Position numbers and translations under genes: made by a program | Assembly: GCA_029891345.1 (NCBI GenBank) | Contig: CM056998.1 | Coordinates: forward strand, 172,694,332 to 172,758,331 | Direction: 5' to 3' | Source of the DNA: Dryococelus australis | Taxonomy: Eukaryota > Arthropoda > Insecta > Phasmatodea > Phasmatidae | DNA length: 64,000 bases | In this document: piece after piece, positions 1 through 64,000 of the stretch | Numbering within the stretch: the first letter of the stretch is position 1 | Layout: the number at the start of each line of letters is the position of its first letter | Notes under the pieces: generated by a model | What the model was told of the DNA's origin: nothing | The model's database searches: none | What the model saw: the letters and a program-made list of their open reading frames with translations, nothing else

Positions 1-439
1 TTGATAAATTCAATTTCAACTAAAACATGGCTGGAATTTGGACGCATAGTTTAAAAAAAAACTCTGCTTGCAAATGAAGCAAACAGATGAGTGGGATGTT
101 CGTAGACAATATATTCAGGCATTCAAAATCATTTTCGTTACAAAATTTACAACGAAAATACAGATCTGTTTTCATCGTCATCTATTATTGAGACACAATT
201 AATGTAATCAAATGATACCAAAAAACATACCAAAAAATTGTGGCCGAAGTTCAATATATCCAAAAAATTTGTCAGTTCACAAAATTCGTTTACAGAAAAA
301 CCTGAGTGTAACAGTTGTAATGCTCTGGCAGAACACTGCCATTAACTTTGAAGCTAGGTGAACATTTTCTTAATAACTAAAAAATGAGGAAATATTTCTA
401 CAACTAGGTGTGTTTCACGAATGAGCATGCCACTTACAC
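1..439. other. AT-rich non-coding, no feature seen
   Basis: AT-rich sequence with no convincing open frame, RNA gene or terminal repeat. The short minus-strand open stretch near its right end has low-complexity composition and no family resemblance that I recognise. Confidence 0.5.
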
Positions 440-830
440 GCAACTTTAGGCCGACTTTCCGAAGAACAGAAAGGCTTACGAGATCAGTTCCCTGCCTGCG
501 CGTTTGTTTGTGCGTGTGTTTCCCCTCCTTAAATATTTCGTACACGTGAAGAGAATTTCAGCAAACTCAATACTCTTGTCGAACTTAGTAAGGGAATCCG
601 ACATTTATAATCTTGGATGATACCGAATGGTTACTCTCAAAGTGGCGGCCATTGGTTAGAATCTCGGGTGCTAATGTCATGCCACTGGAACAATTCGAAC
701 CAATTCTAACCAAAATTTGTACGCTTATAAAGCATCACGTGGGCATTGAATTTAAAGTTGAATATTATTATTACTACGCCATTTTGGGAGGTACGTCTAC
801 ATGAAAAACAAAGGTTTTAAGTAATATATC
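440..830 (+). repeat. Dispersed repeat, copy 1 (GTGT-rich head)
   Basis: This stretch shares a head of the form AGAAAGGCTTAYGAGATCA, then a GTGT-rich tract, a CCCCTCC run and a 'tggcggccat' phrase with 28905-29230. It ends in a 'CGAACCAATTCTAACC' phrase that corresponds to the core of the satellite-like repeat that follows. Seen directly: the matching order of blocks in both places. Inferred: both are old copies of one dispersed family whose tail is related to the neighbouring degenerate array. No coding potential. Confidence 0.55.
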
Positions 831-2412
831 GTAAACGACTGAAACGATTCACGCCAAATAAAACTGTTAGTCCATATAAACATATGATAATTTAAAACTA
901 TAAGGCACTTGTTTTAGAAATGCCGGCCGTACAAATATTTCTGGGTTATTTAATATACCATACCGTTCTGCCAATTTCGACAACATCGTGTATTCTGAAA
1001 GTATATATTACAACATTGCCATATATGCCAACACATAGCCACACTTGTCCTCCATTTGATAGTGACACGTAATGAAATTAAGTTTACATGTCACATCTCA
1101 GGAACAATAAACCCATTGTTACCTAATTTGGAAAACAAGTGGTTTTATATTAGGGTACAAAAACTTTAGACATTTTAACTGGACTAGGCACTAATTTTCA
1201 AAATGATGACCATATAAACGTTCTAGCTTAGAATGTTAAATTTATGACGCAATGTAACCAATTCCAATTTAACTTAGTAAACTGACAGAAGCTATTACAA
1301 ACTGTCAAATATGTCTTTAACGAGACTCAATTCTCCGCCATTTTGTAAAATAGCCTCACAGAATGAAAGATATGTTTATCGTAATATATCGGGGAAAAAT
1401 TAATCCATTTATACAGATTTTGGCTAAGAAGTCTCACTAAGGAAATATATATTAATTTTTATGGTTTAAGTGGGCAAACCATTTATTTTCAGAGCGGCAG
1501 CCATATAAGCATTTTAGTTTAGTATACTTTCTTTACACATCTACGAAACTAATAATTAATTAAATTTGTATTGTTGCAGTATCTATGCAAGCATCAAATG
1601 AACTAATACATAAACGCTTATCTCCGCCATTCTATAATATATACACAGCATGGAAAATTAAATTATTATATCATTATTATATCCTATTTCAGGAAACAAT
1701 TTTTTATTCTCACCAAATTATTGCGACATGGTATACTTTTGCAGTCCATCGAAATTTATGTGATTTATGGGGTTTGTCCTATATTTTCGAAATACCAGAC
1801 AAGTAAATATTTTTGTTTAGTATGCCATATGTTCCAAACAATTCATACCGAACTTTATAAGTTGGCAGATTCTATGATAATCATCTAGATGTGCTTATTG
1901 TTAGTCTTTTAAGAAACTCGTCATTAAAAAAAATTGAGTTTTTATGCCATATGTCAGGAAACAATAAACTGATTCCCACCAAATTTTACATACAAATAGT
2001 GCTATGATAGTATTTTTTTTATAAACTTACATGTTTTAGGTAGGACAGGACTTTTTAAAATTGTGTTAATATTAGTAATTTTGATAGTATGCAATATCTA
2101 TTAAACAATTCAACAAATTCAACCAAATTTCGTACGCTAACGGTATTCTTCAGAAGCATAAATTCTGAGTACATAGATCTCTTTTACCGGACGTTTAGTA
2201 AAATATTGCCATGTGAGAAAATACATTCAACAAATTTCCACCACATTTCGCACACCTTTAGTGCTACAGAAGAACGTGTAAAACTTGCACGATTTAAGAT
2301 GATTCAGGCACTGATTCTCAAAATGGTAACCATATAAATGAACTGTATAAGTCGATAATATATATTAAAAATTTTTATCAAAATTCAAGCAAACTTTGTA
2401 TGCTGCCAGTAT
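831..2412 (+). repeat. Degenerate satellite-like array, ~270-300 bp period
   Basis: A core phrase (ATATCTCGGGAACAAT, then CCGATTTCCACCAAATT, then a 'gtgctactgtag' block and 'aatggcggccatataaatattt') recurs in diverged form near 1095, 1390, 1690, 1960 and 2225, so spacing is about 265-305 bases. The copies are old: each differs at many positions and some are partly lost. The array breaks off at about 2412 and a related phrase resumes near 4013. The same unit recurs at 10140-11620 and 31480-31820. Confidence 0.6.
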
Positions 2413-4012
2413 CTATTAAAAGCAGCCGCAGCTAAACCCTCATATGCCACCGAATGGCCTGTGTGTCGTGAGACCGGGAGCCTAGACTCCCATAACTCAC
2501 AGGGTGTTTGTAAAGACAAAATGCACCCCGACACGTACTCAAATCACTGAGTAAGGCGGCTGGGCGCCGTGTAACTGTGGTTTCTTGGGCACCGGACCCG
2601 TGTTAAGGCTGTTTAAGTTGTTGCCTATTTTCAAATTAAGTTACGCCTGGTTGTATTCGGCGGGGGAGTGAGGCCCCCCTCCAGCCTCACGGCTAGAGTG
2701 AATGTTAGTGTCGTGATGTCTGTCTAGTATGTTGGTCTGTTGTTTGCAAGTGTGCTAATTAAACTCGCACTTTTTGTATATGTGCGTCCCTAGTCTCCCG
2801 AGGGCAGCCCACAGGGTACGTTTCATCGTTTCAAGGTGTAGTGTAGGAGAGAGTTAAAAAATTCACTGTCAAATGTGTTTTCCCTGATTGCTCTTATGCA
2901 AAGATACCATATACTTATTAACATTTACTTTTACTTATACTTATGGCACACTTCTGTTTTGGTGCTGATAGCACTTTAATTTTTTTTAATTAAGTTTTTT
3001 TTCGGGATGAAATATGACTCAAAGTGGGCATGTTATAAAAGCTAATTGCAATGTTAATTGTGTGCCATATTTTTCCATTCTGCTACCTGAGAAGAAAAAT
3101 ATTTTTTTTCTATAATTAAGAAAGAAAAAAAAAAGGAGCAAATTTGATTTTTCTCCTCTTTAATTTCGTTGAGCACTGAGGGTGGAAACCTGAAAGAAAA
3201 GTGGTCGTTATTAGTGCATATTGGTACCATAGTCCAGTCGGATTTCTGGTAAAAGCAGGGCTCCCCCCTTGTGCCTTCTTGGCAGTGAGCTTCTCCCCGA
3301 CCTGAAACAGACTATCAAGTCCGTGCGTCATTGTGCGTTCATGAGAATATAAGTATTTTGTGGTGTTTTTGAATTATTATTTTTTTAATATTTTTTTTTT
3401 TTTGTTTTCTATTCTTTTTTTTGTATACATATGGTTTTGTCATTTTTTATTTTATACATATATATATTTTTTTAATGATTTTATATAATTTTAATTATTA
3501 ATTACCTATCCTAGTATGTCCAGTGTTGAAAGGTAACTAAGTGATATATACAATGATCGTGGTTATTATTACGAAGTTGAACACTATTCCCGGGGCCAGT
3601 GCGTGTGCTACTAGGCCTGACTCCCGTGAGGAGGTGGGGCAGGTCTCCTTGCCCGAGAATACACGCCTGAAACAGCGCACTTCTACTCCCTTTATGTTGT
3701 GTTTGTGTGTGTAAGAAGTTATGGTCCGGTGTGCTTCGGTGAGTGGAGTGGATATATCGTGCACAATTTGGGTGGTACAGTCGGCATGCGCGCTCTACCG
3801 TCGCATTCTTTCCTTTGGGGGGAGAGTCGGCGGCCTGGACGCAGGCGCCGGGCCGTCTGTCCCGGGCTGCGTGATAGTTCTAACAAGAACTACCCACACT
3901 TGTATACCTTTCATTGCACGCGCAGCTCTGGGAAGAAATGCTCGGCCGTGTGCGCTAAGTTTTGTGCTTTGCAGCTGTCGCCTCGCGGCTCACTGCTCTC
4001 CTAATGCCGTCA
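2413..4012. other. GC-richer insert interrupting the degenerate array
   Basis: About 1.6 kb of distinctly different composition lies between the two parts of the AT-rich array. It includes GC-rich ends (about 2413-2830 and 3590-4005) and a very T-rich middle (3110-3490). The left junction falls inside the array phrase 'CAGTATCTATTAAAAGCA' and the right one just before 'atagcctcgcatac', a later piece of the same unit. This is what an insertion into the array would look like. I see no terminal repeats, tRNA-like promoter or recognisable protein. Open frames at 3116-3331 and 3699-4125 have no family resemblance. It could be a non-autonomous element, a solo terminal repeat or host sequence. Confidence 0.4.
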
Positions 4013-4240
4013 TATTTATAGCCTCGCATACAGCATCGTATACAGAACCTTTTTATAGGCAAATTTACATGATAGGACCAATTATGAAAATAAAAATTTT
4101 TATGGCATATCTCGGGAACAAATGAAACGATTTCCGCCCAATTCTTGACTCAATTGGCGCTACGGTAAGCAATGATAACTTACGTTTTTTAGTTGGATCG
4201 CATAAAATGACGGCCTTATAAATATTTCAGGTAAGTAAAC
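4013..4240 (+). repeat. Degenerate array fragment, continuation
   Basis: Contains the array core again (phrases 'catatctcgggaacaaatga', 'ggcgctacggtaag', 'tttatagtt..ggccttataaatattt'), matching the unit at 831-2412 and 10140-11620. It is the right-hand continuation after the 1.6 kb insert. Confidence 0.55.
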
Positions 4241-5037
4241 ATTATAATTCAGAAATTCGACTGCTGACATCCCATGTTGATGCTGTGAACCCTACTTCAG
4301 TAACGCATTTGGTTGTAGGATAGCCTCAGGTACGGTGTTTCCTGGTCCTGAGTCACGGGTAAAGCCCGTGCAAATTTATAAGTCTCGTTATTGTTGTATA
4401 TATCTCCGATTTGATCTGCAACGATAATGCTGTCAAAGAGACTTTAAGGTCTTCTTATCACCTAGGCTTTTAAACTTTACTGAAAATGATTTGCACCCGT
4501 GTAGAGGAAAGTAGTCTCACTATTAATATTAGTTGTTTGTATTATAGTTAAGTAGTTTCATTACTATTGGCAATTTTGGATTTAAAATTCACAAAAGTGT
4601 ATACCAAAATCGTTTGGGAATTAGCTTTTTCAAACTAATTGAAAATTACACACAGTTTCTTCGTGTGTATACCATACTGCATAGTGTTATAGTCAATTCG
4701 ATATACTTTTGGGGTACAACTCTAGTTTATTGAAGGAGCGGAAGTTCTGTGGTTCTCTGATTTCGAAGCCTTGGCGGTATTCATAATTACATATTGAGGA
4801 AGGGGAGAGGCGTGTTCTTAGGTAAGGATATCAACAAACGCGAGTTGCTCAGTCTAAGTTTTTCGCTTAGAAGTTTTATTTCTTTCTTTTTATAAATCTG
4901 GTTCTGATAGAAGAAATCGTAGGCCTCTAATTATCACAGACATTCATGAGTGTGTGGTGATTGCTTGACATGTTGATCTAGGCTGTTCATGCTAAACTGT
5001 GCACATGTGAAAACCCTGATTAATATCTTCTTGAATG
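4241..5037. other. Non-coding, no feature seen
   Basis: Roughly 800 bases of AT-rich DNA. I see no open frame of note, tandem repeat, terminal inverted repeat or RNA gene. Confidence 0.5.
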
Positions 5038-5270
5038 GCCATTGTATACTATTCCACAAATGTAAAGTTAAACATTGTCATGGACCTGACCGCTATATTC
5101 ATTCGTCGGACTATTAAATGAAACTGTTAAAATATTAGAAAGGTATATATTTTATAAATTGGCTCATTCTTACATTTATATGCACTTAAAAAAAACAGAA
5201 AGCAAAGAAAGTTATTCCACTTTTAACAGATGCTTACCTAACAATTCCAGTTTAACGTTACGACATTGAG
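5038..5270 (-). mobile_element. Decayed MITE, family A relic (reverse)
   Basis: The order of diverged blocks ('gtatactattccacaaatgtaa', 'aacattgtcatggacctgacc', 'tattcattcgtcgg', 'gaaactgttaaaatatt', 'ggctcattcttacattt', 'cagaaagcaaagaaa', 'acagatgcttacc') follows the reverse complement of the family A MITE found intact at 20559-20977 and 55895-56317. The terminal inverted repeats are missing or unrecognisable, so this is an old internal fragment. Confidence 0.55.
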
Positions 5271-6670
5271 GTTTTATCTATGTTTCTCTGGTAGTATATT
5301 GGCAGGTCTCGATGTCGATCTCGACAGTCAAATTTCCTGCCTATTGGGAGACGCAGTTTGAAACGATCGGGAGCAAAATATGCCAAAATAGGTATTGTAA
5401 GCACACTATCGTTTCACCACCTCACTGGATCGGCAATGCTCGGGTTTTATCGACTGCCCCACCACAGCTCTCTTCCCCTCCTTCCCGTATGTTCAGGCAG
5501 GCAACGTGACGAATGCAAACACATGCTGTGCCTGTAATAATGTATGACGAATGTAAAGCTATTCTTACAAACTGTTCATTCTAAATGGTTTGTTAATGCT
5601 GAAAAGTACTAATACATATATTCATTAAGTATACATTGTCATATATAAAACGCGTCAACATTCCATGATAATTCGTTACGCAGTAGTCCCATCAAACAGT
5701 CAATGTAAATAAAGTTCACTGTGTTGTACATAGCGAAATGTATAGAAGATAATACGTAAAATGTCGTTAAAGTAAATTATTATGAAGTTTGCCTACAAAA
5801 TTACGTCAGGCCTAAAAACAACAAATCTTGTATAACAAAAAGTGTTCAATTGTTTATTGTTGGAACGTACGAATTCCCGTTACCACTACAGATGTAAAGT
5901 GCTTCGTACACAAAAACTACGTAGCTTACATGTGTATTCATAAAATGACAGAATCTGCCAATTTAATTACTTTGATTACTACACGTAGTAATATAAATTG
6001 TTTTTTATATATTATAATGAGAAGTAAAAAAAAAAAAAAAAACTATTGTCAGCCGAGCTCCGAACCCAAAACATAGTTCTCTACGTACACCAGACACGCG
6101 ACGTAACCACATTTTTTAGTTGACTTATCGACCGATACATTTGCCGTTGGACATAGCGTGGGTGACGTTTGACAGCGTGAGTGTATTTTGCAGTGTGACG
6201 AGCTCAAGTGGTAGACCTACCTGACGACAAATCCACGACAACCGCTCGGCCATCGCTAAACTTGAAAACTTGACTCACGATACACACAAATACATTCTTC
6301 ATACTTCTGAACACGCGTTGAGACAATTAGACGCATGTGATAATGTTCCGCAAGTACTATAACCTTCTATATGTTCTGCATTTCGTTTAAGAAGGGCGGG
6401 ACCATAAAGTTCATGCCCGTTTTCTATAAAGACGGCCACAGCGCTTCTCACCTGCCATGTTGAAATTACGCTTTCCCGACCGGGAACGTAGCTTTCGACA
6501 ACGCATTAGCTGCCGTGTGCTCTCGATCGTTTTCTCGCCAGAATGTAGAAGTGATCTTTAACTTGGAATACCAAACACAGAAAATAAGACTTAAATCGTT
6601 ATTTCGTGATCGGGAGTTGCGTTCCGATAAACTTAGAGTACACCCCATGTAACTTCTTATCGTCCGTCGT
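5271..6670. other. Non-coding; possible minus-strand tRNA-like SINE at ~6027-6265
   Basis: Mostly featureless AT-rich DNA. On the minus strand about 6265 to 6240 reads GCGATGGCCGAGCGGTTGTC, very like the D-arm/A-box of tRNA-Ser/Leu. The minus strand later reads GGGTTCGGAGCTC (B-box-like, about 6050-6064) and ends in a long T run (an A run at 6027-6043 on the plus strand) suited to Pol III termination. The A-to-B spacing is far too long for a normal tRNA, so this may be a rearranged tRNA-derived SINE or coincidence. Confidence 0.3.
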
Positions 6671-6913
6671 TATACGCTGTGCATGGTAAAGTGAGCATTT
6701 TTGACGCACTGGTTAATTTTTCCTTTTAGCCATTTTTTTTATCCTTTAACCAGCCTTTTTAAATAAATATTAGCAGGTAAGTAATAAACATCGTATGTAT
6801 ATTCCACCGGAATCGGAAGTTAACGTCTAAGGCTAAAATAAAATATTTTTATTGGATATTATTCGAAACGAGAGGGCTTTCAAAAGTGCTCACTTTACCG
6901 TGAACAGAGTATA
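6671..6913 (+). mobile_element. MITE family B, complete copy
   Basis: A 243-base non-autonomous element bounded by TA. The left end reads TATACGCTGTGCATGGTAAA and the right end, reversed, reads TATACTCTGTTCACGGTAAA, giving imperfect terminal inverted repeats of about 30 bases that include GTGAGCA(C/T)TTTTGA. The interior is non-coding. Homologous copies lie at 52395-52633 and, nested in another MITE, at 53715-53951. TA target and short inverted ends suit Tc1/mariner-type mobilisation, although the transposase family is inferred. Confidence 0.8.
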
Positions 6914-6949
6914 CCAACTTGACTGGGCGCACCCAAACAGTGTAGTTAC

Positions 6950-7640
6950 GAGTGAAAATGTACGCATGTGAGGACAGTGATATTTTTAAAAGTTTGATTC
7001 CAATGGCCGTCAACCGTAAACAGCCTATAGTAGTCTGAAAGTTGTTTCCAAGGGGGGCTGCAATTCCAATACGCGCGCCCCTTGAAACGCTCCGGCTCGG
7101 ATTCTGTCTCGGAGAGCAGATTGGTGTAAGATCTGCGCGTGCTGCTCTGGAGGAGGGTTGGGGGATGTTACGAGCAGATGGGGCCGGGGATAGCTGCGTG
7201 TTTGTTACCGGATTGTCGGCGCACAAGTTTTTCGGCGGCAGCCAGACGCCTGTGCGTAACCTCACACCTGATCTCCCCCCCCCCACCCCTCCTCATAACG
7301 GATAACAAGCTCCAAGCCAATTTGCACGCCGCTGCCGCGTCCTTATTTGCACTAACAGGCGTTCTCGCGACATCGGCTGGAAGGTCGCTGTAGTGTTAGT
7401 TTGAGGAGGAGGGGGGGGGGGGTGTATCCGTGTCGCGCTGCAATCACGGTCGCGCGCCTCGTGTTCCCTTATCTAGCAAGCGTCATCGGATGCTCCGCTG
7501 ATTGGTCCGGCCATCTCCTCCTGTCGCGCCCCCTTCAATACCCTGTGACTATTTTCCTGCCGGCTCTCTTCTCTCCAGGTGTGGGAGCAAGCGACCGCTA
7601 AGGGCGAGATTGGAGCGCCAATAAAACCCCCCGTGGCCTT
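6950..7640. promoter_or_regulatory. CpG-rich block, candidate promoter/regulatory region
   Basis: About 700 bases of GC- and CpG-rich sequence in otherwise AT-rich DNA, with long C and G runs (7277-7286, 7411-7422), an inverted CCAAT box (GATTGG near 7501) and two ATTTGCA octamer-like words near 7318 and 7347. Open frames on both strands here reflect low AT content and have no recognisable product. Islands like this in insects often mark a promoter or a first exon, but no TATA box or downstream exon is identifiable. It ends where a SINE begins. Confidence 0.35.
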
Positions 7641-7651
7641 TACGCAGAAGG

Positions 7652-7885
7652 GGGCCGCGGTGGCTGAGCGGTTAGACTGCTCGCCTCCCACCAAAAGGCG
7701 AACCGGGTTCAATCTCCGGCCGGGCCACTCCCGGATTATCGCGAGTGGCAATCGTGCCAGACGATGCCACTGGTCGGCGGGTTTTCTCAGGGATCTCCCG
7801 CTTCCCCACGCCTCGCATTCCGGCGCTGATTCATTCTCACCTCGTTTCACCCTCATCGGTTCTCAAGACACCCAACTGAACTCTA
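7652..7885 (+). mobile_element. tRNA-derived SINE, copy 1 (best preserved)
   Basis: The head reads GCCGCGGTGGCTGAGCGGTT (A-box, tRNA-like D arm) and about 35 bases later CGGGTTCAATCTCCGG (B-box, near 7704-7719), an internal Pol III promoter. The body follows, with phrases 'cgggttttctcagggatctc', 'cattccggcgctgattcatt' and 'cacctcgtttcaccctcatc', and ends near 'ggttctcaa'. The same body occurs at 9803-10045 and, truncated, at 46343-46430 and 51473-51545. A SINE rather than a tRNA gene, because the acceptor stem is not closed and the body is shared between loci. Confidence 0.85.
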
Positions 7886-9802
7886 CGCGCAAGTTACTCA
7901 CCGAGTCACGTGCCTCATAATTCTGTGCGTTGAAATTTCGCACGCGTATTTTTTACATGCGGTTCACAGTAAATGAAATACACGTAAAGTTGACTTGTAA
8001 AAAATGTTCATTATCCTGAAATTAACATAGACTAACGTAATAACTGTCTTTCTTATCTACAAAATACTTCGAAAATTGCGAACAATATTTTACGTTGTTC
8101 ATGTCTTAATACAAGCTGAATACTTCAACTGTTGACCATAACATTGTTTAATTTTTTTGTTAATTTATAGTGAGAATTGACACACCCGTAGCACTAAAGC
8201 TTTCCAAAAATCTAAAAGTGATACTTAATCGTCTTAAGGCTCTCTAAATTCGAGTCAGTGATAAACCACAGATTCGCAGTGAAGTTCAACTACTCGAATC
8301 AGTGTAAATGACTTTACTTATCGGTGGAAAACCACTGATAGTTCCATTGTAACAATTTCACGGACTGAATAAGTTACATTCAAGTGCATGCGGTGAATGA
8401 GATAATGTTATTACTGAATTTAGCCAAATAATTACAATAAATAAACTCATTTCCTATAGTTAGATTTTAGATTGAGCAACATAACGTAATTAAAAAAAAT
8501 TTGAAGAAACTTCGGCGGTGACCAAGATCCGAACCGACAGCAAGTTACTTTCAGACCCTTACTTTGAAATTCCAGCGACACTACACACATTGACTGTCAG
8601 GCCAAGAATATGTGTATTATATTTCTTGATAAAAATATGTAGCTTTTAATTGTACGTCAATTTTTTTTTCCGAATTTGTAACATTAGGATTACTAAAACA
8701 AATAGTACGTGAATACACTCACTTCACTACACTTACTTCAGACTGAGCGCTGCGATGATTACGTAAAAACAAAATGAAAGACGTAAAACCAAACTAAAGA
8801 CTAAATGTTCAAATTGCGGCGTAAAATTATACTATAGAAGACAAAACTGGCATTTAAAAAATATTTTTATGGGTTTTTATTTTTATTTTTTAGTTTGTGT
8901 GTTGTTATTTCATTTGGCAGGCCTACACATTGTTTAACTGATTCATCAGCCAAAAAACAAATAACTGAAAACCACGAATAAAATGGTTGATGAATGAGTA
9001 ATGGAATGCTATCATTTTACCAATAATTCGTCTGTTAAATTGACTGAAGTGACTGTTGAATAAGTCAGGTCCTCTAAACTAATTTAAACAGTGAAATTCT
9101 CACTGATTCAGATTTAGAGTATAGGTACAGCTCACAATTTGGTTCAGTGTAAATGTACATTTTTATATTCGGAGGATTGAGGGCAGTGGGAAAATAGAAC
9201 AAGAAATGAGGCAGAACTTTCGAGTTTTCTTTATTAGTCGTTATTTTGTGATGAGGTTTTTTCTTTAGATAAGACACGGATGCAGTTTTTTTTTACTACG
9301 CTGGAGGGCTACAAAAATTCCACATATCGCAGAATATCTTGAAGTTGTTTTCTCTGTTACTCATAGTTACGCGATATTTGTGTAGTAACATATTTCAAAT
9401 ACACATATTAGTTTTAAAAAATATATATTTAGATCTGTTTTGAAATACGCAAATACTATCATTTCCAAAACTGAACATATCTTTATGTAAAAGAGCAAAG
9501 ACAACGCTGGACTCATTAGGAATCCAATAAATATTTTTGCTAACTGATGACAGCATTCACCACTAAGTGTCAATAAAATTTTTGCGGTATTCATCGTACA
9601 CAAAGGTTTGTAATCAAACACAATTTTTTAAGCTATTGATTTTAGTTGAAATTTCTTGGTATAAAATTGAAATCACGTTCAATTAAGGGCGCGTTTGGAA
9701 TCACAAACTTCATGGAAGTTTTCGGCCTGAGTCGATAGCATCTCAGATACCGGCTCTTAACGGTAAGCTTTGAAAGATCTGATTGTTTGTTACTACAGGT
9801 TG
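7886..9802. other. Non-coding; tRNA-like patch on minus strand at ~8505-8600
   Basis: AT-rich intergenic sequence. On the minus strand near 8540-8505 the sequence reads TGTCGGTTCGGATCTTGG (B-box-like) and then a T run, a layout also seen near 13425-13510, so a second, older SINE family may be present. The rest shows no gene, tandem repeat or terminal repeat that I can support. Confidence 0.35.
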
Positions 9803-10045
9803 CTGCGGTGCCATGGTGATGCGGTGGCTAGAGCACCCGCCTCCCATCAAGAGTTCGATTCCGTGCGGGGTCGCTCCAGAATTTTCGCACGCTGGAATCG
9901 TACCGAAATATGCCGCTGGTCAGTGAATTTTCTCGGTGATCTCCCGTTTCTTCCACCCTGGCGTTCCGGCGCTGTTCCATATTCACCTCGTTTTACACTC
10001 GTCGGCTCTCAATATCTCGTTGTTAAGAGCTGGCCATATCTCTCC
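9803..10045 (+). mobile_element. tRNA-derived SINE, copy 2
   Basis: Head 'gatgcggtggctagagcacc' and B-box 'gagttcgattccgtgcgg', then the same body as the copy at 7652: 'gaattttctcggtgatctcc', 'ggcgttccggcgctgttcca', 'tcacctcgttttacactcgt'. The tRNA-like head differs more from copy 1 than the body does, so this is either a second subfamily or a more diverged copy. The 3' end after 'ctcaatatctcg' fades into unique sequence. Confidence 0.8.
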
Positions 10046-10139
10046 TCTCTACTAACTCCTACAGTTTGCTGCGAGTCCTCGTAAAAACGAACACTGCCTA
10101 AGTTACCAAGCTTCAATCGAGTAACGTTCTTACGCCAAT

Positions 10140-10410
10140 ATATCCATCAAAACAGTTCTTGTAAAGCCTCATTTCTCCGCCATTTTGCAAAATAGCCTCA
10201 CATTAAATATTAGGCCTACAGTTTTTATGCCGTATATCGGGAAACAATCGACCGATTTCTTTCAAATTTGGCGAATAAGTTGTAACTACTGTGGTAGGCC
10301 ATATTAATTCATACGTCTTAAGAGTGTAAGTTTCTTATTTTCTGAATGGCGCCTATACAAATATTTTAGCTTAGTGTGCTACATCTACGAAACTTTGTAA
10401 CAAATTCAAA
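10140..10410 (+). repeat. Degenerate satellite-like unit, left flank of 135-bp array
   Basis: Carries the same phrases as 831-2412 ('ccattttgcaaaatagcctc', 'tttttatgccgtatatcggg', 'cgaccgatttctttcaaatt', 'gctacatctacgaaac'). It leads directly into the young 135-base tandem array, whose unit is itself cut from this repeat. Confidence 0.6.
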
Positions 10411-10950
10411 TTTAGCTTTGTATATTTTATCTATGACAATCATCGATTGTACTAATACAAACACTTGTTATACTCCATTTATGAAGATGGTCACTGAAGG
10501 TTTTGTGACATATCTCGAGGACGAATCTACCGATTCATACCATAATTTAGCTTTGTATATTTTATCTATGACAATCATCGATTGTACTAATACAAACACT
10601 TGTTATACTCCATTTATGAAGATGGTCACTGAAGGTTTTGTGACATATCTCGAGGACGAATCTACCGATTCATACCATAATTTAGCTTTGTATATTTTAT
10701 CTATGACAATCATCGATTGTACTAATACAAACACTTGTTATACTCCATTTATGAAGATGGTCACTGAAGGTTTTGTGACATATCTCGAGGACGAATCTAC
10801 CGATTCATACCATAATTTAGCTTTGTATATTTTATCTATGACAATCATCGATTGTACTAATACAAACACTTGTTATACTCCATTTATGAAGATGGTCACT
10901 GAAGGTTTTGTGACATATCTCGAGGACGAATCCACCGATTCATACCATAA
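10411..10950 (+). repeat. Tandem array, 4 x 135 bp, almost identical copies
   Basis: Four exact-length units start at 10411, 10546, 10681 and 10816, each opening TTTAGCTTTGTATATTTTAT and closing near GATTCATACCATAA. The first three appear identical; the fourth has one difference (GAATCC for GAATCT). Because 135 is a multiple of three, a frame stays open through the array (199 codons including flanks), but it begins at GTG and encodes only the 45-residue repeat, so I read it as non-coding. Near-perfect copies inside an otherwise very old repeat point to recent unequal exchange, or an assembly effect. Confidence 0.9.
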
Positions 10951-11620
10951 TTTCACGCAAGTATTGCCACTGTAGCGTATGTAGAATAACATGTGTTACA
11001 TGCGGCAAGCATATTTAAATAGTGTTTACTAAATCATTTTGATTAATTTGTTATATCTATGAAACATTTCAACAAAATTCGAACAAATTTCGTACGAAAA
11101 CAGTATTAATTAGAAGCATCATTAATGCATAGAGAGTTCCTCTTTCGCCGGATTTTTCGTAAAGTAGTTTTATGTGAGTAAATGGAACATTTTGCCATGT
11201 TTCCAGAATAATTGAACTAATTTCCACAAATGTTTGCACTCTCACAGAAGGCTACGCGAAGTTACATGATTTAAATTGGGTAAGACAATGATTTTCAAAT
11301 GTTGGCCATATAAATATTTTGAAATGTTTGGCATATCTAATCAACAATTTAACAAATTAATTCAAACATTTTATGCTGACAGTATATACTAGAAAAGTCG
11401 TGTACTTAGCCTCTTTTCAAGCAATTTTGAAATATAGCCCTGTTTAAGCAAATAAGGTTTTTATGCTTTATCTCGGAGACCAATCAACTGATTTCCACCA
11501 AATTTTTCGCACTAGTAGCGTTATTGTAGGTCATATAAACGTATGTGTTTTTTAGTGGCTAAAACACTTATTTTCAAAATGATGGCTGTATAAATATTTC
11601 ATGTTAGTACACCCTATCAT
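10951..11620 (+). repeat. Degenerate satellite-like array, right flank
   Basis: Further diverged units of the ~270-300 bp repeat ('ccacaaatgtttgcactctc' near 11225, then 'ctcggagaccaatcaactga' near 11473, about 255 bases apart). Old and interrupted; no coding potential. Confidence 0.55.
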
Positions 11621-14600
11621 TCAAAACATAAGACTGATTACATTCGAAAATGATGCTCCGAATCATACCTCCGTTATGCAGTTGATTGCAAGAAGACTTA
11701 ATTTAACGAGTTTTTCTAAACTCGAATCTCGGGTAAGTCATTCGTGTATTTTAATTATCTTGGTACTGTTTCACATGCTTCTGGTTTCATTTCTAATGAT
11801 ATTGCTTTCAATAATACTTCAACGCCTACCTACCATCTAAGCTTTCAAGAACTTCACTAACACTTATTTGCACCAATGTAGAGGGAAGTAGGCTCATTAG
11901 TTATCAATAACATCTTGTTTCTTTGTGATAGGGCCTAGACGACTATACTTCTTCAGAAGAATTAGTTGTATATTACTCTCACACTTTTTAAAGACAGCAA
12001 ACGATGGTCTGTTTCTTATTTTTATTATCCTTTGTTGTTTTTGTGTTCAAGTTTTTGTGCCATATAGTAGGTTTACTGTTACAATGTCGTATGTCTAAAT
12101 TAATAGTTTAGTTAAGTCACTCACTCTAATTGAAAGCGTCATTCGAATATCACTGTAGTTATATTTTGCAGTACTCACACCACACGAAAAAAAACACTTA
12201 CAGTTATTGCTGCGTACTTTTTAAAATATATTTTATGTAGGAAATGTAAGAAAAAATGGCCCTGCAGTCCAGAGACATTGTTAATGGAAAATAACAGCTT
12301 CACAGAATCTTCCATTTATGCAAGGGCACACGGCTATATCTCTACTTCGTCTCGCCAACTCATGAATAAGTATAGCGACTAGCGCAAGGACCAAGAGGTG
12401 CTCCACAAAACACTCGACGCTTAGAAATACTTTGCACAGGAATGTGACTATTGAAGTGCGCCCTGAATGAGCTCAGAAACGGAAGCAAGTGTCGTCTACC
12501 TGGCGCCTGAAGGGCTGTAAAAGACGTCACTTCGGAGATTCGCTTTAGCTCACTATTTATTTTCACGATACGCCTTTTCTAATGGCAGCGCATTCTTCTT
12601 TTTTTTGTCCTTTCGAGAAACACCGGGAAATTTATCGGTCAGATGTAATGCTTAGACAGAAACACATCTTTCTGCAGATCATGTATTTGTATGCTCACAG
12701 TAACTACCACAGACCTGTCGAACAAGTGGAATTTAAACTTGATGAAGACATGGGTACGTTATTATTATGTTAGTCGTTATTGTTAAGCGTATAAATAAAA
12801 AAAAAAAAAAGCCAATTTTTACGTTAGCAAATTTATTCATCCATCTTTTAATAATACGACATTTACATAGATCTCTAACCAACTGTAGGGTATTTGTTGC
12901 ACAAAAATGCGTTTGTGTTAAAATTGTTATTAGTTAATACTATTTCTCACAGGTTCATTTCAAGTTGAATAAATAGCGTCTCAGTTTAACATTCTTCTAC
13001 ATCCCAGTAATGAAAGATTTTCTTTGCACATGGCGTGTAAGTAATATGTAATTCGGTGAATTCCATCAGCACAGCAATTTATAGCTTCAATGGCGTCCTG
13101 ACGTGAAGTTGAATATCTGTTACTTTGACTGATAATATTTTCAGTTCCCCGAATTTATAGTCATCAAAGGGAACTTCACAACTCTGACAGAAATTTGGGC
13201 GCAGATACATTAGAATTTAATCGCCTCTCACCATTGGGAAAGTTTTGTTACGTAAAACTAGGTTTGTTTGGTGCAACGAATAGTTTGTTTGCTGAAACTA
13301 AATTATCTTGCTGATCTTGTTCTGTTGCCCCAAATGTGTAACATTTTGTTGGTACAGTTAAGTAATTGAATTACCGTAGATAAATTAAAGTTTATGTTAT
13401 TCTAAAACCAATTCTAAAACAACATCGAGGTATGAACTCGCAACATTGGTGCCTGAACACTGCCTTAGAAACCACTGATAAAGTGTGTAATGTTTATACG
13501 TGATATATTTTACTAATGCAAAGCATTTACGCAAATAAATATTTTCGTATTTTACAGATATAATTACTTTTTCGATTATTGTTGAGCTTGTTTCATTAGG
13601 GTTGTTTATACCATTTTTGCAACCGAATGACCCGATTAACCGCAGTCAGTCAAATAAATTACACTACTGAAGCAAGCTGAAATTTTTGCCGCCACAAATT
13701 CCGTAGTGATAGACATTCTCTTTATGCACGGAGCAGCCAAGTAAATGTTTGGCTCAATAAATTACTTTTAAATGATTCGTTCGCTTCAAGGGAACTAATA
13801 CAGATGCTTGGAGGAAGAGTCAATTAGTTGAGTAAACAAAATGTTGTTCAGTTTAAAGCAATAATTTTCAAATAATTCCTTTTTGTATTTGCAACGTGTA
13901 CATTTCTTTCAGTGCATCAGCTCGATTTTCCAAGTGCTTGGCGGTTCAGTCTGGCCCAACCTGTAATGCAGATGGCAACTCTAAACCACTGCAGCATCAC
14001 CACGCCTGAACATTGGGAACACCACGATTCCCACTAAAGCGGCTTAAAATATTTAAGAACACGAAATCATAACAACAGCTTATACCGTGAACTCCAGCAT
14101 TACAAGCAAGCAAAATGGTTTCACTGGCCAGCAACATGGCGCGATGCAGTTCGCCAATCACACCGAGAAGAAAATTTGGTTGTAGGGAACATCTAGGCTG
14201 TTAAGGGAAAGGAATATGATTACTTGTAGGTATCATCAAAAAATTGTTAACATACTGTAGAGAGTAATAACGACAGAACTGTTCGTCGTTGTCCTTTGTA
14301 TTTGCTGCTGTATGTACACGGTAAATTTTTTTTCGGTATATTACCATACCGGGATATAGAAATGATGATAAAGTGTGTCTGGTAAAATAATTTCCCATGC
14401 ATTTATACCACGATTCCTAAACTGTTTCTGAAAACGTGAAATGTGTGTGATAAGTTCCAAACATATTTGGGATTATTGCAAATACAGTTACCGAGAGTCA
14501 CATTCGGAATCGTTCGGTTTCCCTCGGCCACACGCGTTGTGCAGCAGGGATCATGATTGGTGCTTTCGTCGATCGTCACATGTCTTACGTCCGCTGTGCG

Positions 14601-15940
14601 AAGTTAGCCATTTTATCTCGTGATTTCGGTATTTTAGAAGATTGATGGAGTAGTGGTTATTCTCGTCAAATTACGGTTGTCTTAGGTAAGTCACTAATAA
14701 TTGATAATATTTCTCACATCTTTCTTGTCGCAGAAATGCTTCATGCATGTTAGAATGTAGGAATACATGGCTTCAGTTTATCTGTTTGTATCTGCTTAGG
14801 TGTTGTAAATTTCGTTAAATGTACATTTGTAAAGATATTTCCATTCTTTAGATTGGTTGACGAACGTGAAAAGTAATAGTAAAATGAGGTTAAAATCTCG
14901 CCTTCGTAGGCTTCCCACACAGCTGAATTCCGGGAGCTGAAAATGTTGCAAAGAAAATTAATACTGTAAAAAGTAAAATAAAAACATATAATTTTAATAC
15001 CTGGAAACCACACACAATCGTGTACATAACTTTTATCATTTCTCAATGTACAACAGCTAAAGCTAACCTAAATTTATTTGGGAGAATCCAAAATTATCTT
15101 AAATTGAAGTAGGCCTAGCTACCTACCTGTATGCTAAGATAGGTCTAGTTGGGGAATCATTATTTTCAGTGTATAACGTTTCTGGTACGCCCAGAAACAT
15201 TACTTTACTATTACTTTACTGTACCATAACCATTAAAAACCCAAAAATATAAAAAAAAAATGTTTTGCAACAGTAGGCCTAATGTGAGTAATCTAATGAT
15301 AAGTTGTTGCAATAGGGCCATATTTTGTTGAAATAAATAAATAATTATTCCCCCATTACTAGAAATTTTCTATTCAGAATACAGTTATTGCAGTCACAAT
15401 TATTAGCGATGAACAGCATTAGTAGAATCTGACAATAACAACATTTTCTTTTTGTTATAATATTAAGCTTTTGCCTAGTCACTTGGACTGTGGTTACTAT
15501 TGTTAATTACTGCTCAAAGAAACTGTTATCAAAATTAAAATATAGGCTAATGTTTCAGATTTACAAAATGGGTTTTTTTTTTTGTAGCCCCTGTTCACTA
15601 CAGAATTCCTTTGAATTGTCCATTGTTTCATCAAGAAAGTGGATGCAGTTATTGTAAGAACACCATGCGCTGCTTGAGTGAGAAATATTGAGTTAGGGCA
15701 CAGTAATACATGTTTGGCGTTTATGTGGGTTGCTTTTGTAAATACCTAGTTGCAAGCTTTTAATTTTTTTAAATTGAATAATAATTTATTGCATATTATT
15801 TTACATTTTCCTATATTTGAAAACATTTATTAGCTGAGTTCATCTTAAGTGATTATGCGACTGTAAAAATTAGCAATTGAATCGAGTGTGCAGTGTAATT
15901 ATTCAGAATATGGGTTTTTCGGCCTTGTAATTTGGGGGGG
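11621..15940. other. Long non-coding stretch; possible tRNA-like patch at ~13425-13510
   Basis: Some 4.3 kb of AT-rich DNA with no gene I can support. Short open frames (for example 12582-12773 plus and 14750-15046 minus) are low-complexity or without recognisable homology. On the minus strand about 13485 to 13430 reads GTTTCTAAGGCAGTGTTCAG and then GCGAGTTCATACC, which resembles a tRNA anticodon arm and B-box. A decayed SINE is possible. A few T/A homopolymer runs are present. Confidence 0.4.
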
Positions 15941-15944
15941 AAAG

Positions 15945-16125
15945 GGGGAGGGGGAAGAAAATCTACCCAGAAAATGATATACATATAATGACATTACTTA
16001 TCACACAGAACATGAATTTACTAGAGACATCACATTATTCACTGTACATACTAACCAAATGCGATGGCGGAAAGGTTTACAAAGATTGGGAAAATTGGGG
16101 TAAAACACATAATTATGTAGGTATA
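15945..16125 (+). repeat. Diverged arm related to the adjacent fold-back element
   Basis: Contains 'cacagaacatgaatttacta', 'aaagattgggaaaattgggg' and 'taaaacac', matching in order the long inverted arms at 16237-16410 and 16905-17081. Likely an older copy or half copy of the same family next to the intact one. Confidence 0.45.
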
Positions 16126-16236
16126 ATTTTTGTATACACATGTGGTTTGCTGCGCTAAATACAGGAAGCCGTAACGTAACTACGTAGCTTCACTATTGTT
16201 GGATGACAGCAGTGTGTGTTCGTGTGTGCGTAGTTC

Positions 16237-16728
16237 TTAATAATAGAGGCTTTTTCGAAGAAAAAAAATCTCTGAAAGCTCTACAATTCCACTCTACTAT
16301 TTACACAGAACACAAATTTACTTGGGCTATCAACATTTTAAAAATTTAAACCCCAAAAAACGATAGTGGGCAGGGCTATAAGATCAGGGAAATTTTGGGG
16401 TAAAAAAATATTTCAAAAATATACCCAGGCCTACATACGTTTTCATGATAAAATTTTACCCCTCAATTTCCCTCCAGTTCATAGCCCTCCCCACTATCGT
16501 ATTTCTAAATTGTATTGGTAACATTGTCAATTTAGGTAATTTTCAGTGCAATATTTTTGTAATTAAATATGTTTTCATCATACAATATCACAAAAACATT
16601 ACAAACAACACGAAAATATTTAATTGCAAATCACACACGCATATTATTTCTCAGTGCAAATGGGCGACATATGAAAATCATTTATGGCGAAATTCCAAGC
16701 TCGCTGATGCGTGACGCTTCGAGTCACC

Positions 16729-16759
<31 letters not shown>

Positions 16760-17081
16760 CCGGCGAGGTTGAATCACTGTTTTGGGGATTTACTCCCCTG
16801 CTGACGCTGGAACTCTGGCTCTGTGCATAATGTTTGGCTACGCTTGTACAGTCCTTTGCAATTTAACATATTTCCGTGAATAAATATTACATCATGTACA
16901 TATGTTTCACTGGTTTTACCCCACAATTTCCCTGATCTTCATAGCCCTCCCCAATATTGTTTTTGGAGTTTCTATTGGTCAAATGTTGATAGCGCTAGTA
17001 AATTTGTGTTCTGTGTAATTAGTAGAGGGGAATTATACCACTTTCCGTGATATATTTTTTCGAAACAGTCCCTATTCTTAA
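16237..17081. mobile_element. Fold-back/MITE element with ~175 bp inverted arms and TTAA ends
   Basis: The arm at 16237-16410 and the reverse complement of 16905-17081 share an ordered set of blocks: TTAA at the tip, 'AATAGRGRCTKTTTCGAA', 'ctacta.ttacacagaacac', 'aaatttact..g.gctatcaa', then 'gatcagggaaattktggggt'. Both tips sit on TTAA (16237-16240 and 17078-17081), which suits a piggyBac-type target duplication, although the superfamily is inferred. An extra inverted sub-arm occurs at about 16445-16530. The middle holds a long A run (16731-16757). No transposase reading frame, so it is non-autonomous. Confidence 0.65.
16735..16855 (+). repeat. Dispersed ~115 bp repeat with A-run head, copy 1
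   Basis: After an A run, the blocks 'ttgaatcactgttttggg', 'atttactcccctgctgacgc' and 'aatgtttggctacgcttg' match 18279-18393 ('ttgaatcattgttttggt', 'atttaactccgctgctggtg', 'aatgtttggccatgcttg'). Lies inside the fold-back element, so it may be a piece of another insertion carried within it. Confidence 0.5.
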
Positions 17082-18278
17082 GAATTGCGGAAATATGAAA
17101 TAACTGTTACTCACCCAATTAATAGTATTACGTTGTATCCACGACACAATGTGTACCCTATCCGACGAATTTCCAGACACACTCACATTACTGAACAAAT
17201 ATTATAATTTAAATAACTATGTATATATTAGCACATAAAAACTTGTATTTTCACACGATTATTTGATTTAACACGTCTAACCGAATGAATTGCATTTAAA
17301 ACTCACGTTCATGCTTTTACACTTTGGTTCTGAAAATTCCCACAATGCAATGTGCAGTGTAATGTGTAATGGCGACTCACGTTATGTATAAACACCATAT
17401 CGGAACCTGTTCGTATATGTTGTACTATATGTATATTTTTGATTCTACTAGTTATACACTGCGTAGTTTACTCCTTTCGTGAATATAGACAAGGTATTCC
17501 TACAGTTATTCACCAGAATTACATAATCTTCCGACACTGTTTGATACCTGTGTTGTATACCTGTATAACCTCAGCGTCGCGGCATAAATATGCCCCATAT
17601 ATGAGGTTTTACACATTAAGTATTCATAGAAAACAGTATTTTTACATGCAAAATAATTCAGCGACCCGATGTAAATATATTCTACGTAAATTAGAGCCTA
17701 TAGGTGTTTTATTGCATAAACACAGCAATCTTGATAACCCTCTTCCCTATCACACTTTATTATTGTTACAGAGAATTACTTGAAGCCTCTCCAAAATTCC
17801 TAGTAATTATGATTACTAATTACCACATCTAACATATTCAGGTATTATTTTCCTGATTTCCGGGGCTAAAACGCTATCAAGAATTACCATGTGTATACGA
17901 CGCGCCGTAGTGCTTCGAAACGTATGCCTTATTTTAGTTTATATGTAGGGACAGTAGTTTTTCACGATAATATTTCAAGACCAGTTTTACCCTAAAACAT
18001 TTTTGTTCATATGCTCTTTCGTGGATGGATGATTTTAAATGTCACGTGACTCGAGTGTCTGTCTGTGAATCAGTATCTGAGTATTTCATTATGACAGGCT
18101 GAGTCAAATGTCTTCTCACGTAGACATGCGTCCAATAACCAAAAGAAGCTGTGGTTGTGAACGTAGGATATTGAAGTCTAGCATGGACGTAAAGATTTTT
18201 GCGAAAAATACCTGCCCCTATTTATATGTCCAATTATTCCAAGTTCTGCGGATGCAAGAAAGCTTCAAGCTCTATACC
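17082..18278. other. Non-coding, no feature seen
   Basis: AT-rich DNA. A 114-codon plus-strand frame at 17439-17783 has no resemblance to any family I know and low-complexity composition, so I do not call it a gene. Confidence 0.45.
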
Positions 18279-18393
18279 TGAAAGAAAAAAAACCAGCCGT
18301 CTTAACTTGAATCATTGTTTTGGTGATTTAACTCCGCTGCTGGTGCTGGAACCCTGGCTCAGTGCAAAATGTTTGGCCATGCTTGAAAAGTAG
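18279..18393 (+). repeat. Dispersed ~115 bp repeat with A-run head, copy 2
   Basis: Second copy of the sequence at 16735-16855, again preceded by an A-rich run ('aaagaaaaaaaa'). The A run sits at the 5' side as read here, so on the minus strand it would be a 3' T run; a reversed retroposon tail is not excluded if the element is read the other way. Confidence 0.5.
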
Positions 18394-20191
18394 GTTTCAG
18401 CGCTAGATGTTTATGCTTGAATATCAATTAGTCAGGATCGCAGTAAAAACTACAACCTATTCTGACATTGGGTTTAATCTAGTTAGGTGTTTTGCATTTT
18501 AAATGGCTGGCAACAGCAGTATGTAAGCCCTTCAATGCAATACTACACAGTACAATTCACTACACTTAATTTCCACGCAAAAACTAGTGTATAAATTATG
18601 TTATGCACTCACCCATGTAAGTGGTGATTTATTGCTGATAAGGCTCATATAGGACACATTAATGTCTATTCAATATGACAAAACCGCACAAATACTCTTA
18701 TTTCAGCGCAATAAATATATTTTAACATTTCACACCAACACAGTTGCAAAGAAACACACTACTTTCGCACAGTAATGTGATTAAACATGCCAGATAGAAA
18801 AAATCACAATGAAACCCACTTAATAGCACTCGTAAATCACAAACCTACTAAATGGATATTTTTTTACTTCTACTAATATGTTACGTTGTAAAACCCTGAG
18901 AATAAACATCCATTAATGTTAATTAGGATTTACTGTTTTTCTGGCACTGTCTGTTTGTGTAATGATTTAGTCGAGAATAGCGGTATGATTGTCATCATAA
19001 CTGAAACTTAATCTAAAACTGCTGATTTAAAACACGATAATATTAAAAACACTTTTGTGTGTTGGAAACACTAATACGAAACTTCACATTTTGACACACA
19101 CAAGTTGGGAAGCTAACACATGTCACCACGGTCATATACTACTCTTTAAACTTGAAGATTTCTAATTTCAACAGTTATGCATTTGATGTATTGTCAGAGT
19201 ACATAATTACGAAACAAGAAAATACCAATGAGCAATACAAGTCTACAATGACAATAATATGGTTAAATAAGACTGACGTGAGTTTTGTTCGTGCTCAAAC
19301 TGCATGTCTGCAACTAAACGTAATTTGTTGTAACAACAACTTTTATTTGATGTTTGTTGAGTTTAGGAGGTAATACAAAATACGCCAACTGTATTAACTT
19401 CTGTAATGCACCTGACTGGTAAACACAAGTGAAGCCAAATTCATACATTAATTAGCCTGTTCGTGCGAGTTTTATCACGCACACTCGCAAAGTGTTAGTT
19501 ACAGTGATTGGAAAAGCAACTGTTTACAAAACTGATTTAGTTGTAGCAACATTCCAGCTTCTTGATGTGCATGATGGTAGCGAACTTTGTAATTTTCCCA
19601 CAGATGTGTACTTCAACAAGATGGCCACCTTTTTGGTGCTTATGGGAGTAGGCGCCAAATCCAGACGTTTGGCCTCAGTACAGCATGTTGCAAAATGTAA
19701 TGAACTAGGCCTAATAAAAAATCCTCAGCAATAGATTAAGAAAGGGTGAGAGCGATGCTTCATGTGTATTGACTTACATGTTTAAATAGTTATACCTCTA
19801 GTATTAATAGAAATTTACTTAATTTTTTACTCTGATGTCAGTTTGTTCAAGCATTGTTATCCAATAATATATCTGCCATATTGTCTTGTAAGCAAAACAT
19901 TAATTGGCGTAAGTTTGACATTTACTCAGCATCTAAGCTGATAATTTTGTAAATATTTAATAACTATACCAAATATTTCAGTATACTTTTTCCACCGTCT
20001 TATTCATTGAACTATACAACAATCTCTTAAACAAAGATAACCAATGTACGTATAGAGTTATACTTATCGAGAAGCACTAGAGATAAAATGATAAAAATAC
20101 AGTATAGATTGCATAAGCAAAACTGGATTACTATCATTTCATAAAAAAAAAAAACCGATTGCAAAAACATGTTCAATGCCAGCTGGGTTGG
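18394..20191. other. Non-coding; one unassigned 80-codon frame at 19492-19734
   Basis: AT-rich sequence. The frame at 19492-19734 (plus) opens with GTG rather than ATG and its product resembles nothing that I recognise. It is noted only because it is less biased in composition than its surroundings. No splice context or neighbouring exon supports it. Confidence 0.35.
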
Positions 20192-20558
20192 TATACAATG
20201 TTCTCTGTAAAGTGAGCAATTTTGAATTCAACCTTTGAAAAAGTCAGTGACCTTACTTACATATGTTTTACGGCCACACTGACTGGCGTGCACTTAGTAA
20301 AGTTGCTATAGGATGTTCATGGTAAAGTGAGCACCTTTGAAAGCCCTGCTAAAGTTCTACTTTCTTGCCCATTATGTAACCTTCCACCACATGTAAACAA
20401 ACATTGCCATGTGACTGCCATGTGATTACCACATGTCAAAACCAATGATTACATTTCAGGACTGGTTAAATGTTTTGGACCCTATGTGTTGAACATTTAT
20501 AACTAATTAGATAATAATTGTAGTACACAATACTCATGAAGTGTGTAAATGTGTGCAA
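20192..20558. mobile_element. MITE family A, left part interrupted by a reversed A end
   Basis: 20192-20305 is the 5' end of a family A MITE (GTTCTCTGTAAAGTGAGCAA, then 'caacctttgaaaaagtcagtg' and 'cacttagtaaagttg'). At 20308 a second A terminus begins in the opposite orientation (TATAGGATGTTCATGG, 'gaaagccctgctaaag', 'aaacattgccatg') and decays before 20558. The junction 'aagttg-cTA' is the same internal site used by another insertion at 53643. Confidence 0.65.
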
Positions 20559-20977
20559 GGGCTGTTCACGATAAAGTTAGCACTTTTGAAATCAATCTTA
20601 GAAAAACGTCACTGCCTCTGCCTGCATACACTTTAACGGGCGCACTGAGTGACATGCGCCCAGTAAAGTTGGTAACGATGAATGGAAGTCAGTTCCATAT
20701 CTTAACGTAAAAAAAAATGTCAGGTAACCGTTTGTGATATCTTGTATTATTTCTTTCACTTTCTGTTTTTTAATGCATCGAAGTGTTAAAATGAGCAGAT
20801 TTACAAAACATTTTTTTTCTAATAACTTCACAGTTTCACTTGACCGACGCATGAATAAAGTAACGAGGCCCATGGCAATGTAAATTTTGTATAAGTCGGA
20901 AGAATATACAAATGTCTATACAAGTAGATTGTGAGCAGAGCTTTCAAAAGTGCTCGTTTTACAGTGAACAGCCTATA
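20559..20977 (+). mobile_element. MITE family A, complete copy
   Basis: About 419 bases with terminal inverted repeats: left GGGCTGTTCACGATAAAG, right (reversed) TATAGGCTGTTCACTGTAAA. The interior includes 'aacgggcgcactgagtgaca', 'gcgcccagtaaagttggtaa', 'gaccgacgcatgaataaagt' and 'aagcagagctttcaaaagtg'. No coding capacity; the short open frame across it is incidental. TA-bounded ends and shared termini with family B suggest one Tc1/mariner-like transposase moved both. Confidence 0.8.
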
Positions 20978-22389
20978 TATGTATATACATATATAAAAAA
21001 CATGGAACATGTATATTATATATAAAGACATATAAAATATACAATAAGAAAACATATTTAAAATATGTAATATATATATAACCATCTGAGTCCCGTCAAA
21101 GCTCCGACGGACAAAAACTTTACAAAACGAACAACAAACGAATGAAAAAAATGAACGCCCTAGCGATGAAGTCGTGGAAAGAGTGAAATCGTAAACATTA
21201 ATTAAGCTTGGGCACCGAACAAGGAACAACACGCCACGTTCAGAAAGGGACACGTAACGCGACATCATAGCTAAGCCGAAACATAATTTGGAAGGGCAGC
21301 CAAAACCATATTTTGAAATAAACTAGCACTACGGCACACCCAAGGTACAATACCACTTGCCGCACAAATTACCAAACATTTAAAAACTCTACCGCAAACT
21401 TAACGTTTCCCACGACTCACTATTTTCTAAGTGCACCATCGCTCTGTAGCGTGACTAGTAAAACGTCACCTCGAAAACTGGGTGCTGTGTTTGACCTCAG
21501 CTGACCAAAGTGAAGTGCAACTAAGTCATCCGGAAAATACATACCTCTTGTAGGCATAAGGTAGCGGCGTAACGTAACAGACGTCTGCAGCGCATAACGT
21601 TGGCAGCGAGGCTACGCAAGGCCGTAAATAAACTACCACTGCCAATCAAAAAAATTGGTACACACGAAGGGGAAAGGGGAAGGCAGGGGGGCAGAACCTG
21701 GAGGAAAATCGAGGGGATATGAGCAGAGCAAAGAGTACATGACTGCACAAAAGTAGATGACTCTAATAAATTTAAAGTGACTGCGCTAACCCCGCAGTAT
21801 ATAAAAATATGTAGTATATAAAAAGTAAAATATATAGAATATATGCATGTACATGTACATTATAAAGATAGTTTTATGTGCACATTTTTAAATAGACATG
21901 AATATACATCGATATATTACATATGTATAAAATAAATTAATTTATACTAAAAATATGAACATAACAAATACATGTATGTATATGTACATACTTTTTCTCA
22001 CATAGTTACTCTGTGTTCATACCCTTCTGAGAACACCCCCGTCCCCCCAATAAAAAGAACTGAATATTCATATTGTGAATTGAAGTGGAAACAGAAAGGT
22101 ATACCAAGCTTGTAACTGGCACCACCTTAATTAGTAATGACAAAATAATTCTAGAAATCATGTATATTATTTATAGCTAAGTGAAATACTGATCCGGTGA
22201 TGGCTACATTTCATGTATCTCTGGTCGCACAAATTGGTGCGACATTTCCTTTTTGTAAAACACACAGACCTCGAGAAACCAATTTTACAGGTAAAGTGAA
22301 TGGTCCCTCATAATTGTCGTGGTTCCTTCATTGTAATACCTGCAGTAAAACTGAAAACTTAAATAAGAAAAGTATTTAAAGAATATTAC
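20978..22389. other. Non-coding; AT dinucleotide-rich tracts
   Basis: 20975-21085 and 21795-21990 are TA-rich with imperfect (TATG/TACA)n runs. The intervening 21090-21780 is less AT-rich and CpG-containing but shows no recognisable coding frame on either strand. The protease and capsid genes expected to the left of Polinton fossil 1 are not visible here, so that fossil is truncated at about 22.3 kb. Confidence 0.45.
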
Positions 22390-22985
22390 GATAGCTATCA
22401 TACTTCCATTGTGTCTTTGGGCCTCGGTCAATTGCTTCCATTCGTTCGATAATGTGTTTATGGCTCGAGCGATACCACTCGTGGCTCCGATTAGGCCTTC
22501 AAGGGCTGCGAGTGTGGGCTAAAGCAATGGAAAAAATCCAACGGTAGATATTTTCTTAGACTTTGCAGCTTTTCTTCTTTTTGTAACTGCTTTTATTTTC
22601 CCCTGTGCTTTCTTTTGCTCTTATCCCCCATACCCATCTTCACTTTGACATTCATCAAGATGGAAACACCCCATGCTGCTATTTATCCTCCGAGGCCGGC
22701 ATCTGGTGATCTTCTTATTTCGTCCGACTTCTGAGCAAGTATCTTGTCTGCCTGGTGTCTGGCTTGCACATCCTTGTGCTGGGAATAGGCAATGTCGTGC
22801 TGCTTGCATGCGTCGTCCAGGGCGTTTATGCCTGTCTTGTGTTGCATGACAGCCTTTTAGCTGACTTGGTTCCTGGCCCACAGAACATGTATCCGGGAAT
22901 GTGCAGCTCGAATGGTAGACTGTTGATCAATGTATCGATGACCCTGGTTCCAGCTACGGTGTTACCTCTTCGAGGCATCATTGTG
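22390..22985 (-). pseudogene. Fossil Polinton PLA2-domain structural protein
   Basis: The minus strand at about 22900-22760 encodes the hallmark blocks of the Polinton phospholipase A2-like domain: a CGPGTK calcium-loop motif (about 22862-22885) followed by a C..HDIAYS dyad block (about 22770-22805). Toward its C terminus (about 22520-22400) is an Ala/Gly-rich 'GATSGIARAI' helix followed by 'EAQRHN', typical of the same family. In intact relatives this protein belongs to the virion and may help membrane exit, by analogy with parvovirus VP1. It runs away from the ATPase on the opposite strand, the same head-to-head arrangement as in fossil 2. Broken. Confidence 0.8.
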
Positions 22986-23038
22986 AACTTAGCGAGAAAA
23001 GTATAAAAACGGACCTTTTATACATTTTTGTTTCAGTG

Positions 23039-23232
23039 TCATTCTAGACTTGGCACAGTACAGACATATCACATATTGCAATATGAAATTTAAGTGCAAT
23101 TTCTGCCAGAGACAGTTTACTCGGTGTGATAACTTGAAAAGACATTCTAAAATTTGCTTTTTGTCATCAAGAGGCTTGTATATGCTATCTCCTCCTCCCC
23201 CCTGCTCCTCCTCCCCCTCCCCCAATGTATGA
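23039..23232 (+). pseudogene. C2H2 zinc-finger fragment
   Basis: One classical finger reads FKCNFCQRQFTRCDNLKRH with spacing C-x2-C-x12-H-x4-C (the last ligand is C within 'HSKICF'). It is followed by a proline-rich tail (CCTCCT-rich DNA at 23190-23222). The DNA upstream, 'cattctagacttgg', is shared with the zinc-finger segment at 45285. In Polintons such fingers are often fused to or precede the pre-polymerase region, and here that partner is absent. Its position between the PLA2 and ATPase genes is unlike fossil 2, so a rearrangement or a nested fragment is likely. Confidence 0.65.
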
Positions 23233-23329
23233 TATCATACAAGCATACATCATAACAGTATACAGATCATTAAACAAGATGTTACTATACCCATACACAT
23301 ACATGCTGACGATGAAGTATCTCCCATGA

Positions 23330-23900
23330 ATCATGACATGAAAACCTATTTCCGAATACAGCAAGTTGCATCATCGCAGGACCATCAAATTGTCGGAAAA
23401 CAGGTGTCCTACTGAGCCTGTTGGAAGAAGAGAATGGTCTCTGGTTCGAGAACGTTTACCTATACTCCAAATCACTCCAGCAACTGTAATACCGGCGATT
23501 GGCACGAATACTGCAGGCCGTGGAAGGCATGGGTTATTTCCCATGCAGGGATAACGAAGCTATCGTACCTCCGAACAAAGCACTGCGAAACTCGATATTT
23601 GTCTTTGATGACATTGCTTGCGAGAAAAAGACTTGCAATTAAGAAAATTTAATCATGGGATGGCATGCATGTGTGGACTGTGTGTACCTTGGCCAGACGT
23701 ATTTGTGCATACCCAAACAGATGCTTCGCGATAATTCTAATGTGTTGGTGATGTTTCGCATGGACGACACTGATTTACGTCACTATTGCGACGATCATGT
23801 AAATATGGACATGATGCTATCAGATTTCAAACACATGTGTGCTTCGGGATGGAAAGACTAATACAGATTTTGGACGATCGTAAGGACTAGCACCTATATA
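23330..23900 (+). pseudogene. Fossil Polinton packaging ATPase (A32/FtsK-like)
   Basis: Two regions are diagnostic. A P-loop region lies around 23365-23410 and is followed by the block 'NVYLYSKSLQQ'-like at about 23445. A C-terminal region at 23655-23861 reads YLGQTYLCIPKQMLRDN, then VMFRMDDTDLRHY and DDHVNMDM, typical of Polinton ATPases. The intact enzyme would pump DNA into capsids. It is broken in several places. The minus-strand ATPase at 40090-40620 matches block for block. Confidence 0.82.
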
Positions 23901-24149
23901 ATGGGAGGTACAGGCGTGGGTTAGATCAGTTCATCATGAGCCATCGAGAATGAGTTACAGTATATCGCAATTCGGGCAGAGTAGCCTCAAGATACACCAT
24001 CATAAAGACAATGATGATGGTTGTCTCGTACCAGGGGATGATGGAACTTGTGATGCTGGTAGAAGAATAATTGAAAAATTGGCGAACCCTAACAATCTGG
24101 GAATGCTGCTACTAAACATTTCGTCCTCGAAACTGGTACTGACATAATT

Positions 24150-24450
24150 TCGGCACTGCGCAGAATGTTGGCCGAACAAAACACATTCTTTCGAAACTAC
24201 CTGTCCGAGCTCGGAGCGAAGATGGAGCATGTGAATACGGAGATCTTCCGCGATATGGTGGCCATGGAGGAGCACGTGACGAGTGTTCAAAAGCAAATTA
24301 TCGATGCATTGAATGTAGCATTTGCACAAAATAAAGAGAATCTGAAAAACCTGGAAGGATATATGACACATACTTTCGATCTCGCGATTTCCCACCTAGT
24401 CACAAAAACAGGTATTAAAAATTACAGCGAACATCTAAACCTATAAATGA
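24150..24450 (+). pseudogene. Fossil Polinton accessory protein, helical
   Basis: An open stretch (24165-24446) rich in Glu, Lys, Asn and Leu with heptad-like spacing, predicted by eye to be a coiled coil. No catalytic motif. Its position just after the ATPase is matched by a helical protein at 39424-39861 in fossil 2, which is the main reason to assign it to the Polinton. Function unknown. Confidence 0.5.
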
Positions 24451-24477
24451 GAGCAAGAGTGAGAATTTTTATTCAGT

Positions 24478-24786
24478 ATGATGACGGACATTGCCAGCGA
24501 ACTATATCGAGTGATTCAGTCTGTCCTCTCAAAATATTTACTTGCCAAGAGAGCCAAAATTTTATGCAACCATATAAGTGAAGAAATTTTTAAGCTCATT
24601 ACTCATAGTCTCGGTGTACTCCGGGAGAGCTATGGGGCACCTACAGCTGTAAAGTCCGAAATCGAAAATACAAATAACCCTTTGCAGAAGCGAAAGCATA
24701 ATGAAGTACACTCAGATCAGGATGATGGATCGGATGTGGATTTGCCACAGAAGAAGAAAGTACGGAAGAGATCCCTTAAAAGCTAA
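24478..24786 (+). pseudogene. Fossil Polinton accessory protein with basic tail
   Basis: A 102-codon open stretch with an acidic patch (DQDDGSDVD) followed by a strongly basic C terminus (PQKKKVRKRSLK) that looks like a nuclear localisation or nucleic-acid-binding tail. It lies between the helical protein and the DDPNELVD protein. I do not recognise the fold; it may be the second half of the preceding helical protein. Confidence 0.45.
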
Positions 24787-25280
24787 TATTTTGCCTCGAC
24801 GATACCTACGATCATACACATCTCATAATAATGATACGACGTATGGCATATACAGGTATAATGATAAATGGTTCCTTGGTGCTGATGAAACAGAGTTTCT
24901 ACCAGACTATACGAACTTATATTTCGCGAGGAGCCCAAGGACTTTACATAATCCGACCTCCTGGAATACAAGACTTTGCTCGAACACACGCACGCACATT
25001 ACCAAGACAACGATCCCGAAGCCGGTGCATATAAGAGTGAAAATCACGAAAATAGCGACATTCTCTCAGACGTCTTCAGCAGCCTAGCACTGAAAAGTGG
25101 TTGAGGTCTGAAGAAAATAGACAACTGCAAGAAAATTGATTACATGTTTTGGGATGATCCGAACGAGCTGGTCGATAGTCTGCAGCTACTGCTTGCTTCG
25201 CTAAGTGTTGAAAATTACTCCTACCCCAATGAGATAGTTTCAATCAAAGAACTTAAGGAGGCAGGCTACATACGGTAAAT
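24787..25280 (+). pseudogene. Fossil Polinton protein with DDPNELVD C terminus
   Basis: Begins with a 'DTTYGIYRYNDKWFLG' block (about 24835-24885) and ends with 'WDDPNELVDSLQLLLAS' and a 'NEIVSIKELKEAGYI' tail (about 25145-25280). This pairing immediately upstream of the integrase is a recurrent arrangement in insect Polintons. Function is not established; the N-terminal block is a conserved unknown domain. Broken. The corresponding gene in fossil 2 lies at about 38500-39070 on the minus strand. Confidence 0.65.
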
Positions 25281-26235
25281 CGATTGCATATCGCCAATGA
25301 ACTGCATGCAGCTGCCAGATGCAACTACCACCATCGCAAGGTCATAATTTGTGCGATGAACAATCTGTTTCAAGGCGACCTCGTCTAAATGATACCATAT
25401 GCTCAAGTCAACAAAGGCTACAAATACATGTTAGCAGTCATCGACGCCTATAGCAAATTCGTCTGGGCCAGGCCAGTCAAGTCGAAGATGCCTGTGATGT
25501 CACCATGGCCATCACCGATGTGTTGAGCGAAGGACACATCTCAGCCAATTTGCAAACCGACCAGGGCAAGGAATTCTACAATGCAAAGTTCAAGGCCCTG
25601 ATGAAGAATCTGAACATAAATAATTATTCCACATACAGTAATCTCAATGCTTCAATTGTCGAGAGGTTCAAAAGGACTCTGAAGGGCAAGATGTGGACGC
25701 ATTTCGCAGCAAGTGGTAACTACAAATGGCTTGAGCTAGTGCCGAAACTTGTATGCGAGTATAATGCTAGAGTGCGCGCGACCACTCTCATGAAGCTCGA
25801 AGATGTCAAGGACGACTCCCTGGTTCGGATTGTGTATGCTATTTTGGGGAGGAAGGGTCCACACAAGCTTAAAGCAGATATCAGTGACCTGGTACGCATC
25901 TCCAAACAGAAATGTGTCCTCGAGAAAGGGTTCACAGAGAATTGGAGTCCCGAACTGTTTCGTGTGTGTATTATACATAACTATGCTCCAAGGACCTACT
26001 ATCTCGAAGATATGAACAACATACCCATCCATGGCGGTTTCTACACCAAGGAGATATGGCCTACGAAGTTTCCAGATGTGTATTTAGTGGTCAAGGTGCT
26101 GAAACGGCGTAATGGAAGGGCCTACATCAAGTGGTGGGGTTTCCCTGCCGCTACAATTCCTGGGTCGCCGAGGTGGACATCGAGCGGTGAACATCGAAAA
26201 AGACTAATAGACCTGTATATAGTTTATTATATGTA
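25281..26235 (+). pseudogene. Fossil Polinton integrase with chromodomain
   Basis: An rve (RNase H-fold) integrase. An N-terminal zinc-binding-like segment lies at about 25298-25370. A 'YKYMLAVIDAYSKFVW' block carries the first catalytic Asp (about 25420-25470). 'LQTDQGKEFYN' carries the second, and 'NASIVERFKRTLKGKMW' carries the Glu. The C terminus reads KVLKRRNGRAYIKWWGF, a chromodomain-like fold usual in Polinton integrases. 25505-26320 is open for 271 codons, the longest non-repeat frame in the window. The gene as a whole is broken. Confidence 0.85.
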
Positions 26236-26466
26236 CAATGAATTTTATGTAAAAAAAGATATGTTGTGTTTTATTTCAAAAAACCTTTCCCCATTCATAT
26301 ATAAGAAGAAAAAATTATAAATAAATCTAAGTAATTTGCAGGAATGGTCGATGTCACCATTCGGTATAGGCCTATATAAGGTGGCATAATCGGGTTGTCG
26401 CACAAAGGTGAGACACAAACTACAAAACATGGAGGACTGCACCTAGCAAGATGAATGCCTCTCAAC

Positions 26467-26638
26467 ATGGCAGCCTCTAGCAACATATATAAACAAATTA
26501 TGTACGATAAAAACAAATATGGTCACCTCTAGTAACATATACACAAATATGGTGGCCTCCTGTAACATATAAACAAAGATGGCTACCTCCAGTAGCATGT
26601 AAACAACGATGGTTGCCTCCAGTAGCATGTAAAGAAAT
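26467..26638 (+). repeat. Short tandem array, ~30 bp unit, about 5 copies
   Basis: Units start ATGG at 26467, 26519, 26549, 26579 and 26609; the last four are spaced exactly 30 bases. Consensus: ATGGTNRCCTCYAGTARCAT followed by AYANACAAAT. The first unit is longer by about 22 bases. The array lies just beyond the integrase, where a Polinton terminus would be, and Polinton ends often hold tandem repeats, so it may be part of the element's right end. Confidence 0.75.
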
Positions 26639-27689
26639 ATGAATGAAGAATCAAAATGGCGGAATGATTATATGTGGGGGAAGTATAAGCGAGGGAGTCA
26701 GTCGTCTGCTGGATTCGAACAGAGGTGAGTAATAGGTGGTGCGGGGCGAAAACCTCCAGAAATGTAAGTTTTTTAATTAAAATATTTAAAAAGATTTTTG
26801 AAATGAAAATTTCCTTAGGAAAATTTTGAAGGAAAATCTAACATTTAGAGGAAAAATTGAAAAATGACTGCTGGGGTTAAAGAATTCTTAATAAACCAAT
26901 TTTTTAAACAATTTTTTAACAAAAAAATTTCTTGAGGGATACTTTGAGGGAAAAAGGGAAAATTCGAGGGAGAAAAGGGAAAAATGACTGCTGTCGTTAA
27001 ATACTTTTTAATTAAGAATATTTTACATAAAAATTTTTCAAACAAATTTTTTACGAATTTTTATAAATTTCGAAACGATTTTTAAATTAATTTTTTTAGT
27101 GATAAATTTTATATAGATTCTTAATATTTCCAGTGAATTGTTGATTGAATTGTTTTTAATTTTTATTATTTTTTAGATTTGTTTGCAATTTTTTCGATTT
27201 TTGGGGCATGGTCATCGGGGTCAATGTCAAGGTCACTGGCATTCAAGATCGTGGTTGGGTGACGTAACAAGATTGCGGCCGGGCGAATCAGGATCCAATG
27301 CCCGATGCCCTTGGCCCCTAATCGGCTATATAATACTACTGACAGTGACAGTTTTCATTGGTTGATCTCGAAAGTGCTTACTTTATCGCGAAAAATCGTT
27401 ATCTGTATGTGAAATTGGATTCTGTCTATACATTGATAGCTGTTTTACACTGTGGCATATTTTCAGTTCTGTACTTTTTTTTTTTTTTTTACTTTTCTAA
27501 TAAATTAGCTGGAAACAGTGTGACAAATTCCAAATAAATTCTCATTATTACTAGGTTTTTTTTTTGCGTTGAAATGTGTTCGGTATTGACTTTTTTTTAT
27601 CATAGGTAGTTTAAAAAAAACATTTCAATTAGCAATGAACAAGTTACCTCTTCGAGGACGCAAGCTTTTACGAATACAAAAAAAACATT
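26639..27689. other. AT-rich; imperfect ~117 bp direct duplication and one MITE end
   Basis: The phrase 'gaaaaatgactgctggggtt' near 26858 recurs as 'gaaaaatgactgctgtcgtt' near 26979 with similar flanks, a diverged tandem duplication. 27368-27395 ('gatctcgaaagtgcttactttatcgcg') resembles an isolated right end of the A/B MITE family. A TATA-like 'ctatataata' lies near 27324. Nothing else is supportable. Confidence 0.4.
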
Positions 27690-28195
27690 ATTTAGCAGCA
27701 ACAGTGCTTGAGCGATTAGTGTAGCAAAAGCACCACGCTGTAGTCTCCCTGCAGACGGGGGTGGATAATACACTTAAGTGCCGAGCTGGCGCGCTGTAAG
27801 GAGATTCCGTCGTTTACAGGGTACACAGCCGTATGATCGTCTGGTGATGGCGAAATCAATTATAACTTCTCCCCACCCCTCTCTCCGACACTTCCCTCCC
27901 CTATCTAACCTCCTGGGCTCGAGTCGGCGGGAGGATAACCTCGTTTGGGATTCCCCGGATAGCTGCAGAAGTACTACTGTGTCCGTTTCCCCCAACTCCC
28001 GCCCCGCCTCCCTCCAACCCTCGACCGGGCATTTCCCCGCATCCTGTTCCTGCGTAATTATCATAATCCGATCAGGGCAAGGCGGCAAGTAGACGGCAGC
28101 CCGTTCGGGCGGAGGCCATACATACAGGCGATCATCGCAGTTCGGACGGGCAACCTGGTGGGATGTAGCGCGCCATTGACGCAGTTTCTTAAAGG
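27690..28195. promoter_or_regulatory. GC-rich block, candidate promoter/regulatory DNA
   Basis: About 500 bases rich in C/G with pyrimidine-rich tracts on the plus strand (27870-27920, 27990-28040), flanked on both sides by AT-rich DNA. A 164-codon minus-strand frame (27774-28268) and a 104-codon plus-strand frame overlap it, and neither product resembles a known family; both follow from low stop density. The right edge contains AGGTGGGTATACG, which could serve as a splice donor on the plus strand, but no partner exon is visible. Confidence 0.3.
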
Positions 28196-28904
28196 TGGGT
28201 ATACGATTAAATACCGAATAATTAAGAATTGTGCTTAATGAATCGATAAACACGCCGAAAATGAACATTAAGACAAATTGCAGTTTATGATTGAATTAGC
28301 AACTATTAAGTCTAGCCAATCAAAATAGTAGGACATTTAAGCAACCGAAATAACATGGCAAAATTGACTTTTTACATACATTTAATTATCTTTGGTTACT
28401 GCTAGTGTAATAGAAGGAGAAGCCGATGCCAACATTAGGCATTTACAAAAATAAATCTGAAAAGTTTTATTTAAGCTAATTCAATGACCTCTTCCACCGA
28501 AGGAAACATGACCATGCACTAAGAGGATACTGTCTCCCGATTAACATAATTACTTTCATACGATTTCACAATACGACATAACCTAAATACAAGTTGTAAA
28601 TACAGTTTCACGCCAACAACAACTGTCGCTGTGCTCTGATTGGCTACTTCGTCTTTACTTGTACTTAAGATATAAAATACAACGATATCTTAAGTCACGC
28701 CAAGAACGCACACGACTCGCCAAGAGCCGCACACGACAGTCATAAACTAATAACCTTGAATACATTGAATCATATCTTAAGCGCATGACGAACCTTTTCT
28801 GTTAAGTCAATCGTAAACCCACCTTAGCTCTTTTAGTGCGGTACAGTTTTAATAATTATTAACGGGAACCTTCTTCCGACGTATGGTTTTTACACTACTA
28901 TCCA
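28196..28904. other. Non-coding; imperfect short repeats
   Basis: AT-rich. 'gccaagaacgcacacgactc' followed by 'gccaagagccgcacacgaca' (28696-28738) is a short direct repeat. An inverted CCAAT box (GATTGGCTAC) occurs near 28637. No gene seen. Confidence 0.4.
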
Positions 28905-29260
28905 AAGGAAAGAAAGGCTTATGAGATCAATTTTCTGTCTATGTGTCTATGTGCAGGTTTGTGTCTATGTGCATCTGAGCGTGTGTCCCGCCCCTACCCC
29001 CTCCAACAAGGCACTCGTTTTCTTTTTGCAACATGTTAACATAATTTCACTAAACTCGGTACAAACATACTACTCACTAAGGACACCTTATTTTTATAGT
29101 TGAGACCACTCCGGGCACTTGCTTTCAACATGGCGGCTATTCTAAAATTTAGAGTGGTGTGTCGTATCTCGAGAACCGTTCAACCGATTTAAACCAAAAT
29201 TTTAATGTCGACAATCAATGCATCGTGTATGTAATAAATTTAGAAATGCATATTTTTGTT
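28905..29260 (+). repeat. Dispersed repeat, copy 2 (GTGT-rich head)
   Basis: Matches 440-830: 'agaaaggcttatgagatcaa', a GTGT-rich tract, 'cccctacccc', then 'aacatggcggctatt' and the core 'cgtatctcgagaaccgttca'. This core links the dispersed copies to the satellite-like array at 831-2412. Confidence 0.55.
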
Positions 29261-31479
29261 CGTCAGCCATTTGGCAAGATAGCACTTGTTCCCAATTTGC
29301 CGCAGCTTCTGCAGCACAACCTAATGCTCAAATCCTCTTGTCTAATTCACTTATAAGGGTACGGGATCTGGAAGGGTAGATAGTATCATCAATAGCAATA
29401 TTCAAAAGCAGAGCAGGTATTTTCTTGTTAATATCAGTGCATATAACCTTTTCCATAATGATTGGGAAAATAAATTTTCCAGAAGAGAAAACAGAACATT
29501 TCATTTTAAATTCTACCTTTACTAGAATTCTCAAAAAAGATCAATAAAATCCACAACTCTCCACATTATTCACCACAACAACCAGAATCATTGTACACTT
29601 TGCAAGCTTCTAGCAATTTCTTTGCAACATTAAATCCTGACCAGAAAGTTTTAAAAACCAATTTATATTTTACAGCAATTTACTCTTCCTTACACGGGCA
29701 TGTGCATAAAATAGCCATTTATTTTCATTTTGGCTTTCATCACCCAATTTTACAAAAAAAAATGTATTAACATTATCAGGATAATACTCCCAACCACACG
29801 AATGGGAGCTATATTATTTTATAACAAAACAACTGATATACATCCAATTAAAAGCAAACAATTATTCTCAAAAACACAATTTTAAAAACTCTTCTAAATA
29901 TGGGTTTTTTTACCCGACACATTAATCATTTTCCTAATAGCTAAGTCGTACTTCAGGGTGATTTCCTCAATACCATTCCAGTACATCAACAGAGATCGGC
30001 CGCTAGAGTTATTTTTCTTCAAAGTTTTCACTAGCACTAGCTAAACTCATGCCTAGGGCAAACCGTTTATTTTCATCACCAACCCCCGCACCAACACCAC
30101 AGAATCACAGAAGGCCTTGGGCCGGGGATATTCTCCCCATCGATACACTTTCGTGGTAGCTTGCCTTGGGACCAACACACGCCGTATACACCTTGCCAAG
30201 GAAGCCAATGATACTCTCCCCACGAAGTACCGGCTTGCCTCCTTGACTCCACTCAACTTCACATACACACACAACACCGATGGAAGAATAAGAACTAGGT
30301 ATATTCTCCCCACCACGAAGGCTTGTCCACTCTTCCACACATTTAATTCAATCTCATTCTCCAAAACAACAAACATTCATACCCCACCCAAAAAATCCCC
30401 ATTTAATTCAAGCCAAATAAAAGCGCAATCCCGAGTCCACTTTTATTTACTACTTTCTGCTGCATTTTCATGTGACCCAGAACTTCCCAGTTCTACACAA
30501 GCCAAATCAGGCCTAACCAGCTGCAGATCTTAGTGGCTCACCTTATTTCCAACTTCAAACTTGTTTCTTCATTTACGGATAAGAATAACTTCAAGGTCTT
30601 GCCCTGCTTCACATTAGCAGAAAACCCCAGCCACCTTCCGCTTAAACAACTTCACTTGTTCCAGAGTAAGTCCGGCGTGTTATTTCCACCAACAAGATGA
30701 ATTCACCAAAGTTCTAATCCTTCGTCAGGAGAGCTCGCCCCCCCCCCCCCCCAATTCTTGAGTATATCTCGCACAAATGATCATTAACTAGTGCGTAAAC
30801 ACCAGCACGAGAGACTAAGTTCATTTTTTCCCTGCAATCTGCCTAAGTCCCCGCACACTTCAATTCTGGGACTAAGTTCACTACGGACATGAGACGGGAG
30901 AATTCTTCAAATTTCCTTGTCGGGTAGAAACATTTCCAAAGTCTTTTCGCTCCTCCACGACGAAAAACTAAGTCCCACATTTACCCGCAGAAAGTTAAAG
31001 TCCCCGCACTGCCATGGCAAAAGTTTGAGTCCTAACACTCTTGGTTTACAAAAAACTAAGTCCATTTATCTCTGAAAATACGGAGATAGAGTAACTTTTC
31101 TAAGTTCTTCTACGTAGCTATACTTAACTTCTCGCCTCATCGCCTTCTCGAAGTTCAACACTCAGGGCGGCACCATTCACCCATGAGGTATCCAGCTCGC
31201 CGAGAGACCTCCACTCCAGCGCCAACTTTACAGAAAACATATTTGCATTGGTGCGAACTCTTCTCCAATCAGCGACTCGTTGCTAATAATGGCCTCTAAC
31301 AGCCGTCAGAAGCAACCCGGCTACCCTCGCAGCACGGCAGGTAGCATAGTGGGATCCTACCAGGTGTATTCTAGCTGAATTCAACCATCCATTACCACCT
31401 TTTCTACAATTGTGATCGACACCCCGTTGCACAATACATGAAAAATTAATCTTTTACATAATAACTCTAAAACTAATAA
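29261..31479. other. Unassigned ~2.2 kb segment with clustered CTAAGTCC words
   Basis: Lies between two fragments of the satellite-like repeat, so it may be one insertion. 30800-31110 holds at least eight occurrences of a word close to ACTAAGTCC/TTC (near 30813, 30842, 30870, 30967, 30999, 31026, 31055, 31097), twice inside 'AAGTCCCCGCAC'. 31200-31380 is GC-richer. Short open frames (29328-29534 minus, 30053-30533 both strands) have no recognisable product. It could be the end or leader of an old retroelement, but I see no reverse transcriptase, tails or terminal repeats. Confidence 0.35.
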
Positions 31480-31830
31480 ACTAACTATCTTAAAATTTGT
31501 TCCATAAGTAATACTGTGGTAGGCCATGTAAATGTATGCAATTCAAATTGAAAAAGCACTTATTTTAAAAATGGCGTCCATACAAATATTTAGGTTTAGG
31601 TTGGTTGGTATAACTATCACATTGTTAACCAAATTAAACCAAATTTTGAATGCTGACAGTATCAATTACAAGCATTAATTTGCCAAGAGGTAATCCCTTT
31701 AGTCGACTATTTTGTGAGCTAACTCAAGTTTTTATGTCATATCTAAGGAAACGGTTGAACGATTCTTACGAAATTTGGCAAACAAGAAGTGCTGCTACAG
31801 GTGATGTTAACTAGTATACTTATAACACCG
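31480..31830 (+). repeat. Degenerate satellite-like fragment
   Basis: 'aatactgtggtaggccatgt', 'aaatggcgtccatacaaata', 'gaatgctgacagtatcaatt' and 'catatctaaggaaacggttg' follow the order of the array at 831-2412 and 10140-11620. Confidence 0.55.
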
Positions 31831-32459
31831 CTCATTTACTGCAACAATGTCATAACTCAAAAACTGTGATTTTTCAGGAGAGTCATTTGAAAGTTAGTAA
31901 TTGAAATAGAACTATAATGTATTGCAGCAAAATATTATATCAACATTACATATTTGTTTTAAAAATACATTCTAACGCCTTTGAGCGGTACTGTGGTTCC
32001 TTTCACAGCCGCAAAATCACGTCTACTTGTACTTATGAAACTATTGTTGCAAAAATGAAGTGAAATGACCGTCATATAGACACTTATGACATTCTTGTTA
32101 GAAAACAAACGTATTGTAAATAATTTTTTTTTCATGCTCTCACAGATCGTGCCACTGTTGCTGAACTTAATAATCTTAGTAAGTGTAGTATCATAATAAA
32201 CATTTTTCTTCCGATTATCATCACATTCAGCTTATGTCCAAGAGATTTTTGCTACCCTACTGGCACATTACACATTTTGGTAGAAATCCTTGTGACATCT
32301 GGGAATGTGGTTGTTATGAAGTAAGTCCATAAGATCTTTTTCTTCTTTGCTGCAATTCCTGACCTGGAATGAAACACAGGCATCAATAAACTGGATACTG
32401 TCATTACCAGACTTCTTCTTCTTCTTGATAACTGTTGCCTCTTTTAACACCTCAGTGTA
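31831..32459. other. Non-coding, no feature seen
   Basis: AT-rich DNA. The minus-strand open stretch at 32268-32450 is downstream of the transposase-like relic and could be its decayed C terminus, but shows no motif I can defend. Confidence 0.35.
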
Positions 32460-33620
32460 TTAATTCTTATTTTAAAAAAACTGACGTAGATGTTTCTATT
32501 TCAACTTTCAGATCTTTTACTGTGGACAATTGCAATGCAGTCCCATTAAGGGGACCTATGTCACCAGCTAGAGCTTTGATGTCATGGAAGAAGTCCTCAT
32601 AGCAAAGCTGGTAGACGTGGAACGGCTCTCTAGTTCTAGTTATTCTCGCAGAACGAATGGCTGAGGCAAATAATTCAGGTGTATACATAGGTACACTTCT
32701 GTGAAGATGCTTAATCTGCCTCTCTATTAATGAATGCGCGGAATCGCCTTCATTCTGTGTATGTCCTTCAATTAGATATTTATGTGTGATAGACCGTATT
32801 ACCATGTAACGTACAGCATACAAGTAGGGAGCAAAAATTAATTTCTTGTTTTGCTGGCCAGCGCAGTCGTCAGAATAAAATATGATGTCGGCATCTTCTT
32901 TGGTTGTGGATATCTGTCTCAAATACTGCAGTACAAATGTATCGAGCTCATTCACTCCACGGTGACCATTTGCCTCATCCCATACAAAGCAATCACAGGT
33001 AGTGTATTTTAAATTGTAAATGGTAAAATTGAGAACATTTAACTTGCGCTTATAAAAAAACACTTGAAACATCGCCTTTAGGCAGTTGCATGACGGCCTG
33101 TAGATCATAAACAGCCACTAAAACATCTGGCTTTTCCTTGTCTGATGTCTTCTCTGCTCGTGACAAATCCATTTCGAGTAGGTGGAGATCATAGTGTTCT
33201 TTTAAGTGCTCTTTTTCAGTGTCTTTAGAATTATGAAATTCCGTGCAGGTTTCGCACAAGTATTTCTGTGGTACAAAAACGAAATGTTGTATTCTTGTGT
33301 GAAAACTCTATAAACTAAAGTATTGTTGACAAATGGTACATTTTGCGCTTTGCAATTGGCCACATAGTCCTTGTGAATGTCTGCAATCTATTTTCTAACG
33401 TCAATAAACAACCGTGATGAACGTGCACGTGGATAATGGCTTTCTACCTTTGGAATGGAATCAATATATTGTTTAATACCATCACTTAGTCCCGGATCTA
33501 CATTCTCCTGTTTTCCATGCTACCTCTAAGATCTGGTTCCAGCAACACACTTGCAATAGTATTTAGTTTTTCAATTACTGTTCTAATGGGACGGTCAAAT
33601 ATGTTTAAGGTATTCTTGAT
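32460..33620 (-). pseudogene. Decayed transposase-like gene (YSDDCAGQ / GHTQNEGD family)
   Basis: Minus-strand relic of a protein family common in insects and other animals (I believe Pfam DUF7869-type; superfamily of the parent DNA transposon uncertain). N-terminal block, about 33500-33380: 'DSIPKVESHYPRARSSR'. Then a Cys-containing block 'CETCTEFHNS' (33259 leftward). The core is at 32467-33108: WDEANGHRG, IIFYSDDCAGQQNKK and GHTQNEGDSAHSLIE, ending in 'EPFHVYQLCYEDFF'. The family is thought to have an RNase H-like fold with the Asp of YSD and acidic residues of the GHT block as candidate catalytic residues; this is inference. Breaks seen: a frame change at the seven-A run 33054-33060, another near 33258-33275, and at least one stop upstream. 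No inverted repeats found around it. Confidence 0.75.
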
Positions 33621-33723
33621 TAACACCTTACACACTCGGATCTACTTGTTGTTTTATTGGAAGTCGAAGGCATTATTATTTATCCGTTGGTTTCTGGCAC
33701 CTCCAATACGAACAAAGTAGTAG

Positions 33724-33905
33724 TAGGGGCGTGCCGATCCTATTTCACTTTTATTTAATCAGAGTTTCAATTTGATATCAAATTGATTGGTCGGATTAAG
33801 GATAAATTCAATATTAATCCGATCAAAAATTATCCGATATTAATCAGATAAAATAGTATTGATTGATTTATCCAATTAATTTGATTAGTTAATAATTTTT
33901 TTAAA
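33724..33905 (+). repeat. AT-rich repeat with hAT-like tip, tentative
   Basis: Starts 'taggggcgtgccgatcc', which resembles tips of many hAT-type MITEs (CAGGGGTGTGCCGAT class), and continues with several overlapping 'attaatccgat' words in both orientations. No matching right tip was found, so this is only a candidate MITE remnant. Confidence 0.3.
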
Positions 33906-33984
33906 TTTTGTGTGGATTAATAAGGCTATAGTTTGGTGTAAGAGTGTGCTAAGGACTTTATTTATTTTATTTTATTTTTATTTT

Positions 33985-34225
33985 TGGACAGTGCCATGGT
34001 ATGTCCTCACCCTTGGAGCTCTGGCGTTATACTGCGGTGTTATGTGTTGAGGTTGGAGAACGCCATGGTACATCCTCACACTCGGAGCTCTGCTGTTGTA
34101 CTAAGGTGTGATATTGTAGGAAGGGATTTATATGTCTTGGGGTTGGGGAGTGGCATCGTAAGCCCTCGCCCACAGAGGTATATCATCGTACTGAAGTGTT
34201 GGGGAAGGGGTGTATATATGTATTA
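33985..34225 (+). repeat. Degenerate minisatellite, about 3 units of ~70-90 bp
   Basis: Units near 33993, 34062 and 34153 share the order GCCATGGTA..TCCTCAC, 'tcggagctctg', 'gttgtactaaggtgtgatat' and 'ttggggttggggag'. The third is more diverged. GC-richer than its surroundings. An 80-codon frame runs through it but is repeat-driven. Confidence 0.6.
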
Positions 34226-35632
34226 ATTTTTTATGTTATTGTGGAGGGACTTCCTTGCAGTTTACCGTCTTGTATGCTACTGAGGTAATGACATATTTTT
34301 GCGAAATGAAATGATCCAGAAATATGTAATGAATTAAACGAGAAGAGACATGAATATGATTTACGACAGTTTCCTAACCTGCCGTGTATGTTAGTAATGC
34401 CAAACAAGAGAAACTGGTGGACAAACAGAATATATTAAGAACGACCGTTAAGAATCCAATTAAAACGAATGTAACAAGTTAACAGAATTCAAAACACACA
34501 CCAATATATAAATTACACTACTTGAATTACACACGAGACAAATAAATAAAAATTAATCAAACCAATGATGCTGTACACGACAAAACTATAATGAATGGAC
34601 ATGACTATCCTGGTGTACTAGACACACAAGCACCTCTCCCAAATAAGGTACTTTAAATGTTGTAAAACATGTCCACTCAGCTGGGAGGTTCGTGAAGTAA
34701 TGACTCCAATATAGGATTTGCAGCAACTTATAAGTTGTGTATTGGGAACAAGCAGAGGCACCATGTGATTGTAGACCAATGTTATGGCGGAACACCTCGA
34801 AATTAAAATAACTAAAAATTACATCACAAATCAATAAATATGTTTTGTTTACGAATTCACCGGTTAATATTGCCAAATAAGGTAATCCCAACAGCGTACT
34901 AGACACACACCCTCTCCCTGAACATAAAATGTTTGAAATGAAATTTAAAAAATGGGAGCAAGTAGTGACTCACAGGGGAAAAACGTACAGTTTTCTAAGA
35001 ATAAAAGTTTTCTATACACAAGCTCCATTGAAAACGTATCACAGTGAACGTTTAAAAACTCTTGTAGCAAAAACAGTTAGACTAGCTACGGAAATCGACA
35101 TCCCCGAATGTTAGCCGAATGTAAAATAGCATGGATTATTTTTAAAAATAATAGATGCACACAAATATCCAAATGGAGGAAACAGTTTGCACACTATTCA
35201 TACTCATTGTGATTTATACCTACAACGAAATGTTGCACATGGAATTTTAAACAATGTACATAAATGTCTTAACAGAAAAAAAATTATCGGTCCGAATAAT
35301 TTTAACACAACTCTCATCGAAAACTTATTGCAATAAAAGTTTAGCAAGTCATGTTGTTAACACTTGTTGAGGAATTCATGTATAATTTTATTTTCCGATA
35401 TTATTAGCGAAGGTTAAATATTTCGCACTGTATTTTACGAATACTAAGAGCGTAGTTTGAACTCTGACGAGATAATTGAAGAAAGTGATTAATGAGAATC
35501 GCGGCTAGCAGTCAGGTGTATGGTGGATCCGAAGTCCAGATATCCTCCATCGTCGGGCGACAGGCCGGCAGCTTGCCGAACTTAGGTGGTGAAGTGCTAC
35601 TTCTTAGAGCAAAGGCATGTATCCATGTATGC
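34226..35632. other. Non-coding; short direct repeats at ~34613 and ~34894
   Basis: 'gtgtactagacacacaagca' plus 'ctctccc' (34613-34640) recurs as 'gcgtactagacacacaccct' plus 'ctccc' (34894-34920), and 'ccaaataaggta' appears near 34639 and 34872. A 61-codon plus frame at 34929-35114 has no recognised homolog. The rest is featureless. Confidence 0.4.
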
Positions 35633-35656
35633 AGAGAGAGAGAGAGAGAGAGAGAG
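35633..35656 (+). repeat. (AG)n microsatellite
   Basis: A perfect AG dinucleotide run of 12 units. Confidence 0.95.
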
Positions 35657-36880
35657 TTGAAGAATACCTAAGATGGCATCCTTGGATAGCGAGGGAGCTG
35701 TGCCCTGTATGGCAGTGTGTCAGGTCCCTTTACAAAGCTCCCGCCCATTCCCCAAAGCATTTATTTATCCAGCTCGGCCCTGCCTGCCTACCTACCTCAG
35801 TTCCCTCCGTCCTGGAATTTTGGACCCTACCAGAACATTGGCCGTGTCCAGGAAAATGGTTTGCCATATTCTCCAACCCAGACACTGGTTTGTTTGAATA
35901 TTTGCTTGCACTGAATTACAATTTCACAAGTCTCACTGAAAAAAATTATTTCATCAGCAGTAAGAATTATATTGAAATGAATTTTAATCTAGCCACTTAG
36001 AATACATTTCAATGTTTAAATTTTATCCAGTCTTCCAATAAACTTAAAATAAATTTAATCTTAAAATATTTACAGTAAAAATTAATTTTTAAAATCACAA
36101 AAAAAATTACAACAAAGAATATGTTCACATAAGAGATATTTTCACAAAATAAATTTTAAGTGTGTCAAAATACTTTTTTTATATGATTTAAATATTGAAA
36201 TAACACTATATTGAAAATCTGAAACATTCGATTAAATAACAAATTAATGTTAACAATACATAACAAATATGTTTTAAGCGTGGAAAACATATGTAGTCAA
36301 ATATATCTATTCCTAGCAGAGAAAAAAAATGTATTTTGCATGTAGAATTTCTTTATGAGAGTAAAGTTCCCTAAAAAGATTTTTTGGATATTCTGTCTAT
36401 CAAATATAGCAGAAATGTGTATATTTGAACAAATATAAAATTATTATATTTAGAAAATATTTATTTTCGACATAATATGAATGAAATACCATGATTCGAG
36501 GCTGAAATGACTTCTATCGGACTTGTAAAATGTCAAATTTAATGATATTATGGAGAAGACCCTATTTTAAGAACAATTAAAGGAAAATGGCTGCCATTTT
36601 GAATTTGTATGCCTCATATTTGGGATAATAAATAAATTATATACACTGCAAAGAGATACCTGTAACAAATAACATTATTTCATATAACTTATGCAATTGA
36701 CATAACGAATTATCAAACAAAATGCACTGAGAAAAACGAAATTAGTATTACATATGTAGGTTTAAAACAGAACATATTTAAAATACCGTTCAGCCAAGCC
36801 CAGCTCCAAAAGGGATTACTCCATAGACTAGCCTTCGACTAACACGTTCATAGACAGTACAAGAGTGAATGTTTGAAGAA
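35657..36880. other. Non-coding, AT-rich
   Basis: 35660-35890 has mixed composition with three overlapping short frames and no recognised product. 35990-36880 is very AT-rich. Nothing that I can assign. Confidence 0.4.
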
Positions 36881-36882
36881 CG

Positions 36883-36975
36883 CATCTTGGGACATATTTA
36901 ACTGCAAAAACTGTTTTCAACAGTTCGCATGAATAGATAATTTGAATCGTCATATGAATATCTGTAAAATAATCT
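36883..36975 (+). pseudogene. C2H2 zinc-finger fragment
   Basis: A decayed finger with the order C-x2-C-x-Q-x-F..DNLNRHMNIC, closely like the fingers at 23085 and 45430. It sits just outside the integrase end of Polinton fossil 2, where no zinc finger would be expected from fossil 2's own gene order, so it may belong to another, nearly lost Polinton copy. Confidence 0.55.
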
Positions 36976-37540
36976 TCCTACCAAGAAACGAATTCCAGGT
37001 AACATTATCCAATTTCCAAGAAATATAATATATCGTATTTCAAATATATTCTAAATAGCCTAAAATTAAAACGGAATTACATCTTAAATTTCATGAAATT
37101 GTACCCCAATTCCAAGAAATGTAATGTTAAAAGCAATCAATTATGTCACAATTAAAACACAAAATATTTATTGAATTACAAATTAAATGCAGCAGATTAC
37201 ATCATATTTAAAAGAAATAAAATGCAACAAATTTAATTACATACCAAATTAATTACCAATTAAATTAATATATCACATTCACCATTTGGATTACAAATCA
37301 ATAGGCAAATGGATTACATCACAAATAAAAAGGAAAAATACATAATAGATTACTGATTAATCACTAATCCAATGAAATTATAATTCAATCAACAAGCAGA
37401 TTTATTGCACAATAAATTTCACAACCAAACCCCATCGATTTCGATAGGTTTATGAAATGAAAAAAGTCATCAAAATATATTAAAAAATATTTTTTATTTA
37501 ATGTAATAATTTTACAAACAGTGAATTAAAATCTTTTAAG
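36976..37540. other. Very AT-rich, no feature
   Basis: Low-complexity A/T sequence with repeated 'aaattacat' words between the zinc-finger piece and the integrase of fossil 2. A Polinton terminus could lie here, but no inverted partner to the right end was recognised. Confidence 0.35.
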
Positions 37541-37551
37541 ATCTTTATTTT

Positions 37552-38462
37552 TCACCCACCAGTAATGTGCTTTTGAGAAACTTCTCCATCGAACCAAAGA
37601 TGTATTTTTTTTTTCCTTTTTATAATTTTGTCAACCAAATATTTATTTGGAGAACTAATTTTTTGCATGCAATTAGTGTTCATAAATCTGCCTTTTATAG
37701 GCTCTCCATCATAGGTTTCGAGGTAATACACTCTGGAATATGTATGTCTAATTGAAATGATTTTTAATATTTTGTAAGACAAATTCACCATACATTATTT
37801 CTCAAAATTGGTTTTCTGCTTTGAGATCTGTATAAATTTACCAATTAGAAACTTTTGTTTTCTCTCATCAAATACTTTTACAATATTGTATACAGTGTTC
37901 ATCATTATATTGTACATAATCTTTTCAGGTGCAATCTTGATAGTTCGATGATAACAACAATTATGAAATTTAAGTATTTCAGGCAAAACATCTACCCAGT
38001 TGTAAGACCCCTTCGATGTGAAATGCGTATATATTAACTGTTTGACGATTTGTTGAATTGTTCTGACACACTGGCTTTAAAGTCCGAATATGTTGAGTAA
38101 TGATTGATATCCATAATCTGCCATTAGTTGCTGGAAATTTGTGTTAAAAAACTCTGATCCTTTATCGTTTACAGCGAATTTGGGGTTCTTTCTTGCAAAA
38201 CGATCTTCATTACATTGCTGACCAGTTTCCCTGTCTTGTTCTTGTCAGATATATCCCAACCATATTTCGAATAAATGTCTATTATGTTTAAAATGTATTT
38301 ATATCCCTTATTATATTTCGAAAGTAATGTCATTTCACACAAATTGGCTTGAAAAAGATAATTTAAACCATGAGTAATTACTTTCCTTCTAGGAAACTTT
38401 ATCCTTGCAGGAGCGTGAAGTTCTTGAGCGATTTTACTGAACTTCATTAGTAATATAACCAT
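37552..38462 (-). pseudogene. Fossil Polinton integrase
   Basis: At about 38420-38250 the minus strand reads 'ELHAPARIKFPRRKVI' then 'YNKGYKYILNIIDIYSKYGW', the N-terminal segment and first-Asp block of a Polinton integrase. The C-terminal region (37552-37791) reads 'YYLETYDGEPIKGRF' and 'NKYLVDKIIKRKKK', the chromodomain-like end. The order matches the integrase at 25281-26235. Broken; more decayed than that copy. Confidence 0.82.
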
Positions 38463-38499
38463 CTTCCATCAGCTCTTCATAAATAGAAACATTTTGGTT

Positions 38500-39070
38500 G
38501 TATGTGAATTATTCCCAGACTATCTCGAAGCGATGAGAAGTTTTAATCTATCTACCATTTAGTTAGGATTGTTCCAATTTACAGGAGAAAACCATTCACC
38601 AATTTCATATTTTATATTCCTCTTCCGGCAATATCACTAAATAAATGTAGTTTTGGATGGCTTTCACCCCCTAAACGATTATTCACATTCATACAAACAA
38701 CAAGATCTTTATATTTCTCCAAATTGGTGTAGTAATATCCATTTGGATAGTTTTTAAATAATAATCCAAACAATCCTTTGCTTGCATCAGTTATGTAATC
38801 ACGTATTTTAATTATATTCTCATGTAAAAATGTAATTACCGATTCTCCCAGGAACCATATTTTTCCATAGCAATAGATACCAAATGTTTATATCCTGCAT
38901 AGGTGAAGAATGTTTAAATGCTAAATAACTTTGTGTTAAATGGGAAAGGTATTCCTTTTTCTTGTTCTTTAAATGTTCTTCTACCAATTCAGTTTTCAAG
39001 GGTGTTTCATTAGGCATATTCAACACCGAATGTAATGTATCCATTCTACTCGTACTGGGTTTAAACATAT
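38500..39070 (-). pseudogene. Fossil Polinton accessory protein upstream of integrase
   Basis: Contains a stretch resembling 'DYITDASKGLFGLLFKNYP' (about 38800-38740) and occupies the slot held by the DDPNELVD protein in fossil 1. The N-terminal 82-codon open stretch (38820-39068) is Lys/Glu-rich and helical. Function unknown; broken. Confidence 0.5.
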
Positions 39071-39423
39071 ATCTTCATTTAAAACATCTCATACCATATG
39101 GGCTAGTTTTGTTTGTAAATATTTTTCTTTAACAGCAAATATAATTTTATGTAATTACAAAGCAGAGTCAAATATGTTTTGATTATATTACATTTACTTT
39201 CCACTATCTATATATAAATTAAGTTGTTGGTTTTCCAACTGCTGCAGTAGGTAGACTAACTGCTACACTAGATCGAATAAATTGCTTCTTTTCATTCTTG
39301 TCGACTTTACTTAAAACAGTGTCTAATTTAGTTACAGTTTTACCTATCAAATCATTAATAAAATAATTTATTTGTGTTTCATTTCATTATTTTGTTTTCT
39401 CAGATCTGTTTATGTAACTGAAC

Positions 39424-39861
39424 CTAATCCTTTTTCATCAATTCATCACTTCTATACTGTGTACTTAATTCCATTCGTGTTTCAAGTTGTTTTGTAATAG
39501 TAGTGGTTACCACTACATTAATGACAACTCTTAGATTATCTTCCAATTCTGCATGTTGTGTTGTAACTATTATATTTGCTATATCATTGAAGTCTTTAAT
39601 AAACACTCTTAAATGTTCTTCTATTCCAAATTCATTACTGTGCAGATCATTCTGAAAACTGGTTAAAATGTTTGCAATTATGCTCGGGTTTTTATAAACA
39701 TTATCATTCAATCCAACTAACTTTGTTGCTTTCTCTTGCATATCATTCGATCGTGATTTAAATATGTTTAGCATAATGGTTTTTAAGTCTTCCGCATAAG
39801 GTTTATTTACAGCATCAGTATCTTTCACAACCTTTACCCACATAATGTAATATATGTCCAT
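39424..39861 (-). pseudogene. Fossil Polinton helical protein
   Basis: A 145-codon open stretch rich in Asn, Asp, Thr and Leu, with a likely helical or coiled-coil character and no catalytic motif. It lies between the ATPase and the accessory protein, the same slot as 24150-24450 in fossil 1. Function unknown. Confidence 0.5.
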
Positions 39862-40089
39862 TCAAAGCACAATTCCCATCGCGATTTTTGGTTTAACAGG
39901 TATTGTACTCATTGTGTTTTATACCGCTATGTCCAAAGTTTGAAATGCTCATTATTCTTGCTCGGGAAGTAAACAATTGTCAAATCCAGATCTATATCTG
40001 CCTTTATATAGGGGAAGTGTTAGTATAATCACCAGAAAACCTTATTTGTTTTTCCAACAGTAAAAACACATATCTCTAAACTTTGTAAA

Positions 40090-40620
40090 TGTCATATCGC
40101 CCAAAACATGATCATTGTAAATATGTTGCAGATTCATATATTGCCCATTTTAAACACAATTATATTTGCATTATCGTGTGAATTATGTTTGGGAATACAC
40201 AAGTAACTAAATGATGGATAAAAACAATCAACGTTTGAATGTCTACCAAAACAAAAATATAGCTGTATTTCACCCTGTGGTTCACAACAAATTTTGACAA
40301 ATACAAATATGGAATTGGGTAACGCTTCATTCTGAGGCACAATATCTTCTTTATTAGTATAAGGGAAACATAACATTCCTTCAAATAACAGCAAAATGAT
40401 CGCTAATCATTGATATTTCTCTTGTTGTATCATTTTAGAAAACACATATATGTTTTCAAACTTAAAGTCATTTGGATGTTCCAATAGCGGCATAATACCA
40501 GTTTTTCCACATGAAGAAGGGCCACTTATAATACAATGCATATGTGGAGGTAAAATAATTCCATGTTTTTGTTCGATTAGGTTTCTTTCGTATTTACAAT
40601 TACCAGAATATGTACATTTT
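40090..40620 (-). pseudogene. Fossil Polinton packaging ATPase (A32/FtsK-like)
   Basis: A Walker A P-loop GPSSCGKT is readable on the minus strand at about 40505-40530, followed by 'HPNDFKFENIYVFSK' (about 40475-40430). The next open stretch (40134-40394) has 'NEALPNSIFVF', 'YFCFGRHSNVDCFYP' and 'LCIPKHNSHDNANIIVFK', matching the ATPase of fossil 1 and of Polintons generally. The family packages DNA into capsids. Broken. It diverges from the PLA2 gene on the other strand. Confidence 0.85.
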
Positions 40621-40675
40621 GTTTTATAACCTTCATTTATATAGTATTGTGTACTAACATTAAAATATAAATGTG

Positions 40676-40702
40676 GATATATATATATATATATATTTAT
40701 AT
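40676..40702 (+). repeat. (TA)n microsatellite
   Basis: A run of TA dinucleotides interrupted near its end, lying between the divergent ATPase and PLA2 genes of fossil 2. Confidence 0.9.
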
Positions 40703-40759
40703 ATGTTCACATTCAGTTGAAAATAATGGCTTGTACTAAACGTATAAAAAAAGGTTGCT

Positions 40760-41035
40760 GAGTATAGAATACATTGATTAATACATTACAATTTGAATTG
40801 CATTTACCGAAATACAATCATTGTGGACCCAGAACTAAGCTTGCAAAATGTCTGGCACAGAACGATCAAGGAATAAACTCTTTGGATACTGCTTGTAAAG
40901 AACATGGCATCGTTTACGATCGAACTCTTTGGAGGAGTCTCGGCAATTAGTAGAGCAGTTAGATCAAGTGATAAAGGAATGTATTTGAAACCATATAAAG
41001 TCGAGCAAGGACAAAAAAATCCAAACATGGGAAAA
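40760..41035 (+). pseudogene. Fossil Polinton PLA2-domain protein
   Basis: 'HLPKYNHCG' and 'TKLAKCLAQNDQGINSLD' followed by 'ACKEH' (about 40800-40910) match the phospholipase A2-like domain of Polinton structural proteins and the minus-strand copy at 22390-22985. The C-terminal part is not recognisable. Broken. Confidence 0.75.
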
Positions 41036-41400
41036 AATGCAGAAAGTCCTAAATAGTCTTCCCAAATGTGCACTTAGATTCAAATATATTCTCGTATTTA
41101 TAAAGAAACTAGATATTTACTATTTTCGACATGTGCATATGAAAGATGATATACCAAAGAAACCAAACCTTTGTGAATGTATGATAGTTAATTTAGATTC
41201 GAAACAAAATGATGGACCCTAATTCAGTAGCATTAATTAAAAATGCAAATCAATCAATGTACATATTACAATAGTTTCGATGATTTATATCCTCCAATTG
41301 AAATACGTAATTATTTAAGAAACATACGGGTAAGATACAATTACAAAACAGAACAATTCCAAATACAATCAGCTGTGGACATTTACATTAACATTTTTTG
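41036..41400 (+). pseudogene. Fossil Polinton maturation (adenovirus-like) protease
   Basis: The open stretch ends 'VHMKDDIPKKPNLCECMIVN', then 'LDSKQND', corresponding to the conserved 'F(M)RD.LPKKP...ECGI(V/I)NLD' segment of Polinton cysteine proteases. A further block 'IRNYLRNIRVRYNYKTEQFQ'-like follows at about 41295-41360. The family cleaves capsid precursors. Broken. Confidence 0.7.
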
Positions 41401-41479
41401 ACTATAAATAGGATATATTAGTAAGTATAAAAGTAAAACATATTATATATGTCAATTATGTTGATAATATGGGGAAACT

Positions 41480-42125
41480 AGTTTCAATTATGTGCTGTAT
41501 ATTTACCAATGTTGGAGTTAGATGGAGAATTGCAAATAAGTCTAATCGAATTCATTATTTACAACAGCATACCAAACATTGATATACACAACCAATCATT
41601 TACGGTCAACATTGGTGAAAAAACCTACAAAATTGTGATACTGGTAGGATCTTATGAGATGGATGACTTATAAATGTTCATTAAAGCAGCATTACCTAAA
41701 GATGTACATTTCCAATGACACGGAAATCCAAATACATTAACTACTGGGATGTACAGTAATGACGATATCGATTTTACAGAAGACAATTCAATTGCAAACA
41801 TGTTAGGTTACAAATGGAGAGTATCCTGCTAATGAATTGCACTAATCATCAAAACAGGTTAATATATTGTTGGTAAATGTATGTTGTATAAATGTTAATA
41901 TAGTAGGTGGTTCATATTTTAATAGGAAACCTCAAATACACTACATGAATTCACGTGTGCGGTGGCACAGGATATAAAATAATTGTATAATAGAATACTT
42001 TATGCATCTTCCAGCAATAGTCAATCATGTTGACGAAATAATTATTGCAATTGTCGATCAAGACAGTAAACTTATAAATTTTGGAAACAAAGAAATTACC
42101 TTTCATTTACATTTTAAAAAGCTAT
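41480..42125 (+). pseudogene. Fossil Polinton minor structural protein
   Basis: Blocks 'ELDGELQISLIEFIIYNSIP', 'SFTVNIGEKTYKI', 'YSNDDIDFTEDNSIANMLGY' and, at 42002-42120, 'VNHVDEIIIAIVDQDSKLIN' with 'FGNKEITFHLHFKK' match in order a conserved protein found between protease and major capsid genes in insect Polintons, proposed as the minor capsid (penton-like) protein. That functional label is from the family, not visible here. Broken. Confidence 0.6.
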
Positions 42126-42359
42126 ATAAACAGTTGCATTCAGTGTGCATTGCAATAATAATGTATATTGTGTATAATAGTCAATACGGATGTAACATAG
42201 GCTGTTCTTTTAAGAACTATGTCACTAACGAGAGTATTTCGAAGTAGTAACTATAAAAAGATGTAAACACAAGCATAAATTGCTCACTTCTATTAAGTCA
42301 CCCATGAAGTTAACACAAGGCAACAAATTGTTTTTAAAGGAATTAGGATGCATGGTTAA

Positions 42360-43445
42360 TAGAAATGGAAGACATACTAAATGTTGAAGAGGTAATAAGC
42401 TATGAAGATGCAATCACCAATACGGAAATATATGTTTATGAACCATTCCGAGCAGTGCCGTACACATTTCCTTCGGAAATACGGATTTCAAGACAAAATC
42501 ACAATATTTAAACATTACCATCGAAATCTAGTTTAAGGTTTAGAGGAAGAATTAAAAAGATAGGCGATGGAAGTAATCCAGTCGATACAAAAATAGTAAG
42601 AAACAGAATAGTTCAATTAATCGATATAATTGCATGTCTGCTCAATGGTGTGTAAATCGATCAAACAAGCAATGTTGGAATTACTTTCACGATAAAGAAC
42701 TATCGATCTCAAACTGCAAACTATCTTTATATAGGGCTGATGGCTGGATTGAGCAATACTAGTGATTATTCACTACAAATAAACCCTGGTGGAAAATATG
42801 AAGTTCTTATACCATTAAGTATGGTACTTGGCTTCACTGAAGACTATAAACACATCATATTAAATGCTAAACAAGAATTTGTTATTCTATTCTGTAATAC
42901 ATATTTGAATGTTATACATGACACAAGCTAATAACAAGGAAGGTGTAACATTTGAATTAAACAGTGTTGAATGGCTAATGCCACATATTGAAATTAACAC
43001 TCATGAACATGTAAAGTTTTTAAAATATATCGAAAAAGGGAAGAATATACATATTGCTTTCAGATAATGGGGTCTGGAGTCCTTTCCATTACTACCAACT
43101 TCACAAAAAATATTTTAATATGTGAAATCAAGTTTTTCATGCAAAAGCCAAGATATGTTGCCATTGTTTCCTAACAAACCGAAAAAAACAATTAAAAAGC
43201 AGATCCATTATTCGATAATTGTGATATGAAAAAATATTAAACTATATCTCAACAGCCAAGTTTATCACTGTGTTGATTTTAATATGAACTTTGTTAATGG
43301 GGAATTCCTTATTTGCTACAATAAGTACTCAAAGTTTCAGGAAACATATTATAAAAAAAATAGTTCACAGATACTAGAGCCCAAAGCATTTAAAAATAGA
43401 GGAGCATTATTTGTATTTGAAGTAAGCAAACAAAACATGGTGTAT
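42360..43445 (+). pseudogene. Fossil Polinton major capsid protein (double jelly roll)
   Basis: Recognisable blocks in order: 'EEVISYEDAITNTEIYVYEP', 'TLPSKSSLRFRGRIKK', 'SNVGITFTIKNY', 'YEVLIPLSMVLGFTEDYKH' with 'IILNAKQEFVILF', 'VKFLKYIEKGKNIHIAFR' and 'IKLYLNSQVYHC', then 'YNKYSKFQETYYKKN' and 'KAFKNRGALFVFEVSKQ'. These follow the order seen in Polinton double jelly-roll capsid proteins. The longest open piece is 42740-42931. Broken many times. Confidence 0.75.
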
Positions 43446-43596
43446 CAGCAATAATGTCGTAGATTCTTGAATTGAAATTATTGAAAATATTCCCCATTCC
43501 AAAAAATATGCAAGCTTTCACTTTAATAATTCACGATAGATTGGCTAGCTATAATGTAAGAGATAAGTTGGTGAAGATAATGACTTGAGTCAGTAG

Positions 43597-44160
43597 ATGA
43601 CGAACTACGATTGTGATGAGATGTATTACAATGTGCAGGGATTTCAATCTCCAGATAAATTGTTCATTAAAGAATTATCTATTACTGATATGGAAGAACA
43701 CACAACTGTACTCAGCTTCAAAGCACCACTCGACTGGAAATATCTAACTCCAACAACCAAGAAAACTAATAGACGGGTTACCAAGCACCACCTTGGTTTA
43801 ATATGGGAGAGTGGATGTATGGAGTGTGAGAATATAAAAGATATTTGCAAGGAATAATTAAATTATTGCTAAATATATGTAGGTGGAGTCGAGCAAAAAC
43901 ATACATTAGAAAGTGTGTGGGATGGGAAAGTAACAGAATTTCAGAAAGAATACAATTGTCCATTGTTCAAACAATTAAATAAAACATATGGATATAAATT
44001 GTCATTCATCTCTGCAGAGGAAATCTCTAAATTAATGTTAACTTGGGCAATTATGACTTACTGGGATGAAGTAGATGATGATTATTCTCCTCCTGAGTCC
44101 CCAGTAGATAAACAAATAATATGGCTCTATTTGGGACGAGAGAACAATGTGGACTAACAA
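43597..44160 (+). pseudogene. Fossil conserved protein downstream of capsid gene
   Basis: The first open stretch contains 'VQGFQSPDKLFIKELSITD' and 'KKTNRRVTKHHLGLIWESG'; a second (43915-44157) contains 'CPLFKQLN'. Similar pieces sit beside Polinton genes and other mobile loci in insects. I recognise the pattern but not a proven function; it could also be a separate element relic. Confidence 0.45.
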
Positions 44161-44479
44161 GTCAACTTTAGTATAAGAAGTATTTGGTTTTATGTAAACC
44201 AATATTTCGTAAAGATGAATTAACAAATTAAGGAAATCACATGCTCATGTATACAGAAATAAAAATGTAAATTGAATATCAGCAAGTTATTTGCACATTG
44301 GAGTGAACCATTTAGAGCTTGTCTCAGAAATAAATAATTTTAGTACCTTTATGATGTTCCTACTGTAAACATGTCTTTCTTCCACCCAACTGGTATTTAC
44401 ATCTCTGTGACCCCTGGAAACTCAAGTGTGAATTACTCTTGGTTGTCTAACAGAATAATGTCATTTTGGAGATATATGC

Positions 44480-44840
44480 AATAGACTATTTAATTAAAAA
44501 AATATCCAATGTCCCTTAGAGGGCGGAAAATGTAATGATTTAATATCTTGTCCAGATCAGAAAAAATGTCCTGTATACCATGTGTGTCCAAAGACAAGTC
44601 TACCAACGAAAATTGAAGAAGTGTATTCGCACTTTTATGAAACTTTTCCTGATTTACCAGAATGTTTATTATTACATGCTCCCGAATTCCCGAATACACA
44701 AAAAATTATAACAATCAAACATATGAAAATACTACAAGTATTTGTATTGCCATGGTGAGAATGGAAGAGAAATGGTATAAAAAGTGTCTTTGAAACACCC
44801 AATGACAATAAAATGTATTCTGTAATCAAATTGTAAAAAA
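44480..44840 (+). pseudogene. Fossil conserved Cys-containing protein
   Basis: A reading stretch 'CPDQKKCPVYHVCPKTS' followed by 'HFYETFPDLPECLLLH' lies on the plus strand at about 44545-44680. The spacing C-x6-C-x5-C looks like a small metal-binding motif. It fits after the previous protein and may be its C-terminal half. Function unknown. Confidence 0.4.
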
Positions 44841-45284
44841 ATTAATGGTTTGAAAATAGTTTTGTATTTTACTGACTTTACGAATGAATGAATTTTAATA
44901 TCCACATATGATGTATTCTAAAAACACAATGTTATGTAAACTTTGTTGACATGCATTTAGCAATCAAATCTAAATGTGTTTGCACATAAAGGTATGTGTG
45001 CAGGATATTGATTAAATAAATATGAGTAATTTGAAAGTGATTAGATACATACAACTCTGTAAATTTACATAATATTATTAAAAAGTAATGGGTTTTAAAT
45101 CGAATAATTTGATAGAAACATACAATTCCTAGAATTTACCTATTGCTCGCATTTTGCACTTCCTAGAATTATCTATAACTGCTTATAAAATGTTTGCAAC
45201 TTCAGGTTCTTTTGTCAGTTGTCTGCAGTTATCATTTTATTAGATATTCGCATTAATATTTTTTGTATACATTTTAATTTAACA

Positions 45285-45495
45285 TCATTCTAGACTTGGA
45301 ATAGTACGGAAGCAATGATATCTTTGCTGTGTGTCACTTCTGTGGCAAAGAATTTACAGTTCTGTGGAACTTAGTGCGACATGAAAGAACTAGCTGTGGG
45401 ATGAAAAATTCAAGAAAGCAGTTTCAGTGTAATTTCTGCCAGAAGCAGTTTTCTTGGAGTGATATTTTGAAGAAACAATGTAAGTTACAACACTG
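45285..45495 (+). pseudogene. Two-finger C2H2 zinc-finger segment
   Basis: First finger 'CHFCGKEFTVLWNLVRHE', second 'CNFCQKQFSWSDILKK'. The preceding DNA 'cattctagacttgg' is shared with the zinc finger at 23039. It is followed by a low-complexity stretch and then by the pre-polymerase domain, an order seen in Polinton polymerase proteins. Broken. Confidence 0.65.
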
Positions 45496-45585
45496 ATTCT
45501 ATGCAATATCCACTTGCTCCACAATCTGCCCCACATCCTAAGGCAGTTTAACGTGCTCTACATGCTTCACATGCTCTGCAGTTAA

Positions 45586-45740
45586 CTCCTCACTTAGCTC
45601 TGCAGTCAGCTCTGTAGTCAGCTTTGCAGTCATTGCTGCAGTTAGCTCCGCAGTCAGCTCCACATTCAGCTCCACATTCAGGTCCACAGTCAATTCCATA
45701 GTCAGCTCCTCTGTCAGCTCTGCAGTTAGCTCTGCAGAGT
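45586..45740 (-). repeat. Degenerate ~12 bp tandem repeat (GCAGTCAGCTCT)
   Basis: About a dozen imperfect copies of a 12-base unit. On the minus strand it reads as repeated ELTA/ELTV tetrapeptides; on the plus strand other biased peptides. It lies between the zinc fingers and the pre-polymerase domain and probably grew within that linker. Confidence 0.8.
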
Positions 45741-45844
45741 CCACCTACTGCACAGCACTTAACATTTCCAGCTCCACCCACTATATTTCCTCAGAAAAGT
45801 CAATATAATAATTCAGGGATAAAAGTAATTCGATTTCTGACTCT

Positions 45845-46310
45845 CCAGCTTCAGTGAAAAAATTATCATCCAATCTCAGATACGAGATACTGGCCACAGC
45901 GTTCGCAGGCAGGGTAACTGATGTGAGGATAGTTAACAATAGGGTTAATACTGATGCAGATGTTTCATGTTTTTTCTCATGGTGCAGAGATCCTCTGACA
46001 GATTTTACTACATCACCTCACCCTATTAGAATTACTATCAGCATAGTGTGTAGGTATTTGAAATTCGTCACAGCAGAGAAAGGCACTATGGAAACTTTAT
46101 ATTTTCAGAGCAAATCCCTCCCTATCCTCCATTCTTCTGATGTAGGCTTGTTCTATGATAACTCAATTAAGCCTTACTTAATGAGCAGGCTTGAGGAGTT
46201 TAGTACTTGTGGGAGTGGGTGCACTTTACAACTGATATCACAAATGGACAGTCATATCTCACAATATAGGGTATTCACCATTGGTGGTAAGTACACTAAG
46301 TAATAAAAGT
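45845..46310 (+). pseudogene. Fossil Polinton pre-polymerase B domain
   Basis: 149 open codons (45854-46303). 'AFAGRVTDVRIVNNRVNTDA' near the N terminus and 'EEFSTCGSGCTLQLISQMDS' with 'ISQYRVF' near the C terminus match the conserved domain that precedes protein-primed DNA polymerase B in Polintons, usually written with GSGWTL and N.N.YNPLRGSSYI. The polymerase catalytic part does not follow; a SINE fragment and unrelated DNA do. Confidence 0.7.
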
Positions 46311-46342
46311 TAATTGGCAATAATAAGGCTTGCATTCTAATG

Positions 46343-46430
46343 CTGCTCCATTACTCGCCTCGCTTCACCCTCATCGGCCTTCAATTTCTCGGTTTCGAGA
46401 GCCGCCAAAATCTCTTCACTCGCTCCGATG
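46343..46430 (+). mobile_element. SINE 3' fragment, copy 3
   Basis: 'ctccattactcgcctcgctt', 'caccctcatcggccttcaat' and 'gagagccgccaaaatctctt' match the body and tail of the SINE at 9803-10045. Head with A and B boxes absent: 5' truncated. Confidence 0.75.
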
Positions 46431-46463
46431 CACAGATAAAATTTTTATTTTTGGTGCAAGGTT

Positions 46464-46631
46464 TTAATACAATTGTAAATCCATAAATTTCCTGTTTCGT
46501 GGAATCCAGATGTGTGTATACCCGTTGAGCTGCGACCCTTGCTTCATGCCAGTACGATGTGTGTCAAAGTAAGTTCCTCCACCAGCTTTGTACCTCTTGT
46601 ATTGCAGAGCTTCATTCAGTCGAATGGCGTA
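46464..46631 (-). other. Unassigned 55-codon open stretch with protein-like composition
   Basis: The minus strand is open between stops and reads 'YKRYKAGGGTYFDTHRTG' followed by 'MKQGSQLNGYTHIWIPRN'. The balanced composition is unlike random AT-rich translation and the DNA is GC-richer than its flanks. No family comes to mind. It could be an exon piece, a processed gene remnant or part of an element. Confidence 0.3.
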
Positions 46632-47860
46632 TCAACATTACCCTGTTGGGCATTATAGAATACCTGTCTAAATTTTTTTCCACAATGCTACATTTAGTGT
46701 CATAATAGCTTCAGCCCTGTCACCTGCAACACCACTGATGAGCTAGTTAACTGGCACAATATCATCAACAAGTCAATTTAACTTCCAGAAGTCTAAAGAT
46801 TGAACTAATCAACTGCCAGATAGTGGTTTAAAATAACTAATCTGAAAGTCTAACAGCCAGCGAGCTAACACCTCGTCTAGAATCCGCTGTGAATAACAAC
46901 TTCTCACAGATTTGAGATTAACGAGTTCGTCTCCCTGCCACATCAACTAAATGTTATCAACATCGTCCCCAGATGTGGGAGAAGTGTCTTAATGTACCTT
47001 AACCAAATATGTTATAAAACACGTAAAGTGCAATGCTTGAATGTATATTTAATGAATAAAGAACTTTTGTGGTTGTTGAAACAAAGGGATATATTAAAAA
47101 TGTATTTCAAACTGATTGATTGTTTCTTTTATTATTATTTACCTCCAAGCGGTTTTTACATCTGGAATTTTATAAAACATATATCTTAGAGATATGATTG
47201 AGTCAATGTTTTCGCAAATAAATGAAATATAATGTATTACTTTATCAACCAGAGGTTATAACATTGCACATTCTTTGTTTGAAGAGCACTTATTTATTCT
47301 TTGATGTGGTTTTTTTACAAATATATCTTGAAAAATGCATATCAACACAATGATAATTACCTGGTTACTTGATATGTTTTCAGTGAGCAGAAATATTTGG
47401 GTGTGAACATATTACATACTTTTTCTTTCACTCGGTTTAGCGAGTGTGTGTTCGCAGCAGTTGGCGAATCACTTTGTCTGACCACATTCCATATAAGCGA
47501 GAGATACTGTTTGAAATAAGTTTGAATGAATATCAGCTATAATAGCGAAATCGTCCATATTTAACACATCAAAGACTTTTGATAATCGAAGCAGAGTGAA
47601 CAATTTTATGTCTTAACAGAAAACAAGACGAAATAAATAGTTCTACTGATACTATACAGGTTTTAGATTCATATGTAAAAGTATTTAATGGGTATTAGCA
47701 AACACAGATGGTTTTCATAGGGTATTTAAAACACTTAGTAATGCCATTTACTATATAGCTTCATTTATTGTGTAAATAGGTTTATTTAATGTTTATTCAG
47801 AAAGCAAATGTGTTTGACGCTTTGCGTGAAGCCTGAAGGTTTCCTACAGGTAGGACGTGT
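46632..47860. other. Non-coding, no feature seen
   Basis: AT-rich with no recognisable gene or repeat structure. A short inverted-repeat-like pair around 'gctagttaactggc' and 'ccagcgagctaaca' is too weak to call. Confidence 0.4.
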
Positions 47861-48480
47861 TCATGATACACATAAATGCAGGCAGTGGTATTAATAATCC
47901 CTTGTTACATGACAGGATGGCCGTTTGAAGACATTCTAACAGGGTGGTCCATTCCCATTGACAAAGGAGCGGGGTCATCGCTCCAGCCACTTCCTGTTTC
48001 AGAAATAAAAAGACAAATAAATATGCGAGGATGGAGGGGAGTAGTAGTGGTCCCTTCCAACCCCCAGCCGCTCCGCTCGCCAGCGGTTAAGAGAGGGTAT
48101 TTTAGTATCAAGGTGACTCTCGCTCCAAGACTTGTCGGACACTCCACACAACACGTCCATCGCTGTTAGGGATAGCATCTCACAGGCAGCTCGAATCTGG
48201 CGGCATCTCGTGCGACGGTTTAGGGGTAGCGCCCACAGTAGTACCGGGGTTTCGATCCAGCCTACAGCGTTCATCCATCGGGCTTACGACTCCGCACCGA
48301 CCCCATACTCGCCTGGCTGGTACAGCTACCCGCGACACTCGCTAGGCTCTTTCTTCAACTATCTGGCTTGGGTTCAAACTTCGCTCACAGAATTCGTAAC
48401 AATATTTTCGAAATATTTTCGCGAATTTATCCTTCATACCATTTATTTGCGATAGCTGTTACAATTTATTATTTATGCAT
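47861..48480. other. GC-richer block with B-box-like words
   Basis: Overlapping open frames on both strands have no recognised product. GGGGTTTCGATCCAG near 48247 and TTGGGTTCAAACTTCG near 48367 resemble Pol III B-boxes, so a diverged tRNA-derived repeat is possible, but the body does not match the SINE family seen elsewhere in the window. Confidence 0.3.
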
Positions 48481-50019
48481 GTTAATAATTTTATAGTTTT
48501 TCTTTATATAAATGGCGATTATATTGTCAAGTGCGTTTCTAAGGTCGGTCTACCAGAGTTAGGATTTCAAATACCGTTGTGTTTCCAAGTGTGTTGAATT
48601 TCCGAAGGTGTTCTCCCGGGACTTAACAGAATTTGCATTAAAAATAATTTATTTTCAGCAAGTAATCTCACGCTAGGAAGGTGTGTTATTTATTTTTCCC
48701 AAGGAATTAAAATTGTGTATTAATAATTTAAAAAATGGCATTGAGGTAAGTTTTTCGGTATCTATGTCTGTTTCCATTTCTTTAATTTCATTCCAATCTT
48801 TCCCTTTTACATTTGAGAGCCGAGGTGGATGTGCGTGACATACATGTATGTCTAGTACGCTATTGTGTTTGGTTAAAATTTAATTACTTTGTATCACTTT
48901 GTTAGCAAGATTGAATGTTTACGTACTGCCATAGCTTTTCGATGGAAGATTTGTTAAGATTTTTTGGACCGATAACCTGTGTTGTATATACACTGTGAGT
49001 AAATAATTTCGTACTTGGAATGTGGTAAATCTTAGTTCTATGTTAAATTATTTCATTTGAAACATTTTGTGAAATGGAACTGTTTAAGTGGTAGATATTT
49101 ATTTATTTAATGTCTTTGTATGTAGTTTAAAATTTCATGTGAAGAGTTTTGTGTGTTAAGTGAAATAATTTTTGGGAGTTCTTCATATTTCGTTTGGCAT
49201 AATTTAAATTAGCAAGGAAATCATTTTTGGCTTCGTTATAGGTATAATTCAGAATGCAACTTCTCTTCATTTTAGAAATCTTTATTTGTCCATGTCAACT
49301 GCAAGTGCTAAATTGTTCCATATTAGATCATTATATTGTTACATTCCCATTTTTAAGTTACCTAATCGTTATACACATATATATTCCACGCGATACAAGT
49401 CTCGCTAAATTTAACCCGAGTTTTATTGTTGGTTAAAAAGTGAATTATTTTCAACAAAGGGAAATTTATTCGCAGCAGTAAACTATGATACACAATGCAA
49501 GTGAAAATATTGTATTAAGAAGTTAAAACATGGCATTGGGGAAAGTTTCCTTTATTTTCATTTCAAACATATAATGTTAACTTCGTTGTAGGTATAATTC
49601 ACAATGTGTATGAATAGTGTGGTAAGGTATTGGGATTATCGTCCACTGGAAAATATAAACTAGTAGATTAGAAAACAGGACATTTTTATTGATTTGTAAC
49701 ATAAATTTTTGTTATCATAATTTCGAGGAGTTCCGCTATAACATTGGTCTACAATCAGACGATATAGAATATATACCTCATTTGCGTAATCGTAGTTGCT
49801 TTTCGACCCTGTCTTAAAAGCTCTACAAATTATGTAAATACTATAATTATTTTTCTCTTCTTAATGCATTTACAAACAAAATGTTATTTTTAATTTTTTT
49901 TATAGCTAATTTATTTTCCAATTATTAGTCTCAACTAATTTTTTGTTATTATTATGTATCTAAATTATTTATATATTCATTTATGCATTCGTGAGACTAA
50001 AAAGACGAAAAATGTGCAT
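48481..50019. other. Non-coding, no feature seen
   Basis: AT-rich. Two diverged phrases recur ('aaaaaatggcattgaggtaag' near 48730 and 'aaacatggcattggggaaag' near 49527; 'cttcgttataggtataattc' near 49231 and 'cttcgttgtaggtataattc' near 49580), so an old roughly 350-800 base duplication may exist. No gene. Confidence 0.4.
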
Positions 50020-50440
50020 TTCAACATTGGTGGCCCCTTCCACACTTCGGACTGCAACCTCACAAACTCATTCGCCGTCGTCTCACCGATATCCTTCGCC
50101 CCACTCGACTTCATTCGGTTACTGCACTCAGCAAGGGGGCTTCTACCAAGACTCCCGACACTGGGAACGCCGAAATATTTATAAGAGTCGTAGGCCATCG
50201 TCCAGAAATTCCTCTAAATGCCGCGTTGCGCTGAGGGTCCTCTAGTTCCCAGAATATTCTCGTGCATCCTCTGAACTAGTCGGCTTCCCCAGCAGGAGGG
50301 AGAAGGAGGGGTTGTGACACCAGCCAGGTCGCCGCCTGTCAGGAGGGGAGACGGTTGAGTTACGTCACTTCCCCCTCCCTCTGCCATTCTTTGGAGCCGG
50401 ACTGCGCATCGTGCGTCAGTTGGCGCGTAACAGCACGTTG
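50020..50440. promoter_or_regulatory. GC-rich block, candidate promoter
   Basis: About 420 bases of GC-richer sequence with a purine/GGGAGG-rich tract (50290-50355), a CRE-like TTACGTCAC (about 50363) and GCGTCAGTTGGC (about 50413), whose TCAGTT core is the arthropod initiator consensus. Frames on both strands lack recognisable products. No TATA box sits at the right distance from the initiator. Confidence 0.3.
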
Positions 50441-51472
50441 GTGTACGTATATTAATGGTTAAATTTAGCCACTTGTAATAAAATTAATAAACGCAAATTT
50501 TAATTTTACTCAAAACTTTTATCACAAACAATGTTTTAAAACAAACTTATAGATAGCATTGATGTTAAATATTTTTGGAAGAAAAAAAAAAAAGACTTTC
50601 TTATAATTAATGAAGTTTGCACTACACTGAAACTGCTAAAGCAGAGTTTCCAACCAAACACAAAATTGGTATTAAAATTTTTAATGTATAAAGTGTGCAA
50701 ACATTTTCGTGTAAATATTGTAAAGTTTTTGCATTTCCATTGTCGTGTATAAATTGTTTGAAGTGATTTGGAGTCAAAGTTATTTTTCTCTACATATGTT
50801 GTCTAGCGAATTTTGCAGTGTATTCAACCAAATTATCCAATTGAAAGAAAATACTGGTATGTCCAAACAAGTTCGTAAATTTTACACTTCAAAATAATCA
50901 AATGCATCATGAGATCACAGAACGAGAGCCAGTCACAAAAAAGTGATTGATCCCATTCCCAGGACGCATTTCTCTGAACTGCCATCGGAGCTTGGCCAGT
51001 AGCGTGGGTGCAACACTTTTACGCCGGATCTCAGATCCTGCTGAAGATCATGTCTGAACCAGGATGCAAGTGTCTGAGTTTTGGACAGCTTTTGATGAAA
51101 CTGGTCATGAGAACACTGTAACAACATTTGTAAATTTTTCTGAGAAATTCTTTGGAATTTTACAAATGCTTATAACAGTACATAGATTAATCTTGTAAAG
51201 CTACTCATTTGTAAAACTACAATGTCCGTGTTTGTAATATACATAAGGAAATGGTTTGTACTACACTGACCCGTTTCCCAGAGCTTCAGCAAAATCGCGG
51301 ACACTCAGTAAAGAAAAACCGTATAGGGTATAGAATTTTGTGCAAAAACAACGGGTGATGTAAAGTGTAGCTGAATGCAAAAAGAAAGGTATTGCAAGTT
51401 GGAGTAACGTAAACTAACGTAAAATCATCGTGAAATATGACTGTATTATGCATTAAATGTTAATGTTTCGTA
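50441..51472. other. Non-coding; GC-richer unassigned patch at ~50920-51130
   Basis: Within AT-rich DNA, 50933-51127 on the minus strand is open for 64 codons and reads 'ASWFRHDLQQDLRSGVKVLH' and 'PSSDGSSEKCVLGMG', a protein-like composition. I do not recognise the family. The flanks are low-complexity. A processed or element-derived fragment is possible. Confidence 0.3.
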
Positions 51473-51545
51473 GCTACACAGAACTCTTAAATCGACTCTC
51501 AGTACCTCGTTAAGAGCCGTCCAAATCTCATAAACTCAACAACAC
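51473..51545 (+). mobile_element. SINE 3' tail fragment, copy 4
   Basis: 'gactctcagtacctcgttaa' and 'gagccgtccaaatctc' match the tail of the SINE at 9803-10045 ('ggctctcaatatctcgttgttaagagctggccatatctc' region). Only the last roughly 70 bases remain. Confidence 0.6.
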
Positions 51546-52394
51546 AACTCTTAATGTACCTATTTTTCTTAACCAAATAACTTCAGTAATATGTTGTACG
51601 TACTTGCAATTATATTTACTGTAAAAGTATACTTTAAGTTTGTAAGTAAATTTGATTTCGGGGGTAAAGGTGCGGGCTAATAATACAAGGCGTGTCTCCG
51701 TGTTGCAAGATGTTTTATTTTCGTAAACAGTATTCTGAATTATTTTTTGTTATTATCTGTTATTAATTTATCACATTTTTTTCTAGAAGAAAAATAATAA
51801 TTTTATCTCCACTTCTCAATAATCTCAATTGTAATACAATGTAATTATTTGTAATATTACAAAGAAATGTTTTGCAGATTATATAAGAAAACGCTTTTTT
51901 AGTTTTACAAAGGATTTTCTTGGAAAATGGGTTTTCAAGGATATTTCTTGTAAAAGTAATAAAGAAAATTTAGAGTGTAGCAGGATAACCAGCATCGAGA
52001 CAGCAAAGTGTGTCTTCGAGAGGACTTCCGGGAGACATCGGGTTACTGTCGGGTCTGTCTGTGATGCACCCAGGCGACGGAGCAAGGGCGGCAGCAGCTC
52101 ATCATATAATCATACAATTGATTCACCCAACCTTTATGATAGAGCCTATAAAGTTAAGGCGCACAGATTATTGTCTTCTGCGCATGTACCCATAATTGAT
52201 CTACCCCCACGTCTGTAAAAGTAACATGTTCGACAGTTCTGAACGTGTTCGTTAACATCGTTAGTTTTTAAAAGCAAACTCTTTTTATATGAATAACTAA
52301 GTTTAACAATTTGAACTTAAGCTAATTGTTTCAAACATTGACTAGAATAAGTATACAAACATCATAAATCACTTGTTTACATCAAGAGTGTTCT
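51546..52394. other. Non-coding, no feature seen
   Basis: AT-rich to 51960, then mixed composition to 52200. No supportable gene; overlapping short frames are not recognised. Confidence 0.4.
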
Positions 52395-52633
52395 TATAGA
52401 CTATTAACGGTAAAGTGAGCACTTTTTGAAACCCTCTCATTTATAATAACAGACAATAAATTCATTTCATTGTAGCCTTAGAGGTTAACTTTCGAGTCCA
52501 GTGAAATATATACACTCTGAGTATTACTTACATTGCAATATATATTTTAAAAATTGGTGCAAGGAAAAAATGGCTGTTAGGAAAAAAGTACCTAGGACCT
52601 GAAAAGTGCTTACTTTAGCGTGAACATACTATA
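52395..52633 (-). mobile_element. MITE family B, copy 2
   Basis: About 239 bases bounded by TATA. Left tip TATAGACTATTAACGGTAAA; right tip reversed TATAGTATGTTCACGCTAAA. The internal order ('ttagaggttaactttcgag', 'aatatatacactctgagtat', 'aaaaaatggctgttagg') is the reverse of the copy at 6671-6913. Non-coding. Confidence 0.7.
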
Positions 52634-53112
52634 CCTCAAATCCTGTATACAGTGTTTATAACAGTCGACTTGGAAGAAAAACAGTTTAGTGTTGTTACAC
52701 GGAGAGGTTACTGCTCACTTTTGGTACGCGCCCATCCTCATTTTCCCCTCTACCATAGAGACCTGCCAATTTCAGTTTATTTCTGGGCGTCGGGCTATTC
52801 TTGTATACACATAGCATTAGGGATTGCACGAAACAATATTTTTGTCCATACTGCACCATAAGTATGGCGCTCTGCATATATCGGGACGGATAAAATTTGA
52901 TTTGTGATTGAGATTTTGGTCAGAAACCGTTCGTGAGGCTTCAGGATGTAGTGACAACACCAAATGAAAACTTCGTGAGTTATAATTGTATGCCCTTGTA
53001 ACTCTAAAATTTCGTGTCCTTTGTTAATCCGGAGCAGCTGGTGCAGTAACAAGTAAGTTTTGGTCTTAACTGGGTTGTACTTCATCACTTCAGCTCTTTT
53101 CTTCTGTTCAAC
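52634..53112. other. Non-coding, no feature seen
   Basis: Mixed composition. A 109-codon minus frame (52795-53124) has no recognised homolog and runs into a MITE end. Confidence 0.35.
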
Positions 53113-53173
53113 TAGGCTGATCACGATTAATCGAGTAATTTTGAAATCAACCTTTGAAAAATGTCACTTCCCC

Positions 53174-53598
53174 TATATGCTGTTCACGGTAAAATGATTA
53201 TTTCGAAAGCCCTGCTTAAGATCTACTTGTGTACACAATGTGTATTCCTCTGCCTTCTGAAAAATTAACATTGCCACGGACCTTATCACTTTATTCATGC
53301 GTCAGTAGGTGAAATTTTGAAATTGTTGAGAAAGTAAATAATTTAAAAATCTGCTCATTTTTAAATTTAGATGCATTACGAAAATCAGAAAGAGAAAGCA
53401 GTAATTTAATTTATGACAAATGGTTACCCAACACTTTTTATTCAATTTTATCATATGGGACTGCTTTCCATCCATCATTACCAACTTTACTGGGTGAATG
53501 TCACTCAGTGCGCCCGTTAAAATATATGCAAGAAGGCACAGTGAGTTTTTTCTAAGGTTCATTTCAAAACTGCTCACTTTATCGTGAGCAGCCTTTAC
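53174..53598 (-). mobile_element. Family A MITE, reversed, nested at first site
   Basis: Complete copy in reverse orientation: left tip TATATGCTGTTCACGGTAAA, right tip reversed TAAAGGCTGCTCACGATAAA. Interior in reverse order ('gaaagccctgcttaagatct', 'ttattcatgcgtcagtaggt', 'accaactttactgggtgaat'). Inserted in the outer copy at the TA just before 'cctgcgtgtattttga'. Confidence 0.8.
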
Positions 53599-53642
53599 CT
53601 GCGTGTATTTTGACGGGCTCACTGAGTGGCATGCGATCAGAA

Positions 53643-54311
53643 AAGTTGGTAAAGGCTGTTCACGATAAAGTGAGCACTTTCGAAATCAAACTTTGAAAAA
53701 ATTCATTGCTCCTACATACTCTTCACTGTAAAATGAGCACTTTTGACGCCCTAGTTACTTTTTCTTTTCAGCCATTTCTTATCAATGAACAGTCTTTTAA
53801 AATAAATATTGCCGTGTAGGTAATAAACGCAGTGTGTATATTCCACTGCACTCGGAAGTTAACGTCTAAGGTTAAATATAATTTATTTATTGACTATTAT
53901 TACAAATGAGAAGGCTTTCAAAAGTGTTCACTTTACCGTGATCAGCGTATACCTGCGTATATTTTAACGCGCACCCTAATTGACATGCGCCCAGTTAAGT
54001 TGGTAACGATGGATGGGAAAGTAGTTCCGTATCTTAACGTCGAATAAAAAGTATTAGGTAACCATTTCTGTTAACTTAATAATTTCTTCGGCTTTCTATT
54101 TTTTTTTAATGCACCAAAGTGTAAAAATGAGCAGATTTGTAAAATATTTACTTTTATAATAATTTCCCAGTTTCATTTGGCCAACGCGTGAATATTGTGA
54201 TGACGCCCATCACAACGTTAATCTTACATAAAGTGGAAGAATACACAACGTGTATACAAGTAGATTTTAAGCAGGGCTTTCAAAAGTGCTCATTTTGTAG
54301 TGAATAGCCTA
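53643..54311 (+). mobile_element. Family A MITE nested at second site, itself interrupted
   Basis: Left tip AAGGCTGTTCACGATAAAGT at 53643 and right tip ending 'gtagtgaatagcctata' at 54311. Its two parts, 53643-53714 and 53950-54311, are separated by a complete family B MITE. It was inserted at the TA in 'gttggTAacga' of the outer copy. Confidence 0.8.
53715..53951 (+). mobile_element. MITE family B, innermost copy
   Basis: Between target TAs at 53713-53714 and 53950-53951. Left tip CATACTCTTCACTGTAAAAT, right tip reversed TACGCTGATCACGGTAAAGT; interior matches 6671-6913 ('tttcttttcagccatttctt', 'ggaagttaacgtctaaggtt'). It sits at the position in its family A host corresponding to the first site used by the reversed A copy. 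Confidence 0.8.
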
Positions 54312-54639
54312 TAACGAGGGAGACAAAGTAGTTCAATGCTTTAACGTCAAATTAAAAGCGTTAAGTTAAAATTTGTGAATACTGAAATTGTTTCTTCTGG
54401 TTTTCGTTCTTTTTAACACCCGCAAGTGTTACAATAAGCAAATTTGTAAAATGTTTACTTTCCTAATAATTTCACAGTTTTTCTTTATCGACGCATGAAT
54501 AAAGTGATCAGACCACCGACAGTTGTAAACACATATTCATATGGCGGAAGAATACACAATGTCCATACAATTAGATCTTAAGCAGGTCTCTTAAAAGTAC
54601 TCAGTATATGCTTGTAAATAGTCATACGGAGCGTGTCTC

Positions 54640-55090
54640 ACAAGTTGCGGGTCCATCGCAAAAACAAATCACGCCAATTTTTTGCCTGCATTCACAGCTC
54701 TGGAAATTGCCAGTAATGTTTTATTTTATTTACGTTCCGATGTGAACGCAGCTTAATTAATTTCAGGCCTTTAACGCAGTTAGCTGCCGTTTGAAGTGAT
54801 TCACGCCCGTAGATTAGCCGTGGCGCGAGGCGCCCGAGCGCCGGATGGCTGTTGTCATGAGTTAATAAAGGTAATGGAGCGGCGGTGGATTCAGGCGCGC
54901 TGCAAAGTTAATACGTCCAAAGCTGGAGCAGCGCGGCGATGTCTTTGATGTTCGCTTATCCCGCTCCGGCCGGCTGGAGCCCTGCTGGAGTCCGGAATAC
55001 TCATCTCCGCACCCTGATTGGCCGGCGACCATTTCGCCCGCAACAATGACTTGCTGTCCATGTAGCAAATTTGCTGTTAATTGAGCACGT
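54640..55090. promoter_or_regulatory. GC-rich block with homeodomain-type sites, candidate conserved regulatory element
   Basis: A sharply bounded CpG-containing block in AT-rich DNA. It carries several TTAAT/ATTA words (GCTTAATTAATTTC at 54749, GAGTTAATAAAGG at 54858, AGTTAATACG at 54906, GTTAATTGAG at 55075), an inverted CCAAT box (GATTGGCCGG, 55014) and a near-palindromic 'gcccgagcgccgg' patch. No open frame resembles a protein. The mixture suits an enhancer or promoter of a developmental gene, but this is inference from composition and motifs alone. Confidence 0.35.
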
Positions 55091-55894
55091 TTACAGCCAA
55101 CGTTTGAAAGAAAATCAGTAGCTCTAATTGCACATACGTTTACGAGAGCACCGAGTAGATTAATAACTATAGTAATGTTGGCAGCGAAATAGAAAAAATT
55201 AGGTCAATTCTTTAGAGTCCATCAGAAACCATGTAGACGGGTAGAGGGGTCATTTGGTAGTAAAATTAAGGAGTAGCCATGTTTGATTAACAGTCGAACA
55301 ACGTATCGTTTATGTGGTATGTTTACGTTTGTGTTGTTTTTGAGTACGCGGCTTATGATGATCATTTTTATTGCAACCATAACCATGTTGAAATCAGTAA
55401 TTTTCCGATAGAGTTTTACTCGTAAAATACAGTTTTAAATGTTTGCTTCATATTTAAGTCCAGATAGGTATTATTAATTTTCCTTTCGGATCGTTTTTGA
55501 AATGGCATAATTTGTTTTATCACGTTACTCTGGCAACGTACTTTAAACGCACGTGGTATTTGCCTCGTCTCGTAATAACTTAGGTTTTAGGTTTTAAAAG
55601 GCTAGTTAGTATCCCAGCGTGGGGCCGCCAAAGTTGGCTTAGGCTCAGAATACTTCGGTCATTTTAGTTTTCTTGAGGACTAGGGCGTCGAGATTGGTTT
55701 CCACTGTACGGATCTACGTAAAGAGAGAGTTTGAGTTCGTCAGCATTTCATCTGGATCAGAAAAAAAAAAAAAAAGACGCGCAGCGTTCTCAACGCCACA
55801 AAAAGAACCTGATTAGGAAACGTTAGGCGCAGAACTAAGTGGTTAATTTATGAGACTTGCGCGTACGAGTATTCCGTGGTATGCTAAATCTTAG
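55091..55894. other. Non-coding, no feature seen
   Basis: AT-rich with an A run at 55761-55775. No supportable gene or repeat. Confidence 0.4.
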
Positions 55895-56317
55895 TATAGG
55901 CTGTTCGCGATAAAATGAGCACTTTTGAAAGACCTGCTTAAGATATACTTGTTTACGCGTTGTGTGTTCTTCCGCCTTATGTAATATTAACATGACCCTC
56001 ATCACATAAATCATGCGTCGGTCAAGTGAAACTGTGAAATTATTAGAATAGTAAATATTGTAGAAATCTGCTCACTTCTAAACTTCGACGCATTAAATAA
56101 TACACAAAGGAGAGAAATAAATTAAGTTATCACAAAAGGTTACTTAGCACTGTTTGTTCGACGTTAATTTATGGAATTACTTTACCTCCGTCGGTACCAA
56201 CTTCACTGGACACACACGTCATTTATTGCGCCAGTGAACATATACATGCATGCAAGGGCAGTGACTTTTTCCCGAGGTCGATTTCAAAAGTGCTCACTTT
56301 ATCGTGAACGGCCTTTA
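55895..56317 (-). mobile_element. MITE family A, complete reversed copy
   Basis: Left tip TATAGGCTGTTCGCGATAAA, right tip reversed TAAAGGCCGTTCACGATAAA; interior in reverse order ('gaaagacctgcttaagatat', 'aatcatgcgtcggtcaagtg', 'accaacttcactggacacac'). About 423 bases, TA at both ends, non-coding. Confidence 0.85.
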
Positions 56318-57149
56318 GCTCCCTAGTCCCGGGAGTCTGTACGGTAATAGGCTGAGAACACAGAGCAAACAAAGAGTTGCTACGGTCGTGTTCATGCTTC
56401 GTCCAGATGTCGGACTATGCCCATGATCTTCTCAGCTTGTCTTTACGGGACTGGAAGTGAGCAACATCGCTTCTTCTCGAGGCAGAGGTTACATTTCTTT
56501 TTGCGGTACTGATATGAAACCGACTGCCTCACAGCAAAAAAAAAATATATATCTTGTTTACTTCCTAGAATGCAATGGAAGCTCTTACCATAAAACGTAT
56601 TTAAAAAGCCCTGAGTTAGTGCATGGCGTTTATTGCAAGGGGCCGTCTTTACACTGTGGCGATGCCGAGTAATGTTGCACAGAGGTATTGTTTTGCTTAC
56701 AGTAGTAGAGTTGACTGAGACCTTGTGTTGTTTCACGTAGTACACGGGTAAATCATTGCTTCATGCGTGTATGCAAGCTTAATGGTTGTGAGAGCTGAGG
56801 TCCATCTTTCCTGACGCCGTATAACTTCGGAGGCCATGCGTTTCCTAGTCGAAAGTTGTTAAGTTTGCCGGTAACCTTTCAAAACACGTTGTATAATTTG
56901 TATGCAAATAATACCACATATTAGGCTGCAAATATATGAATGTTGATCGTCGCTACTAGACGAATTTGGCACCTTCCCTGCGCATTTGACTTTCTTCCTG
57001 AGCAGAAGTAGAAACGCTAGAGTGGGCGTATGGGAATGGGAAATTTATTTACCATCGTATACACTGATATGACGTATCTGAGAATACTTTCTTTGAGTTT
57101 GCGCATATCTTGAATAATTTATAAGGAACCTATCACTGTTAGCGCCACA
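56318..57149. other. Non-coding, no feature seen
   Basis: Mixed composition. Short frames on both strands around 56443-56745 have no recognised product. Confidence 0.4.
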
Positions 57150-57450
57150 ACCACTGGTGAGAGAATTCACGATGAGCGGGGTTCAGCGGCGCGGGGAGGT
57201 AGCTGTGGAGAGGTAGCTGAGCGCGCAGCCTGCCGCAGCTTAGTTGCCGTGCTAAAAACACTAGTCTCAGAGTGATGAGCTGCACCTTTGCCGGCGCGCG
57301 CCGAATATTTTTGAAACGATCTGTATTCAGCCGGTCAGTCAGTAATATCAGCTGGCGCCAGCTGGACCGTGCCGACGGACCAAGCGCAGGCGTCCCGGGA
57401 GGAAAGCCGGGAACTCACTTTAGATTCGATTTTGAATGCGTGTTTGTATT
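57150..57450 (+). promoter_or_regulatory. CpG-rich block with initiator-like sites, candidate promoter
   Basis: GC- and CpG-rich (for example 'gcggcgcggggaggtagct', 'gccggcgcgcgccg') with GGTCAGTCAGTAA (about 57334), containing two overlapping TCAGT initiator words. Downstream, GCTGGCGCCAGCTGG (about 57352) is a strong palindrome. A 75-codon frame from 57272 begins with ATG but its product is not recognised. No TATA box upstream. A candidate core promoter with 5' leader. Confidence 0.35.
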
Positions 57451-57625
57451 TCTTTTAAAAGCTAACGTAGTCCGCAGTATTCACGAAGGTCCAAGTTAAA
57501 ACTTTAAAAAGTCGAAGAATTTCAGAATTTTCAGTGGAAGTCCTACACCACATTTTTCTTGGTTATTTGGGTATTGTGTCCCAGATATTTGCTTTCTTGA
57601 TTTGTATTGCTGTAGTATACACATG

Positions 57626-57820
57626 TAAAGGCTGTTCACGGTAAATTAAACACTTTTGAAATCAACCTTAGAAAAAAGCCACCGGCCCTGCCTGCACATA
57701 CTTTAACGGGCGCACTGAGTGACTTGCGCCGAGTACAGTTGGTAATGATGGACGGAAAATAGTTACACTTATTAACGTCGAATAAAAAGTTTTAGGTAAC
57801 TATTTGTGATTACTTAAAAC
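57626..57820 (+). mobile_element. MITE family A, 5' half
   Basis: Left tip TAAAGGCTGTTCACGGTAAA followed by 'aacgggcgcactgagtgact', 'agtacagttggtaatgatgg' and 'aggtaactatttgtgattac', then homology stops. The right half is missing. Confidence 0.75.
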
Positions 57821-58430
57821 GACAAAACTTGAATGCATTCAGACCAGGTACGCACGAACATTTGGCACTGGAAGGTTAAATTTGACCAGTACCATAGGCT
57901 AGGGGGCTTATTGCCCAATAGTCTTCCTTGTTGGTAGCTGATTTGTAGACTGCTCAATTTTACGAGTAGTTCTTATTACTTTCGCCAAATATAAAGCTCG
58001 CAACTTAGTGGTAGTGTTAATGAAAAAAAGAAATTTGTCAGTGTAATTGCAGCATTAATTATATAACTTCTTATTCGGAACAGCTGTAACCATAAATTAA
58101 AACAAGTCTCACAGTGTTAAACCAATGCGCGAGTGTGTGCTCCTTTCTTAATAATTATTGTACTGCATTTGATGAGATACTCCATGGCGTTCCGAGCTTA
58201 CAATCTATCCGGAGAAATGTTTTGGCGGAATCACGTGCACCCCATATGGCTTCACACTGCAGCGTCAACCACAATAATCAAATAACCATTCGAGCGAATA
58301 GACGAATTTTGAATCCAGCCTACCGGTTATTAAATCTGAAACATTTCCCAATTATTACGTGGGCCTGCGTACCTTTCCACTTTCGGCTGTTCATCATGCT
58401 CTAAGTTAGTGTAATCATATTCGATTATCT
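57821..58430. other. Non-coding, no feature seen
   Basis: A 96-codon plus frame at 58114-58404 opens with GTG and has no recognised homology. Otherwise AT-rich. Confidence 0.4.
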
Positions 58431-58434
58431 CTAT

Positions 58435-58900
58435 TGAAGTGTTCGTTATTGGCTCAGATTCCTGTATGCCAATTGGTACGTGCGACCGCTTCGCTTACGT
58501 ACTCCTCCCCTACCCCTTCGGGTGGGCCTATCATAGCTCTCCCCAGGATGACATCACAGGTACCGTGAGGAGTCGAGGTGGAGCCACTACTACAAGGCGC
58601 GATAACGCAAGCGGTATTGACGTCGCTCCCATCTCTGGAAGAATAAATGACTGGGGAGCCATTGTGCGCATTTTCTGGGCCATCGCCTCTCACGACAAGC
58701 GCGAAGATCCTTCTGGGACAGGTCACTTCAGCTATATAAGCCGCAGGGCGCATCTGCGCCAGCAGCCTCGAGTGGCCTTTAGTACAAGATGCGCAGTGCG
58801 ACAAAAAGAGAGACGATGGGAAACGACGCAGTGACAAGCGAGTGCAGTGTGCTACCGTCGGGTAACTATTGTGCGAGACCGAAATATAAAAGTGTTTCTG
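58435..58900 (+). promoter_or_regulatory. GC-rich block with TATA box, candidate Pol II promoter
   Basis: A GC-richer block with a clear TATA box, CTATATAAG at 58732-58740, preceded by GACATCACAGG (58548) and a CRE-like half site (GACGTCG, 58619). About 25-35 bases downstream of the TATA box lies 'cgccagcagcctcga', a possible start region, although without the TCAGT initiator. The frames at 58439-58834 (both strands) are unrecognised. It could be the promoter of a host gene or the end repeat of an unidentified element; no coding region follows. Confidence 0.4.
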
Positions 58901-61900
58901 GTTGTGTGAGTGGTGAATATTTAGAATGATATTATTTTATAACAGTGGACATTCTGATTGTATTTATGTAACTAAGTAAAGACTAAGTGACTGTACAGGT
59001 ATTAACAAGTTGGAGACCAAGACATTGCAATCAACGGCTCGCAGGCATTTCTCAGCAATTCGAAGAAAGTTGAATGAATGTTACCAAGCAGAAAAATTAT
59101 TGAAAGCAATAAACACTAACAGGACGAGGTAGATACCACTTGAGACACTGTATCAACTACGGTTGGAGAAAACACTACATATAAAGGCACGAATAATAAT
59201 TTTTTAAAGACAATATTATCCCTAACATATTTAATACAAATTTGTAGGTTTTTTTTTTTACAGGGACTTTATTTCAATTCCAGAATTATCACAACACAAT
59301 TGTGACATCAATATCACCGCATTAAACTCGATCTTGTTCCATCATTTTATATACATATGAAACCGAAATATCGAATATTTTTTAATAAAGTATTGTGTCT
59401 CTTTTTTCAGCTGGCAGTCCGAAGAAAGACTTTGCAGCCCGCACTCAAAGAAAATAGTGACGGAAAGTTGAATCTCTGCATGTGGTAAACTACTGGGATG
59501 TGTTGGTCTATACAAAATAGAAGAGTCTCCTCTCCGAAGGACATTTAAAGGAGGCCAATTTGATGAGTGAGACGACTTACACTTCACCAACGCGACCAGT
59601 GTACTGTTTGTACACTCGAATGACAGCAATGCATAAGCGTTGTAGTTTAAATAGTGTTTTAAATGTTACATGAAATATATATAGTAATTCGTTTACATGT
59701 AATAAAATTTATATGTATTATTTAAGTGGGAATTTTCTTTGGTGTAGCCAGAGTTCAGGAAATGAGGACACGGGCATTAAAAAATATGCCAAGGTTATTT
59801 CAGTGAGACGTTAGTAATTTAACACATTTATGTCGGATGCATGTAATATACCTACCTCGTCCGTAACATTGAATATTAATCAATTCATATTGTTTTAATT
59901 AGCGTATCTTATTAATGGCTTCATTTAAATGAAAAACACTACTCAAATGTATATTTCTGAAGAAGGTTTATTTTATTCAAAGAAACAGAAAGTCATTAAA
60001 AAGTGTCTTAAATAATATTGGTTTAGAAAAATTAATACGCATTAAAATGCCACGTTATTTCAGCTGAATGTAGCTTTAAAATCTTGCTCTTATATTATTT
60101 TAAGTACTGTATTTTAAAAAAAATCTTCAACAGATATGGAAGCGTCGCCGGAGCCTTCTTGTTTACACCGATGATTTTTTTCTGTATACCCATTCCCATG
60201 CATTTTAACGCTATTCTAACCCAGGCAGACAGGCAAATATGACTTTAAAAAAACCGTATGCGCAAAGCTAACAGTATGTACTTATATGTTAAGACATCTT
60301 CTATGAGACACACAGCTTCAGTTTTGAACTCAGATAAATAACCATAAGTGGAAAGCAACTATGTCGACATTTTGTGTACGTTTCCCAGTCTCCTGGCCCG
60401 CTGTACGTCGCCATTACACGAGAGTACTTCAATGGGAGCATACAAGTCAGTGTATTCGTAAAAAGATACGCCATGTGAAAAAATGGCCAATTATAACATC
60501 GGGGTTTGGTAGAAAAGCGAAAACTGAGAAGAAAATATTATGGGTCACATTTTATTATGACCAACCATTTGGTCGCAGCGACTCCAGGAGTATGGTATAT
60601 TTCATGTATATTTGAGGGATTACAAAATTGTATTGCAACGAAACTACTTAACGTACAATCAATGAATACAGTGCAGAATGAACGTGGAACTCAAGACAGT
60701 TTTTTTTTTGTGACGCCTACAAATGTTCAATGGGTGCACCACGGGTGACACGGCATAGGCCTACATCCACACACACGCGAACTGAATTGTCGCTGGGTGC
60801 GTCCTTGCCGTGGTTTTTAAGAAATTCACGTCTCACACTGATCATTCAATTCTTGTTGTGAAATTCCAAAATACAGAACGATTTCACAATACGTGAAGCA
60901 GCCATCTAATACCAGCTGAACAACACACGGGCGTCATTGTGAGCGACGCCTAGCGGCAGGATTTTGAACCCGTGGCGTTTCGCAACATACACACACACAC
61001 GCACACAAACAGTTTGCGTTCATCGTTCATTGTGCACTGCTTCATCAACGTACGTCACATTGTTTAGATGCAATACATATCTGTAACCCCTCAAACCTCT
61101 GTGAAATACGGCGCCTAGTATAATCATGTATCATCGCGACAGCTACACAGTCGACGCAGTAGATTATAATACATTCGCTTTGAAACCTTGCTAAAGTTCT
61201 ATTTTCATCATATTCCTCCGCTTCGGACAAACTAAGCTTAACTAATTCTAGAAAATTACACGGAAGAACAACGCACTGAATTTGTGCGCATTAATTTGTA
61301 ATAATATTTCGCATGAGAACTATTTCTCACTAGGCGCTAGGAATACAGATTTGTTCTCACTGTTTTATCCACCTTTTTTTAAAAATGAAATATTGTAATT
61401 TATAAATAAAATATAAGTAAAACCTCATTTTAACTCCAAATAAGATACTTATCTGTTAACAGAGGTATAAAACGCTTGTGATACATGCAGGCATGTTTAG
61501 GAAATAACCAAACACGTCAAACAGGGGGTGATTTTCTAAAGATTGATTAAAAAAGTGTGAAGAAACCGCTAATCTACTGTATCCGTTGTAAAGTTTCACA
61601 CGTGACACATTATGTGATGGCAGTACAAGTTTATACACACACCACTAGACAGTACAATCATAAGAGCCGAACTAGCGGTCCACGATAGCAGTCCACAGCA
61701 CTTTGTTAGACGGGCAGGATGGACATGATATGTACAAAGTGTCCACCGTACATTCCCTAGCATGGGGGCCACATGCCACATAATATTATGTTGCACATTA
61801 TTCAACAAGGGTTATTCAATTATGTGGTTAAACAGCTTCTGTGTCTAGTCAGCGTGCTGCCCCCACGGAATCGTGCGCTAGATTCGTTGGCCATAATAAA

Positions 61901-62472
61901 AACTTTGATTCATATATTCCTTTTTTACAGTTTTCAATTCTCTGCGCAAACTTGATGTTACAATCTGCCATTATTTCACACTCTGCAGGCATTTAGGGGC
62001 CTGGTAATCATTCAAGAGTTGACTCCAAAAGAGTTTAATTAGCCACGAGCTGACTGTAGTCAAATTTCTGATTTTTGTTTCCGCACGTCACCGCTTTTCC
62101 GAAATCTGTCGTCTAAGACTTGCAAGCAAGAGGGTTATTCTGAGAAATAGTATATTTCGTCGTTATATGAAATATGACCGAATACAATAAAAAAGTATGT
62201 GAAATTAGTGGACAACGTGGATGATATTTTATCGAATTCTCTTTAACTCGTGCGATCTCTATCAGCAGGAATCTCACCCTGACACTTCCGCTTTGACCTG
62301 TAAAGTTCAATAAATTACAGGCGTACTGTATACGTTTATGGGTAGTGTTTTATTCATTAACGTCCAGGAATATTGGCAAAGTGGTTGTGGGCTGAGTCAA
62401 CTAAATGTCATTTCTCATTAATTATTAAGTATCGTGGCGACCACGTTGGGCATTCGTGAACGTGGTCTTAAT
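58901..62472. other. Long non-coding stretch
   Basis: About 3.5 kb, mostly AT-rich. Short frames (59342-59629 minus, 60361-60615 plus, 61596-61808 minus) are not recognised. A CA run lies near 60990-61007. 61186-61215 ('ctttgaaaccttgctaaagt' and on) may be a worn tip of a family A MITE. Nothing else is supportable. Confidence 0.4.
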
Positions 62473-63120
62473 CTACATACTTATCCCGCGAGCCGGGGCT
62501 CTACGTGTTTGCCAGGCATAGGCTGTGCCAAGTCCAACTCCGTTTCTATTAGTCTACATACTTATCCCGCGGGCCGGGGCTCTACGTGTTTGCCAGGCAT
62601 AGGCTGTGCCAAGTCCAACTCCGTTTCTATTAGTCTACATACTTATCCCGCGAGCCGGGGCTCTACGTGTTTGCCAGGCATAGGCTGTGCCAAGTCCAAC
62701 TCCGTTTCTATTAGTCTACATACTTATCCCGCGGGCCGGGGCTCTACGTGTTTCCCAGGCATAGGCTGTGCCAAGTCCAACTCCGTTTCTATTAGTCTAC
62801 ATACTTATCCCGCGAGCCGGGGCTCTACGTGTTTGCCAGGCATAGGCTGTGCCAAGTCCAACTCCGTTTCTATTAGTCTACATACTTATCCCGCGAGCCG
62901 GGGCTCTACGTGTTTGCCAGGCATAGGCTGTGCCAAGTCCAACTCCGTTTCTATTAGTCTACATACTTATCCCGCGAGCCGGGGCTCTACGTGTTTGCCA
63001 GGCATAGGCTGTGCCAAGTCCAACTCCGTTTCTATTAGTCTACATACTTATCCCGCGAGCCGGGGCTCTACGTGTTTGCCAGGCATAGGCTGTGCCAAGT
63101 CCAACTCCGTTTCTATTAGT
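62473..63120 (+). repeat. Minisatellite, 8 x 81 bp
   Basis: Eight exact-length units start every 81 bases from 62473. Each opens CTACATACTTATCCCGCG, contains the short hairpin GAGCC-GG-GGCTC, then GGCATAGGCTGTGCCAAG, and ends TTTCTATTAGT. Units 2 and 4 have GCGGGCC where the others have GCGAGCC, and unit 4 also has TTTCCC for TTTGCC. A 253-codon frame stays open because 81 is a multiple of three, but it begins at GTG and has no ATG in its repeat, so I read the array as non-coding. Confidence 0.95.
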
Positions 63121-63411
63121 CGATTTAGAAAGCTATTTTTTTCTGAAATCAATGTACCTAGAAGTAAAACATATGCGTCGTTGACCTTACGCTAACTATG
63201 CTAAATATACTTGTTATACGGATATTCTAATAAAAACTTTTCATTGACTTTAATTTTTTTGTTAATGGTGAAACTATTTGTTGGTTAGTAAGAACCGTAT
63301 ACAATCCTCACTCATATTAAATCAACAACTTAAAAAAAAACAAATTCATAGAGAAATTGTACGGAAGAGTCACGTATTTGTTCGACTTTTCCAATATAAT
63401 AAGATAATGTT
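63121..63411. other. Spacer between minisatellite and tRNA gene
   Basis: AT-rich. The A run at 63331-63340 is a T run on the minus strand about 75 bases past the tRNA 3' end and could be a distal Pol III terminator; no closer run of four Ts follows the tRNA. Confidence 0.4.
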
Positions 63412-63483
63412 TGCGTCGGCCGGGAATCGAACCCGGATCAACTGCTTGGAAGGCAACTATGCTAACCATTACACCACCGACGC
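63412..63483 (-). tRNA. tRNA-Gly(UCC)
   Basis: A complete 72-base tRNA on the minus strand. The acceptor stem GCGTCGG pairs with CCGACGC followed by the discriminator A. The A-box region is TGGTGTAATGGTTAGCAT. The anticodon stem GTTGC/GCAGT holds the loop CTTCCAA with anticodon TCC (63448-63450 on the plus strand as GGA). The T arm CCGGG-TTCGATT-CCCGG contains the B-box GGTTCGATTCC. It closely resembles animal tRNA-Gly(UCC), has no intron and no mismatch in the acceptor or T stem. It supplies the decoder for GGA/GGG codons. It looks functional. No CCA is encoded, as normal for eukaryotes. Confidence 0.96.
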
Positions 63484-64000
63484 TCACGTCAAAATGGCGC
63501 TGAGAAGATGTTTTACTAGTGAATTTTCCCCCCACTCCTCCTCATCCTCTTTCTACTGCGTCCTAAAACCAACAAACCGGTCTGCTGATGACGTCAGGCA
63601 GTTTTCTCGCTAGCAGACAGAGCAGCAAACACGTTGGCTCAAATTCTGCGTGAGAGAGAATACAATGATACATTGACGATAGCCGTGTCTGCAACACTGA
63701 CAACGCATATCTCTGACATTAGGCTGGACGAACAATTTAGCCCGAAAGCCGATGCATTTTTTTTTCCAAGGGGTCTCTGTCAAATTCTTCTTCTTCTTCC
63801 ATTATAGTGTTCTAGAAACCACGAACCAATTTCAATGTTTCGCCTTTTGTTGTTCCTTCTTCTTTCATCTTCTCACTATGCATCTTTTTTCTTCTCCTCG
63901 GACCATTTCGAGCCTGTTTCCTTTTCCTTCCTGCCTTGGAATCCGTCCATTTCAAACACTTTTTTCTTAAAAATTCCTCTCTGTGTTGCTTCTTCTTCAC
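63484..64000. other. Non-coding; pyrimidine-rich tract at window end
   Basis: After a mixed stretch, 63755-64000 on the plus strand is C/T-rich with many TTCTTC and TTTCTT words. The minus-strand Lys/Arg/Glu-rich open frame there is composition-driven. No gene seen. Confidence 0.5.

Follow-up and report, generated by a model that had tools for sequence, protein, structure and literature searches.

A nest of four MITEs and the use of two homologous TA positions within one MITE family

MITEs lying within other MITEs are a known kind of structure, and such nesting is ordinary. In carrot, DcSto1 contains DcSto2 or a Tourist-like MITE, and in different plants independent DcSto insertions are described that coincide in position or nearly so (PMC3695323). 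MITEs of rice and maize commonly insert into members of their own family according to Jiang and Wessler (2001), as cited by the carrot study and by a pithovirus paper (PMC3695323, PMC10664404), the latter also taking from that work a figure of 11% for the rice MITEs that lie in multimers (PMC10664404), and a guayule paper states, from its reference 35, that MITEs target MITEs of the same and of other families (PMC5907723). A “safe haven” idea has been discussed for MITEs (PMC3695323). The Drosophila Bari elements, which have AT-rich targets, are described as having nested insertions and deletions without obvious positional preference (PMC4877112), whilst some families of plant LTR retrotransposons favour older copies of their own and show a weak preference for palindromes (PMC6911290). 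The matches listed from searches of the open-licence literature on nested or self-inserting MITEs do not describe repeated insertion at a single homologous TA within a MITE.

Here we describe a nest of four MITEs from two families, A and B, within a 64-kb stretch of DNA (the window). We consider, with a probability of roughly 0.85, that it arose by TA cut-and-paste insertion through one transposase acting on a shared TIR and preferring a short TA context, perhaps TACC.

Structure of the nest

The nest occupies 53113-54626, has the layout A{A reversed; A{B}}, and was most likely built by cut-and-paste insertion. The outer copy of family A is present in three pieces, recovered by the A model (built from five full copies, the outer copy included) as three nhmmer matches at 53114-53188, 53591-53652, and 54312-54623, with model positions 1-80, 56-117, and 115-419 respectively and the E-values given in order below; where neighbouring matches overlap, the alignment has run on into the inserts. 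Trimmed back to the TA junctions, the three pieces are contiguous and together make 428 bp, which agree with a consensus built from the other four full copies at 327 of 421 columns (77.7%), with gaps in 8 columns. Both the rejoining of the outer copy once its inserts are removed and the layout as a whole were part of the original prediction, and the profile matches and junctions bear them out. The nest comprises:

53113..53175, plus strand: outer A, piece 1, left TIR to the site-1 TA (nhmmer E 5.7e-16, junction read)
53176..53595, minus strand: inner reversed A, complete, in site 1 of outer A (nhmmer E 3.9e-126; TA at 53174-53175 and 53596-53597)
53598..53651, plus strand: outer A, piece 2, site 1 to the site-2 TA (nhmmer E 2.7e-14)
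53652..54311, plus strand: inner forward A, in site 2 of outer A (TA at 53650-53651 and 54312-54313)
53652-53714 and 53952-54311, plus strand: the halves of the inner forward A, split by B (nhmmer E 9.8e-17 and 1.1e-108)
53715..53949, plus strand: B1, a complete B element in site 1 of the inner forward A (B model E 1.1e-73; TA at 53713-53714 and 53950-53951)
54314..54626, plus strand: outer A, piece 3, site 2 to right TIR (nhmmer E 2.4e-78; TA at 54625-54626)

The three inner elements, a reversed A of 420 bp, a forward A of 423 bp without its B, and a B of 235 bp, all have TA at both ends. The complete reversed A is held at site 1 of the outer copy, which reads CCCC[TA]CCTGCG, and the forward A at site 2, which reads GTTGG[TA]ACGAGG, with B cutting the inner forward A at that copy's own site 1, CTCC[TA]CCTGCG. 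A TA duplication had been predicted at every junction, and this holds for all three inner elements and for the right end of the outer element, where TA is clear at 54625-54626, but not for its left end, where AC (53111-53112) precedes TAGGCTG, so that either the duplication has decayed or two terminal bases have been lost. The stretch is rich in repeats, and related repeats wrongly joined in assembly are a conceivable source of the structure. We regard such an artefact as highly improbable, given that the inner elements join their hosts exactly, with a TA at either side, and that pairwise identity among the five full A copies, at 69-80%, is too low for confusion in assembly.

Families A and B and the order of insertion

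Profile searches of the window, with element bounds refined by reading the sequence, returned 12 copies or fragments of A (about 420 bp when complete) and three copies of B (about 235 bp), the latter also forming the B model. Outside the nest, these are:

20557..20975, plus strand: A1, free-standing A, comparison copy (nhmmer E 3.6e-129)
55897..56315, minus strand: A2, free-standing A, comparison copy, TA on both sides (nhmmer E 7.3e-127)
57628..57818, plus strand: A5, left part of A (model 1-190), both sites uninterrupted (nhmmer E 5.1e-49)
52397..52631, minus strand: B2, free-standing, TA on both sides, empty site TTCT[TA]CCTC (B model E 2.5e-69)
6673..6911, plus strand: B3, in site 2 of a reversed A remnant (B model E 6.6e-73; TA at 6671-6672 and 6912-6913)
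about 6620-6670 and 6914-7027, minus strand: the reversed A remnant hosting B3 (A model E 1.2e-13, ending at 6912)
20194..20308, plus strand: left-end remnant of A, stopping exactly at the site-2 TA, 20307-20308 (nhmmer E 3e-18, model 6-116)
20309..20416, minus strand: right-end fragment of a reversed A, at site 2 of the preceding remnant (nhmmer E 2e-14, model 313-419)
4980-5290, minus strand: A fragment (A-model profile search)
27337-27399, minus strand: left-end fragment of A (nhmmer E 2e-7)
55077-55226: weak A match (E 1.2e-7)

The downstream side of the remnant around B3 has a score reached by none of 2000 shuffles, and the reversed fragment at 20309 has a single junction, its far end being lost.

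Family A ends in repeats like WAGGCTGTTCACGATAAAGTGAGCACTTTTGA and family B in repeats like TACGCTGTTCACGGTAAAGTGAGCACTTTTGA, with TA outside both. A TIR core is common to the two families, a relationship that the original prediction, whilst naming both, had missed; this 30-bp core, allowing at most 9 mismatches, matches 20 times in the window, compared with once in total over 20 order-1 Markov randomised windows. Pairing of the TIRs extends over 28 of 32 positions in A2, 26 in the inner forward A, and 21 in the reversed inner A, and over 24 in B1 and 28 in B3. The B model also cross-matches ~100 bp at the right end of A (best E 8.7e-9), and A and B may therefore share a little more than the TIR. 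Like the three inner elements, B3, B2, and A2 are flanked by TA at either end; the duplication is not preserved at A1, nor at the left end of the outer copy. The Stowaway TIR begins CTCCCTCC. This start is not seen in either family, with A ending AAGGCTG or TAGGCTG, and B ending TACGCTG, TACTCTG, or CATACTC.

Both families are short elements with TIRs and a target-site duplication and without a coded transposase, as is characteristic of MITEs, with the TA duplication being that of Tc1/mariner elements. MITEs also typically reach a high copy number in the genome; the 64-kb window has 12 copies or fragments of A and three of B. None of the 32 stop-to-stop ORFs of at least 110 aa in the window matches a transposase family at E 0.01 or better, and the two ORFs overlapping the nest (52795-53163 and 53302-53685) have no Pfam match at E 0.01. 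Searches with three TIR or internal patterns against viral contigs, and with one against prokaryotic genome contigs, gave no matches, a result of little weight given the viral and prokaryotic content of these collections, and the letters of the A and B TIRs, compared with the texts of papers, matched one unrelated cell-biology paper. Their common terminal repeat and TA duplication make it probable that a single transposase moved A and B; we infer a Tc1/mariner-like, TA-targeting enzyme, encoded elsewhere, that would have recognised the shared TIR.

The window as a whole has a GC content of 36.7% and only five ORFs of at least 150 aa by bacterial start rules, and appears to be eukaryotic DNA. 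An open frame of 288 codons at 25454-26320 has the appearance of an integrase core with a chromodomain-like end behind it, which we take to resemble Maverick/Polinton integrases; it has no Pfam match at E 0.01, with weak integrase matches among PDB sequences (E 0.15 and 0.2). A frame on the minus strand at 32467-33117 matches DUF7869 at E 1.4e-5, its 25.2 bits falling short of the curated cut-off of 26. Two tandem arrays are present, one at 62468-63121 (81-bp unit, 8.1 copies, 98% matches) with a 257-codon open frame giving only spurious-looking Pfam matches, and one at 10409-10953 (135-bp unit, 4.0 copies, 99% matches) with a repeated open frame that matches several unrelated Pfam families, has no passing stretch, and is probably not a gene. 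The only Rfam match at gathering score is a tRNA-Gly (tcc) at 63412-63483 on the minus strand, within an open frame reading GNRTRINCLEGNYANHYTTDA, which may be part of a tRNA-derived repeat. A dispersed inverted pair of 106 bp, 82% complementary, lies at 34766-34871 and 49652-49757, with no match to the A or B model above noise.

The nesting places the outer A first in the order of insertion, and divergence agrees, as was predicted. Its leave-one-out identity to consensus is 77.7%, compared with 84.8-87.0% for the other four full copies, corresponding to a JC divergence of 0.265 against 0.143 for A1, 0.170 for A2, 0.164 for the reversed inner A, and 0.161 for the forward inner A; the layer-by-layer comparison proposed at the outset thus finds the outer copy most diverged. 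In the five-copy tree its terminal branch is 0.297 (0.229-0.382), compared with medians of 0.116-0.174 elsewhere (reversed inner A 0.168, A2 0.174, A1 0.116, and inner forward A 0.151, with a range of 0.104-0.203), and is the longest in 198 of 200 bootstraps, although membership of a diverged subfamily could also cause a long branch. The two inner A insertions cannot be ordered relative to one another, their medians of 0.168 and 0.151 overlapping.

The nest had also been read as a record of successive bursts, which these data do not bear out. The divergence of the inner A copies is close to that of the free-standing A1 and A2, and the internal branches of the tree are near zero, so that a single main expansion of A, later than the outer copy, would be enough. 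The branch of B1, 0.097 (0.050-0.152, a three-point estimate), is the shortest of the three B branches, and is shorter than that of its host, which fits insertion of B after the host had formed, though the two intervals overlap and the families differ. The predicted order of B after its A host is correct insofar as B entered an already-formed A sequence; however this was not necessarily the last event, since A{B}, at 660 bp, could have moved into the outer A as a single unit.

Two TA positions used repeatedly in family A

The five nested insertions in the window fall in two homologous TA columns of A, sites 1 and 2, at ~61 and ~115 bp from the left end of the element. The site 1 column has been used twice, in the outer A (by the reversed A) and in the inner forward A (by B), and the site 2 column three times, in the outer A, the remnant near 7027, and the fragment at 20194; that the three inserts of the nest share two homologous TAs of A was overlooked in the original prediction. 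Both junctions are present in four of the five insertions, with the reversed A at 20309 having one. The site-2 TA occurs in all eight A copies, three of which have been hit, and the site-1 TA in three of the eight (outer, inner forward, and 20194), two of which have been hit.

Further candidates for nested insertion were tried and set aside. For B2, placement inside an older A gained no support, with four flank comparisons reached by 759, 446, 216, and 112 of 2000 shuffles, and by 516, 375, 348, and 48 of 2033 window positions; the two positive controls of this flank test each lay above all 2000 shuffles, and were reached by 3 and 0 of the 2033 positions. For the remnant at 20194, whose left flank ends GTTGGTA like site 2, the outcome was borderline, the score of this flank being reached by 40 of 2000 shuffles and 14 of 2033 positions. 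In the A fragment at 4980-5290, which breaks off close to site 2, the final 20 bp fail to align (1226 of 2000 shuffles reach the score). The fragment ending at 27337 is in register with the site-1 TA, however no TIR follows and it was not counted as a nested insertion; the unrelated sequence after this TA is possibly a further insertion by another element.

The full copies hold 31 (A1), 35 (A2), 31 (reversed inner), 39 (forward inner), and 33 (outer) TAs. With uniform choice among the TAs of each host, the two remnant hosts being assigned the TA sets of full copies, the probability of at most two columns being used is 4.8e-5 when all five insertions are counted, 0.0011 when only those four with two junctions are, and 0.029 for the three of the nest, values that are optimistic given that the window was picked for a nest. 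The same bias applies to the placement of A or B elements in A-family DNA, found for five of 15 (P 5e-4 to 7e-4), where such DNA accounts for 5.1% of the window and contains 4.8% of the TAs.

Among the nested junctions, four have the context TACC (GGTA on the other strand) and the fifth reads GCTA. In the outer copy two of 33 TAs have this context and both were hit, and in the inner forward A three of 39, one of which was hit, giving P 1.5e-4 for the three insertions of the nest, for a motif chosen after the sites were seen. A third GGTA, present in A1, the reversed inner A, and the inner forward A, is absent from the outer copy, so that only one known host tests TACC/GGTA as the sole cause. 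In the whole window 386 of 5522 TAs have this context, as do four of the 11 distinct target places, namely both sites, the empty site of B2, and the left flank of the remnant at 20194; it is absent at the ends of A1, A2, A5, and the outer A, and at the ends at 7027, 4979, and 27399, the last three being read by eye. TACC/GGTA as the whole cause was rejected, the motif being post hoc.

The seven target places without this context suit a nest that is real but whose site reuse is coincidental, with any TA used and older copies struck at random, as do the small number of events (five in one window, three in the nest) and the selection of that window. The low probabilities for five and for four insertions, together with the fact that in the outer copy the two TACC/GGTA TAs were hit and no others, nevertheless make coincidence unlikely. 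A short target preference appears the likeliest cause of the reuse: the transposase would prefer TAs in a short context, perhaps TACC, which A would offer at two well-placed sites, with later copies landing in older ones as a result.

Shared positions might instead reflect descent, if an A bearing an insert had been amplified whole and recombination or gene conversion through the shared TIRs had then swapped the insert. A tree of the first 123 columns splits the interrupted copies (outer, inner forward, 20194, and 7027) from the uninterrupted ones (A1, A2, A5, and the reversed inner A) with support of 0.857, and the common TIR of A and B is what such exchange requires. An older subfamily, exposed for longer, would however yield the same split, and the inserts, a reversed A and B at site 1 and a forward A{B}, a reversed A, and B at site 2, vary in kind and orientation, which speaks for independent events and leaves composite units improbable.

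The two sites bracket an imperfect palindrome, TACC...GGGCGCA...TGCGCCC...GGTA, extrusion of which might attract the transposase. The consensus, folded with a TA placed at site 1, folds better than its shuffles (z -2.42, with 5 of 200 as good), as does A1 (z -2.79, 3 of 200). No excess is seen in A5 (z -0.01) or the outer A (0.34), however, and none is clear in the inner forward A (-0.94), the outer and inner forward copies being the actual hosts, though decayed since, and guidance by structure seems to us quite unlikely. Returning to target preference, a more specific form of it is that A has two built-in landing sites bracketing the palindrome, which the transposase of A and B would prefer and which would draw new copies into old; we put this forward tentatively, as somewhat doubtful in its full form. 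If true, these landing sites would amount to a self-limiting habit sparing the rest of the genome.

Comparison with described systems

The nest gives a relative dating that is independently supported by divergence, whilst the recurrence at two sites, seen in one window, appears to be the part worth following. Were the preference to be genome-wide, A would be a natural test of whether DNA transposons come to attract their own later copies, the “safe haven” idea mentioned above, and were it to hold, it would define a 55-bp target segment in A that could be assayed.

Families A and B insert at TA, as Tc1/mariner elements do (PMC5481204), although no transposase is seen for them among the ORFs of the window. 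The carrot DcSto elements, which are of the Stowaway type, resemble A and B in their TA duplication and in the occurrence of MITE in MITE, including a related family, but have a different TIR (PMC3695323). In addition, the same-position insertions described for DcSto are at genomic loci, whereas those in A lie at homologous positions within different MITE copies (PMC3695323). The MITE multimers of rice and maize share with A the insertion into members of the same family, in plant hosts (PMC3695323, PMC10664404). In contrast to Bari, for which no obvious positional preference is described (PMC4877112), A has two recurrent TAs, and whilst the autoinsertion of plant LTR elements is that of retrotransposons with a regional preference, the insertions in A are at single homologous dinucleotides (PMC6911290).
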